Source: Thermothelomyces thermophilus ATCC 42464
Lineage: Eukaryota; Ascomycota; Sordariomycetes; Sordariales; Chaetomiaceae
Length of the DNA stretch: 64,000 nucleotides
Direction of reading: 5' to 3'
Assembly (NCBI RefSeq): GCF_000226095.1
Contig: NC_016473.1
Coordinates: forward strand, 4,650,001 to 4,714,000
Shown here one piece after another: positions 1-64,000 of this stretch (the first letter of the stretch is position 1; each line of letters opens with the position of its first letter). The position numbers and the translations under genes are program-made. Under the pieces are notes generated by a model. It saw nothing but the letters and a program-made list of their open reading frames with translations. It was not told the origin of the DNA and did no database searches.

Positions 1-1205
1 CTATCTGTCAGACAGCTCTCTTAGCGAATGGCTGCTGCAGGTTCAACATAACAGGCATCGAAAGGCGTAATGTACACGTTTGAGCAGGTTGTCAAGAGGT
101 CTCGAAGCATCGAAAACCGATCGAGTCCAATGATATCAACACATGCTTCGACGCAGTCGGGCCATTCTTGGCAGCCCCGCGCCCTCGACACTAGTTATCT
201 TTAGCCCTACGATTGTCGATCCTTTCCAGGCGGGGCCCAGCGATGAATACGACGTAGCATCAGGGAACAGTCCACTACTGAGTAAACCTCCATGCTATAC
301 GGGCGCCGCAACGGCGGAAGAACGGAACAGCAAACAAGATCCGCGATTGATGCTGAGCACCTGGAGACACACCTGTGCACACCCGTTTCTCAGAGGGTCA
401 GTCAACAGTCCGACAAAGCCCGCGAGCGTCTAGCGCGACATACGGAATACTTTTACGGGAATTGGTACCCTCGTGGGGTTTCCCGAGCGGCAGCCTGTCT
501 ATCCAGTGGTTGGACGGTCCCTTGTTGTGGTGCCGTGAAGGGTCACAGCCCGGTAGATGATTGTGTGAAACACGCGCTCTGAGTTTTGCACACTGAGGCA
601 ATCCAGAGCTGCGGAAGCGACAGAGAGCTCTTAGTTCCTATTATACGGGGTCAGAAATCAACCGTTCAGACCTCCAGCAAATTATCATCTGTGTTGGCTT
701 CGGCGTCCGGGCTGAGCCAAGCCTTCCATTTTCCTGGTTCTTCTCTGCGACTTGGGCCAATCCGGTCCGACTGGTCGACCCTGCAGCCAAGACGATTCAA
801 ACTGTCTACTGGCCTGGTGCGGCGGTTCCTGCGGGCGCTGGTGATGGCATTCGTGTTTGAACATGGAAGTACCATGGAGGTGTCGCGGATATTTTCCGGC
901 CTGTTCGTCTCTTTTTAAAAGCGGCACTTGCCTCGCAAGGCTTACAACACGTGTACCAATGTTCTGGATTTCCGAAAGCGTGCTTCTATCGGCGCCAGCG
1001 CTCCACGACCACGGCCCATTCCGGCAAAGGGCCAATCTTCAGCTTGTCAGCTCCTTGCGCCATCTCGACTCCTGACCCCACTGCATTGGTTGGGCTTTGG
1101 CTTGCCATCCGGCTCGCTTTTCCTGATCCGGGAGACACTAGCGGCAACTATCAAGATCGCGGGCAACCCATATTGCGAGTCTGGACTGTGCAACGCAGCT
1201 GGTCC

Positions 1206-1247
<42 letters not shown>

Positions 1248-2151
1248 CCTGAGCGAGGTTTCGGAGCCGGCCAGGCAGCGAACCCTCTGAAGCACGATCG
1301 GGGAGCGCGCGATAATCACTGTCCACATTCATAAGTTACATGAATTCGACTGGAAGTCATGGCGATCTCACGCTTTTGTTGGTCGCTGTTTGCATTTGAC
1401 AGAGAGGGCTGCATCTCTCAACCCTTGCCGTGACAACCCGCAGTGCCCGAGCCAATTGCAGGGTTCGGCCGATCGTACCCCTGTCAAACAGGGGGGTCCA
1501 GTGGTTGCAGAATGCAGCTCTCGTCGGGCTTTGTTGCGTTGTCAGAGAGGATGAGCTGAGCGAGCTGCATGTGCATGTCCGCCAACCTGGCGAAGAGGGG
1601 AGCGGTACCATGGGTGCACGAGAAAGAATTTGGGCGCAGATAGCCGCCGCCATGGCCCAATCTCGCCCACTCTCGCCCACTCTCACCCACTTGGCAACGC
1701 CATCGGTGCCTTCTGTGGTACGCGAGGTGCGGTGGTGAACGACAAGTTGTGTGTGTGTGTGGGCTGTTACGATTTCGAGCCTCTTCCCGATCGATAGCGG
1801 TTTTCACTGGTCTCAGCCGCAGGGTACCCGAATAATAAGTCTCCCGGAGGCGCCTGCTCGGTGGTATGTACATACACCCGACTGCCCGGCTCCCTTGTCT
1901 TCCCTTTCCCCTTTCCCTTTTGCTCTCAGACCTGTCGATTATCCGGATTCCCGGTCCTCTGGCTCCCGTCCATCTCCCCACCTCAGGGCGTTTCCTGATC
2001 GGCTTGCCGGCGACCACACAGGTCTGATCGACTCCGATCGAGTCGAGTTCAAGTCAAGAGTGACGGGGTGCTCCGGGACTCACCCTTGTCGAGGCTTCTG
2101 TCGGTTTTTTTTTTTGACCCGGTCCGATCGTTTCCAAAAAAAAAAAAAAAA
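1..2151. other. Upstream region of the glycosyltransferase gene, no gene seen
   Basis: I see no convincing gene here. Open frames are short, lack recognisable motifs and mostly begin with non-ATG codons. The region holds a GA microsatellite near 1206-1246, a TG run near 1748-1760, a pyrimidine-rich stretch near 1880-1930, and a 17-base A run (2136-2152) that ends in the A of the start codon of the next gene. It probably carries the promoter and 5' leader of that gene. Confidence 0.6.
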
Positions 2152-4148
2152 ATGAAAAACTACCAGCAGCCGTACATCACACCATCGACGTCGGAGGAGG
2201 AGCAAACCGAAGGCAATGATGGGGTACAGGAGGCAGGAGCCCGGTCCGGGAAATCGAACTCCAAGGCATCCGCACATCAACTCCAACTCCAACCCGTCCG
2301 GCCGGGAGGGAAGGGCTCCTCCGGGTTAGCAACCGGCTCAGCAGCCGCACCATCCGTCTCCTCCGATGTTGCGCCAACTCCCACCAAGGCGAGCATGCTC
2401 TCGGTTTCCGTCCCGTCGGGAGCAAAGACCAGCCCGCGAACGTCCCGGGCCCCTTCCTTCCGGCATTCCTTTCTCCCCGCGCACGACGCCCGCAGCCGCG
2501 ACTCGGAGACCATCAACGAGATCCGCAACGACATGATGGTCAACTGGCTCTACGAGCAGCAGCTGCGCAAGCAGTACGCGTCCGGGATGGACCCCTACGA
2601 AGGCGTGGTTCTCAAGAAGGCGCGCGGCACCTTCACCTGCTGCCCCCCGCAGATGGCCGCCATCCCCGGCTCGCTGTTCACCGTCGCCGCCCAGATGAAC
2701 GTCCGCTGCGCCATGACGGTGAACACGCCCGTCGTGCGCGCCCTGCTCGACTCCATCATCAGCAGGACCGAGCTGGATCACGTGCCGCTGCCGGACGGCT
2801 TGCGCGTGCAGGTGCTGCGCACCATGACCGACCTGCCGCGCGGCCAGCTGCATCACTTTGCCGCCTTTGTGGAGGACGTGAGGTTGTTGGTCGTCTGGGA
2901 TGACGAACCCGAGAAGCTGCTGGACAGGGCGCAGAACCTCGAGGCTAAGTTCATCGAGATCATCTGGGGCGGCGGGAACGATGAAGGGGAGGAGGACGAA
3001 GACGCGGCCGGCGGGGAAATCAAGGGAGACGGCGCCGGCGTCGCCGTGCAGGACCCGGGTCCGGGTCCCGGCCAGCTCGAGGAGGCGCTCGGCGGGGAGA
3101 AGAGGCCGGTGAGGCTGGAGAGTGCCTGCATGGTGGCGCTCACGCTGGCGCTGTGGATCGTGTGTCCCGCCCTGGGCTGGAGGTGGCTGGCCTACCAATC
3201 CACCGTCGACGGCACGTACCTGAGGTTTGCCCTGCTGGCCGCCTGTCCCGTCCAGATGTTTGTCAGCTTGGTGAGTAGTCAGACTGGTCGGGTCGCAGAT
3301 ACTATACCCCCGTTATCCCTCTCCCCCCGTCCCCCCGTCCCCCCCAACCCAGTAAGGCTCTCGTTGCTGAACCCCTGAACTGCAGTTCTTCTTCCAGTCC
3401 ATCATCACTAGTCTGTTCCAGATCTTTGGCCCCATCTCGGCCGTGACCAAAAACAGCAAGTACTACAGCGGCAGGGGACCTCGCCGGCTGCACCGCGACC
3501 AGGGGCCGCTGCCGCACGTCACCATCCAGATGCCCGTCTTCAAGGAGACCCTGAACGCCGTCATCAAGCCCACCGTGCTCTCGCTCAAGGCCGCCATCAG
3601 CACGTACGAGATGCAGGGCGGCTCGGCCAACATCTTCGTCAACGACGACGGCATGCGGCTCCTCTCGGAGGAGGAAGCCCAGGCCCGCCGCGACTTCTAC
3701 GACGAGCACAACATCGGCTGGGTCGCCCGTCCTCCGCACAACCCGAACCCCGGCGCCGACTCGGGCGAGAAGCGGTTCCTCCGCCGCGGCAAGTTCAAGA
3801 AGGCGAGCAACATGAACTACGCGCTGCACGTCAGCAACCGCGTCGAGGACAAGCTGGCCGCCTTCGAGCGCGGCCCCGACTGGACCGGCGAGCAGGAGGA
3901 CGCCGCCTACGACCGCTGCCTGGCCGAGGTCCTGCGCGAGGACGAGGGCCGCACCTGGGCCGAGGGGAACATCCGCATCGGCGACTACATCCTGCTCATC
4001 GACTCTGACACTCGCGTCCCGCGCGACTGCCTCCTGGACGCCGTCAGCGAGATGGAGCAGAGCCCCGAGGTGGCCATCCTGCAGTTTCAGTCGGGCATCA
4101 TGAACGTTACCAACTCCTTTTTCGAAAACGGGTGAGCGGATTATCCTT

Positions 4149-4187
<39 letters not shown>

Positions 4188-5439
4188 TGCACACACACAC
4201 ATGCACACACACACATGCACACACACACACTCTCTCTCTCTCTGGTTAGGTGAAGACAGGAGCTAACCGGTGTCCTCCCCAGCGTCACTTGGTTTACCCG
4301 TCTCATCTACTCCTGCATCACCTTTGCCGTCGCGTCGGGCGACGCTTGTCCCTTCGTCGGCCACAACGCTCTCCTCCGGTGGCGGGCGCTCCAGGACGCG
4401 GCCGCCTACACGGACGAGGACGGGTACGAGAAGTACTGGTCCGAGTCGCACGTGTCGGAGGACTTCGACCTGTCGCTCCGCCTGCAGGTCGCCGGCTACA
4501 CGCTCCGCTACGCCTCGTACACGGGCGACGGCTTCAAGGAGGGCGTCAGCCTGACGGTCTACGACGAGCTCGCCCGCTGGGAGAAGTACGCGTACGGCTG
4601 CAACGAGCTCCTGTTCCACCCGCTGCGCTTCTGGCCCGTTCGCGGCCCCTTCACGCCCCTCCTCCGCCGCTTCATCCTGTCGGCCATCCCGCTCCCCAAG
4701 AAGATGACCATCCTCGCCTACATCGGGACCTACTACGCCATCGCCGGCGCCTGGGCCCTGACGCTGGCCAACTACTTCATCACCGGCTGGTTCTACGGCC
4801 TGTACGACAAGTACTACCTCGACTCGTTCGCCATCTACATTTCCATCATTGTCGTCTTTACCGGTTTGGGCAACCTCGCGCTGGCCGTGCTGAGATACCG
4901 CTTGAGCGAGCAGTCGCTCTTGTCAGCGTGTACGTTATTTACGTTTCTCCCCTCCTCTTTGGCCCTTTCTCTCCCCTCCCCTCTCATTCTTTTTATTTTA
5001 TTTTTTTTTTTTTTTTGGATTTGAAATCACAAATTTAGATCCCGCTGACATGGGGAGTTTTTTTTTCTTTTGGTTTACAGACTTTGAGAACCTCAAATGG
5101 ATTCCTATGTTTGCCATCTTCCTCGGTGGCATCTCGCTCCACCTGTCACAGGCCATTCTGTCGCATTTCTTCGAGATCGACATGGTCTGGGGCGCGACGG
5201 CCAAGGAGCTCGAGGAGGTCCACTTCGGCTCCGAGATACTGCGCATCGTCCGCCGCTTCAAGTGGACCTTCCTCTACTGCTTCGCCTGCACCGCGCTCAT
5301 GATCTGCGGCAACACCGTCTTCCCTGTCGAGTGGCGCATCAACACCTTGTACAGCATATATCCGCTGGCGGCCACCGTCGTGTCGCACTTTGCGCTGCCC
5401 GTGCTGCTGAACCCGGCCTTGATGATGTTTACTTGGTAG
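2152..5439 (+). CDS. GT2 family glycosyltransferase, multi-pass membrane protein
   Basis: Predicted integral-membrane processive glycosyltransferase (chitin/cellulose-synthase-like fold) that would polymerise a nucleotide-sugar at a membrane. Exons 2152-3270, 3386-4131, 4283-4929 and 5081-5439 give 956 residues; all junctions keep frame. Seen: a disordered Ser-rich N-terminus, two membrane segments at about 320-395, then the GT2 core with NDDG (459-462), LLIDSDT with D579/D581, and SEDFDL with E681/D682, followed by about five membrane segments to the C-terminus. The usual QxxRW motif is not evident; the sequence there is ELARWEKYAYG (R720, W721). The first intron could also end at 3397, which would drop four residues. 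ATG 2152 is the first ATG in frame. The substrate cannot be told; it is not a classical chitin synthase. A cellulose-synthase-like fungal protein is the best guess. Confidence 0.85.
4148..4243. repeat. Composite CT / CA microsatellite in intron 2 of the GT2 gene
   Basis: A CT run is followed by CA runs broken at regular spacing by ATGC units and ends in a second CT run. It fills most of intron 2 (4132-4282) of the glycosyltransferase gene. Confidence 0.9.
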
Positions 5440-5448
5440 GCGAGGTGT

Positions 5449-5537
5449 AGAAGAAGAAGAAGAAGAAGAAGAAGAAGAAGAAGAAGAAGAAGAAGAAGAA
5501 GAAGAAGAAGAAGAAGAAGAAGAAGAAGAAGAAGAAG
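5449..5537. repeat. (GAA)n trinucleotide microsatellite
   Basis: About 29 near-perfect GAA/AAG units lie just after the stop codon of the GT2 gene, probably in its 3' UTR. The purine/pyrimidine asymmetry is of the kind known to allow triplex DNA and length instability. Confidence 0.97.
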
Positions 5538-5724
5538 CAAGCGTTTCGGGAGATAGAGCGTGTTAGAATCTGCAATGGCCGCTTGATTCGTCTTGGATCT
5601 GAGAACTATATAGAATTATAAGCTACTTAATAAGCTGTCGCGGCATCAATTTCTAGCCGGCAACGGGATGAACAAAAAAACAAGTCACCTCTTTCTCGTT
5701 GATTAGACCGTCCGGGGAAACCTA

Positions 5725-8130
5725 TCACAGTTTCACACCCGCGGCTCCATTGCTGGGTACCTTCCCAGCGCCGTACACAATCGCCTGGTCCAACGCCAGG
5801 TCCTTCCCGCCCGCCCGCTCCCCGTCCTGCACGAACCCCTTGTCGGCCAGGTACCGCCCGCACATCGCCTCGATCTCGGGCCCGGGGCGCGCCGCCGCGT
5901 CGACCAAGTACAGCACCGCGACCAGCACCTCGGCGACCCGGAACACCACCGCCCTCGCGTCGGGCAGCAGCGCCGCCTGGGACTCGCGCTCGATCCGCCC
6001 CTTCATCACCTCGTCCCAGGCCCTCTTGACGCCCGCCACCGCCCGTCCTCTGCTGCTGCCGCTGTTGCCGTTGCCGTTGCCGTCGCCGCCGCGGCGGCGG
6101 CGGACGGACTCCAGCCCGGTCTCGACCACCCACGCCAGGCCCTCGAGCACGTCTCGCCCGTCGCGGGGGTGCTTCGCCGCGCGGACCGTGTCGCCCGCCA
6201 GCACGTCGGTCGTGCCCTCCCTGTGGTTTTAGTTTTGGTTAGCCGGGAACGGACAACGGTCAGCTATGGCTCCCAACCGGGGCATGGCAGGTTTGAGAGA
6301 TTGAGTTCTTTGCTCTCAGAGCGCCCACCTGTGAGAGAGAGAGAGAGAGAGATGAAGATGGACATACCAGATGGCGGAGACGCAGGCGTCCCGGAAGAGG
6401 CGGGCGATGTTGATGTGCTCGGACTCTTCGTTCACGAGGTAGCCGACGCCGCCGAGGGATTGCATGGCGGTGTAGATGAGCGGCACGGCGGTGTGCGCGA
6501 CGTAGGACTTGTGGAGGGAGGAGAGGGCGCGGAGGAGGGGCCCGACCAGGCGGGCCGGGGGCGTCAGCGGGTGCGGGGCCGGCTCGTGCTTGGTGGTGCC
6601 GGTGGTGGCTGTGGGAGCCGGCTTCTCGGACAGGCCGAGGAGGAAGACGGTGTAATAGGTGAGCAGCATCAGGCCGTGGTAGTCGACCGTCATGTTGGCG
6701 AGGGTGCGCATGTGCAAGGGGTGGGTGGAGAGCGGCACGCGGCGGCCGCGCCCGACGCCGACCTCGCGGACGGCGGCAAAGCCCTTTGCGATGGCGAGAG
6801 CGCGGCCGAGGTAACCGACCGAAGAGACGGTGGTGTGCACGCGGGTGATGGTCAGGATGGTGCTGATCTCGTAGATGCCCTTGCCCTCCTCGCCGATGAG
6901 CCAGGCACGCATGTTCTTGAGCTCGAGCTCGGCGGTCGGGAGGGACTGGGTGCCGAACTTGTGCTTGAGGCGCTGGATCGTGATGCCGTTCAGCTCGCTG
7001 CCGCCCGAGACCCCGGTCGGGGAGACGAGGGTGGGGTTGTGGCGGCGCATCGGGGCCAGGAAGACGCTCACGCCCTTGGACGGGTCCGTCTTTGCGAGGA
7101 GGATGGTCATTTGCGAGTCGGTCGCTGACGAGAACCACTTGAAGCCCGAGACGGACCAGGGGCCGAGGGGCGTCTTCTCGTCAGCGTCGGCGAGGGGAGC
7201 GGGTGACGAGTCCGGATAGGGGTCGTAGGTGGCGACGGTCTCGGTCTGCGAGACATCGCTGCCGCCGGTGCGCTCCGTCATCCACTGGCCGCTGGTCCAT
7301 GCCTTGGCCGGGTCCCGGGAGATGAGATGGTCGTAAGCATTCTGGAAGACCTGGCGCTCCGTCGGGGAGAGGCCCGTCTTTCTGGAGAGATGGCGCTGGA
7401 GGAGCCGGGCGGCCCCGTCCTGCATGGCAGCCGGGCAGAGCGTGTTGGCACACGAGCCTTCCCAGAGGTGGCAGCGGATGAACTGCACCAGTCGGTTGTA
7501 TGGGCCGTAGTCGGAGTCGTAGTTGACTGCGATGACGCTGCGGTTCGTTCGAGTGAGCACACCCCCTTCCGAGTAAGACCCGGACAAGAATCGAGCGTGG
7601 TGTAGCCCGTGGCGCTGGCATGCTTACCCCTTCTTGAAGCCGAACTCCTGCAGCTTCCGCCAACCCTCTGTCACTACCAGCTCGTTGGTGGGCTTCCCGA
7701 AGGCGTCCCGGCCGCTGCCACGCAGATACGGCTGGTTGTGCTCGGCGTCACTGATCCAGTCAAAGACCTGCTTTGACAGGACGTCGTCGGCAAGCTGGGA
7801 TATCTCTGGAGCGGTCTGGTCGAGGACCGAGGGGGGAAGAAACACTAGTCCAGTCAATAATACAACGCATCGAACGATGTGTGCCCCGTGAGGGTCAACT
7901 ATAAGTGGATAGAGAAGAGATCCAACGAAAAAAAAACTACGTAAACAGATAAATAAAAAGATAAGCAAATCAAACAAAAATAAAATAGAAAAAAATGAAA
8001 GAACGAATGAAAGAACGGAAGGGAAGGACATACGCTTGGTGATACGCTGGAGGCTCACATCGTCCTCGAACTGGTTTCGGATCACGGGCAGCTGCTGGAA
8101 GAAGCCCGTGTTGGAACTTGATGGCTGCAT
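5725..8130 (-). CDS. AidB-like acyl-CoA dehydrogenase family protein
   Basis: Flavin-dependent acyl-CoA dehydrogenase superfamily protein most like the AidB branch, whose bacterial founder is tied to the alkylation response; the true substrate is unknown. Exons on the minus strand 8130-8034, 7844-7628, 7537-6368 and 6220-5725 give 659 residues with all phases matching. Seen: an N-terminal helical part with GPYNRLVQFIRCHLWEG, a CPAAMQDGAARLL block, the flavin-loop motif WMTERTGGSDV near residue 190, GFKWFSSATDSQM, a long helical domain ending in MQSLGGVGYL, and WEGTTDVLAGDT (about 495-506), the last typical of the C-terminal domain. A Pro/Thr-rich and a Gly/Asn-rich insertion break the C-terminal half. 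It lies tail to tail with the GT2 gene and head to head with the SNF2 gene. No peroxisomal SKL-type end is present. Confidence 0.9.
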
Positions 8131-9156
8131 TTCGACGGTGCGGTCACTCAATAGACGAAACAAACGTTGAGAAGTTGCATACCACTGATATCCGAGTGAA
8201 ATTTGCTTCGAACTAAAAGAAAGAATACCCTCGACCTGTGTCGGTATTACAGACCCTCGGCCTTCGTTCTTGGAAGAGCCTCGGCTCGACCATCTCGCCC
8301 AATCCAGGGCGGAACGTTACACTACGCGGGGCGGCCATGTGCCGCTCTCTAGTGTACACTACACAGTCGGTGGACCATGCAGGGCCCCTTTTTGTCTTTG
8401 CATGTGGTTCACCGCAGTGGCTGTGGGCCCTGATCGACGGGCCGAAGTCAGCCAAAGAAACGGATCGCGGGGGAGCAGGGCTAACCAGTGGGGAGTGCTC
8501 CCGGAGCAGTTCAGCGAATCCGTACCTACACGCACCGAACACAAGTTGTCTGGTATGTACTTTACGCACCTGGGTGCTGCACGTTAACAAAACCCGAATG
8601 CATTGTTGAAACAAAGTGTATGCATAGCAATGTCGAATATTCGTCGACGTGTTGCTGTAATGGAAGTTGCAGACTTAACGGTTAGCTCGGATATTTCTGA
8701 ACGAGACTCGGGGCAATCAGTCAGCTGCATCCAACTCTTCTTGTCCGACCTGCCTCAGGACCCTTTCGTTGTACCGTGGGTACCCGGGTCTCCAGGCACA
8801 TCATGGGGAAGTTACAATCTTGCAACATATCCTGTGTGCTGTTAGGTAAGCTCAAAGGCAGGAGAGAAAAGGGAAGTCCAAAGATGCCATACGAAGATGC
8901 CTGGCTCAGAAGGTATCAATACACAGCTGGTGCAGTGCATGTACTTCGTATGTATTGTATGTATGTATGTATGTACATACATACTCGTACTGATTAAACA
9001 ACGGATGAATACCACGTGCTCACGCAGGGTAATCGCGCCCGTCTCCACACGCGCCCCGTCAAGTCGCGCCATGTCTCGGCCGTCTCTCTCCCACTTTTCG
9101 GCTTCAAATGCACGATTCAAACCGACAATTCGCCGGGATGACCGGCAATCCCTACC
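8131..9156. promoter_or_regulatory. Divergent intergenic promoter region
   Basis: About 1 kb separates the start codons of the AidB-like gene (-) and the SNF2 gene (+), so it must hold both promoters. It contains a GTAT-rich stretch with a perfect 20-bp palindrome at 8965-8984. No gene is seen inside. Confidence 0.6.
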
Positions 9157-12100
9157 ATGGCGCATACGGCCGAGATATCGGATGACGATCGCACGGCCTC
9201 GTCGGCTGACGACAACTCTCCGTCGACGGCCAAGGCGCTGGGAAAGCGCAAATTGACTGTTGACTTCGAAGAGAAGGTCGCCTGGACTGACTCCGACTCC
9301 GGCAATGGCGAGATTCGTATGCCGCAGAAAGGCACAAAGCGTCGAGCCGTCTCCAAGGGGAAGAGGTCGGCCGGGAAGGGCGCTGCTAACGGAGCCAAGG
9401 CAAAGACAAGAGCGGCCGGCTCGAGGGGCGGGGCCAACAGCGTCGCTGAATCGAGCGTCGAGGACGAATATGCAGACGCCAACATGCCAGACTACCTGCT
9501 CCGGCGCAGAAAGGCATTCGACCGAGACATGGCGTTGCTGAGGGATGCCGGTCTAAGGTTGCCGCCCGATTACTCCGACATTTACTTCTCTGACGACGAT
9601 CATGTCTCGACACTCGAGCAGCGGCCCAAGTTTGACGAGAGCAGCGGCATCAGACCGTGTCGGCCGTACAAGGATATTGAGCTCGAGTACTCGGCGGGGA
9701 TCATTCCCGCCCCCATCGCGCAGTACCTCCGCGACTACCAGATCGCCGGCGTCCAGTTCCTGCACCAGCGGTTCGTTTATCAGAGGGGCTGCATACTGGG
9801 CGACGACATGGGCCTGGGGAAGACGGTCCAAGTGGCGGCATTCCTGGCCGTTGCCTTCGGGAAGACTGCCGACGAGAGGGACGCCAGGCGGATGAGGAAG
9901 GTGCGCCGCGCCGGCGACCAGTGGTACCCGCGCGTCATGATCGTCTGCCCCGGCTCGCTGATGCAGAACTGGAGGAACGAGCTGAACCGCTGGGGCTACT
10001 GGCACGTCGATACCTACCACGGCCCCGGGAAGGAAGACGTGCTCCAGGCTGCCAAGGCCGGGAGGATCGAGATCATGATCACGACCTACGTCACCTACAA
10101 GAAGATGCGCGAGGCCGTCAACGAAGTCGAGTGGGACTGCGTCGTCGCCGACGAGTGCCATGTCCTGAAGGATCGCAGGTCCGAGACGACCCAGGCCATG
10201 GACTGCGTGAATGCGCTCTGCCGCATTGGCCTGACCGGCACCGCCATCCAGAACAAGTACGAGGAGCTCTGGACCCTCCTGAACTGGACGAACCCGGGCC
10301 GCTTCGGGACCCTGTCCGAGTGGCACAACACCATCACGAAGCCTCTCACTGTGGGTCAGTCGCACGACGCCACGCTGAAGCAACTCAGCATCGCCAGGAC
10401 TACGGCCAAGAAGTTGGTCCAGAATCTGCTTCCGGACTTCTTCCTCCGGCGCATGAAGACCCTCATCGCCGACCAGCTCCCCAGGAAGACCGATAAGGTC
10501 GTCTTCTGCCCCCTAACCGACATCCAACGGGATGCCTACCAAAACTTTCTCGACGGCAGCCAGATCCCCTTCATCATCTCGGCGTCCGAACCTTGCGACT
10601 GCGGCTCCAAACGCAAGAGGGGCTGGTGCTGCTACAGCACTCTGCCGGACGGCAGACGGTGGGTGAGCGTCGTGTTCCCCAGCATCCTGACCCTCCAGAA
10701 GATCTCGAACCACATCACTCTGCTGATCCCTTCGTCTACCGATCCGAGCGAGAAGCAGAGCTCGGAGCTTAAGGCGCTCCAGATCTGTGTGCCCGACGGC
10801 TGGGACCAGCTCTACAGGAACCGGGACTCCATGCTCAACCTGGCGAACCCCGAGTTCTGCGGAAAGTGGAAGGTCCTGCGGAAGCTGCTGCACTTCTGGC
10901 ACGACAACGGGGACAAGGTCCTGGTGTTCTCGCACAGCGTCCGACTGCTTCGCATCCTCCAGGACCTATTCCACAACACAAGCTACAACGTCAGTTTTCT
11001 GGACGGCTCTCTGAGCTACGAAGAGCGCCAGAGGGTGGTTGACGACTTCAACTCGGATCCGGCCCAGTTCGTCTTCCTCATCTCGACCAGAGCCGGGGGT
11101 GTCGGCCTCAACATCACCTCGGCCAACAAGGTTGTCATCTTCGACCCGCACTGGAACCCCTCGTACGACTTGCAGGCCCAAGATCGCGCCTACAGAATCG
11201 GCCAGATCCGAGACGTGGACGTGTTCCGCCTGGTCTCGGCGGGCACCATCGAAGAGATCGTCTATGCCCGCCAGATCTACAAGCAGCAGCAGGCCAACAT
11301 CGGCTACAACGCGTCCAGCGAGCGGCGCTACTTCAAGGGCGTGCAGCAAGACAGCACCCGCAAGGGCGAGATCTTTGGCCTCAAGAACCTCTTCAGCTTC
11401 CACGCCGACCAGGTTGTGCTCCGCGAGATCGTCAACAAGACCAACATCGCCGAGGCCAAGGCCGGGGTGTACCTCGCCGACATCGACCTGGACAAGATGG
11501 CCAGGGACGAAGACGAGGAGCTCAACTACATCAAGCAAGAGCCGGCCGACGACGAAGAGGCAGGCATGAGCCAGCTGGCCAAGCTCATCACGGCCGAGGA
11601 CCAAGAGGAGCTCCTCCGCGCGCGCAAGGCGGCCCGCCCCCGCACCGACGCCATCGCCGGCATCCTGGCCTCCGCCGGCGTCGAGTACACGCACGAGAAC
11701 TCGGAGGTCATCGGCACCTCGCGTGTCGAGGCGCAGCTCTCGCGGCGCGCCGAGCTGGTCGCCAGAAGAGGAGGAGGAGGAGGAGGAGTTGGAAGCGGGG
11801 GAAGCCCGAATGACGACACCGACCTGGACGACCCGGAAGGCGACAGCGCGCTGTTCGCGGACAGCCAGGCCAGCGCGGTCAACGGGCCGACGACGACGGG
11901 GGGCAACAAAAGCAACAACAACAAGAAGAAGAGGAGGAGCAACCCTTGGCGGATGCACTACCGGTTCAACCCGCCGGAGGACGTCATGCGCCGGCAGTTC
12001 TGCTCCATGGCGCGCGAGTTCGGGTTCGCGAGCGCCACCGACTTTGCGCTCGTCGTCGAGAGCTGGACGCAGGAACAGCGGCGCAACTGCCTGGACACGT

Positions 12101-12546
12101 TCTATAGGATGAGGGAGGCCAAGATCCTGGAGAGGGAGCTGGCGGCGGTCAGGAGGGAGGAGTTGAAGGACGAGAACGATGTGGACGCGGGGACGGGCGA
12201 GGCTCGGACCGCGGAGGCCGGGCCTGGTGAGGTAAATATAAAGAAAGAGAACGATGTGGAGGAAGGGGAGATGAAGGACGAGAATGTGGGGGAAGAAGGT
12301 GCGAAGGAAGATACTTGTCAGGTGAAGGAAGAGGAAGTGAAGGAAGTGAAGGTGAAGGAGGAAAGGGCGGATTCTGCTAGGAAGTTGTCTGTGATGGAGG
12401 TTGATAAGTTCCAGGAGGGGGAAGTGGCACAGATCAAGACGGAGGAGACACAGGAGACGGAGGACGTGGTCAAGGCGAAGACGACGGGCGTCAAGAGGAT
12501 AACGACGATTTTCCTATCCTCTGATGATGAGGACGACGAGCTCTGA
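9157..12546 (+). CDS. SNF2-family DNA translocase, ERCC6L2/Rad26-like
   Basis: Nuclear ATP-dependent DNA translocase of the SNF2 superfamily, likely acting in DNA repair or transcription-coupled processes. One uninterrupted exon of 1129 residues, unusual among its intron-bearing neighbours. Seen: a basic N-terminus, the Q-like RDYQIAGVQFL segment, Walker A GDDMGLGKT (215-223), DECH box (332-335), LTGTAIQNKYEELW, a Cys-rich insert near 480 (PCDCGSKRKRGWCC), then the helicase C lobe with DGSLSYEERQ, STRAGGVGLNIT (643-654) and QDRAYRIGQ (675-683). After it comes a conserved tail with FKGVQ and GLKNLFSFH, a Gly/Asn-rich linker, a block near 930-1000 starting NPWRMHYRFNPPEDVMRR that resembles the C-terminal domain of ERCC6L2-type proteins, and a Lys/Glu-rich acidic end. 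The start has a good context (ACCATGG). The SNF2 call is firm; the subfamily is an inference from motif order. Confidence 0.93.
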   Translation: MAHTAEISDDDRTASSADDNSPSTAKALGKRKLTVDFEEKVAWTDSDSGNGEIRMPQKGTKRRAVSKGKRSAGKGAANGAKAKTRAAGSRGGANSVAESSVEDEYADANMPDYLLRRRKAFDRDMALLRDAGLRLPPDYSDIYFSDDDHVSTLEQRPKFDESSGIRPCRPYKDIELEYSAGIIPAPIAQYLRDYQIAGVQFLHQRFVYQRGCILGDDMGLGKTVQVAAFLAVAFGKTADERDARRMRKVRRAGDQWYPRVMIVCPGSLMQNWRNELNRWGYWHVDTYHGPGKEDVLQAAKAGRIEIMITTYVTYKKMREAVNEVEWDCVVADECHVLKDRRSETTQAMDCVNALCRIGLTGTAIQNKYEELWTLLNWTNPGRFGTLSEWHNTITKPLTVGQSHDATLKQLSIARTTAKKLVQNLLPDFFLRRMKTLIADQLPRKTDKVVFCPLTDIQRDAYQNFLDGSQIPFIISASEPCDCGSKRKRGWCCYSTLPDGRRWVSVVFPSILTLQKISNHITLLIPSSTDPSEKQSSELKALQICVPDGWDQLYRNRDSMLNLANPEFCGKWKVLRKLLHFWHDNGDKVLVFSHSVRLLRILQDLFHNTSYNVSFLDGSLSYEERQRVVDDFNSDPAQFVFLISTRAGGVGLNITSANKVVIFDPHWNPSYDLQAQDRAYRIGQIRDVDVFRLVSAGTIEEIVYARQIYKQQQANIGYNASSERRYFKGVQQDSTRKGEIFGLKNLFSFHADQVVLREIVNKTNIAEAKAGVYLADIDLDKMARDEDEELNYIKQEPADDEEAGMSQLAKLITAEDQEELLRARKAARPRTDAIAGILASAGVEYTHENSEVIGTSRVEAQLSRRAELVARRGGGGGGVGSGGSPNDDTDLDDPEGDSALFADSQASAVNGPTTTGGNKSNNNKKKRRSNPWRMHYRFNPPEDVMRRQFCSMAREFGFASATDFALVVESWTQEQRRNCLDTFYRMREAKILERELAAVRREELKDENDVDAGTGEARTAEAGPGEVNIKKENDVEEGEMKDENVGEEGAKEDTCQVKEEEVKEVKVKEERADSARKLSVMEVDKFQEGEVAQIKTEETQETEDVVKAKTTGVKRITTIFLSSDDEDDEL

Positions 12547-14540
12547 GTGCGGCTGGCCCGCGACAAGAGAGCAATGGCATTTTGGGCGGAAGAGATACGA
12601 TACCCCTTTTGCTAACCCCTGCATCCTTGATTGTATAGTCCGTACACTACTACTTTGTACATCAACTCTTTTGACGCTAGTCATCAACAGAGAGAGCACC
12701 ATACAGCCGTAGTCCATCCAGAAATGGGGGTCCAACATCCCGGTCCGTGGATGCTTGGGATAGAGAAACTTGGGGTGAAGCAGGCGCCGGAAAAGAACAT
12801 GTGCGTGCACCGTCTGCATGTGATTGCGAACCTTGAGCTCCACTCTTCCCAAGTCGCAGCGATTGACGCACTACACTACACTACGCAGTAGTAGTGCCCT
12901 TGCCCTTGTTATGTTTACAAATGTTCAGGTACACAGTAAATGTGAGAAAGAATCCGGAACAAGCCTTGTAGCACATTTCTCCTACACTAGCTGTAGCGAA
13001 GTTGGACGGCTGGCAGCCGGCGAAGCCCCAGTTTTGGCCGAGGTCATAATCCAAGACGGTCCAAGGGTAGCAGCCAATCAGGGTGGGCCCGCAGACGCAA
13101 GTGTGACAGCTGGAAGGCAGCGCACTTGGCCCGTGAGGTCAGAGGCAGGGCTGTGACGCATCCATTATTTTCACATGCCATTATGATCCCCACCATCCTT
13201 GGTCTGGGCGAGTCCCGTGTTATCGAGTCAGTTCGGGGCGACTTCGCAGCCGGTGTTCCCCAGGAAATACCTATTCTGCTGAAGGGGGGAACGCAAAACT
13301 GAAAATGTATGTTTGTGGCTTCGGAACTTGACATATTATTGTCTGAAAGAACAATCGACTCAAATTGACTGCGCTCGCATCATGCATGTATTGTAGGAGT
13401 CATGGTGCACGCTACCGAACTTCCTCTTCTCCTTTCCTGACGTTGTCCAAGCCCGCCGATCTTCCAGTTCCCCGTGGCTGCGGGGGAGGGGCGCCCGGCG
13501 TTAGCAGGGGGTGTTTTTTTGGGGGGGGTACGTCCGTACATACGAATTATTCCGTACTCTGTAGTGTGATGCTGGAAGAGGTGTAGTAACTATACTAGCT
13601 AGTACTTGATTGTTAACTACCTCAGTGCGATGGCGTATGTAACTGGCCACTCGAGCAGCTCAACCGGCCAATGGCAGGCCTGCTCCCGGCGTCTGGGGCG
13701 GCATGGGCTCGGCAATTCGGTCGACGGGCACTGTGGGGTCCTGGCCAGGGTGGGGTGCTGTTGCCGAGAGCGGCGAGTGGTTGCAGACCATCGAAGCTCG
13801 GCTCAAGGGACGAATACCTTATCGATGACTCGACCTGCCTTAGCAGCTAGGTTGCCGTTTTGCTTTCTGACGAGTTCTCTTGGGACCCGTAACGGTAAAA
13901 CATTTTCGGAATGGAAGAAAAAAAAATCAATCATCATGAGAAAGCAAAACAAAGGAGAAAGAAATATAACGTGTTGTGGCGATGAGATGATGGAGATAGG
14001 AATGATGGCGAGTCCACTTCCCCCTGCTCTCTACTCTTTTCTTTCCCTGCCCGGACGTGCGCAATGAGGCGTTGATTGAAGTACTGCTCTGGGGAGAACG
14101 TGTGGATCGTGGGGACAGGGGAATAGCCGCTAGACCGATCTCTCCCGAAACTCAAGCCCACTCCCCGTCTCTCCAGGCTCCCGTCTCCCTTCCGGAAGCT
14201 CGCCCGGTCTGACCTCGCTCCGGTAAGCACTCGTTTTCTGGGGACCGACCCGTTGGAGTCACAAGTTGGCTGAGCCGGGATATTGTCTCCTGGACTTTCG
14301 ATTCATGTGGCTCTTCTTCTTCTACTTCTTTTCCTTTTCTCTTCTTTCTTCCCTTCTACTTTTCCCACAGTCGACGTCACGTCTTGATTTCGTCACTACC
14401 CTGACACCCATCCCTTGCGTCAAGCTTCGCACGGGGATCTTCCGCCAGTCAATTGTCGCATTCCCCCGTCTTTCCTTCTTCCATACTTTGTGAAGTACCA
14501 AAGTATTACACATCGTCATCATCCAATTGCGTCGCCCGCC
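12547..14540. other. Intergenic region with promoter of isocitrate lyase
   Basis: No gene seen. The right part holds a strong pyrimidine-rich tract (about 14311-14366), common upstream of highly expressed fungal genes. A G run lies at about 13521-13528. The rest shows only short frames without motifs. Confidence 0.6.
14223..14370 (+). other. Candidate 5' UTR intron of isocitrate lyase
   Basis: A canonical donor (GTAAGC at 14223) and a pyrimidine tract ending in CCCACAG at 14370 lie upstream of the start codon at 14541. They would form a 148-nt leader intron. This is inferred from signals only. Confidence 0.4.
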
Positions 14541-16672
14541 ATGGCCGCCAATAACATGATCAATCCCGCCGTGGATCCCAACCTGGAGGACGAACTCTTC
14601 GCCAAGGAGGTCGAGGAGGTCAAGAGGTGGTGGAGCGAGCCACGATGGCGGTACACGAAGCGGCCCTTTACCGCGGAGCAGATTGTCAACAAGCGCGGCA
14701 ATCTCAAGATTGAGTACGCCAGCAACACACAGAGCAAGAAGTTGTGGAACATCCTCGAGAAGCGTTTCAAGGTAAGCTTCCGGATATCGGAACCCTCCCT
14801 CTCTCGAGGAACACGTCCGAAGGACATCTCCCAAAAGGGGCACCCCCAAGGGACAATGGAACACTCAAGTGGCTGACAATGGGAACCTCGGAACAGGAAA
14901 GGGACGCCAGCTACACGTACGGCTGCCTGGAGCCCACTGCCGTCACCCAGATGGCCAAGTACCTCGACACCGTCTACGTCTCGGGCTGGCAGTCGTCATC
15001 GACCGCCTCCTCCTCGGACGAGCCCGGTCCGGACCTGGCTGACTACCCCTACGTGAGTAACCATCAATGAGGAGGAATGCCCGGGGCACGGGGAGGAAGA
15101 AGACGGAGGGGAGAAAGAGGAGCAAGAAGTGTGGCTAACAAACGAGCAGACGACGGTGCCCAACAAGGTCGGCCATCTCTTCATGGCGCAGCTCTTCCAC
15201 GACCGCAAGCAGCGCCAGGAGCGCATGTCGGTGCCCAAGGCCCAGCGCGCCAAGCTTCCCAACATCGACTACCTGCGCCCCATCATCGCCGACGCTGACA
15301 CGGGCCATGGCGGTCTGACCGCCGTCATGAAGCTGACCAAGCTCTTCATTGAGAAGGGCGCCGCCGGCATCCACATCGAGGACCAGGCGCCGGGCACCAA
15401 GAAGTGCGGCCACATGGCCGGCAAGGTCCTGGTGCCCATTAGCGAGCACATCAACCGCCTGGTGGCCATCCGCGCCCAGGCCGACATTATGGGTAAGTTT
15501 TCTGTCTCCCCCCATTTTCTTACTCAAGCACAGAATAAGGAAAGAAGAAGAAAAGAAGTCGGGAAGAAGCAGTGAAGAGGAGGAGAAATATAAAAAAAAA
15601 AAAAGAAAAGAAAACCCCCTATGCTAAGACGGCGGCACACAGGCTCCGACCTCATTGCCATCGCGCGGACCGACGCCGAGGCGGCCACGCTCATCACGTC
15701 CACCATCGACCCGCGCGACCACGCCTTCATCCTGGGCAGCACCAACCCCAACCTGCAGCCGCTCAACGACCTGATGCTGGCGGCCGAGAGGGCCGGCAAG
15801 GCGGGCGCTGAGCTGCAGGCCATCGAGGACAAGTGGCTGGAGCAGGCCAACCTCAAGCGCTTCGACGACGCCGTGCTGGACGCCATCGCCGGCATGCCCA
15901 ACGCGCAGTCGCTGGCCGACCAGTACCGCAGCGCCATCAAGGGCAAGCAGCTGTCCAACGCCGAGGCCCGCGCCATCGCCCGCCGCATCCTCGGCCGCGA
16001 CATTTACTTTGACTGGGACGCCCCGCGCACCCGCGAGGGCTACTACCGCCTCAAGGGCGGCTGCGACTGCTCCATCAACCGCGCCATCGCCTATGCCCCT
16101 TACTGCGACGCCATCTGGATGGAGAGCAAGCTGCCCGACTACAAGCAGGCAGAGGAATTTGCCCGCGGCGTGCACGCCGTCTGGCCCGAGCAAAAGTCGG
16201 TTTTTTTTTTTTTTTTTCCCTTTCTCTTCTTGTCTTACCCCTTCTTTTTCCCCGCTTTACCTTCCAGGAATAGAAAACAAAATTACTGACAAAAGACATC
16301 TCCCCCCCCCCCAGACTCGCGTACAACCTGTCGCCCTCGTTCAACTGGAAGGCGGCGATGCCGCGGGAGGAGCAGGAGACGTACATCCGGCGGCTGGCCA
16401 AGCTGGGCTACTGCTGGCAGTTCATCACGCTGGCGGGCCTGCACACGACGGCGCTGATCAGCGACCGGTTCGCGCAGGCCTACGCGCGCCAGGGCATGCG
16501 CGCCTACGGCGAGCTCGTCCAGGAGCCCGAGATGGAGCTCGGCGTCGACGTGGTCAAGCACCAGAAGTGGAGCGGCGCCGCCTACGTCGACGAGCTGCAG
16601 AAGATGGTCACCGGCGGCGTCAGCTCCACCGCCGCCATGGGCAAGGGCGTCACCGAGGAGCAGTTCCATTAA
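14541..16672 (+). CDS. acu-3: Isocitrate lyase
   Basis: Cleaves isocitrate to glyoxylate and succinate, the first step of the glyoxylate bypass, needed for growth on acetate and fatty acids. Exons 14541-14771, 14897-15052, 15150-15492, 15643-16195 and 16315-16672 give 546 residues, the usual fungal length. Seen: [41 protein letters not shown], the catalytic KKCGH (213-217, active-site C215), [27 protein letters not shown], and the C-terminal block with [12 protein letters not shown] and [10 protein letters not shown]. The fourth intron uses a weak donor (GTCGGT) followed by a long T run. The protein ends EEQFH, so it has no classical C-terminal peroxisomal signal. The symbol follows the Neurospora name for this enzyme. 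Confidence 0.97.
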
Positions 16673-18558
16673 AAAGGTAATAAAAAGGGGTCCGGTAAAG
16701 GGCTCTTTATAGATAGAGAGGGGTTAACTAGGAGCAGAGGAGGACGAGGAGGAGCAGTAGAAGAAGGAGAAGAAGAAGAAGCTCGCTCTAAGAATCAGGG
16801 AAGGAAACATTCCTTGTCTTGCAAAGTCGGGGAAGAAAGAACAGGACGATGGCGGCCGCGGGTGGCCATCCGCGACCTTATTTATGTCTAAGGACAAGCC
16901 GAGTTTATTCATCGGCGGGATGGGTTTGGATATTCTTCATTGATGTGTTTTCCTTCGCTCTGCTCGTCTGCTACTCCCAAGTGCTAGATCTCCAAAAAGT
17001 ATTTTTTTTTCCTAGACTGCTCCGGTCCATCCTTTCCCCGTCTTGTTTTTCCACTTCTCAATCGAGGGAGCGCCTCTTTTGACGTCCATCGTCCTTGCCC
17101 CTTTCTTCCCCGGACTGATCGTTCTGGGAAGACTGCGCTTTCCTGGCCAAGAGCTCTACTACTATGATTAGTATGTACATACCTTTCGCCAAAAGTAACT
17201 ACACTGGCATGGTAAAGTAGGAAGTCGCCTCTGCCAGTCCCGCAATTGGGATTTCCTTTTTTGGAGGACCATTCGGCTCAGGCTCGTCACTCTTTGGTTC
17301 TGCTTTCCCTGCCCCCTCTCGCCATCTTCTTGCATAGGTGCGTAAGGCAAAAAAGTAGTGGCCGTGGCTAAACATTGCTTTTCCTTGTGACTCACGACAA
17401 TGCAAAAATACGATGTCATAGTGGAACAACCTCCCGCCTTCCCGCCCATGCCACCGCGATCAGACATCCCACCCTATCCCGCCCCGGGCGCCGATGGCCG
17501 CCAACAAGAAAAGGAGAAACAACTGTGAAGCCAGATGGGCAGATGAGACGAGTCAAAAAGTGCGAGCTGCCAGCAGCGAGTTTTGTTCTTCCTGGGCGGT
17601 GGGATCGTTTCGAGATCGTTTTAGCGGCGGCCAAATTCGGCAAGCGTCTTCTGTCAGCAAATCTCACCCCCCGTCTTTGCCATAATGAATCAGATATTGT
17701 GCGACGAACGATGGGCGCGCCGCGCGCGCCAATAAATTGGATCCGCGATCCTACGGCTTACTGGAGGCGGCGCGGAACTCCAAGTCCACTCGCTCGCTGC
17801 CCACCACGTCATCCGACCCAGGCAAGCGGTGCTCTCTTTCTTTATATATCATCTGATACAGGGAGTGGGCCGTGATTGTTTATGATTAGCAGCTCTTGTC
17901 AAGCCGATGTAGGGGAGACGCGGGAGGAACAGGGAGGTGGTGGGGGGAGGAGAAAGAAGGGGGAAGGGGGGGGGGAGGCAAGTTCCAAACGCGCCACTAA
18001 GTAGAAATAAATATCCTTGCTACTGACACTCTCCCTCCTCCTCCGTGCCGCCAGCAGAACTGCAAGCGCTCGAGGAATGCTGGGCCACTGCCGGTAGTAC
18101 ACCAAGGGCATCTTTGCGAGGTCTACCCCGTATTGATCGCCCGCCGTGCCCAGTACGCCTGTCTGATCTTAGCGCTGTGACGGCCTGGGCCTTTCGACGA
18201 CGGGAGGGTCCCTGTGCGAGCTAGCGAGCGACCAGAAGTTGTGCAGATCCGCGATGTGGGTTTTAAGAATCAGACTATCATTCATGGGTGCCTTAGGCTG
18301 GCCCACATGTAGGTTAGGTCGTGGTAAAGGTGGCCTACAATGCGAGGATGAAGGAAAGTCGCAGCTTCTAAATGTAGTAGCCACCGCGAGGGTCCATGGC
18401 GTGTTTGAACGGAGAGGTCCGAAGCGGCACATCCCTACTGCCCCGGGGTGTGCTTTTCCCTATCTGATAAGTCCCCTATTCTAGAACGAACTCTTTCCGC
18501 CTTGAATTTGGTTGGAAACCCGAGTCGTCAAGATTGGGTGGCGTGTGAGCCAACTCAC

Positions 18559-18559
<1 letters not shown>

Positions 18560-18591
<32 letters not shown>
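18560..18591. repeat. 32-base A homopolymer with short inverted flanks
   Basis: An uninterrupted A run is flanked by CAACTC on the left and GAGTTG on the right, so the flanks can pair with the A run as loop. No clear target-site duplication or element body is seen beside it. Confidence 0.9.
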
Positions 18592-18594
<3 letters not shown>

Positions 18595-20969
18595 AGTTGT
18601 GGAGAGCGAGAACATTTAAGAACATTTGTCAGTCAAGACTGCCACCTCAAGGGCAATCGAACACTCCCCCACGCATAACCAAGACAAAACTCCTCCCGTC
18701 GTGCGAAATCTAGGCATCTAATGAAGTGCACAGGGCTCGATTCCAGACGACAACGGGATGCATGCAGCATCCCGCAGGCGGATTCGTCCCTTCCGTCGCA
18801 TCCAGCCCTCTGTAAGGGGACGGTCCATCGATCTAGGCACAACAGTGCATACAAAAGCACCTACATACATCCATCCATACATCCCCTACACTAGCTACAG
18901 CGCGTGCAGGGAGTCGTCTCTCGCGCGGCGATGCATCTATCGTCTGCCCGCGTCGCAGAGGGTCACAGTGCTTGTCCGTAGTTACTTGTCCATCTATGCT
19001 GTGGTTCGTCGGTCCGACATGTTCCCTCTTCCCCAGAGAGTATCAAGTCGGTAGGTTTGGCTCAAGTCGCATGCGAGTCGTTGGGAGCGGGTCCACCGAG
19101 ATGGCGGCTGATTAAGCTTGTAAGTGACGAAAAAGGAAACCAGCTTGGCCCTGATGCTTGCGTGAGGGTACACTACTAATTATAATCCGTACTCCGAACA
19201 ATACCTTATCCTCCGAGCGGGCTGGTCTTGGCAGATCGGCGGGTTACATCCAAGCCACGCGGGTCGTAAAAAAAAGACATACTAGAGTAGTAATTTACGG
19301 GCATGCAGATGGTATTATGCAACATTGGTATGGGGATCGATGAAATCTAGACGGCCGTGCCGTACGCCTGCCGCCAGGATTCCATCATTGGAGAGATTTT
19401 TGTGGGACAGCAACAGCAATCTCCACAAGTGCGGCGCGGGTGCTTCAACGGGTTTGGTAAATGTCGGTGCCTGGCAGAGATACCCGGGGGTTCGGAGTGG
19501 GTTCATTGCGGGGCGCTTTTTTAACAGCAGATACTTTTGACTCCATTCAATTCGGCTTATTTGTAAGGAATGAGGATGACGGAGTGGCACAGGGTGTGTG
19601 TGGGCTGCTTTGCGGGAAGGGGTACACCTACTTGACGACTTCTGTCAGCTTCTCCGCATCGCCGGAAAGTTTCGTGGCAACCAAACGGCGAGGCCCATGG
19701 TTTGCTCAATTTGATGATGAAGGCTCCGGGAAGCGAGAAGTTGGGAATCGATCCTCTATGGTGAATAAGTCGAGAAGCCGGCAAGCGGCTGCGCCTCGGA
19801 GCTGCCTCCGTCGTCTGAACTGGGATCTACAGTCCCCGTAGCTATTTTTGACACACCAGCGGATCTTGTGTGCTGTGATCGGGGAGGACGTGACAAGCGT
19901 AGGAGCGCTGGATGGCCACCCAAGCGCCGTCAGCAGGCAGCGGTATTGCACGAGGGCTCACGGCCTTTCCGCGTCGCTGGATCTAGTGTATTGTACAACG
20001 TTGCTTAGGATGGGATGAAAAAGCCCCAGGCACGAACGAAACTTGCCCCCTCCCCTGGGTTTGGCATCTTGGTGAGCATGATGGCGTATGAAACCAACGG
20101 TCAAAAGTCTCGCTCGTCGAGGTTCTCGCCACGCTTATTCCCAGAGGTCTTCTTGTTGTTTCTCAGTAGACATAGCTCGCACCCCTCGGGTAAGGTACTT
20201 AGGTGACCAGCGGTTGGTTTTCGGCCGGTCAAGAACTATGTTAGTGGGAGTAATTGTGAACGCTTTGTCTCGTTGTCAATAGCTCGGCGAGAGGCTACTC
20301 GATCGTACCTCCATGTAGCAGGCAATGTGCCGCTCCACGCTCCTTCTGTAGGAACGAGTCCTCCCGCATCCATTTTTGTCGCAGGTCCTGGTACACAGTA
20401 AGCAACACACCACCCCAAATCGCAGTGAGCCAACCGAGGATTTTCAGCACCTGAAGTGGCAACCCACATCCATCCCGCGTCAGTTCCGTCTAAAGCAACA
20501 ATCTTTTATTTTCACCGTCGCAGGCACCGTGGTTTGAGCGACGGCCTTGTGGGATGCTAATAAGAAGAAGCCTCTGCTTCGGCTGCTGAAGCCTCGGGCT
20601 CCCCTCGATGATGGCTTCGGAACAATGGGTGCACGCGCCCAGTGAGTAGGGGGATAGTGTCCGTCGTAGACCTACCACCTTAGTGATCGCGAGAGTAGGT
20701 TTTGGCCATTTGCCTCGATTGGCCGCAGAGTACGGATTACACTGACCCCTTTGAGGGCAAGCCCTGGGCAGTCCATCGTGGTGCGTGGCGCAAGTTTGTT
20801 GTTGCTGGCTTTTCCACCAAGCATGTATGTACGGATGTAGATAGTGACGTCCTGAGGAGTAGTTGTATGTACGGGGCAGAGACTGGCGTCAGCGAATCGC
20901 GGAAGAAGTGCAAGGCATCCACTGCAGGGCCCTCACAGTTTTCGTCTGAGCATTAGTGATCATGTGAGA

Positions 20970-21076
20970 AGTGTACATAAGGAAGGTAGGTACATACACC
21001 ATGTATATCGCACCTACCTAATTACCTTAAATATGTATTGTACATACATACATAGGTACCTAATAACCTAACCCTA
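20970..21076. repeat. AT-rich GTAC/TACATAC palindromic tract
   Basis: A dense set of short self-complementary words (GGTACATAC, TACATACATACATA, GGTACC) ends in a telobox-like CCTAACCCTA at about 21067-21076. No gene lies nearby. Confidence 0.6.
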
Positions 21077-23805
21077 CAAGTATCGACGGAATATGTGCGT
21101 GGGCTGGCAGTTGTACATCCACTTGTTCGCTCGGTCAAGAGGCAAGCAATTGCATAGTTTGTTTGTTACGTCGGATTCCCGTGTTCCCGGATTATGGTAC
21201 TCTCACGCTCGAAACACCCGCAGAGGGTGGTTTACGGCATACCACGGGATGCGATTGGACCGGGCCGTCAGTGTGCCGCGATGGGCGGGCATATGCTGGA
21301 AGCCTGATACCCGGTTCTCGACCTCGAACAATGGGGAAAGATCGAACGCCAAGCATGACTTGCCGGGTCCGAGCTCGCTGCTTTCTGGAACGCGCGACTT
21401 ACCCTGCAACGAACCTGCGGCTCAGCCAGAATGCCAGAGGCCCCAGCTGTAATCCGCACTCCGTACTCCGTACCAAGCAGCACAGAGTAGTTACAGAGTA
21501 TGGTGTAGGATTACAATTATGTAAAATGGGCCTGGCTGCTACCATAAGAAGTTAGTGTATGTACGAAGTACTAGTATTTACAGAACATTGGTTGGTTCAT
21601 CAGATGCCACTGCATACTTATTATACTTGACACGTGATTCGTATGGCGTTGAAGGGAAACCGAAAACATAAGCTGTGCAGGTGCAGTCGCAAAAGGAGAC
21701 AAGTCTCTCATCGCCTAGCCGGAGTCGTGACGCAATTGAGGAAGCTTCAATGGGCTGCCATCTCCAATATACCCCAGCTCGGGGAGAGAATGGCTTTGTT
21801 TGTTTGCGCACACAAAGCAGCGTATGTAGACGTAACATGGATTCTCAGTTTGTTACGAAATATTCGTATTACGGCGCCTTCCGATGCCCAGAAACCGCTA
21901 ATGCGGCATCACCTTGGATCCAAACGTCTTTTGCTATGCAACCCCTGTCCATGTTGCCGATGGTTTGGCCTGAGACGATCGAAACGGGCGGTCTCGTCGT
22001 CCCGATCGGAAACAGGCGCCACACAACAAACGAGCCATGGGAAAGTGGCCTGCGTACACTAAGTATTACAAGTAATGTTCTAAAGGGTTGCGTGCATTAG
22101 AAAATTTTGGTGTTTTTTTTTGGAGAAACAATGGCAGGAGCTACGCAGCGAAGTTACTACTAGTAGGAAAGTGTGTGATTGGGATCGAGCTGTCGCCATT
22201 TGTTGGGGGCCGTCGGCCCATGTTTTTTCCTCTCGAGTCTCGACGTCCCGTCTCCCCTTCCACCCATCTGCCCTCCGCTCCGGGCGCGGCCAAAAAACGG
22301 ACGATGACGATTTTTCTAACGGACTGCTAAGCATGGACGCATGTGTCGCAACGAGTGAGCAGTGGACCCCTGTCCGATGGCACACCATCCCCGCCAAACA
22401 CGGCGTTCCCCAAAAGCCGTTTCAGCCCGTCGATCCTCGGGACTGCTACGCCTCATCCAACGTCTCCCATGCAGGGCACCGGGGGTGTGCCCGGAGGGCA
22501 AGTAAGCAGAGGACCAGTGCACACATGTACATAGCATACCTGCTTTACCTTACATACTTCTTACCTAGGTATGTATGTACGTATTCCGTACCTACAAGTG
22601 GCCATGCCGCGTGGTCTTGAGCCTCCCACTGCCAGCCATCGGACGAGTCAGGTTCTTAGTGTAGACCCAGCTCTACTCTCATCTCGACACCAATCACCCA
22701 CATCATCAGTCAGACAGGTTGCTATCTAGCTTTTTTTCACTCCCCCGAGTGCGTTCCGAATGCCGGTCGAGTCCAATAGTTATTACGCTTGACGCTGGGT
22801 GCTCAGTTTCTTTTCTATTTCATTTTCTTCTCTTACTAGTTCGATCTAGTAATGGTGACCACGGTTGGCGAGCGAGCCCTTCAAACATCCACCATCATTT
22901 TGAGCGTCTAAATATCCCTCGCTACATCAAACCCGTCCGATTCGTGTCTTGAGCTGGCTCAACATCGGGCTTCAAACCTTTCGCCATCGAGTCTTTCCTT
23001 GGACCTCACTCTGGTACGTCCGAGCGCTGCGCCCGCCGTTGTTGGACCATCCTCACTTCGTCCGTCCGAGAGCAGCGTGATTCCGGATCGCTACCACGAG
23101 AACCGAGCCCAATTCAACCTCCTAACCAAGTGCTGGCCACAACGACTGCTAGGTAAGGTACGCATGCTTCTTCTTACCGCCCCCTCTTTTGGCAGAGGTT
23201 TCGCACCGGTCCGCAGACGTTGCTCTTGCTCTTGCTCTTGACAGCCAACTCATGCCAGGATAGCCCTGGCCGTGGCGTCATGAGCATCCAGGGTCTGTCC
23301 TAGTGGACTTGACTGCCTGAGCTCTGATACGCACTGTTTCCAGACTGTGCCTTCGGTTCGGGTCCTGGACGAGGGCGACACTTTAAGGCCATCCCGTCTT
23401 TTTGTGGTGCACCTTTCAATGGTCCTGCTTCTTGTGTCCTTGCAGAAGAAACAGGAGCTTAGCCCGCGCTCCCACGTCCTCTGTCGGCCTTGTTCACACT
23501 AGTCCTACACACCGACAACAACTGCCGCGAGTACGGTTCATCCTTCAACTCCATCACCACCGTCATCGCCATCGTCCCTGCCTTCGTCCATCATCCCTCT
23601 CTTTTTTTGCCTGTGTTTGACTGTGTCTTGGGTTCAACTGCTCACCCATCGCATTAGATGCCCTTATCTTGATCTCACGAGAGGTTGAGCTGGTCCTGAG
23701 CGGCTTGCTGGGGCTCTTTCCCGCTGCGCTGGCGGCGCCCTTGTTTTTATCCCATCATCGAACGGGGCTGACCGAACCAGTCCTCACGCACCACACGCAC
23801 AAAAA

Positions 23806-26800
23806 ATGGCCGGGCCCGCGGGACTCGGTCATCTGTTGAATAGGGAGGGGGATGAGGTGGCCTATTCACCACCTAGCACTATTATCCCAAGTCCGTCACC
23901 CGGGCAGCCGACCTCGAAGAGCGAGAGCCAGCGCGCCCATAAATATTCCAACTCGCAATCCTCGACTTCCTCCGTTGCTTCCTCTACCGCCAACTCTAAC
24001 AACCCTCAATCCGGATTGCACTCTCGAAACCCTTCCTACTCGACCAACCCATCAACACCGCCATCCGCACATTCCACCACAGGCAGCTTTCCTCCTCATT
24101 GCACTTTCGACAGCAACAATACCGATAATATCAACAATAGCAACGAGAACAACAACCACTACTACTACCGATCCGCCCGTATGGCTGATCCGGTTGAACC
24201 CCGCGATAACAGGGCCGACCGCGCAGCCATGGGCGATGGCAATCGCGATGACCGCCCGCAGGGCTCCGAGCAACGCCTGGCGCACCGTCGCGCTATCGAT
24301 CTCACAGAAGACGACCGGGCAGAGTCACCGACCGATGTGGCCATGCCGATGATGAGACGCGCTCCCGCTGGACAGTCTCGCACAACCAGGTACGTTTCTA
24401 GACAACATCCCTTCACATAATCACCTAGTCATTCAGTCATCTTGCACCAATGTTTTAGTTCTCAATCAACTCGTTTACTTCGAGCCCCTGGTTGCCGCTT
24501 TGGCGACCAGAGTACCCCTTAAAAACATCCTGTTATCATTCCTATAGCATTGGCCGCTGTTACGGAAACACTTCAGACTGCTTCACAAACTTCGGATCGC
24601 GGCCTTTTTTCCGATCACAAAATTGTTCGGATCGCAGCTCCGGGGCTCTGCGGACCCCTGCGAGTGTGGGGCTCCCGTCCGCTATCCTACCTTCTCCCCG
24701 CTTTTTGCAAGCTTTCCGGTAACTAGCTCTCCGGAAGCGAAAGCTTTGCAAGCAAAGCCCCCCACTTTGCACCGGTGCTTCGGCCCCACTCACCCTCACA
24801 CCTCCGGATCATCACGCGAAAGGGTAACACTGCTGAGGGAGTCATACCTGGCACGCACACAATCCTCAGGTCATTGTTGGGATACATGGCACCGTCATTT
24901 TACTCACTAGTGCGCGTTCTGGGCTGGTTTTCTTGCAACGCGCGGGCCGGCCCTTCTTCCCTTTTTTTTTTTTGGTTACACAAGTCTCCTTTTTATTGTT
25001 TCACACACGCTACCTCGTGATACCGTGTCCAACACTGCCTTCTGTTTATACCCCTGAGAGCCATGCTAACAGAGCAACTAGCCCTTTGTCTGCCGAGACT
25101 GGTGCGGCCGCCCAACGTGGCTCCGCGCTGAACAACACTAACACACTGCCCTCGCTTCGTCAACATATCCCCTCCGTGCCCATCGTCCTCGATGACAACA
25201 ACGGCGAGAACAGCAACGGTACCGACAATGCTGTTGTGACTTCTACCTCAGCCGCAGCTCCCTCGGCACCACCCATCTTCGGCTCCACGACAGGGTTCAA
25301 TGCCACGGGTGCCGCCCCGATCCGCTTGGACCCTGCTCTCATCCAGTCGGCCGTTCCCCGCCTGTTCCCTAGTGCTGCTATTCTGATGCAAGAGGTTGAC
25401 TTTACCAAGCCTCGCGTCTGCAAGTTTATGGCGGACTGCAACATTACCAGGGGCATGCCGATTGAGAGCATTAACTGGCGCAAGTCGATGTCCCACGTGT
25501 TCGGGCGCAACAAGAACTGCACGAGGAGCATTCCCGACAATGTCTGGGTCTGGATGTGCAGAAAGCATTATCAGCGCTCCCGTTATCGCAATGATCACGA
25601 GTACTGCATCAAGCTGGCACAGTTCGTGGAGCTCCAGGTCCTGCGCCTGGAAGCCTGGAGCAACCACAACCGCGACATGGGCTCTACTCAGAACGGCGTC
25701 GTTGTCGACTGGTCTCTTGCCGTCCGCCGCCGCGAGCTGGATCGCTTGAGGGTGTCCGGCCAGAAGCGGAAGACTCCCGAGGACCAAGAGGAAGAAGACG
25801 ACGAGCGAGACGACGACCTCCCGAGCCCCCCCCTGCCGAACGAGACTAGCGTGGTGCCTCCGTGGATCCTGGCCCAGATAGGCTCGGGCAAGTCCACTCT
25901 CGAGATCCAGGAGATCATCGCCCGCATCTTCAACGAGCTGCAGGACAAGACCCTCATGAGCTTCCCCGACATCGAGATCCTTCCCAACATCACCGGCGAG
26001 AGGACCAGGCCCAAGAAGAACCGGGCCAAGCCGGGCAACCTGGCCACCGCCAAGAAGCCCGCCGACGCTGGCCACGACATCCGTCAGCACAAGCGTCAGC
26101 GCTCTAGCGACGAGGACCTGCCGTTCCAACCCCAGCAACCCAGCTACGGCAACCGCTTTGTGGCAGGTCCAGGCGCGCCCGGCTCGAGCAACCCGCCCTT
26201 TGAGCGCTTCAGCTACGCTAGTTACACCACCCAGTTCCCGTCTCTGCACCAGCGTTCTGCATCCATGAACAGCGCCAGCTATAGCCAGTTCCCGACCACC
26301 ACCACCACCACCACCACCACCACCCCGGGCGGCGCTGCCGGCTATGCCCACGGCTATGGCGCATATAACGACCCTCCCCACGCCGGCGTCGGGTACAACG
26401 GCTACGTCGCGCCACAGCCCCCTGAGCCTTCCAACGGCTACTGGACGCCCAATTACGACGCTCAGCAGGCACGCCTGCGTCAGATGCACCAGCGTGCGCA
26501 GGCTCAGAGACAGGCACAGCAACCGCAAGCCGCCTACCCCCATGATGGCTACTACCCATCATCGTCCGCCAGCCAGGGCGGCCCCCCTCCGGCCGGCGCT
26601 GCTAAGCACACGCGCCACCTGAGCACCCCTCTGCCTCCCACCCAGCCGCTGATGGGCTCTGCCGACCGCACTCACGACGCCATCCGTGGCTCCCGCTATG
26701 GACAGCCGACCCCGGCGTACCCGGCCGCCCAGAACATGTACGGCCAGCCCGGCGGTGCTGCTCCTCCGAATGCATACGGTCAATCAACGGACACTACACC

Positions 26801-26999
26801 GCGCTACCAACACTACAACGGTCTCCCACCCCCCGGCCCGTCCACCGGCGATAACATCCCGCGTGCCGCCAGTTCGACCATTACTCGTTTGCCCCTGCGG
26901 GTCCCTGGCCCGTCATCCTCTGCAGCTCCTCCGCACGATAACTACGACGGCGAGTATGAGGGTTATGGCGGCTACCCCAGTCTTTCTTCACGCCGCTAG
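23806..26999 (+). CDS. Fungal-specific conserved protein with Cys/His/Trp-rich central domain, function unknown
   Basis: Exon 1 is 23806-24389 and exon 2 is best placed at 25082-26999, joining in frame to 833 residues. Exon 1 encodes a Ser/Asn-rich disordered region. Exon 2 holds a well-ordered block at about residues 300-400 with INWRKSMSHVFGRNK, VWVWMCRKHYQRSRYR and WSNHNRDMG, rich in Trp, Cys, His and basic residues and suggestive of nucleic-acid binding. An acidic linker, PPWILAQIGSGKSTLEI, a basic KKNRAKPGN stretch and a long Pro/Gln/Tyr/Gly-rich tail with a ten-Thr run follow. I recall similar fungal proteins annotated as ORP1-like, but hold that name weakly. The intron (692 nt) is long for this genome; the acceptor at 25081 has a CTAAC branch point 12 nt upstream, while an alternative acceptor at 25072 also keeps frame. 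Another exon inside the intron cannot be excluded. Confidence 0.8.
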
Positions 27000-28046
27000 A
27001 TCCCTCTTTCGGTCAAAGGGACCAGGTCTCTCCACTTCTCTGAGGCCCGGAGAAAAGACTCCCTGCGTGTTGTGGGCTATCGGCAGGGTAGCGACATCCA
27101 CCAGCATTCTTATCCTCTTGGTCCCTTACGTTCATTGCATCCAGGCTCGCCAGCGAGCTTGCAAGCCAGCGTACGGAGACATGGACAAAAAGGAGGCCAA
27201 AAGAAAAAAAAATCGAGAAAAAATTACCAAAAAAATTTTGAAAAAGGGAAATTGTCAAAAAAAATTCGATTCTCTTTCCGCCTGGTTTGATCCCCCTCCC
27301 TGGTTGGATCGAATGGGCGTCTCTTTCAGAATAGGATGGTTTAATACTCGGCATCTCTCCTTCTCGATATGTTCAATGACGATCATTCACGGCCGGTCAC
27401 GACGTCACGACCGCGCATGGCATGGGGCATACGGCGTTCTAGTTTTCTCTTTCTTCTCCTCTGTTCCCAGCATACTTATTCTCGGCATAGCGCACTTTTC
27501 ACGGGGCGCCTTCATGGTAACCAACGTCGAAGTAAGCAATCGGCGGCTTGACGCTTGCTGGTTTTCAAGCCAGTTTCTCTGCTAAAACGATGACGTTTTG
27601 GCTGGTGGGAACGGAAAGAGAAAAAAAAGTATAGAAGAACAACGGACTGGACTGGCTAAGGCGATGCATGGGTCGAGCTCGGGGAGAGTGCCTCTCGCTT
27701 ACTCTCTCGTATCTTGACTGGGCGGTTCGGGTGGCATGCATCATTCATATTTATTTCCCTCTCGTCTTTCCGCCCATCATGACTTGGGTTTCTCGGGTTA
27801 TCCGCTCCTTCGTTCATGGGAAGCACGGCAAAAATTGGGTCGCGGTCAGGGGAAGAAAAAAAATAAGGAAAGGCAACGAGACCAGGTCATCTCACCAGCA
27901 ACAGCAGCTGGACACATGGGCATTGAATGAACATGGGAGTTGGTGGAACAACAGCATCAATCAACAGGATCGGTTGGGAAGGTTAGACGGAGCACTGGTT
28001 ATGGCTGGCAACGGCGTTCGGTATCAGGCGGTTTTTCTTTTCTTTT

Positions 28047-28066
28047 GGGGGGGGGGGGGGGGGGGG
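28047..28066. repeat. 20-base G homopolymer
   Basis: An uninterrupted run of 20 G follows a T-rich stretch. It is capable of quadruplex formation in principle and prone to length error. Confidence 0.9.
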
Positions 28067-31055
28067 ATGCCACCTGGTTTCTGCATCCAGCTTTGGGTTT
28101 CTGCAATTCCCTCGGTTTACGGCACCTCTTTGGCGGTTTTCTCCTCTTTCTGCGATTATCTGCCTTTTTTTCCCGGCACGTAACACTCGACTATCTTCTC
28201 GAGAGCCGGCAATTTTTTTTCCTTTTTCCTTCCCGCCCTCTCTATCACAATCATCTCGATTCCGTTTTGTGCCACGGCTCACAGCCTGCAGCGTGCAGCT
28301 CCTCACTCTTCTTTCCCTCCTTTTTTTTGAGGGGGAACAGGCAGGGTGTATTGCCCGCTGCACAGCGGTCATACCCCCAGGAGCGAAAAAGATGGATAAG
28401 GTGGATGACGATGCAAGTGGCTTTGAAAGGCCCTGCGGAAAGGGGATGGGGAACGCCTGGGAAGATGGAATTCTTCTTCACTTGCTTTCTCCTTGTATGA
28501 ATTGTCTTGTATTTTTGCTTCTTTTTTTATACCATATCTGCGCCAGCAGTGAACCCTGTTGACGCCTGGTAGTCTGGCTATCACGGCCCCCGATCCCGCG
28601 ACGTGGCAGAGAGACATATGAGCGTTGCCTTGAGTTCTTGACCCTTCTTTTTCTCCCCCTCCCTTTCCTTCTCTGTATGTGTTTCTCTCTCTCTCTTTTT
28701 GATTTGACGTGTTGTGATTTGCATGACTGCGATGGGAGTTGTTTGTTGGCTTGACTGATCTTGGAGGTGCTAGGGAGCTAGGGATATCCGCCTTGCACTT
28801 CCCTCTGGTGTAATGTGTTTTTGGCTTTTTGCGTCCTGGCCTGTGGCTCTGCTCATCTTCTATGATGATCTTATTATGAAGCATGAAGCGGGCGAGCTCT
28901 CGTGCTTGGCTTGGAGCCTCCGGCGTGCTTCTGGTCACCATGGGATGATTGACGGGATGAACTGTAGATATGTCAACTGGGCTATGGTCATGGGACATGG
29001 TTAATGACTCGACTTTTGACATTGGGGCTCGATGTGTTTTCATTTCTTTTTATTGGCCGACCGAGTGGGATGCCGGCTCTGGAAGAATGGACTGGCTTGC
29101 ATGTTCTATAGACTTTGCGTAGAGCTCCACGGCTCGGTTGTGGTTAGGGAATCCGTACAATGTATATCCATTGACTTTGATGACAAACAAAGGCAGCACC
29201 TCAAAGAAAGATTACGAGTTATTTTGTTTTCATCTTCGTCAAACACCGAATTAAAGCTCTCTTCGTTACCGAGGAAGTTAACATGGGTGTCAATTCAACC
29301 CCCGGCGGCCCTTGTTCGTCAATCCGCAAAGACTGACCGACCTGTCTCGAGCCTCGCGTCTTATTATTCAGCTGTCACCTCGACAAGGATCCGGCGCCGG
29401 ATGCCAGCTCCTCGGACCTTCTTCAGACGACAGGTAGAAACGCGCACTGTGCGGCGCGTTGTGGAGCGAGAAACTCGTCTCTTGTGTCATCCTTTCCCAA
29501 AGCGATGATCATCGGACGGGTAAAAGCTCCGGACCAGACGGGCTGATGAGACGGAGGACGACGACGATCAGGCGTAAGGACGAAGGCGAGTACGGAAGAG
29601 ATCGGAGCTTGCGGCTCTGTTTTCTCGGGAGCACTGACCTTGTGCATGACTCGCCACCGTGGCCAGGCGTCGTCGACCTTGGGCCATCGGCGTGATTTGC
29701 GGTGGGTGAGCCAATGGCCCCAGATTACTTCTCTAGTGTTGTATAGTATCAAGCTAGGGTGATGCTGGTTATTGTATGCGATTGTGCATTTGGCCTCTTT
29801 CGAGACTCGCCACGGGCCGTGATCGACCGGTGGATTCCGTGGAGAGCTTGTCATCTATCGATGGCGTGCGCTAGTGTATCTGTCAGGGGACCCATTCCCA
29901 ACGGCTGCCTGCTCGGGTTATCCTGGTAGAACTCAAAAGTCCCGCGACGTGCGGAGCAACGGGAAGTGCTGGAAGGCTGGGATATATTCGTAAGGTGCTG
30001 ACTGACTTGCATCTTACCAGGTAGTGTATGTAGGTCGACTGTCAGCACCGTAATACAGTACGCCCTGCCCATGCTCGATGGATGCCTTTGGCTGTACGGA
30101 CAAAGCTGTTGGCGGACTCGGGTTTGTAACACCCGAGATTGCCTACCTGACTGTTGCACCAACTTCCGTTGGATGGGAACGGGGGCGACTGCCAGATGCA
30201 TGCGCTGTGCGCTGGCAGGTATGGAAAAACTAGTGTACTCTTCTGGCTATATCGATTGGAATTCCTGAGAACATCGCAAGAACAGATAAGAGTTAACACT
30301 GCCGCTGTGGATACACCTAAACCTAACGGTACGGATGAAGGTGACTATGCCTGTTCTTGGTGATTTAAGGTGGTCGTGGGAGGAGCAACTTGGGACTTTC
30401 AATCTCACCTTCAGGCAGCGGGGTGCATCTCGCGTCATTGGCAGTGCCGGTGTATTAATCCATATCTACGGATTACAGTACAATCCCAACTGCTGCAGGT
30501 GCGACCAGAAGTTCCAACTGCCCTGTTTAGTGAAGTGGAAAGCACGACGGGGGACGGACCCGCCCGTGGAACTTTTCCAAAGTTCGCCAAAAAATACCCG
30601 TTTTCCGCCTTTCCTCAAGGTCCGCTGTGGATGCGGGGCGGGACACTTGGCGGGAACTTTCGAGCTACTGCAACACTTTCAACCAAGCGGCTGCATGCAC
30701 AACGAACATCAATATTCCTTGTGAGCTAATAACAATCGTGACCGGCCAGTAACAAGAATGCGGCAATTCAATGTGCGGAACCGTCCGCACAATCTGCCTT
30801 TCCGACACCAGAAGCCTGGACTGAAAGATCAGTTCGGTGCATACAGCATCGAAGTTAGGTCGACCGCAACCGTTTTTCCAAAGCAAGTGGAAACGAGGGG
30901 ATCGATGGGACGGAGGGAACCGAAAGCGAGCTGACTCAACCTTCCTTATGTATGTACGGTACCGTTATCTATACACACATGCATACGCTTACAAGGCGCC
31001 GTAACTAGTTACAACGTACATACGGATATCTTTAGTGCAACCCGCACTTGCAGTA

Positions 31056-31140
31056 GTTCGGCCCCAGTGGTGAAGTGGTGAAGTGCAGGTTCCATGCGCT
31101 AGCGTTGAAGCGCTAGCTTCGGCTCAGCAGGGCCCCGAAC
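31056..31140. other. Short structured element with paired ends
   Basis: The ends GTTCGGCCC and GGGCCCCGAAC can pair with a two-base bulge. Inside lies a perfect 7-bp hairpin, GCTAGCG and CGCTAGC around a TTGAAG loop, beside a direct TGGTGAAG repeat. It does not fit a tRNA (no TTCGANNCC-type T arm). It could be a small non-coding RNA or a remnant of a short mobile element. Confidence 0.35.
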
Positions 31141-31812
31141 GCCATGGCAAGGATCATAGACTCCAGCAGCCAATCGTGGTCCCCCCTTCAACAAATTCCA
31201 CCGGTTAAGCTCTGGGTTTCAGACACGACAGGAGCATGACACAAAAACATGGGGTGGACCTTCACGTTCGACATTGGGCCCAGCGGTTTCATCGTTTTGT
31301 CTTGGATCTGGTTTGCCAGCATTACGGATTATATTGCTCCACACTACACTTCACCACAGACTGGCCAACTTATCCCATTCCGGAACTGCGGGCTGAACCG
31401 TTAGTTAACTCCTCGCAGCCGACGTTGACGGTTGGAGTGATGATTGAGAGAGTGTGATCTGGGGTTCTTTTGCTCCGACAAAGAACGGCATTTCACCCCT
31501 TCAACCCATCTTCCCTTCTCATCTCCTGGGCGATCCCTTCTTCCTGCCCTGTTCTCCACCCTATCTCTATCTCTTGTTTCGGCCCTGGTTCGTACGAATC
31601 TCTACATTAGCTGTTGAAACCCTCGGGCAGCAGCTAACTAGCTAGCCTTGTTTAAACGACATGATTAAGTCGCCGACCGAGTTCAGCGTTGCCACTTCAT
31701 GAACTCGAGGCCGTATGTCCACAGCTTGCCACTCATCTACTGAGCAACACAGAAAGGGGCGTCCGTCAACTGTTCGATTATTCGCAACTAACAAACCCCC
31801 GAATCCCCGGCC

Positions 31813-33963
31813 ATGTCGTTTGCTGTGCTCGCTGCCGTTGGCGTTGCCTTGGCAGCGGCAACTTACACCTACGTCTTAGGGCTATATAAGAACGTCGCCA
31901 AAGCGCGGAAAACAGGCCTACCCTATCTAGTTGTTCGTAAGTGCCCATCTGCCGACCCGGCGCTATCCCGTGTGCGAAAGTCTTATCTCACAAGCATATC
32001 CCAGCTATTTCCCCCATCAACCTCGCCTGGCAGCTTACCTTCACCTTCTGGGTGCCCCTCATCAAGCTGCTGCCAAAATCGCTATGGGAGAACTGGTTAT
32101 TGTAAGCCGCGCCTCCACCGTACCGAAACACCCTCCCTTCCCCATACTGACCTCGCAAGTGTCATGATCCCCGAGTGGGCTTACCACACCGGCCAGACTC
32201 ATTGGGACCGCCTCGGGGCTGAAAGTTTCCTGGTCGCGTCACCTGGTCACCTCGCTCTGTACACCCAGAGCGCCGAGGTCATCCACCAGGTCACGCAGCG
32301 GCGCGAGGCATTCCCCAAGAACATCGCCCAGTACGGCATCCTCGAGATGTTTGGCAGGAACGTGCTCACCACAGAGGGCGCCGTGTGGCGCTTGCACCGC
32401 AAGATCACCAGCGCCAGCTTCAACGAGAAGAACGCTGCCCACACGTTCGCCCAGGCCATACACCAGACTAAGGGCATGCTCGACATGTGGTTTGGCCCGG
32501 ACGGCGCCAAGACGGGCACGACCGGAACCATCAGGTCCCTCGAGCACGACACCATGACCTGGGCGCTCAACATTATCGGCTACGTTGGCTTCGGCCTGCG
32601 CCTGCTCTGGCCGGGCGAGACGATGCCCAAGGATATCGACCCCAAGCTGGCAAAGTATGGCAGCTTGAACCCGCCGGCGGGACACAGCCTTACCTTTGCC
32701 GATTCGTTGGCCAAGACCCTGGAGAGGATCGTCGCCATCTTGGTGTACAACGAGACCATCCTGCGTGCGTGTTCTTTCCCGCCCCCGGCCTGTCTACCTA
32801 CAGCAAGCACTGATTATTTCTTTTGTGTCTCAGGACTTCTCCCCTTCAAGTTCGCCAAGGAGGCTTACCAAGGGAAGCGCAACTACCTCCAATACATGGA
32901 CGAGTTCCTCCGTGACAAGATAGACGAGACCCGGCGCGGCGTGCCCCAGCGCGAAGGGATGGACATCATGGGCCAGCTTGTCCAGTCGAGTTATGGCTCC
33001 GAGTCCAAGAAGGCCGGGTCTACCGGTACTACCAAAGGAGATCCCACCTCGACCTTTAAGCTCTCCGACGCGGACATCATCGGCAACGCCTTCATCATGA
33101 TCGTCGCGGGCCACGAGACGACCGCCAACACGCTGCACTTTGCGCTGGTCGAGCTGGCCACCAACCCGTCGACGCAGCGGCGCCTGCAGCAGGAGGTGGA
33201 CGCCCTGTTTGGGGACAGCGACCCGTCGACGTGGGAGTACGAGAAGAACATCAACGCGCTCCTGGCCTCCCACGTCGGCGCCACCGTCAACGAGACGCTC
33301 CGGCTCGTGCCCCCCGTCACGGTGATCCCCAAGGTGGTCACGCCGGACGCGGAGCAGACGCTCAGGATCGACGGGCGCACGTACGTCCTGCCGCCGGGGC
33401 TGGCCATCTCCCTCGTCGCCGTGTGCGCGCACCGCAACCCGCGCTGGTGGCCGACGCGGCCGAGCGAGCGGACGGGCGCCCCGACGGACCTGGACGACTT
33501 CCTCCCGGAGCGGTGGTACCGGACCGCCCGAGACGGGAGCAGGGAAGCGGAGGAGGAGGACGGCGACATCGTCGACAAGGGCGACTACGGCGGGTTCCAG
33601 GGCAGCGACGTGGCCGCGTCGCTGTACCGGCCGGTGCGGGGCAGCTACGTGCCCTTCAGCGACGGCCCGCGGTCGTGCCTGGGGCGGCGGATCGCCATGG
33701 TCGAGATGGGCGCCGTGCTGGCCGTCATCTTCCAGCGGTACAGCATCGAGCTGGCCGTGGACGAGTGGGCGGACGACGGCGAGGTCGAGGCCATGACGCC
33801 CGCCCAGAGGAGGGCGCTCTACCGCAAGGCGCAGCACAAGAGCAGGGAGACCATCCGGGGCGCCAACTCGGTGCTCACGCTCAAGCTGCACGGGGGCGCC
33901 CACGTGCCGGTGAGGTTGGTGAGGAGGGGGAGGGAGCGGTTCGTGAGCGACCCCGAGCTATGA
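31813..33963 (+). CDS. Cytochrome P450 monooxygenase
   Basis: Membrane-anchored haem-thiolate monooxygenase, probably on the ER with a P450 reductase partner; the substrate is unknown. Exons 31813-31936, 32005-32101, 32160-32764 and 32834-33963 give 651 residues. Although the region reads open end to end, splicing is preferred because exon 2 in its own frame gives INLAWQLTFTFWVPLIKLLP, which fits a P450 N-terminal part, and all junctions have GT-AG signals. Seen: an N-terminal hydrophobic anchor, WRLHRKITSASFNEKN (C helix), I-helix AGHETT (367-372), ETLRLVPP with E429/R432 (ExxR), FLPERW, and the haem loop FSDGPRSCLGRR with ligand C557. An Asp/Glu-rich insertion sits between the PERW motif and the haem loop. 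No other secondary-metabolism gene is adjacent, so a cluster role is not supported. Confidence 0.93.
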   Translation: MSFAVLAAVGVALAAATYTYVLGLYKNVAKARKTGLPYLVVRKCPSADPALSRVRKSYLTSISQLFPPSTSPGSLPSPSGCPSSSCCQNRYGRTGYCKPRLHRTETPSLPHTDLASVMIPEWAYHTGQTHWDRLGAESFLVASPGHLALYTQSAEVIHQVTQRREAFPKNIAQYGILEMFGRNVLTTEGAVWRLHRKITSASFNEKNAAHTFAQAIHQTKGMLDMWFGPDGAKTGTTGTIRSLEHDTMTWALNIIGYVGFGLRLLWPGETMPKDIDPKLAKYGSLNPPAGHSLTFADSLAKTLERIVAILVYNETILRACSFPPPACLPTASTDYFFCVSGLLPFKFAKEAYQGKRNYLQYMDEFLRDKIDETRRGVPQREGMDIMGQLVQSSYGSESKKAGSTGTTKGDPTSTFKLSDADIIGNAFIMIVAGHETTANTLHFALVELATNPSTQRRLQQEVDALFGDSDPSTWEYEKNINALLASHVGATVNETLRLVPPVTVIPKVVTPDAEQTLRIDGRTYVLPPGLAISLVAVCAHRNPRWWPTRPSERTGAPTDLDDFLPERWYRTARDGSREAEEEDGDIVDKGDYGGFQGSDVAASLYRPVRGSYVPFSDGPRSCLGRRIAMVEMGAVLAVIFQRYSIELAVDEWADDGEVEAMTPAQRRALYRKAQHKSRETIRGANSVLTLKLHGGAHVPVRLVRRGRERFVSDPEL

Positions 33964-33990
33964 TATGATATGATATGATATGATATGACA
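33961..33990. repeat. TATGA pentanucleotide repeat over the P450 stop codon
   Basis: About five to six ATATG/TGATA units begin at the stop codon itself, giving stops in several frames. Confidence 0.85.
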
Positions 33991-34815
33991 TGGTAGAGCA
34001 GCATGATTTGGGGATCTTTTTTTTTCTTCCATTGTTTCATTATTATTATTATTATTCACTATGTGAATCGTGGCGTTGGCGTTGGCGTTGGCGTCGTTTC
34101 TCTGGATATTTTCATATTTTATTTTTCTTCTTGGGAATGAAATGACGCTTTCAATTGCCGTACTTTTTTTTCTTCTTCCCTAGGTATGATGGTTCATGAT
34201 GGCCGCTTGCCCCACACTCAAGTTCTCAAGTTGGGCGATGAGCTGTGTGATGAGAGAGAGAGAGCTGTTGATGTGTGCTGGATGCGTTGGGCGCGTGCGA
34301 GTGAGCTACAACGTATTCGTGCAAAGTGGAGCTGGCTGCCGAGTGGAGAGCTTCTCCAACATGACCTCACTGGCTCCGTCGCTCCCAACCCCCCCATTTT
34401 TCTTGAAGCTGGCGCCCGAAAGGGCACTCCACTGGCGATCACCCGCCTTGCGGCACTGCAAGCTCCCCAGGACTGCCGGGCCGCCCTACCTACTTGTTTT
34501 AGCGTGTATGTGCATGTAGTGTAAACCCCCCCCCCAAACACGTACGGGAACAAAACATAAACAACGCGCACAGGTCGCCTTCTCGCAAGAAGCAGCCCCC
34601 CCTCTTCCACCCCTCTGCCTCAAACCCCCCAGCTATCTCGCTATCATCATCGCATCGCATCGCGCATCGCGATCCAAACGACTTCCTAGCGTTTCTCGCC
34701 GTATTCGGCCCACAACACAACCGCACAACCGTCACATCTGAAGTCGCCTCGCTTGCGCGATCACAGTGGTGTCAAACACGTCTTGAATTTCGACAACCCT
34801 CTCTCTTTTGTCATC
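33964..34815. other. Intergenic region between P450 and SAP-protein genes
   Basis: No gene seen. It holds the TATGA repeat, a TTA repeat near 34040-34055, a GGCGTT repeat near 34071-34096, and a C run near 34527-34535. It should contain the 3' UTR of the P450 and the promoter of the next gene. Confidence 0.6.
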
Positions 34816-36427
34816 ATGAGCGGAAACGCTTGGCTCGCGCGACAGCGCAAGTCGGACCTCGTCGAGATTGCGCAGATCCTTGGTTTAAAAAAGTACGTAC
34901 TGACTGAGGTTTTTTATTTTTTGCACTCTTTTTTTTGCATCGTTTCTGGGAAGGGGGGAAATGGTGATCACGGGCGAATTTCTTTGGTGTACGGAGCATA
35001 TAATCCGTACATTGTTTGTTTGCGCTAGCCACCACTTCCTCGCGGACACAGCTTCGCGATGTTGCAGCATTCGGATCATCTCACACCACCATGACGGCTC
35101 CCATCGTTCCCCCCCCTCTCCATTGCCGCCCAAACGCGTCGCAGAACCCACAATGGCATTACTACCATTAACATGGGCACATTCTGACGCGTATATTTCT
35201 CCTTGGGCAGCTACGAGAGCTACAAGAAGACCGAGCTGGAGCTCGCCATCGACGAGCACCTGTCCGACAATGTTGCGCGGTACCAGGCCGACCCCCGATT
35301 CCAGGACTACTTCAAGAGCCGCGCCCGCGCCGGCGGCTCCCCGATAAAGAAGGAATCTCTCGCGGGCCCTGACCTGAAACCGTCCCGAAGACGGGCGCCC
35401 AAACCGGTCGAGGAGGTTGCTCCGGCCGAGTGAGTCTCCCCCTCTCGCCCCTTCACCGCCACCACCACAAAAGCTAACCAGCTTCCGTTTCACTTTTTTT
35501 TTTGGCAACAGAGAGGAAGAGAAGGAAGAAGAGGAGGAGGAGGAGGAGGAGGAGGAGGAGGGGGAGGGGAACGTATCCGGGGAGGAACGCGCCGACACGC
35601 TGGCGAGCCAGGCGACCGAAACGGCACAGGCGGCCTCGAACGCGCTGGTGCGCACGCCCGGGCGCGCCCTCGCCATGGCGTCGCGCCTGCAGCTGCCGGC
35701 GACGCCGGCGGACGTCGCGCAGGCGGTGGACCGCGGGACGGTGGCGGTGCGGGCGCGGGTGGCGTCGCTGTACCGCGAGTCGCGGCTGACCGAGGCGGCG
35801 CAGGCGACGCGCGCGTGGCTGTCGACGGTGCACTCGGTCGTGTCGGCCATCGCGCTCTTCGAGCTGTACCGCCTCCGCCGCGAGGTCCTGCCCGACCGCT
35901 ACGCCTTCACCATCCCCGCCGTCCCCTTCCTCGGCACCCGCGACTACCCCGTCCACCTGCCCGACATGTTCGCCCTCGTCACCGCCGGCTTCTGGGTCCC
36001 CGTCCTCACCTGGGCCCTCACCAGCGTCGTCCTGCCCAGCCTGGGCGGCTACTTCTTCAACCTGAGCTCCGCCGCCGCCGCCGCCGCGGCCCACGGCGCC
36101 CACCAACAGGCGGCGGCCGCCGCCGCGGGGACCATTCGGACCAGGCGGTCCAGTACCGGTGCCGGTGGTGCCGGTGGTGCCGGTGCCGGTGCTCCTGGTT
36201 CCGGCCACCGCCCGGTCGAGTACGTCGTCGACCCGGTCATGTTCAGCATCGTCAAGGCGATCGTGACGTACGTGGTGTACGCGCAGGGCGTCACGTTCGG
36301 CGGCCTCATCGACCCGGAGGCCGTCAGCAGGATCAACTCGGCCCTGTACTCGGGCTGGCGCGGGGTGCTGGTCGGCACCGCCGTGTCCGGGGTGACGGCC
36401 GTGTACGACGCCGTGCTGAGGAAGTAG
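34816..36427 (+). CDS. SAP-domain protein with C-terminal membrane segments, function unknown
   Basis: Exons 34816-34892, 35211-35429 and 35512-36427 give 403 residues. The N-terminus (about 9-42; LARQRKSDLVEIAQILGLK then YESYKKTELELAID) matches the SAP helix-turn-helix consensus for DNA/chromatin binding. A Pro/Lys-rich linker and a run of about 15 Glu (near 100-116) follow. The second half has four hydrophobic segments at about 202-222, 252-281, 342-361 and 383-401, split by an Ala/Gly-rich low-complexity loop. A chromatin-binding head with a membrane-embedded tail suggests the inner nuclear membrane, but that is inference; SAP-like folds also occur in non-nuclear proteins. I do not recognise a named family. 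The split of the SAP motif across intron 1 in a conserved register supports the splice. Confidence 0.8.
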
Positions 36428-37750
36428 TAGTAGGCTTTCGAATCGAATCACGAAGAAAGAGGGAGAGACATAGGGTTAGGGAAGGGGGACGACGCTGGGT
36501 TTTCTGGTCTTTGTTACGTTACTGGGTGGTGTGGCGACTGGTTGTCGCCGCTTGTTTGTTTGTTTGTTTTCTGTTTGGTTTAGTTTGGTTTTGATTCTTG
36601 TGGGCTGGCTCGGCTTTTTTTTTTTTCTTGGAGAATGGCGGAAGCCGAGGTCGCGGCAGTAGTGTGAGCAGCTTTTGTTGCTCACTAACCTTTTTTTTAG
36701 TGCGAGAGAGGGAGTAGTTGGTTAGTTTCAAGGCGTTCCAAGGCGTTGGGTTACTATTCTTCCACCACTACCACCACTACCACTATCACCACCACCATCA
36801 CCACCACCACCATCATCATCCGCGTGAATTTCTCTCTTAAGTTTGGTTACTCATTTGGCTGCCTTTTTTTTTTTTTTTTTTTTTTTTGGTTGGCGTCATT
36901 TTACTCCGTGTTCTCGGACCAACATGATGCGGTCCTCCCCTAAGCCGGTTTCTCTTATACAAAGCACCTCCTACTATCTTGAACCTGCGTTGCCGGGCTT
37001 CCTCCCAGCATAGAGTCGGTCTCTGGCTGAGAGGGCTTGAGGGTTGGGAAGTGTTTATATAAATGTAAAGTTTTGCCCCGCCCTGTGTTTTCTCATTTCC
37101 TCGGTTTTCCTGTCGTGTTGAACCATTCGGTTGGACCGGTTACCGGCTCAGGACATAACCCCTTCCCCCCCTTTTCAGTGGTTTGCGGAGCGAAAGCCAT
37201 GGCCGTTCAACCGTTCACTCTGTACTCCCCTTGTCGTTAATTGTAGTGATTCAATAAGGACAAATATTTTACAACACTCTCTCCTGGATAACAGTGTTCG
37301 GTGAGATTGCCATTGCATGCCCTGTTATTCATTTGCGGGGCTCCATTTAGACCGTAACACTTTGCATTTTGGCCCCCCGAGCTTAAACTGATCATGTTGT
37401 AATTTCGTACATACATGTGGACACTGCGTCTCCGCGACGAGAGAGATAAGTGAAACCTGGGGAAAGAACGCAGCGGCTTGGCTCGGTCCACGGCGGGGTT
37501 CAGCTCAAAACCCCCCCTCCTTCTTTAACTCACTCGGTGCTGTAAGTTCTCATCGAGCGATTGAGAGGATTCACACGATAAACATCTACAGCTTACATAA
37601 CAACAACGACAATAACAGCAACAACAAAAACAGCGGCGGCAGCAGAAGCGGCGGCGGCGGCGGCAGAGTCAATAATTTGTAAAACATCAAACCATCCATA
37701 AGCCGACCGCACTCATTTTCCTATTATCGACTCTCTCATCATCGCACACC
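36428..37750. other. Intergenic region upstream of the PhyH gene
   Basis: No gene seen. It contains a telobox-like TAGGGTTAGGGA at 36471-36482, an imperfect ACC/ATC trinucleotide tract (about 36761-36829), a T run of about 23 (36864-36886) and a CAA/CGG-rich tract (about 37600-37668) in the probable leader of the next gene. Confidence 0.6.
36761..36829. repeat. Imperfect ACC/ATC trinucleotide tract
   Basis: A run of CCACTACCACCACTACC-like units ending in CATCATCATC, with one strand pyrimidine-biased. Non-coding by position. Confidence 0.8.
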
Positions 37751-38752
37751 ATGACCTCTTCCCCCTCCTCCCCCTCCTCCACGGCCTCATCTGAGGGCCT
37801 CACCCCCTCGCAACTGGCCGACTTCCACCGCGACGGCTACCTCATCATCCCGGACGCCCTCCCGCCGTCCACGGTCAGCGCCCTCCTCGCCGAGGCCAAC
37901 CGGCTCCTCGACAGCCTCGACCTGTCCACGCACCCGCTCACGCGCTTCCGCACCGGCGGCGAGGACGGGACCGAGCACGTCGGGGACGACTACTTCCTCG
38001 GCTCGGGAGACAAGATCCGCTTCTTCCTCGAGGAGGACGCGTTCGACGGCGAGGGGCGGCTGGTCCGGCCCAAGCACCGCGCCGTCAACAAGATCGGCCA
38101 CTACCTGCACGCGCTCTCGCCGCCCTTCGCCGCCCTCCTGTCGGCCTCGCCCTCGGACCCGCGCGGCTTCGTGCCGGGCCTGCGCGCCCGCCCGCCCGCC
38201 GTCGCCCGCGACCTCGGCTTCGCCGACCCGCGCGTGCTCCAGAGCATGGTCATCTGCAAGAACCCCGAGATCGGCGGCGCCGTGCCCCCGCACCAGGACT
38301 CGACCTTCCTCTACACCGACCCCCCCAGCGCCGTCGGCTTCTGGTACGCGCTCGAGGACGCCACGGTCGAGAACGGCTGCCTGAGCTTCCTGCCCGGCTC
38401 CCACCGCTGGGCCCCGGTCGAGAAGCGGCTGGTGCGGAAGCCGGGCGGCGGCACCGAGATGGTGGCCAACCGAGAAGGGGCCAAGTTCCCCCGCGGCGAA
38501 GGCTACGGCGAGGAACTCGGGGCCGGCCGGCCGCGGGGCGACGGCGACGGCGACTATGTGCCCGGCGAGGTCAAGGCCGGCTCGCTGGTGCTGATCCACG
38601 GCAATCTGCTGCACAAGAGCGAGCGGAACCTGAGCCAGAAGGGGAGGATGATTTATACCTTCCACATCATCGAAGGTGCCGAGGGATTCCGGTACGATGA
38701 GAGAAACTGGCTCCAGCCACCAGAGGAAGGATTCACGAGGTTATATGTATGA
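37751..38752 (+). CDS. Phytanoyl-CoA dioxygenase (PhyH) family protein
   Basis: Predicted Fe(II)/2-oxoglutarate-dependent oxygenase of the PhyH superfamily, nearest in layout to the PHYHD1 branch. One exon, 333 residues. After a Ser-rich start comes LADFHRDGYLIIPDALPP (the typical N-terminal strand-helix), IRFFLEEDAFD, then PPHQDSTFLYTDPP with the metal-binding HxD pair H181/D183, GCLSFLPGSH, and LVLIHGNLLHKSERNLS near 279-295, which supplies the second metal His (probably H288) and the 2-oxoglutarate-contacting region. No peroxisomal targeting signal is clear at either end. The neighbours do not suggest a pathway. The substrate is unknown; activity on a small carboxylate or CoA ester is typical for the family. 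Confidence 0.9.
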   Translation: MTSSPSSPSSTASSEGLTPSQLADFHRDGYLIIPDALPPSTVSALLAEANRLLDSLDLSTHPLTRFRTGGEDGTEHVGDDYFLGSGDKIRFFLEEDAFDGEGRLVRPKHRAVNKIGHYLHALSPPFAALLSASPSDPRGFVPGLRARPPAVARDLGFADPRVLQSMVICKNPEIGGAVPPHQDSTFLYTDPPSAVGFWYALEDATVENGCLSFLPGSHRWAPVEKRLVRKPGGGTEMVANREGAKFPRGEGYGEELGAGRPRGDGDGDYVPGEVKAGSLVLIHGNLLHKSERNLSQKGRMIYTFHIIEGAEGFRYDERNWLQPPEEGFTRLYV

Positions 38753-39218
38753 AAATGAGCCTATATGTATGCGGAGAGAAAACCCCGGAAGGGGGGGGGG
38801 GCCTAATTAGTTCCCCAAGTGCAAATGGACACTAAACCGTCTTAACAACCGTGACGAGAAAAGAATTGCGTGGGATTATCAATAAAGCCAGCTATATATC
38901 GTACAGGAAGGCCACCGGAAGGGAGAGACACCTTGTTGCTCCTCCCCGTCAATCTCCAAGTCTTCCCGATATCATCTCTGCCTACATCATCTTGCTAGGC
39001 CATCCATTCCGTTTCCTCTGCGCGAGGCAGTAGCACACCCTCGAGACTCCCCCAACCCGATCACAAACCCACAAGTAGGCACCAGCTACTGAACATATCA
39101 GCCAAGCCAGGGTAGAGACTCGAGGAAACCCTCCCAAATGAGAGGAATGAAAAAGGAACCTGTCGCCGAGGCAATACCCTCCCTCCTCCTCCTCCTCCTT
39201 TGGGAGCGGTCGACCCCC
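38753..39218. other. Convergent 3' intergenic region
   Basis: 466 bp between the 3' ends of the PhyH gene and the Hrp1-like gene. It contains a G run near 38794-38802. Presumably both 3' UTRs; no gene. Confidence 0.6.
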
Positions 39219-42200
39219 TTAGCTTCTCGCATAGGGATGGAACCCTCGGTTGCCACCACGTCCGCCGCCACGATAGTTTGCACCCGGCCTGCCCGCATTC
39301 TTGGGCCCGGTCGGAGCGTTTGCGGGCGGTGCGTTGGCAGGGTCTACGGGACCCTGCGGGATCTGCTGGTGTCCGCCGCGACCGCCCTTGTGGAACCCGC
39401 CGCGGCCGCCTCCGGGGCCGCCGCCGCCAAAGTTACCGCCGCCCTGGGTGGTCATGATGGGCTGCGGGACGTCGTCGTACATGCCCTCCCAGCTGGTCGG
39501 CCCGCCGGGACCGCCTCCTCCTCCCATGTAGCCGCCCTGGTTGTAGGCTTGCTGGTGGTGCATGTCACCCATTCCGCGACCGCCGCGACGGCCCTGACCT
39601 TGGACCGGCCCCTGCTGCTGCTGCTGCTCGAACTGCTGCTGCTCAAAGGAATTGTACCCCGGCCGGTTCTGGCCACCCGCACCTCCACCTCCACCTCCGC
39701 CGCCGCCGCCGCCGCCGCCTCCAGCTCCGCCTGGCCCTTGTTCCCCAGCGCCGGGATTTATCCCACCACCGGAGTTCATCCCCTGATGAGGGCCACTGCC
39801 GTCGCTGCCACCACCCGGACCGCCACCGCCTCCCTGCTGCTGGTTCATCATGTGCTGCATCTGCGCCATCTGCTGCTGCATCAACGCCGGGTTCATCATG
39901 GGCATGCCCGGCGGCATGCCCGGGCCGCCGCGGCCCTGCTGTTGTGCCGCCATCATGGCCTGCATCTGCTGCATCTGCTGCATGTACATCATCTGCTGCA
40001 TGGCCGGGTTCAAGTTGCGGTTCATCATCATCTGCTGCTGGAACATGGCCATGGCCTGCTGCATGCGCTGCAGATACTGCGCCATGAGCTGGCCCGACAT
40101 GCCGGCACCCATGCCGGCGCCCATCCCCATGGCTCCGCCCTGGCCATCGTCCATGCCGCCCATGCCGCCGCCCTGGCCCTTCCGACCAAACTTGGCCCCG
40201 GCACCGCCGCGGCGAGCAGCGTCGTCGTCGTCGCGGAGGTTGCCGCGCGGCTGGGCCTTCTTGACCTCGATCGGCTTGCCGTGGATCTCCAGGTTGGCCG
40301 CGAGACAGGCCTCGACGCCGGCCTCGCTCTCGAAGGTGACGAAGCCAAAGCCGCGCGGGCGGCCCGTGTCCTTGTCCATCATGAGGGTGGCGTCGACGAC
40401 GCGGCCGAACTGAGCAAAGTACTCGCGGAACTCGTGGTCGGTCGTCTCTTGACTGACACCGCCCACGAAGATTTTGGACGTCTTCTCTTGCTCGTCGCGG
40501 GGGATGGCGCGCTTGGGATCAATCTATGAGTGGGTGGTGAGTGGTTAGTCACCCAGGGCTCGCCTATGCACACAGAGTGAAAGAAGAATCCGTACAATTT
40601 TGCCGTCCAGGTAGTGCTCCTTGACCATGACGATATTGACCGTCTTAGGGTCTTTGAAGGTGAGGAAGCCGAAACCGCGGGATCGGCCGGTTGCGCCATC
40701 CCTCATGACCGTGCATTCCACCACTTCGCCAAACTGTGAGAAGTAATCCCTCAGGGATTCTTGAGTAAGGTTAGCATTTGGAAACCCAGGAGGTGTTGGG
40801 TGTTGATAGGCCGACTTACGGTCTGTGGTCTCCCAGTTCAGCCCGCCGATGAACATCTTCCTGTATTCACGAACTCCGTTAGCACCATCTTTCTATCACT
40901 AGTGGATCGCTAATCGGCATATTGTGCTAGTCTTGTCAACCGGGAATTGGCAACCGGGAGCGGCAAAGAGGGCTAGAGAGCAGTCGTGAGAATGGCCGAG
41001 CACTTCCTCCTCCTCAACATCTGGACCAAAAAGTCGACACCTATCCATTCGCTTCAAGTTGCTGAGCGTAATTCTGCATCGACGGACTTAGAAAAGAGAG
41101 AGTATGCGCTTGTGTGTACGCATGCGCGAGTGGGGCCGCTGGATCTCGTCGATGTAGTTATCGTGGAGCTTGGAGCTTCCATTCCACCCGCACATGTCTT
41201 CGGGCGTATGGTCGAGCACTCTTCACGTCTTCGTGGCTTGGCCCCAATTACCGCCGTGATCCAACCGTCGACCCAAAAGTCGCTGGAAATCGATGTGCAA
41301 GGGGATGACCGTGACGGGCCTGGATTGTTGGATGAGCCGTCGGGGGTCGCTCGAGTCGATGGGGTTTAAGATCAGGCCATGGCGGCGATTCCAACTCGAC
41401 ATGCCCAGGAGCCGAGAAATGATCCTGATCGGGCATGATGGCGATCCGGAAGCGACCTTGCGTGAAGCGAGGCGTTGCAGTGCCGTACGTGGAGCACGCT
41501 ACAGCAATTCCCACGAGTGTGAAGAAGGATGCAGCGCAGAGTGCCAAGTGATGTCTGCTTCTTTGCCGAACTGATTTTTTTTTTCTTCCTGTCTCGTGCT
41601 CTTGCCTATCGTCAAGCTAGCTGGTCTCCTTGGGTGCTGCGCTAATCGCTGCCAAATCTTGAACTAGATACCGGGGCCAGCAGGTTCTTGGGGTTCACCC
41701 CCGCCTGCCGTCTCCCGGCTGTCTAAGATTATCTGCGATGGCTAGTAAGACAGGCGCGCAAAATCCCGAGTTCTCGTGTCGGCGCGGTTTCATCGGGCGA
41801 AGGTTGTGCTCAGGAAAGATTCCCGTTCCCCCTCTTTTTTTTTTCTCCCCCCCCCCCCCCCAAAACAAAGTCTCGGGCGCGTACTGCGAGCATGGCTCTC
41901 GCACTGGTCCCTCGTTCTCCCAACTTGGAACCGAAGGCGACTCAGAACCATTGGAGACAGGTCCAGATGCCATCCGCCAACGACCATTCCTCACGGTCCA
42001 TGCCGAGACTCACTCCTTGCTCTTTTGCCGGTATCTTCAAGGCTTTCCGCACGAAGATGCCCAATGTGCTCTCCAACAAGCTCTTTCTCTCTGAAACGTC
42101 GACGGTTCGACGGAGCCAGCCCAAGTGAAGAGGCCAGATAGCCGCTGGTTGCCGTATACATGCGTCACATCTATGCAACACGGAAAATAGAAAGCACTTA

Positions 42201-42646
42201 CCCGTCTTCCTTAGCATTGGGCCCCTTTGAATGGCTTACTGGTGCCGGGGGGCCGCTGTGTGTCGGCTTCACACCGTGGTCATCTTTCTGGTCACGGTGC
42301 TCATTGTGGTTATTGTTATCGTGGTGTGTCAGTGTAGTGGAGGGCCCATTCCCCAGGTTGAAGTCAATGTCGTCCTCGTCATCCTCTTCCTCTTCTTCAT
42401 CTTTGGCATCCCCATTGTGGCTTTGTTCTTGTCCGGCAGCCTCGGCATGGTCGTTCTTGGTTTCGGACGCAGGCTGCGCTGCCGTGTTCTGGTCAGTCTC
42501 AGAATCGCGCGGCGGCTTGCTACTGGGTTCATCATCGTTATAACTGTCCACGGCCACGGTCAACGTCCATTCCTTAGACTGGAAACAGGCGAGAAAACGT
42601 ACAGGTCAGCAAATAGCTCGTCGTCAAAGCTTTCGGGTTCCGTCAT
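39219..42646 (-). CDS. Hrp1/Nab4-like RNA-binding protein with two RRMs
   Basis: Nuclear/shuttling hnRNP of the cleavage factor IB type, binding UA-rich elements in mRNA 3'-end formation. Minus-strand exons 42646-42603, 42543-42202, 40860-40820, 40759-40596 and 40523-39219 give 631 residues, all junctions in frame. Exons 1 and 2 join to [15 protein letters not shown], a good N-terminus for this family. RRM1 (about 130-205) has RNP2 MFIGGL and RNP1 RGFGFLTF; the linker [19 protein letters not shown] leads into RRM2 (about 214-290) with IFVGGV and RGFGFVTF. The C-terminal half is low-complexity: Met/Gln-rich, then Gly-rich, then RGG-like repeats ending in FHPYARS, consistent with PY-NLS-type import. 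The second intron (40861-42201) is 1341 nt, far longer than its others (59-72 nt). It is divergent from the Gyp1-like gene. Confidence 0.9.
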
Positions 42647-43185
42647 GGTGCCGTTTTCTTTTTGGGACGCGCTCCGAGAAGGGCTCGTCGAACGCGCTTG
42701 TGCTGAGAGCTGATCCGACCCCTGGACCTCGGTGAAACAGAAACCAAGTGGAGGACAAAAGAGAAAGTAGAGAACGCAGAAAAGAGATACGGCTTTGGCG
42801 TAATCTACCAGCCCGATGATCGGTGATGCAGCTGTAACGACGAGTAATGTCACTGTTGATGGCTTGCTTGGGAGCACGCTGTCGGTCGCGGCTGGGCTTG
42901 CCGAAGGATGCAAGGGGGAGGGTGAGGCGCAGGGCCTGCCTGTCCTGAAGTGGGCCTGTTTTGCCAGTGCAGGGAAGTGGGGCAACCTCTACTCGGCAGC
43001 CGGGCGACAGCGCTGGTATCAGTGGCGGGTCGGCTGCCCAAAGCTGGCAAGCAGCTGTCCCGGCCCCGAGACAAAGGGGATCAGGATAGAACAGGCAAAG
43101 CAGCCAGACAGACCCGTTGAGATCGAGACGACGAGGCGACGAAATCAGCCATGCCATTGCTCGACAGTATCGCAAGCGGCCCATA
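42647..43185. promoter_or_regulatory. Divergent promoter between Hrp1-like and Gyp1-like genes
   Basis: 539 bp between two opposed start codons. It must carry both promoters and leaders. No distinct motif was picked out. Confidence 0.6.
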
Positions 43186-45388
43186 ATGTTTTCCTCTTCC
43201 GGCAGCAGCAAGAAGGCTGCTCCTCGGGTAAGGACGCCAACCAGTGTGTGTTGTTTCAGGGCGCTTGGACTGACGGCGGTTCGCGCCAGAAGCAGGAGAT
43301 GGTTCAAGTCGGTACGGGCAGTTTATATCGGCCACGTTGAGCGCCTTTGCTAATGCTAAATCTTGAATCGGCCGCAGACAGGTCCGAGTATGTACCAACT
43401 ATTTTTTTTTCCCTTATCTCCCTTTCATGGTCAGAAGTTGACTCTCTTTCCCGCAGTGCCCCGTCTCCTTTCTTCAGGGCCCCTCCACGAGACACCCCGC
43501 CCCCCAGCAAGACGCGCCGCGACTCCAACCTGGTAGTGGGTGCTGCCTACTCGCACGCCGATATGCTCAAGTTCGATTCTCTGTACGTCTCAATAGGGGA
43601 CCTGGCAGGTAACAAATAGCTGATATGAGAAACCAGGAATCTATCCAGTTCCGGCTCCCGCCCAAGAACCCCTCCATCTGGCCAAGGGCACGAACGAAGT
43701 GCGTCGGCGAGCTCCCCGTCACGAAAGGCCAGCTCCAAATCCAGCGCGCCGCCATTCAAGACGTACATGAATTTTCTGTCCAACACCAACGACGACTGGA
43801 CCGTGGACGACGATGCCGAGGATATGTACGACTACGAGTCGGACGATGGTGACGACTTCGGACTGCCGAGCCTATCCAACATGAAGCGGAGGTCACAGAA
43901 AAAGGCCGAGTTGAGCAGGGCGCAAACCGAGGATGACCTGGACGGCGGCGGCGGCGGCGACGTTAGGGAATCGGCCCGCCGACGAAACTCGGACAGCGCC
44001 GACATTGCGGTTGAGCGACCTGCGTCGATATACCCGATGCCTAAGAAAAGCGAGGGCAAGATACTACGACCGCAATATAAAGAGATATTACGAGACCCCG
44101 CGAACGCGCTTCACCTAATCAATTACCCATCACCGCCTCCCAACGCCACGCCCAAGGAAGTGGACGCCATCAACTCGCGGATAACCAGGATCAACAAGTT
44201 CAAACGGTTACTCCAGGCATCAACGATACCATTACCCGAACTCCGCGCGTTGGCCTGGTCCGGCATACCACAGGAGGTGCGCGCTATGACGTGGCAGCTT
44301 CTCCTCAGCTACCTCCCCACGAGCAGTGAGAGAAGGGTAGCGACCCTGGAGCGGAAGCGGAAAGAATACCTCGACGGTGTTCGCCAGGCGTTCGACAAGG
44401 GGGCGGGGGCCGGCGGCACCAGTAACAGCAACAACAAGAACGGCAACGGCGGGTCGGGCCGCGGCGGTCGCGGCCTCGACGAGGCGATCTGGCACCAGAT
44501 CAGCATCGACGTGCCGCGCACCAACCCGCACATCGAGCTGTACAGCTACGAAGCGACGCAGCGCTCGCTCGAGCGCATCCTCTACGTGTGGGCTGTCCGG
44601 CACCCGGCGAGCGGCTACGTGCAGGGCATCAACGACCTCGTCTCCCCCTTCTGGCAAGTCTTTCTGGGCACGTACATCACGGACCCAGACATCGAGAGCG
44701 GCATGGACCCGGGCCAGCTCCCGAGGGCGGTGCTGGACGCGGTCGAGGCCGACTCGTTCTGGTGCCTGACCAAGCTGTTGGACGGGATCCAGGACCACTA
44801 CATCGTCGCGCAGCCGGGCATCCAGCGGCAGGTGTCTGCCCTGCGGGACCTGACGGCGCGGATCGACGCCGGCCTGGCGAAACACCTGGAGGCGCAGAAC
44901 GTCGAGTTCATTCAGTTCAGCTTCCGCTGGATGAACTGTCTGCTGATGAGAGAAATCAGCGTCAAGAATACGATTCGAATGTGGGACACATATATGGTGA
45001 GCCTTTCCTCCCCCCCCCCCCCCAACCCCCTTCTTCTCCCCGGGGCGCTCACGAAGTCTTCGTTTCTTTACCCCTCCCCCTTCAAAGATGCTAACCTTCC
45101 CTCTTCTTTGTTTTTCTCCCACAGGCCGAAGAGCAAGGTTTCTCCGAGTTCCACCTCTACGTGTGCGCCGCCTTCCTGGTGAAATGGTCCGACAAGCTGG
45201 TCAAGATGGACTTCCAGGAGATCATGATGTTCCTGCAGTCGCTGCCGACGCGCGACTGGACCGAAAAGGACATTGAGCTCCTACTGAGCGAGGCCTACAT
45301 CTGGCAAAGCCTGTTCAAGGGCTCGTCGGCGCATCTAAGGGGTCCCGAGACTAGCAACCGGGCTCCGAACACGAATTTCCAGCTTTGA
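43186..45388 (+). CDS. Gyp1/TBC1D22-like Rab GTPase-activating protein
   Basis: TBC-domain GAP expected to act on Ypt1/Rab1-type GTPases at the Golgi. Proposed exons 43186-43227, 43378-43387, 43435-43582, 43637-44996 and 45125-45388 give 607 residues. The N-terminus is Ser/Pro-rich and disordered (MFSSSGSSKKAAPR, then SNLVVGAAYSHADMLKFDSL). The TBC domain spans about 270-560: LAWSGIPQEVRAMTWQLLL, the arginine finger in IDVPRTNP (R361), the glutamine finger in SGYVQGINDL (Q396), FIQFSFRWMNCLLMRE, and the last helices in SEFHLYVCAAFLVKW. An Asn/Gly-rich insert lies before the Arg finger. Exon 2 is only 10 nt, required to keep frame between exon 1 and exon 3; the acceptor of exon 3 could also be at 43437, in the same frame. 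The 3' two exons are firm, the 5' part is inferred. Confidence 0.88.
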
Positions 45389-46070
45389 CACGGGGGCATT
45401 TGCTCTTTGATTTGTGCGTGGCCAGACGAGGTGATGATGTATATACCTAGAAAATTTGTAATGCTGCTCCGATTGATGCGGTTCGCTGCTTCGTTGCTGG
45501 GATGAGCATAAAAGCATAGCATGCGGATAGGATACCAATAATATAATGCCCAAAACAGAACTCAAAGTCCGGTAGCTCTGACGAAGTGTGTCTTTTTGTT
45601 CTGTGTCCTTAGATCCAAGAGTATGGCACCCCCCCCCCCCCCTTTTTTTTTTTTTTGTTTATCTTTTGGCCAGTTGAAACAGTCATTCAAAGTACATACA
45701 TCCGAGCAACGCCACCACCGAACAGGGAAACAAAGCATAAAGAAAAGGGAAAGACGGGAGCAGGAAAAAAAAAAAACCAGTGGATATTCATACAACATGC
45801 CGCATACACTAACCACCCAAGCCAAGCCTTTTCTTCTCTCCGCACCCGGAAACCAAGCCGAATGCCCCCCTTATGAAAGCTTACACAATACAGAGCTCAC
45901 CTGAGCTCACCCCATGGCCAGCGCAGGAGTTGCAGACCTCTTCTAGTTCGATCTATCATCCTCCCGCGCGGTCTTGGCCTTTACCCCCCCTCAAGCTTCG
46001 TTCCCACCTTAGTTTCCTTCCTCCACCTCACCAACGCCGTCGGATCCATCACCTCTTGCTCATTGAGCCT
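45389..46070. other. Convergent intergenic region
   Basis: Between the 3' ends of the TBC gene and the NASP-like gene. It holds a C run followed by a T run (about 45628-45656) and an A run near 45767. No gene seen. Confidence 0.6.
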
Positions 46071-47565
46071 CTAACTCGAGCCCGCGCCGTCCTCCCGCAC
46101 CTTCTTGGCCGCCGCCGCCTCCTCCTCGAACTTCGCCTCTCCCTCGGCCTTCCTCTTCTTACGCACCAGCCCGGTCAGGTCCGTCGCCTTCTGCTTGACT
46201 TCCTCCGACACCTCGGTCTTGGGGGCCGAGGGGATCCCCAGGGCGGCGTTGAGGTCCACGGGTGGCTTGCGCAGGTCCAGCAGGCGCTGCTCCATATCGG
46301 CCAACACCTCCTTGACGTCGGCGATCTGGCGACGGGTGGCCTCATTGTCCTCCGGGTTGTGCAGGGTGGCGAGCTCGACCTCCTTGTTCTGCAGCTTGAG
46401 CTTGGTGCTGTTGATGGCGGCTTCGAGAGCCGAGGCGGCTTCGTCGCGAAGGGCTTGGTCGACATGGTCGCCTCCGCCGCCGGCGGATTCCTTGCCGTCG
46501 TCGTCGTCCGAGGACTTGGTGACGGAGGCGAACTCAAGGGCGAGGGAGAGCTTGAAGTGGGCTTCGGCTACAATTTCGGACTCGAAGGGGTAGAGTTCTT
46601 CTTTGTACTTGAGGGAGGCGCGAGAATCGGTGATAGCGTTGGAATACCTTTATTTAGTCCGGTTAAGAGGGCATGTCAGTTCTGCAAGCTCGGGAAGCAC
46701 CAGGTAGCGTGGTGGTCCTTCACGACCCTGCGGTGACATACCTCTCGTTCTCGAGCGAGATTTCGGCGAGGAGATCGTGCGTGTCGGCCAGGCGCTCCTT
46801 GATGTGTCTGACCACGGCGGAGTCGCCGCTGCCTTCGGCCACCTCTTTGCCTTTGCCCTGTCGCGCCTCGTCTTCTGCTTGCGCAGCCTCGAGTCGCTTG
46901 TTGAAGAGGACGCGCGCGAGGTCGAGAACCTCAAAGGCCACAGCCAAGTCGTCCTCCTCCTCCTCTTCTTCTTCTTCACCTGCGCCTTCCTCGTTCTCCT
47001 CTTCTTCTTCAGAATCGGTGAAGTTCTCGTCTCCCTCGAACTGGAACAGACCCTTCTTCTCGGGCTTTGAGCCTTCGGTTCCCTGCTTTACCGCCGCCTT
47101 CGCTGCCGCCTCTCCAGCCGTCTCATTCAACTTGTGCTCTGCTTCGGCAATCGCAGTGGCCGACGAGCCGGCAACCTCGGTGGCACCGTTCTGCTTCTCT
47201 GCCGTTGCGGGAGCGCTTTCGTTCTTCGAGGTGGTTGCCTTGGCAGGCTTCGGCTTGGCCTGTTTCTTGGCCTCGGGGGCCTTACCACCAAGGACATCGC
47301 TCTTGCTCTGGCCGACCTTGAACAATGCGCGGCCGTAGAGGAACAGGATCTCGGCGTTTTCGGGGTTCATCTCGCCGTTCATCTCAGCCTGCATCTCTGC
47401 GGCCTGCGCGTACACCTCGGCAGCCTCCTCATACTGCTTTTGCACGTAGAGGGCGGTCCCCTTGGCCGAGAGATCGGCAAGAGAAACGTTTAGGCTCTTG
47501 GTCGTCTCTTCTGGGTCGAGCACGAGCGGCGTCGAGGTGCCGGTGCCGGGAGTTGGCGTTGCCAT
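46071..47565 (-). CDS. NASP/Sim3/Hif1-like histone chaperone (SHNi-TPR)
   Basis: Nuclear histone H3 chaperone of the NASP family, handing H3-H4 or CENP-A to assembly factors. Minus-strand exons 47565-46742 and 46647-46071 give 466 residues with a clean phase-2 join (LENERYSNAITDSRASLKYK). Seen: a first TPR-like repeat (about 33-66, SAKGTALYVQKQYEEAAEVYAQ), a second starting NPENAEILFLYGRALFKVGQ, a long Ala/Lys/Glu linker, an acidic stretch (about 180-210) interrupting a TPR as is typical for the family, then DLAVAFEVLDLARVLFNKRL, a TPR in LYPFESEIVAEAHFKLSLALEF, a coiled-coil helix, and a basic C-terminus (VRKKRKAEGEA) that could be a nuclear localisation signal. It is divergent from the decarboxylase gene. 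Confidence 0.92.
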
Positions 47566-48611
47566 CTTGCTAATGACTTAGAATGTTAATCGTGTATTTG
47601 GTTCCGGGCTCGAGCCCTTAATCTCTGCTTTTCCAATACCGCAATTGATAAAGTATATGACGAGGGTTAAGGTGGAATGGAGTTGGCCCTAATTTGTGGG
47701 GTGAAGGCTGCCGTGCCTGCAAGTGACCGAGTACGCATTTATTCTGCACATGCGCCGAGTTCCTGACACGCGCGCGAGCTCAGAGCTGTTGGAGACGCGT
47801 TTCATTGGTTCCTGCACTGGACAAGTGACGACAGGGTCCAGGTGCTGCTTTCCCGCTTGCGCTCTGACATCTTTAGAGTAGAGAAATCACCTTTCGGCTA
47901 GGAAAGAGGCTCAAATGCCAGAATCGCCAATGCTATTTACCATGACAAACTGCGCCTTGTGACAATCAGTTGCTCATCACTCAATGCATCCCAAGACTCG
48001 ACTAGATGATCTCTCAATGCAGCATACACTAGGGGTTAGGGTTATGACGTAGTTGGATCTGAATGGCCCTTACGGGGAACACTCCTTTGTAAACGAAAGG
48101 ATGAGAGGGGCAAGCACCCCACGTCACTCGCTCGTAACTAGTGCAAAGGCTTGGGATGGCTCTTGTCCACGGCAACTTGGTCAGGCCAGACAGCAAACAA
48201 TGAAAAGCTGAACCTTCAAATACATCGGGGGCGGAAATTGTTGTTGGGTTCTGCTTCTTGTAGATTCCCACATCACTAATCACTGGGGACGTGCTCTTGT
48301 TCGGATTAGTAGTCAAATCGCAGAGCTGCAATAGTTCAAGCAGATCAAGAAGCAAGAGCATCCATCCAAGTACTCGTAAGCATCTCGGAGTCATCGCCTT
48401 CTTGGCGAGTGGGTTTCCTGTCATTCTCAATCCATTTTGCAATCGCCGTTCGATTACAAAGACCGAAATGGGAGCGTGACTTGAAGTACTTAAAACTCGC
48501 TCAGCAAGGAAGTGCCTGAAATTGCAGTCTCGTGTGGTTTTCTGAGCTTGGGCTTTTTTTTTCTTTCCCTTTATTTTCTTGTGTCGGAGTAGCTCTGGGG
48601 GTCATTCTGCC
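47566..48611. promoter_or_regulatory. Divergent intergenic region between NASP-like and decarboxylase genes
   Basis: 1046 bp with no gene seen. It must hold both promoters. A telobox-like GGGGTTAGGGTTA lies at about 48032-48044. Confidence 0.6.
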
Positions 48612-50268
48612 ATGTCACAGTCCACCAGTAACAAGAACGACTCTCACTCCGGGCCTAGCCAGTTGAGCTCGATTGAGTCTTTAGTCGCAACTCGTAACGA
48701 TGGGAAAAAACACCTTCTCCTAGCGTATGCTCCAACTCACGGATACTGTCGATGCTTCGTTTCGAAAAGCTCTCCTGACATCCGAATCCAGGGCATCGGG
48801 CTCCGTGGCCACTATCAAGCGCGAGTTTCTGACAAATACCTCGTTGCAAGGAAGGACCGGCATCCTAACCTACCTGCCAAAACAGTTCCCGTCATTATCA
48901 ATGCCCTGGCCAAGTACGAGGGCGTTCTCTCGATCCGCATCGTCCTGACCGAATCAGCCACGCACTTCCTTGCCGGCCAGAACTCCGAACAACCCACCGT
49001 CGCCTCGCTGCTGGAGCTGCCCAATGTCGAAGCGGTCTATCGAGATCATGACGAGTGGGGTCCTCAGTCGTGGCGGCGGGGCGCCAGTATCTTGCATATC
49101 GAGTCTGTCGCCTGCTCCTCTCTTAGTTGGGTCTTTTTCGAGTTGGGGATGAGAGGCTGACCGACGTGACGCCCGGGCTAAGATTGCGCAGATGTACGTG
49201 GTGAACCCCGAACGGGAGGATGGAACACCGCTTGATTGCTGACGATGGCATGTAATGAACAGGGGCCGATCTGCTCGTGGTGGCACGTATGTCGTCTCAA
49301 GAACTTCCTTGCTGAGAAACAGACAGCTAGCTAACCGTCAACAGCACTCAGTGCGAACACGTTGGCTAAGGTCCGCATTCCACCACACACACTACGCTCG
49401 GCGAAGTGATGACGGTCGACAAACCTCGTCGCGGTGCTAACAAACTCCCGTCCTACAGGTGGTCAACGGCATGTCCGACAATCTGCTCACCTCCGTCATC
49501 CGCGCGTGGGACACCGACAGCAGCATCGACATGAAAAAGAAGCTCATCCTCGTCGCTCCAGCCATGAACTCGGTATGTTTCACCCCTGGCCCCCCCTTCT
49601 CGTAACGAACACAACGCCCTTACCAGACCTACGCCAGGCTATGTGGAGACACCCCATAACTGCGAAGCAGATCCGCGTGCTCAAAGAAGACTGGGGCGTC
49701 AAGGAGGAACCGGAATCCGGCGTTGGTGACTCGCTCTCTAATATTGGGTGGTTCAAGGTTATCACGGTGAGCATCCCCTTCTAACGTGTCGTCTTTCTGC
49801 AGAGACGCCTGGCTAACACTCCGAAAAACAGCCAATCAGCAAGTACGTCCGCTGCCGCCGCGGTGTTTACGTAGTCCAAAGGACCCCTCCTGACTGGCTA
49901 ACCTTGGTGCTTCCTACAGAACACTTGCATGCGGCGACACTGGAGGTACGCCTTGCCCTTCGAACCTCTCCGCCGGCCCCCTTCCCCAAACCCCAAACTC
50001 CTCCCCCTTGTGTGGGAACACCTCCACGTCGATTTGCTAACTAACCCATTTCGCCCCAGACGGTCAGTAAACAAAACTTCATCATGTCACAGGCCGCTCG
50101 CAGATGACAGATGCCCACCTTTCCCGATCCGTCGACCGTCCAAATCAATCTTTCTACCACACGGCGGCGGGTGACAAAAGGACTCATTAAGCTAACCCTC
50201 TCTACGCAGGCGCCATGGCATCGGTCGAGACCATTTGCGAGGAGATCGAGCAGAGTCTGGGGCTTTGA
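48612..50268 (+). CDS. Phosphopantothenoylcysteine decarboxylase (HAL3/Cab3-type flavoprotein), 12 exons
   Basis: FMN enzyme of coenzyme A synthesis that decarboxylates 4'-phosphopantothenoylcysteine. Proposed exons: 48612-48724, 48792-48820, 48886-49102, 49173... corrected by signals to 49183-49193, then 49263-49286, 49345-49370, 49459-49572, 49638-49766, 49830-49840, 49920-49945, 50060-50062 and 50210-50268. They sum to 762 nt (253 residues), every junction in frame. Seen after joining: GKKHLLLAASGSVATIKLP, the DEWGP block, active-site His in ILHIELRRWADLLVVAP (H118), SANTLAKVVNGMSDNLL, the PAMNSAMW motif (from 174), and LACGDTGDGAMA with the flap Cys C229. The protein is the length of a simple single-domain decarboxylase, without the long acidic tails of yeast Sis2/Vhs3. 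Exon 2's intron (48821-48885) begins GC rather than GT. The enzyme call is firm; the smallest exons rest on frame, splice signals and family motifs. Confidence 0.9.
49183..49193 (+). other. 11-nt microexon (exon 4) of the decarboxylase gene
   Basis: Follows CTAAG and precedes the strong donor GTACGT. With its neighbours it encodes E-L-R-R and the first base of W in HIELRRWADLL, a highly conserved stretch of the family, so skipping it would break frame and motif. Confidence 0.8.
49830..49840 (+). other. 11-nt microexon (exon 9) of the decarboxylase gene
   Basis: Lies between AAAAACAG and the donor GTACGT and encodes P-I-S plus two bases of K, giving VITPISKTLACGD. The flanking introns are 49767-49829 and 49841-49919. 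Confidence 0.78.
50060..50062 (+). other. Candidate 3-nt microexon (exon 11) of the decarboxylase gene
   Basis: The three bases ACG sit between a full acceptor (CTAACTAAC branch point, then CGCCCCAG) and a donor GTCAGT. They add one residue, turning GDTGGAMA into GDTGDGAMA, which restores the family pattern CGDxGxGAM. The next intron has its own CTAAC branch point and CGCAG acceptor. Confidence 0.65.
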
Positions 50269-50870
50269 CACTCGGACAGGTCGCATTTGGAGAGGGTTTC
50301 AATGCACATGAGGCTGGGCGCATAGGACTAAGGAGCAGTGGTGTCACATTATTATTGGTTCCAGAGCAAAAGAACTTAATCGATCCCCTCCTTTTTCGTT
50401 CCTTCTCAAAAGCCTCTTTTCCTCGAGCAATCTACGCCGCGGCGGGAGAAGAATTCCTACGAAAAATGTTCACATCTTTTTTGGTTGTGTCAGCTGAGGA
50501 GGCAAGGCTTTAAACTATGCAATGACTGCCCTGCGCTGGCAAGAATAGGCGATAAATTTCCACAGTACAGGATGGGAGACTTAAGCCGCCCATGGGATTC
50601 CAGGCCCTCGTTCTATACCATGATTGAAACCGAATATGCGCTCATGCGATGTATGTAACCCCCTCCAAGAAGCGAAGAATGAGAGAGTGAGACGGGACGA
50701 GAAAAGGGGGAAAAAACGCTCCCACGCGCCATCAAATGCAATTGTATCAGACACACCTCCCATCCATGCTCCCAAGACGAACAGATCTGCCGGGTAGAGA
50801 GAAGGAGAGGGAAAGAGAAGAAACCGACTTCCAACTAAATTAAACGAACCCACACAGCAAGTTAGGGAAC
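50269..50870. other. Convergent intergenic region
   Basis: 602 bp between the stop codons of the decarboxylase and PNUTS-like genes. No gene or notable repeat seen; presumably both 3' UTRs. Confidence 0.6.
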
Positions 50871-53800
50871 TCAGTCATGGCGGAATGTACGCTTGTCGCC
50901 CTTCGCACACTGCCCCTTAGCCCAGAACGCGCATGCCTTGGTGCCAATCAGGCTGCGGTTGATACCACGAAGGTGCTCAGGAATGTTCTCGTTCTTTCCA
51001 TTGCCACGGCCACCTTTGCTGCCACGGTGATAGTCACCACGGTCTCCGCGGCCGCCGTAGCCGTTGTTGCTGTTGTTGCCATTATTATTACTGTTGTTGT
51101 TACTGTCCCGGTCCCGCTGACGGTCACGGTTTTGTTCGGCGCTGCTGCCACCGTACATCTGCCCATAGGCTTCGCGCTCTTGGCTGGACTGATGGCCACC
51201 ATAGCCTTGGCCGTAGCCCTGCGCGGCTTGGCCAAAGTACTGCTGATAGGCATTCTGCACGTCCTGCGGTTGGTTCTGCCCGCTAGTTGCCAGCTTCACC
51301 ACTTCGAGAAGGTACTGGGTGCTCTGCGGGTCAGCCGGCGGTACGGCCGCGGCTTGGCCTTGGTTGCCGGCCGCGAGGGCCATGAGGACTGCTTGGATCT
51401 GGCTATTCTGGTCGGCCGTCGGTTGGGCTTGGGCTTGGGCTGCTGGCTGCTGAATGCCGAGAGCTGCAAGTATGCTCGCGAACTGATTGTTCGGGTCACC
51501 GGGCTGCGGCTGCTGGGCGCCCGATGCAGCTTGAGCATGCGAATAAGGGTTCGCGACAGCATGAGCGTACGAGTTTTGTTGTTGGCCATACCAAGCCTGT
51601 TGCTGCTGCTGCTGCTGGGCAGCATAATACTGTGCCCACGCGGCCGAGTAGTCGGGTGCCGCAGCCTGTGCTCCCTGAGAAGAGGTGGCAACCGGCTGAG
51701 GGGCCTCCTGGTGAGCAGGCATTCCGGCCCCGCTTGCCTTGAGAGAATCAACAACTTTCTGAAGATATTCAAGCACCTCCCGAAGCTTGGGGTGGTTGTC
51801 CAACTCCCGCTCTGTCATCTTGCGGGGCAATGTACGATTGTGCGGGTCGGGGTCTTGCCAGTGCCTGGCGCGATCCGATGAGATGAGCTCGTGGGTCTTT
51901 TGATCTCGCGAGGCAGCCGCGGTACTTTCGTACCAAGTCCGAGGATCATGGACAGCAGGTTGGGCAGTGGGCTGCTGCAGACCGCCAACGAACTGACGAG
52001 GAGCTTGCCCGTTGTAAGAGCCGGCGATCGAGTGGATGGAATTGAGGGTGTTGGTGAAGTCGGCATAGTCCGGGCGGGCTTTTGCCTCCAGGCGGTTCTG
52101 AGCAGCTCGAGAGGCATGGTAAGGGCCCCACTGCTTGCATTCCACGGCGCGCTGCATCATCTCATCATACTCGGGCGCGGAGGGAGGCAGGTGCATATCG
52201 TGGACACTGCTGCTCCCGGAAAGTGACGGTTCGTAAGGTGGCGATCTCGGGCTAGGCGGAATATCGGCGCGGTTGTGGTAGATGACCATCAACTCCTTGG
52301 ACTCGCGCTCCATGGTGAGTCTCTGCTCCTCCGTCTCAAAGACCATAAGTCCGCCGCGGGTGACGTAGGTCTTCTCCCTCCTCTCTTGAGGAATGTTGGC
52401 GTCAAAGTTGACGGCCGTCGGCTCCTCCCACTCACGGTCGTTGATCTCCAATGCCTTGATACCGTGGCCACTATGAAGACGCTTCATCATCTCGCTTTCC
52501 TCGCTGTTCTTGTCCCTGCCGCCGATCCTGACGCTGCGCGCCATGTTGCTCTCGGCGATCTCGTCAGGATGGCGCGTAAACTCGCGAATCTCGACGAGCG
52601 CGTCGCCACTCTTGAATGCGACTCGAAGATTCCGGCGCCTCTCTTTACGAAGGCGTCGCTCACACTCCTCGGGTGTCTCGTTGGGGTCCGGTGTATTTGT
52701 CTTCCTGGTCAGAGGCGTCTTGATCGTCTTCTCCTCTTCATTGATCTCCTTCATCAGCGAAGAGAAGATAGACTTGGATGCGGGCGCCTCTTTGGTCTCT
52801 TCCGCAGTCTTGGTTTTGATCGCTTTCGCAGCACTGGCCGCAGCCGGAGCAGCTTGTGCCTTTGCAGGCTGGGGTTTGGGCGTCGACTCTGGCTTGGTCG
52901 CACTTTTCTGGGCCTCGGCCTTGTTGGGCTCAGGCTTGGGGGCAGGTTTGGCTGCTGGGCGGGCCTTTCCGGGAAGCAAAAGTCCTGATCGAGGCTTCGG
53001 CTGAGCAGCTGCGGACCCTGGAGTCGCAGCCGCGGTGGGTTTTGTGGTGGTCGATTTGCCGGTGGAGGCTGCTGGCGGCTTCGCAGCCGAGGAGGGCGCC
53101 TTCACCCCGCCTGCTGAAGAGTTATCGGTCGCGGGTTTCTTGGATGAGCGCACGTCGGCCGTGGCGGGATCGTCCTCACGAGATCGCTTGGTTCCAGTAG
53201 CACTCGAAGGCGCCTTTGATGAAGAAGTTGCTTTTGAAGCGGCCTTGTCCATCTCGTTGGTGGATGCCATCGTTTTTGATGGTGCAGATGCGGCAGACGG
53301 TTTCCGCGAGTCTGCGGCGGAGGGGGTAGATTTTGCAGAAGAAGAGTTGGTCGTCTTTTTTGGGTCGCTCCCGGTGGTTGTCTGTTTCGAGGGCGCCCGG
53401 CCCTGCGCAGAGACTGCTTTCTTCCCACGAGCACCTGACTCTCCGCTCGGCGAATCACTAGCGCTGGCGCTCTCCTCCTTGTCATTCCGTTTGGCATTGT
53501 CGTATAACTGGTTGATCAGCATCTTCGCCTCTTCGTCCCCTTCTTTCACTAACTTCTTCCTCAACCTATCCATCTGCAGCATCTCCAGCTGTTCCAACGT
53601 CACCTCGGTGAAGCGAGTGTTCAGGCGAAGGATGGCTTTGGCCAGAGACGTATTTGCTTCGCCGGCGTTGATCAGCTTCACCAGGATGTTATTCAAGACG
53701 GCGATCATCTTGTTGTTGCCGCTCAGCTTGGCGAATAGGTTTTCGGGCTCGACCCGAAGCCCCTCTTCGATCGCACGCTCCAGCTGCTCTTTTGCCGCAA

Positions 53801-55749
53801 GCGCCTTGGCCTCTGCTTCGCCGTCCTTGGGCTTCTCCGCTGCTGTCGACAGAGCAGCCTTGAGGCTAGTAGCCTTAGCCTGCAGAAACGCGGCAAAGTC
53901 GGAACAAACATCGCCCGTCACCTTCTGGTTCCGAAGATGGGCGGGATGAAGGCGCAGATATTCGACCGCCTTGATCCCCGAGTAAAGGGGCTCAGCTGGG
54001 GGGTCCAGTCGCTTGGGCTGAGGGGCGACTGGTGTCAGTGTACGTTGGACGATAGAGGCCACGTCAGAATTCCAGCTTACCTCTGCACCTAGGCGATCTT
54101 TAAGTCCTTTCTTGAACCAATCTACGGGAATCTCTGGAAAAGGCCGTCAGCAACCACAGCAACCACACATAAATACTTTCAAGGTGGCATCACCCACCGC
54201 TATTTCCTCGGTTCATCTCAATGTCGAGACGAATATCAGCACGTTGGCGATCCAGGTCATTTTCTGCCTTCTGGTATGCGTCGGCATGGTTCCCAAGACT
54301 CTCAGCTGGAGTCCATGCCCGCCAGTGCTTGGAGAACAACGGATCCTTGCCGCCCTTTGTCGACAGAGTCACATATCGCTTTGTTGGGGTTCCTTTCTGG
54401 AGCTTCACAGGCGCAGGACCAACCACAAGATTCGGAACACCCAACCATCTAGCACCCGAGCGACCTTTAGCTTCCGAGAGGAGGCTGTCGTCTTGGTGGT
54501 TGATGGTGCATATGGGTTCTGAAACGGGCGGTGACTGGACCTGGGCCTGCTGGGAAGAGAAGCCGACAGCCGCTGGGACAGCCACCTTAGCTTTCTTCGC
54601 AACCGCCGCGGTGAGCTGGGGTTCCGTTGTGGCGCCGCGCTTGAGACCTGCAGTCTGGCTGTTCTCTGAGGGCTGGAATTGTTGGGCTGCCAGTGGTTGA
54701 TTCGAGGGTTGCTGAGGGAATACATGTTGTCCACCGCCTGCCTGGATGGTTGGGTGGAAAGCAGGCCGCTGGGCCGGTTGCTGCACGGAATATTGATTGG
54801 AGTTCTGTATTGGCCGCTGGGCTGGCTGTGAAAGCGGTTGCTGGACTGACTGTGGAAGTGGCTCCTGGGTTGATTGTTGAACGGGTGGCTGGGCTGGTTG
54901 CTGTGTTGGCTGTTGTCGAGGGATTGTCTGCTGGTACATCTGTTGCGGGAGCTGCTGGGACGCCGCCTTCTGTGCTGGTGATTGCACAGCAACCGGTTGT
55001 TGCAATTGCGCGTTCGGCGCTGCCGCAAAATGTGGGTGGACCTGTCGAGAATTCACGGGAGCTTGCTGTCGCACCTCCGTCTGATACGCTGGTACTGCTG
55101 GAAGCGCAGTGCCATGACTGGAAAAGAATGGGGAAGGGGAGCCATTGGAGACGGGAGGAGAAAGGCTGGATGGCTGAGAAACAGAAAGAGGGTTGTCGAA
55201 TTGGTGGCCAGACCCGTATCCCGCTGAGACTTGTTGTGGTTGCCACTGCGGATGATTTTGACCTCGATGATAGCCATTCGGTGCAGAGCCGGAAGGCTCA
55301 GCTACTCCATGACTGAAGCCTTGATGGAGATCTACCTGCTGATTGGCGTTGCCATGGAGTTGAGCAGGGAAATCGCTGCCTTGCGGAATGTCAAGGGCAA
55401 ACCGGCTGTCAATTGCCTGGTTTCCATCGGCTGAGTGTCGCTGCTCGCCGCCGAAATATCCCTGCTCCAGCGAGGGCTCCTGAGAGAAGGGCGCGGCATT
55501 GGTCTGTGGATGGTCCGTCCAGGGAGTACTTTGGCCATACAACTCGAACTGACGATACAAGCCACCTTGGTTGCCATCTCCGGGGAAAGGAGGGTTGATA
55601 GCAGCGCCGCCGCCGAGAAAGTCCGGACTGGGGTAACTGCTCTCGGTCCCAGCTCCCTGATCAAATGTGCCAAACGGTTGCTCCCACGCTTCGCCGGAAA
55701 AGCTGCTCGGGCCCCAGCCGGCGATGCCTTGGCCATGGCTTTGTTCCAT
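50871..55749 (-). CDS. PNUTS/Ppn1-like protein phosphatase 1 regulator with CCCH finger
   Basis: Large nuclear scaffold resembling animal PNUTS (PPP1R10) and fission-yeast Ppn1, which tether PP1 to the cleavage and polyadenylation machinery. Minus-strand exons 55749-54198 and 54133-50871 give 1604 residues. Residues 1-400 are Gln/Pro/Ser-rich. Residues 420-560 are ordered (GARWLGVPNLVVGPAP, FSKHWRAWTPAESLG). At about 640-735 lies an all-helical region like the TFIIS N-terminal/LEDGF domain (NKMIAVLNNILVKLINAG). A long Lys/Ser/Ala linker leads to RRRNLRVAFKSGDALVEIRE with a PP1-docking RVAF (1021-1024), then a Gln/Ala-rich region and RGG-type repeats. The last 20 residues hold a finger with PNUTS spacing, C1585-x7-C1593-x5-R1599-x3-H1603, where Arg replaces the third Cys. 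The coding frame is open straight through 54133-50871, so no further intron is needed. Confidence 0.82.
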
Positions 55750-58113
55750 AGCTGGCTGGCTGGCTGGCTGAGCACTCGCGTGTTAAAGAAAGGGGATCAC
55801 GTGACTCTAAGAGCTGTCAATAAACACACAAAAACTGCATGCACTCGGTTAAACACATACTTGCAGCTTATCGGTCGGAGGTTATGCTGACGTAATCGGT
55901 CAGGAACAGTATTTGCAATTAGCGAGATAATTTGTCGTTAGGCTTGCAGGCTTTGTGGGATATCGGTAAGTGGGGCGACGTGGGGCAAGAATCCGAATTT
56001 GGCTAGTGCAGCAGCTAATCAAAGTCAGCCAAGCGAAATCCTCCAGAAAATAGCTGCGGCAGCGCAATCAGCAATAAAGACAGCCAGTTCGGGTGAGCTC
56101 CGAGACAGCGAGCGTCCAAGCCAGGGAGAGCAGCCAGCAAACAGAACAGGAGTCTGCCACGGTGGGAGAGAGTTTGCCACAACATGATCTCGGCGATACA
56201 ACCCAAAAAGGAGTGGTCGGCGATTGAGATGTTGCAGATAAACCAATCCGTACTCGAGGTCGCTAGGGTTGAGAAGCTCGTCCGGGAGATGGATTCGGGC
56301 GGGTGGCCGGGAGGGGTCGTCAGGACTCCTGAGTTCTGGATGGGATGGTAGCCTGAAGGTCCGAGATCCAAGTTGCGATCTGCGTCTGCCCGCCAAGACC
56401 TCCGTGACGTGACTGAGCAAAAACGCGAAAACGGAGAGGTGCAGGTGCACTTAGACAACACCACGGCCTTTGGTTGTGCTCCTCCTCAATCCCGTCGCAA
56501 TTCTTTAGTTCTGGTTAAGCTGAGCCCAATTGTGGCGAGTATGCTGGATGATGGAAGACATTTTGCCGGTGTTGGTTGTCTTCCAAGCTTGCTGCGGGGG
56601 TAGGCCCCGGAGTTGGAGGAACAGCCATTAAGAGCCCCGGTTTCAGGGGGCTCGCTGCTGCGCCAGTCACCCCGCAGCATCGCCCGGGCTGGCAGTTTAA
56701 GCCGCGCCTGACACCAGCAACCCTGGGGCCTGCGCGCTGTGGAACAATTAACAATCCAGGAGGTTGGGTTGAAGCTGGTTCGAATGGGCGGATGGCTGCT
56801 GTGGCATTTGACAATTATTGCCAGCGGCTGCAAAGTGTTTCTCCCCTCTTGCTCCCAGCTTTTCTGGAAGAGCTGTGGTGGCCGTTCCGGCCGTCTCAGG
56901 TTGCTCTCACAAGGCTGTCTGTCTGCTGTGGTTGCTCTCCCATGCTGGCTCGTTGGCTGACACTCTCCCTCGCGACAGGATCTCAGTTACGTGCAGCTGA
57001 TGATTCTGCCCCGGTTTGGACACCCACCAACACAGTCTTCGCTGCTGCTCTCCCAAACCCTTAGCAGGCAAATAAATGCCAGGGCATCAGGGCTGTTCGA
57101 TCGAACACGCATTTTATGGAAGATTAAGAACACACACGATGCTGTTTGGAGGTTTAGACGGGGATGGGTGATTTATGCATACCCTTTGTTTGAAAGTACC
57201 ACGGCACGATTTCCTCTCCGTGTCGCGGAGCCACGTCATGGCCGGCGCCCTCAGTAGGCGCGACAACAAGTTGCTCACCGAATCCTTACAACATATCGCG
57301 CGTATATTTAGGCACGAGACTCGAAGGGTGGATTGTCCAGGAAACAGGAAGGCGCGGGTGCGCAGAGAAGGATTAGATGAGAAACTGGGCAAGGCAGAGC
57401 GTGTCCAGCGCCTGTCGCAAGTTTAATTGCTTATACACTGGGCTTGTTGGCGAGCAAACAAGGAATTAATCCCGCGATGATTCGGGAAGGGCGGAGGGCG
57501 AACGGTTGGGAAACAGTGCCACTTGAGGTCTTGTTGTTGAAAGAGAAAAGTCGGCGCCTGGGCCTGTGGGCCAACCATGGCAGTCATTAAAGGGCTGGCC
57601 ACAAACGGACAGTGGCTCGTGCGTGCGTGGCAAAGGCCTTGTTTTGGTGTTAGCCCCCGATTAGTTAATCCGCACTAATCCCAAAACAGGAGAGCTAGAG
57701 GCTTTGATAGGGGTACGTCGGTACCTAGGTACATACATACATCCCCCAGTGTACGAATCTGGAATACGGAGTACCGCGGTGCTGCTATCCCGGAGACGCA
57801 GAGGTGTCCCAAGATTATCATGTGGGGAACTCGCAGATGCTTCTACGACTCCGTAGTGTATATTTGGCCGAACAAAGACGTGCGAGAACGAAGAGAGGCA
57901 TGCAGCGCCGGAGCAGCACAATAATTCGCCTATTTACGCGTACCACGGAGACAACGCATCGCTTGCTGCTATCTGATTGATCATTCGAGGAGGCCGAAAC
58001 CACCAATGCTCAGCGACCGCATTCGACTGGCAGCCCACCTCTGAAGCTTTGGCGTTTCCGACAAGTGAGCAGTTCCTGTGTGCGCACGAGTTGAATATCG
58101 TCGAGAGCCAACG
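55750..58113. promoter_or_regulatory. Divergent intergenic region between PNUTS-like and Sly1 genes
   Basis: 2.36 kb with only short motif-free frames on both strands. A GTACATACATACATC-type tract lies near 57720-57745. It must hold the promoters of both genes; a small unrecognised gene cannot be excluded. Confidence 0.5.
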
Positions 58114-60825
58114 ATGGCTGCGCGGGGAACCTCTCTGCGCGACAAGCAGATTGGTACGCATTTACAGAAACTTTATCCTCTCTCTTATTCTTTTCGCAGT
58201 ATCTGGTGGCGAGCTAACGTAGGCCATCGGCCGGAGTATACAGCTTCTATCAAGAAGATTCTCAACTTAAACGAGCCCCTCGAAGCAACCGAGAATGACG
58301 ACACGTCTTCCAGTGGTTTATCTGTGCCCGCTGCGCCTATATCGAAAGATGGTACCCCTATCTGGAAGCTTCTTGTGTTTGATGTGAGCAACACCCACGA
58401 CACCTGGGATGCTGTTTCGTTCAGGGCTTCGCAATAGGAAGAGAGGCACTGTCGGGGACTGGGCTAACGTACACTGCGAAGGATCTCGGACGGGATGTAA
58501 TCAGCCCAGTACTTCAGGTGTCGGACCTCAGGTCGATGGGCGTGACAATGCACATGTGAGCCTCATTCTGCAACCTCGGGAGGCTCGTTGCTGATCGGTC
58601 AAGGCACATTGCTTCCCAGAGGGCCGCCATTCCCGATGTCCCCGTAATATACTTGGTCGAGCCGACACCAGCGAATTTGCAGGCGATCACAAATGACCTC
58701 CAAAAGGGACTTTACAGCTCTGCCCACCTCAACTTCCTCTCCTCGATACCGCGACCCCTGTTGGAGGACTTTGCCGCGCAAACGGCTGCTGCGGGTACCT
58801 CTGAACAGATCGCACAAGTGTACGATCAATATATCAACTTCATCGTCACCGAACCAGATCTGTTCAGCCTCGGCATGCAGAAGGAGCATACATACTGGGC
58901 CTTGAACAGTGCGAAAACAAAAGATGAGGAGCTGGACCGTGTGATAGACCGAATCGTCAGCGGCCTATTCAGCGTGGTGGTGACATCGGGTATGCGTTTG
59001 GACCCCTTTCACTACAAGTAACCTTGCAAGACTGACTGCTCCGTAGGAGTGATACCTATCGTATGTCAAATATCTCGACGAGCTGGCCGCCTGCCATCTC
59101 GTCCCTCGACTGAAGTGTGCTAACCCGTATGACCAGATTCGCTGCCCTAGAGGTGCTGCAGCCGAGATGATTGCAGCCAAACTTGACCGCAAGCTTCGAG
59201 ATCATGTGGTTAATTCCAAGGACAACCTCTTCTCATCACAAGCGCGATCCGGCCCTTCAGCCGCAGGAACGCCCACCTCCAGACCTGTTCTCATCATTCT
59301 TGATCGTAACGTTGACCTGATACCCATGCTGTCTCACTCCTGGACATACCAAAGCCTTTGTTTTGACATCTTCAAGGTGAGTCTATCTTCCTTTGTGATG
59401 GGGGGTCACCATCGCTAAAGCTTTGCTGTAGTCCGAGTTGAACCGCATTACTATCGAAACCCCCGTCGATTCCAGCAATCCAGCGAAAGGGGTCTCGAAG
59501 AAGACATATGACCTCGCCGCCAACGATTTTTTCTGGGCCAAAAATGCATGCTTGCCATTTCCACAAGTCGCTGAAGATATCGGTAGGTGGAGCTTGCTTG
59601 ACACGCATGGCTGTTGCACGGAACTGCGTACGCGCCGCGTATTCTAGGTATCTAACACTTAAGGTAGATGCCGAGCTCACGAAATACAAGGAGGAGGCGG
59701 AGGCTATCACGAAAAAGACGGGAGTCAGCAACTTCGAAGATCTTCAGCATGACACGAATGCAAGCGCGCAGCACCTGAAGGCGGCCATTACCCTTCTCCC
59801 AGAACTTCGAGAAAGGAAAGCGACGCTCGACATGCACATGAACATCCTCGCCGCGGTCTTGGGGGAGATCCAGAACCGCCAGTTGGATAATTACTTCCAA
59901 TTGGAAGAAAATGTTATGAAGCAGAGCAAAGCGCAGATGTTGGAGTTGATCAAGGCGGACAACAAAGGCCAACCAACAGATAAGCTCCGATTGTTTGTGA
60001 TTTGGTTCCTCAGCACCGAGCAGGACGTGTCTCGACAAGAATGGGCGCAGTTTGAAGAGGCCTTGGAGGCAGCGGGATGCGACAAGACATGCCTGGCATA
60101 TATCCGACAGTGCGTGCCCTCCAGCCATTCCGCGAGACTGTGTGCTAATCAACCACCCTTTCAGAGTCCGAGCAACCACCAAGATGACACAGCTCACCAC
60201 CGTCACTAACCAAGCGGCGGCAAGTCAGCAACAGTCCGGATCTTCAGATCTTTTCAACCGCTTCTCGGCTATCTCAACCCGTCTCACAGACCGGCTCAAA
60301 GAGACGGGCGTTCCGACCAATGCGTTGACATCCAATGTTGCCTCTCTTCTCGGCGGGATCAAGAACTTCCTGCCTGCCGACAAGGACCTCACTGTTACCA
60401 AGATCACCGAATCAATTATGGACCCGTCGAGTGCGAGTACATCGGCTATTGCCAAGACCGAGAATTACCTCTACTTTGACCCCCGGAGCGCGAATGCGCG
60501 GGGCACCATGCCTCAGCCATCAGCACTGCGGGCGGGAACAGGCGGAGCCACGGCGCCGGGTGGACTCCCTGGGTCGGCGCTTGGCGCACCGATGGCCGGG
60601 ACTGGGGCCACCTTCGGCCAGCGGAGACAGGGCTTCTCGGAAGCCATTGTGTTCATGGTCGGGGGCGGATCTATGGATGAGTATGGCAACTTGCAGGAGT
60701 GGGCTGCCCGCACGGCTGGCGGAGATCGGGCCAAGAGAAGGGTCATCTACGGCGCCAGCGAGCTAATCAATGCCGGGCAGTTTATCAAGGAGGAGCTGAA
60801 CAAATTGGGAAGGGAGATATCTTGA
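58114..60825 (+). CDS. sly1: Sly1, Sec1/Munc18-family ER-Golgi fusion protein
   Basis: SM protein that binds the Golgi/ER syntaxin (Sed5/Ufe1 type) and promotes SNARE assembly in ER-Golgi transport. Exons 58114-58153, 58244-58383, 58482-58555, 58604-58989, 59047-59060, 59137-59376, 59432-59582, 59668-60109 and 60165-60825 give 715 residues, all in frame. Seen: SLRDKQIASIKKILNLNEP (typical Sly1 start), WKLLVFDDLGRDVISPVL, IPDVPVIYLVEPTPANLQ, SGVIPIIRCPRGAAAEMIA, RPVLIILDRNVDLIPML and SHSWTYQSL, the Sec1 core motif, NDFFWAKNACLPFPQVAEDI, and near the end EAIVFMVGGGSMDEYGNL with RRVIYGASELINAGQFI. A Gly/Ala/Pro-rich insertion precedes the last block. Exon 5 is only 14 nt. The length is slightly above the yeast protein. 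Confidence 0.95.
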
Positions 60826-62968
60826 AACCTTGGGCTCAACGGTGGGATGCCCACAATTACGGATAGCTTGTTACTGCGTCCTGCTCTGCAGAAACGGATG
60901 GACTCAGCCGAAGCACCCCCCGCAATCTTAAGCCTAATCACATCGTGGAACGACACAAGCCGAAACGTGAACTACTTGTTTATGCCATGGCTGCCAGGTA
61001 GTGAATGGGCGCAGTCAAAACAACGCCTCGACAGCCCCTGTGCGCGTAGCATCGCAAGTGAGCCCGTCACAACTCTCACAATTTCTACGCTGATCCAATG
61101 CGAACAGACCGAGCAACAGTCAAAATACCCATTCAAATCTGGAGGAGGGTAAGGATACCTTTCACAAGTTTCCAGTCTACTTTGTTCCGAGGAGACAGGG
61201 GAAATTGCCGTGAAGTTAGCATTGAGCGCGCGGCTCAGAATTTGTGTTGCGAGCAGTATGACCCCAAACGTCCAACAGACTTGCAGGCCGTAGTGTATAG
61301 ACTAGAGAGTAGTAGTGTAGAGCGCAATACTTTAACCCCACAGTCAAGAAATAACTATCCAACTCCACATTGTATAGCAGCACCGTCGAAACATACAAAC
61401 AAAGCGAAAAAAAAAAGGCTTGAAATGAAATTACGGGAACAAAATACCAGCTTGCAACACCATCAGTGGCAGCAATCAAGTCCTCCCCTGGTCTGTCGGT
61501 ATGTGCGCAGTACTCCGTACGTATGTACTGTACGGATACAACACATACCTCTCCGTACCATACATGTGGGGATAACATGGCAGTCCTCCCTCTAAGTCTA
61601 AAAAAGCACCCCGGTTATCTAAGTGCAACCTTAACGCACCTAGCACCCTGGTCCAAATTAACTACTGTGTGTAGCACACTACTGAGAGTACACTAGGATG
61701 TCCAAATTACCCCACTAAGAGCGGTCAATCTACACTACATGTGAGGAGTGGTTGTGGCTTAAAGAGAGTAGATGCCGCGGCTCGGCAAGCCAGCTTTGTT
61801 TTTTTTTTTTTGTTTTTTTTTTTTTTAACTTTTGGAGCCGGGTGGGTGATTTCCAAAACGCATACCTACCTTAGGTAACCACTCAGGTTGGAAGACTGAT
61901 CTCCAGTCGACCCAAGTGGGGATGATTGGCAGCTTGTCGGTAGGTGTCACTATTGTCCGTGCTAGTGAAGCACTAATGCCGCATTTTCGAAATTTCATAC
62001 TTGTACGGAGATATTGTCGCTCAGTCGTTAGTCGGTTTTGGGAAATGATACGGCGTCTGAAATTCGGAACCCCATCATCTTGGAGCAACGGAGCACGCCT
62101 TGGTTCCTTCCTGTTGTTGTAATCCTTGTCAGTTCTGCAACCAGAACCAATCAACAATGCCGAAAGCCGTTTAACGTCACCACCCGTTCCCGATTAGGCG
62201 CTGAAACACCTATGCACACTAGGTTTGCCTGGCATCTCGCGGTAATCAAGCCCCTTCATTCGCGGGTCCCTTCTCGGGGTCCTTGTTGTCGCCCACGAGG
62301 ATCGAGCCGCCGCCTCTTGGTTCGAAAATCGCGAGTCTGAAACCGCAACTTGTTCGCCTGGCTGTTCGATTCTTCTCTGCCAGTCAAGCGGCTTCGACAG
62401 CCTGAGACTTTAGAGTACCGCGCTTGCAGCCCCAAACCCGCCGCGCAGCGGACAGTCGAGAGAGGGCGTTCAACATTTCCTGGCGCAAACCTGTGGTGCA
62501 CCTAAAGTACAATACACGCCTACACGCGCGCGCCTCAGGACGAACGGCACAAAGATCGAGACGGTAGAGGGGGCCGCGCACGGAGAAAGAGGCGTTGCGA
62601 ATACACAGCCAACCCGATCGACGCCGACTTCTCGGCACGACAACCGGCGGCCGCGCGGCTGCGGCGAAGGAGGCAAAGTAATTCGTACACCGGCAGGTGA
62701 CACGATCCCACAGCCACCTCGCCGACACCCGACCTTCCAACGTGGGGCCGACCCCTCTGACACTTTGACGATTCTTTCAGAACACTCAGCCGTCCGAATC
62801 GGTAACATATTCTTCGTTACTGTAGACATAACGCAGAAAGCCCGCCCGAGCTAGGACTCACGGGTTGCATGCGCTTTGGCAGCGGTTTGGCGGTTTGCCG
62901 CACCTCCTCGATTCGTTAGACGCACAGCTCGTTGCGTTTCAGTCGACTCCGTGGAGTTTCAGACAACC
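60826..62968. promoter_or_regulatory. Intergenic region upstream of the chitin synthase gene
   Basis: 2.14 kb, no gene recognised. It contains GTAC-rich words near 61506-61560, a T-rich run interrupted by one G (about 61799-61826), and the promoter and leader of the chitin synthase gene at its right end. Confidence 0.55.
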
Positions 62969-64000
62969 ATGTCGTACAATCGATTAGGTAAGTGGACATC
63001 CTCGTTCCTGATATCTCCTTCTATGAGGGCCATCTTTGCTGCAAGCTGGTCGTCGTCGCGAGCTGGCCCTCGAATCCACATTCTTTACCTCGGTCCTCAC
63101 GTTCTTTGACTGTCTGTATCCAAGAGGCCTGCCTCCTTGGGCTTCTCTCGTTTTCGCGCCTCTCTTGCCCGCGGCCTGAAATTTCTCCTTGCGATCTGTG
63201 CCGGTGCCGCGATCCTGCTGCGTTTTCCGGTCAAGGCGCGAGCCCTAGGAGCAAGTCAACGTCCAGTTTGCGGCGACTGCTTGGCCTTTTAGTATACGAC
63301 CGTCTCAGGCTCCGCGGCGTAGCTCGTGGCCATCTCTGGTCTGTAACGCGCTGGCCTGCACACCGAAGGATTTCACTCGTACCGGTCAGAGAGAAGTGTT
63401 GGTCGGTCGGTACCAAGGTTAGCTAACCGTGCCTCATCATCCAGACGACGACTATTACGAGAGCCACCCATTGGAGACCAGGATGCATAGGACGCCGTCC
63501 CCTACGCATCCACTCCAACACGGGTATCACCTAGAAGACAACCCGTACGGACACTCGCAACTCGACATACCCCAAGGTCCTGGCAGGTACAGTCCGGGCG
63601 ACGCATTACATATGCAGACAGCAGTGAGTACAGCCGACCTTGGGGCATGCGGTGGGGAGAAGGAGGGAGTAAAAGGTCGCCAGCCCGACTGACAAAGCTA
63701 CCAGCAATCAGTCGACAACCTCGGGAGCTACTCGGTCAACCCCGAGGCGCATCACGATGCCTACTACAACCAACCTTACGAGCCGCACCCTACAGGGCAC
63801 TCGGGATACGACCAAACGCCGTACTACGACGATGATCGGCGGCCGATGCTAGCCCACAACGGCTCCCAAGTCGGCGCAAGCGACCCATACCACGACAACC
63901 AGCAGCCCAGGCCAAACAATGGAATCAAGAGGTGGAAGACGGTGAAGCAGGTGCTCCTGTACCGGGGGAACTTGGTCCTCGACTGCCCGATCCCTCCAAA
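62969..64000 (+). CDS. Chitin synthase, division 1 (class I/II-like), 5' part, cut by window end
   Basis: Plasma-membrane GT2 enzyme making chitin from UDP-GlcNAc; only the N-terminal cytosolic part is in the window. Exons 62969-62987, 63445-63623 and 63705 onward are in frame (MSYNRL, then [13 protein letters not shown], then [14 protein letters not shown]). The first exon has only six full codons and one base, and intron 1 is long (457 nt, ending after a CTAAC branch point). The disordered N-terminus is rich in Tyr, His, Asp and Pro. The last visible part, [19 protein letters not shown] followed by DCPIP, is the opening of the conserved chitin-synthase N-terminal domain of class I-III enzymes. 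The catalytic domain lies beyond the window, so class cannot be set. Confidence 0.88.

Follow-up and report, generated by a model that had tools for sequence, protein, structure and literature searches.

Exons of 3 nt have been reported in animals, in mouse Ncam and Drosophila TnT (as cited in PMC8042270), and exons of a single nucleotide in the plant genes APC11 and VPS55 (PMC4674806, PMC8831610). Sequential removal of the introns has been suggested for the single-nucleotide exon of Arabidopsis APC11 (PMC4674806); that paper also cites a case in potato invertase, where a 9-nt exon is spliced in two steps and the second intron is removed first. In fungi, microexons down to 6 bp occur in P450 genes of P. 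chrysosporium (PMC1184071), a 15-nt exon is found in A. niger rtnA (PMC6616335) and a further microexon is described in Trichoderma Xlr2 (PMC11121469). Thus 3-nt exons are already known from animals and 1-nt exons from plants, and the shortest fungal exon that we found, in the available parts of these sources, is 6 bp. The open-licence literature yielded no fungal 3-nt exon (most subscription papers fall outside this scope, and absence is not proven).

The window analyzed here is a stretch of 64,000 nucleotides from Thermothelomyces thermophilus ATCC 42464, to which all coordinates refer unless a locus is named. Within a predicted phosphopantothenoylcysteine decarboxylase (PPCDC) gene of this window we identify the three bases ACG as a candidate exon, and we put at roughly 0.9 the probability that they form a 3-nt and probably constitutive exon of a predicted, functional PPCDC gene. 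On the evidence of the protein family, ACG is very probably present in the mature mRNA. As in Ncam and TnT, one residue is added or omitted and the frame is kept; the animal microexons, however, belong to neural and muscle genes, and the one in TnT is skipped in some muscles, whereas the ACG exon is part of a short-intron metabolic gene of a fungus and, unlike the TnT microexon, would probably be constitutive. With the plant 1-nt exons it shares the character of an ultra-short coding exon that is needed for the normal protein and overlooked by annotation, and for those exons intron definition with successive removal has been proposed, as we propose for ACG; omission of the plant exons shifts the frame, which omission of ACG does not, and the plant exons are proven by RNA whereas the ACG exon is predicted from sequence. 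The fungal microexons cited above are likewise small internal coding exons, but none of those described in the available parts of the three papers (PMC1184071, PMC6616335, PMC11121469) is as short as 3 nt.

The predicted decarboxylase gene and its splice signals

The product of the rebuilt gene (48612 to 50268, forward strand; 12 exons, 253 residues) is a predicted HAL3-type PPCDC. Its flavoprotein domain matches PF02441 at 107.8 bits, against a cut-off of 22.7; TIGR00521 and TIGR02113 also match the product, yet below their equivalog cut-offs, and its best relatives in the PDB are 1qzu and 1e20. The catalytic His and the PxMNxxMW motif are present as LHIELRRW and PAMNSAMW, aligned with those of Arabidopsis HAL3a, and the catalytic Cys loop C-x-D-x-G-x-G is obtained only with ACG included (the roles of the His, PxMNxxMW and the Cys in PPCDC are described in PMC9604783). 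Introns 1 to 9 measure 58 to 88 nt; the longest two of the gene are introns 10 and 11, and their length counts against the ACG exon. The features of the gene are as follows.

48612 to 48724, forward strand: exon 1, 113 nt, with the start codon at 48612
48792 to 48820, forward strand: exon 2, 29 nt; the intron after it is an apparent GC-AG intron
48886 to 49102, forward strand: exon 3, 217 nt
49183 to 49193, forward strand: exon 4, an 11-nt microexon that completes HIELRRWAD
49263 to 49286, forward strand: exon 5, 24 nt
49345 to 49370, forward strand: exon 6, 26 nt
49459 to 49572, forward strand: exon 7, 114 nt, carrying the PAMNS part of the PxMNxxMW motif
49638 to 49766, forward strand: exon 8, 129 nt, first residues AMW
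49832 to 49842, forward strand: exon 9, an 11-nt microexon, PISK
49920 to 49945, forward strand: exon 10, 26 nt, coding for TLACGDTG, the catalytic-Cys segment
49946 to 50059, forward strand: intron 10, 114 nt, GTACGC...CTAACTAAC...CAG, as read from the sequence
50060 to 50062, forward strand: exon 11, ACG, the predicted 3-nt microexon, with phase 1 at either end
50063 to 50209, forward strand: intron 11, 147 nt, GTCAGT...CTAAC...CAG, as read from the sequence
50210 to 50268, forward strand: exon 12, 59 nt, the last coding exon, including the stop; GAMASVETICEEIEQSLGL; matches the family

The original prediction had ended exon 10 at 49945, begun the last exon at 50210 and held that a direct join of the two keeps the frame at the cost of one residue. 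Both coordinates are borne out in the sequence, and the direct join, which is in frame, reads LACGDTGGAMA and falls short by exactly one residue (252 versus 253 amino acids). ACG had been placed between an acceptor with its branch site (the latter CTAACTAAC, the former CCCCAG) and the donor GTCAGT, and this is what we find; its inclusion divides the 264-nt gap, also as proposed, into one intron of 114 nt and one of 147 nt, both of which have a CTAAC, and adds the expected Asp to the catalytic-cysteine loop, which then reads LACGDTGDGAMA. Exon 10 ends in GGAG, and the inserted codon must therefore start with G; exon 11 completes GAC (Asp) and then supplies the first base of GGC (Gly).

ACG is the sole instance of AG-NNN-GT in the gap and forms a very short candidate exon (3 nt) between two canonical GT-AG introns with branch sites. 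From the branch A to the 3' splice site the distance is 15 or 19 nt in intron 10 and 14 nt in intron 11. A small matrix built from introns 1 to 9 gives low scores to the acceptors of introns 10 and 11 (2.08 and 1.46, within a leave-one-out range of -7.16 to 6.58), a point against the ACG exon; in its favor, the donor of intron 11, at 7.05 bits, is among the stronger donors of the gene (leave-one-out range 0.97 to 8.38).

Competing readings of the gap

We enumerated every GT/GC-AG model across the gap with introns no shorter than 40 nt and a middle exon of up to about 60 nt. The motif CGDxGxG[AG]M is restored by one of 1,226 two-intron models, which is the ACG exon, and by none of the 155 one-intron models, so that the splice model put forward originally is the only enumerated GT/GC-AG arrangement that restores the loop. 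This also rejects the idea that the residue is gained without a microexon, through a donor (GT or GC) or an acceptor at a shifted position (0 of the 155 one-intron models).

Exon 11 might instead be a regulated cassette, whose inclusion gives an active enzyme and whose skipping gives an impaired one that is one residue shorter. We regard this as unlikely, although skipping would be frame-neutral (252 amino acids), the residue sits in the catalytic Cys loop, and condition-dependent inclusion is reported for the Trichoderma Xlr2 microexon (PMC11121469): the sequence carries no sign of regulation, both introns having full signals and the folding z-score being 0.47. Were it correct, the fungus would tune its synthesis of coenzyme A by including or skipping three bases.

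That a single 264-nt intron (49946 to 50209) is removed, that ACG is a chance match and that the enzyme is truly one residue shorter in its loop is a reading that we consider quite unlikely. It has in its favor that the direct join is in frame and uses standard sites, and its chance element can be quantified. The bare pattern AG-NNN-GT carries no weight and is not significant: it was counted 1,685 times in a background of 400,000 strand-bases from this genome, which makes about 1.1 per 264 nt, and is present in 51,455 of 200,000 simulated gaps, generated as first-order Markov versions of the 264-nt gap. The full set of signals (CTRAY branch, YAG, 3 nt, GTNNGY donor), on the other hand, occurs once in the 400,000 background strand-bases and in 209 of the 200,000 simulated gaps, or about 0.1% per gap, and in 42 of the 200,000 when the third base must be G (the next codon being Gly). 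In the 128,000 strand-bases of the window it occurs four times, the ACG site counted. The other three sites are at 36718, 49840 and 61933; the one at 49840 reuses genuine signals of exon 9, and those at 36718 and 61933 (forward strand) may well be due to chance. Length also argues against a single intron, since 264 nt is three times the length of any of introns 1 to 9.

Homologues also bear on a shorter loop. A two-row alignment served as the query against prokaryote genomes and viral contigs, and the peptide patterns derived for the search did not cover the loop. This search gave 35 homologous loci, 34 from genome_contigs and one from IMG/VR (two of the loci, L027 and L029, do not differ over the printed stretch). 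All 35 of these close homologues carry LAC-x-[D/Q]-x-G-x-G and none has the shorter form, so that the family's need for the longer spacing, on which the original prediction relied, holds throughout this set. The IMG/VR locus (L043 1501-2022, on a 213 kb contig classed as viral) is itself a HAL3-type PPCDC relative with the loop LACGQCGIGAMA, in which a Gln occupies the place of the Asp found in the other 34 loci.

A wider sample was drawn by seeking TIGR00521 in 59 genomes of one phylum, from which 30 loci were read, 28 of them readable by script. In a comparison by eye of these 28 CoaBC tails, 27 show the spacing of the longer loop, although some of them lack the Cys, and none is shorter, and the script's strict expression matched 17 CoaBC loci and found no short form. 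The remaining readable locus, the CoaBC-type L091, has a loop one residue longer than that of the other 27 (LACRDEEGPGRM). Among proteins of known structure, the HAL3-type PPCDC chains 1e20 (Arabidopsis HAL3a), 1qzu (human) and 6eoa have the same longer loop spacing, and their His, PxMNxxMW and Cys-loop spacing are identical to those of the predicted product given ACG, with Asp at the inserted column here versus Asn (1e20), Leu (1qzu) and Pro (6eoa). We take 6eoa to be the Hal3 of Cryptococcus.

The identity of the residue is a point on the side of the single intron: Asp stands at the inserted column in none of the 35 close homologues (V in 12, I in 7, M in 7, L in 6, and T, A and P in one each). 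The readable CoaBC loci do include acidic residues at this column, with Asp in one and Glu in two of the 28. Given these counts, and the Asn in Arabidopsis, it is the spacing and not the identity of the residue that supports the ACG exon.

Profile and alignment scores bear on the same alternative. PF02441 is indifferent to the form, scoring both equally at 107.8 bits, and in 8 of 12 PDB matches and 5 of 7 NCBIfam matches the two forms differ by at most 0.1 bit. Inclusion of the residue raises the BLASTP score by 3 to 4 bits against 35 of 35 homologues, the TIGR00521 score from 94.2 to 102.1 bits (+7.9) and the TIGR02113 score from 96.3 to 103.5 bits (+7.2), and with phmmer the gain is 4.4 bits for 1qzu, 6.0 for 1e20, 5.9 for 1mvl and 1.7 for 6eoa.

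Retention of intron 11, with a protein of 236 amino acids ending LACGDTGDGQ, seems very improbable to us; such a truncated form would likewise have G-D-G, but exon 12 fits the family past the loop and was matched on its own, if weakly (E 0.0043), in the genome protein search, and the signals of intron 11 are complete. Finally, stwintrons (one intron nested in the splice site of another) are known in filamentous ascomycetes (PMC5639578, PMC6616335), but removal of the gap as a stwintron, in two steps with no base left, would yield the short loop that is absent from the 35 homologues, and we give this reading almost no credence.

Proposed order of splicing

For the ACG exon the most likely mechanism, as we infer it, is intron definition with successive removal of introns 10 and 11; intron definition is stated for ascomycetes in PMC6616335, and short introns that carry their own signals, like those of this gene, are what it would predict. 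Each flanking intron would be recognized alone, by a pairing between the donor and the branch site and acceptor of that intron. Two splice sites, one 3' and one 5', that are 3 nt apart could hardly be occupied together, so that removal would be sequential, the order and efficiency of the two excisions being part of the proposal, and the second reaction would take its exonic context from the newly joined neighboring exon. Pairing of the nearest sites (114 and 147 nt) in preference to those of the 264-nt span would favor inclusion of ACG. The original prediction had also spoken of recursive splicing, a term that applies loosely, in the sense of one intron after another; it does not apply in the sense of a zero-length site, since a search of the 264-nt gap for AG abutting GT found none.

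We rejected an RNA structure that brings the splice sites together, the folding of the region being ordinary (z-score 0.47, no excess), and an origin of the microexon by intron duplication, introns 10 and 11 showing no detectable similarity (their local score of 33.0 was reached in 165 of 500 shuffles). A search of the genome with each of the two introns, at E values up to 10, gave no further match.

With such a 3-nt exon, a fungus with short introns would provide a small, naturally occurring test case for the way in which intron definition allows both of two splice sites to be used when they are separated by 3 nt. It would also exemplify a quiet type of annotation error, in which an exon is omitted, the frame stays intact and the protein loses one residue of an active-site loop.

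A probable paralogue and the other short exons

Two related genes are described in Neurospora crassa (PMC9604783). Our protein search of the genome (38,744,216 bases in seven contigs) found one other relative, on contig C4 near 2325200 and without the CGD loop. This locus (L002 1390-3189) has an open frame of 599 residues with a PF02441 domain and a long C-terminal extension, and it is probably a non-catalytic Hal3-like paralogue. The C4 relative being without the CGD loop, no candidate with the catalytic Cys was detected other than the PPCDC gene of the window. Introns are ignored by this search, which reads exons, and the window gene was itself missed with PF02441, so that another split copy could escape detection.

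The gene contains further ultra-short exons, two of 11 nt and four of 24 to 29 nt, which counts in favor of the ACG exon, and it would therefore suit experiments on the order of splicing. Of the 210 two-intron models at exon 4, 2 pass a loose filter, as does 1 of the 52 one-intron models; only ATTGCGCAGAT yields HIELRRWAD, which matches Arabidopsis, and the one-intron model that passes reads HIESVAWAD. At exon 9 the filter is passed by 20 of 401 two-intron models and by none of 65 one-intron models, and ITPISK was chosen among the 20 by its likeness to homologues (PISK is found in homologous loci as well). Two other introns of the gene are of note: intron 2 (48821 to 48885) is an apparent GC-AG intron with the donor GCGAGT, and intron 3, which ends before exon 4 (region 49103 to 49193), has the unusual acceptor AAG, with the lowest acceptor score in the gene (-7.16).
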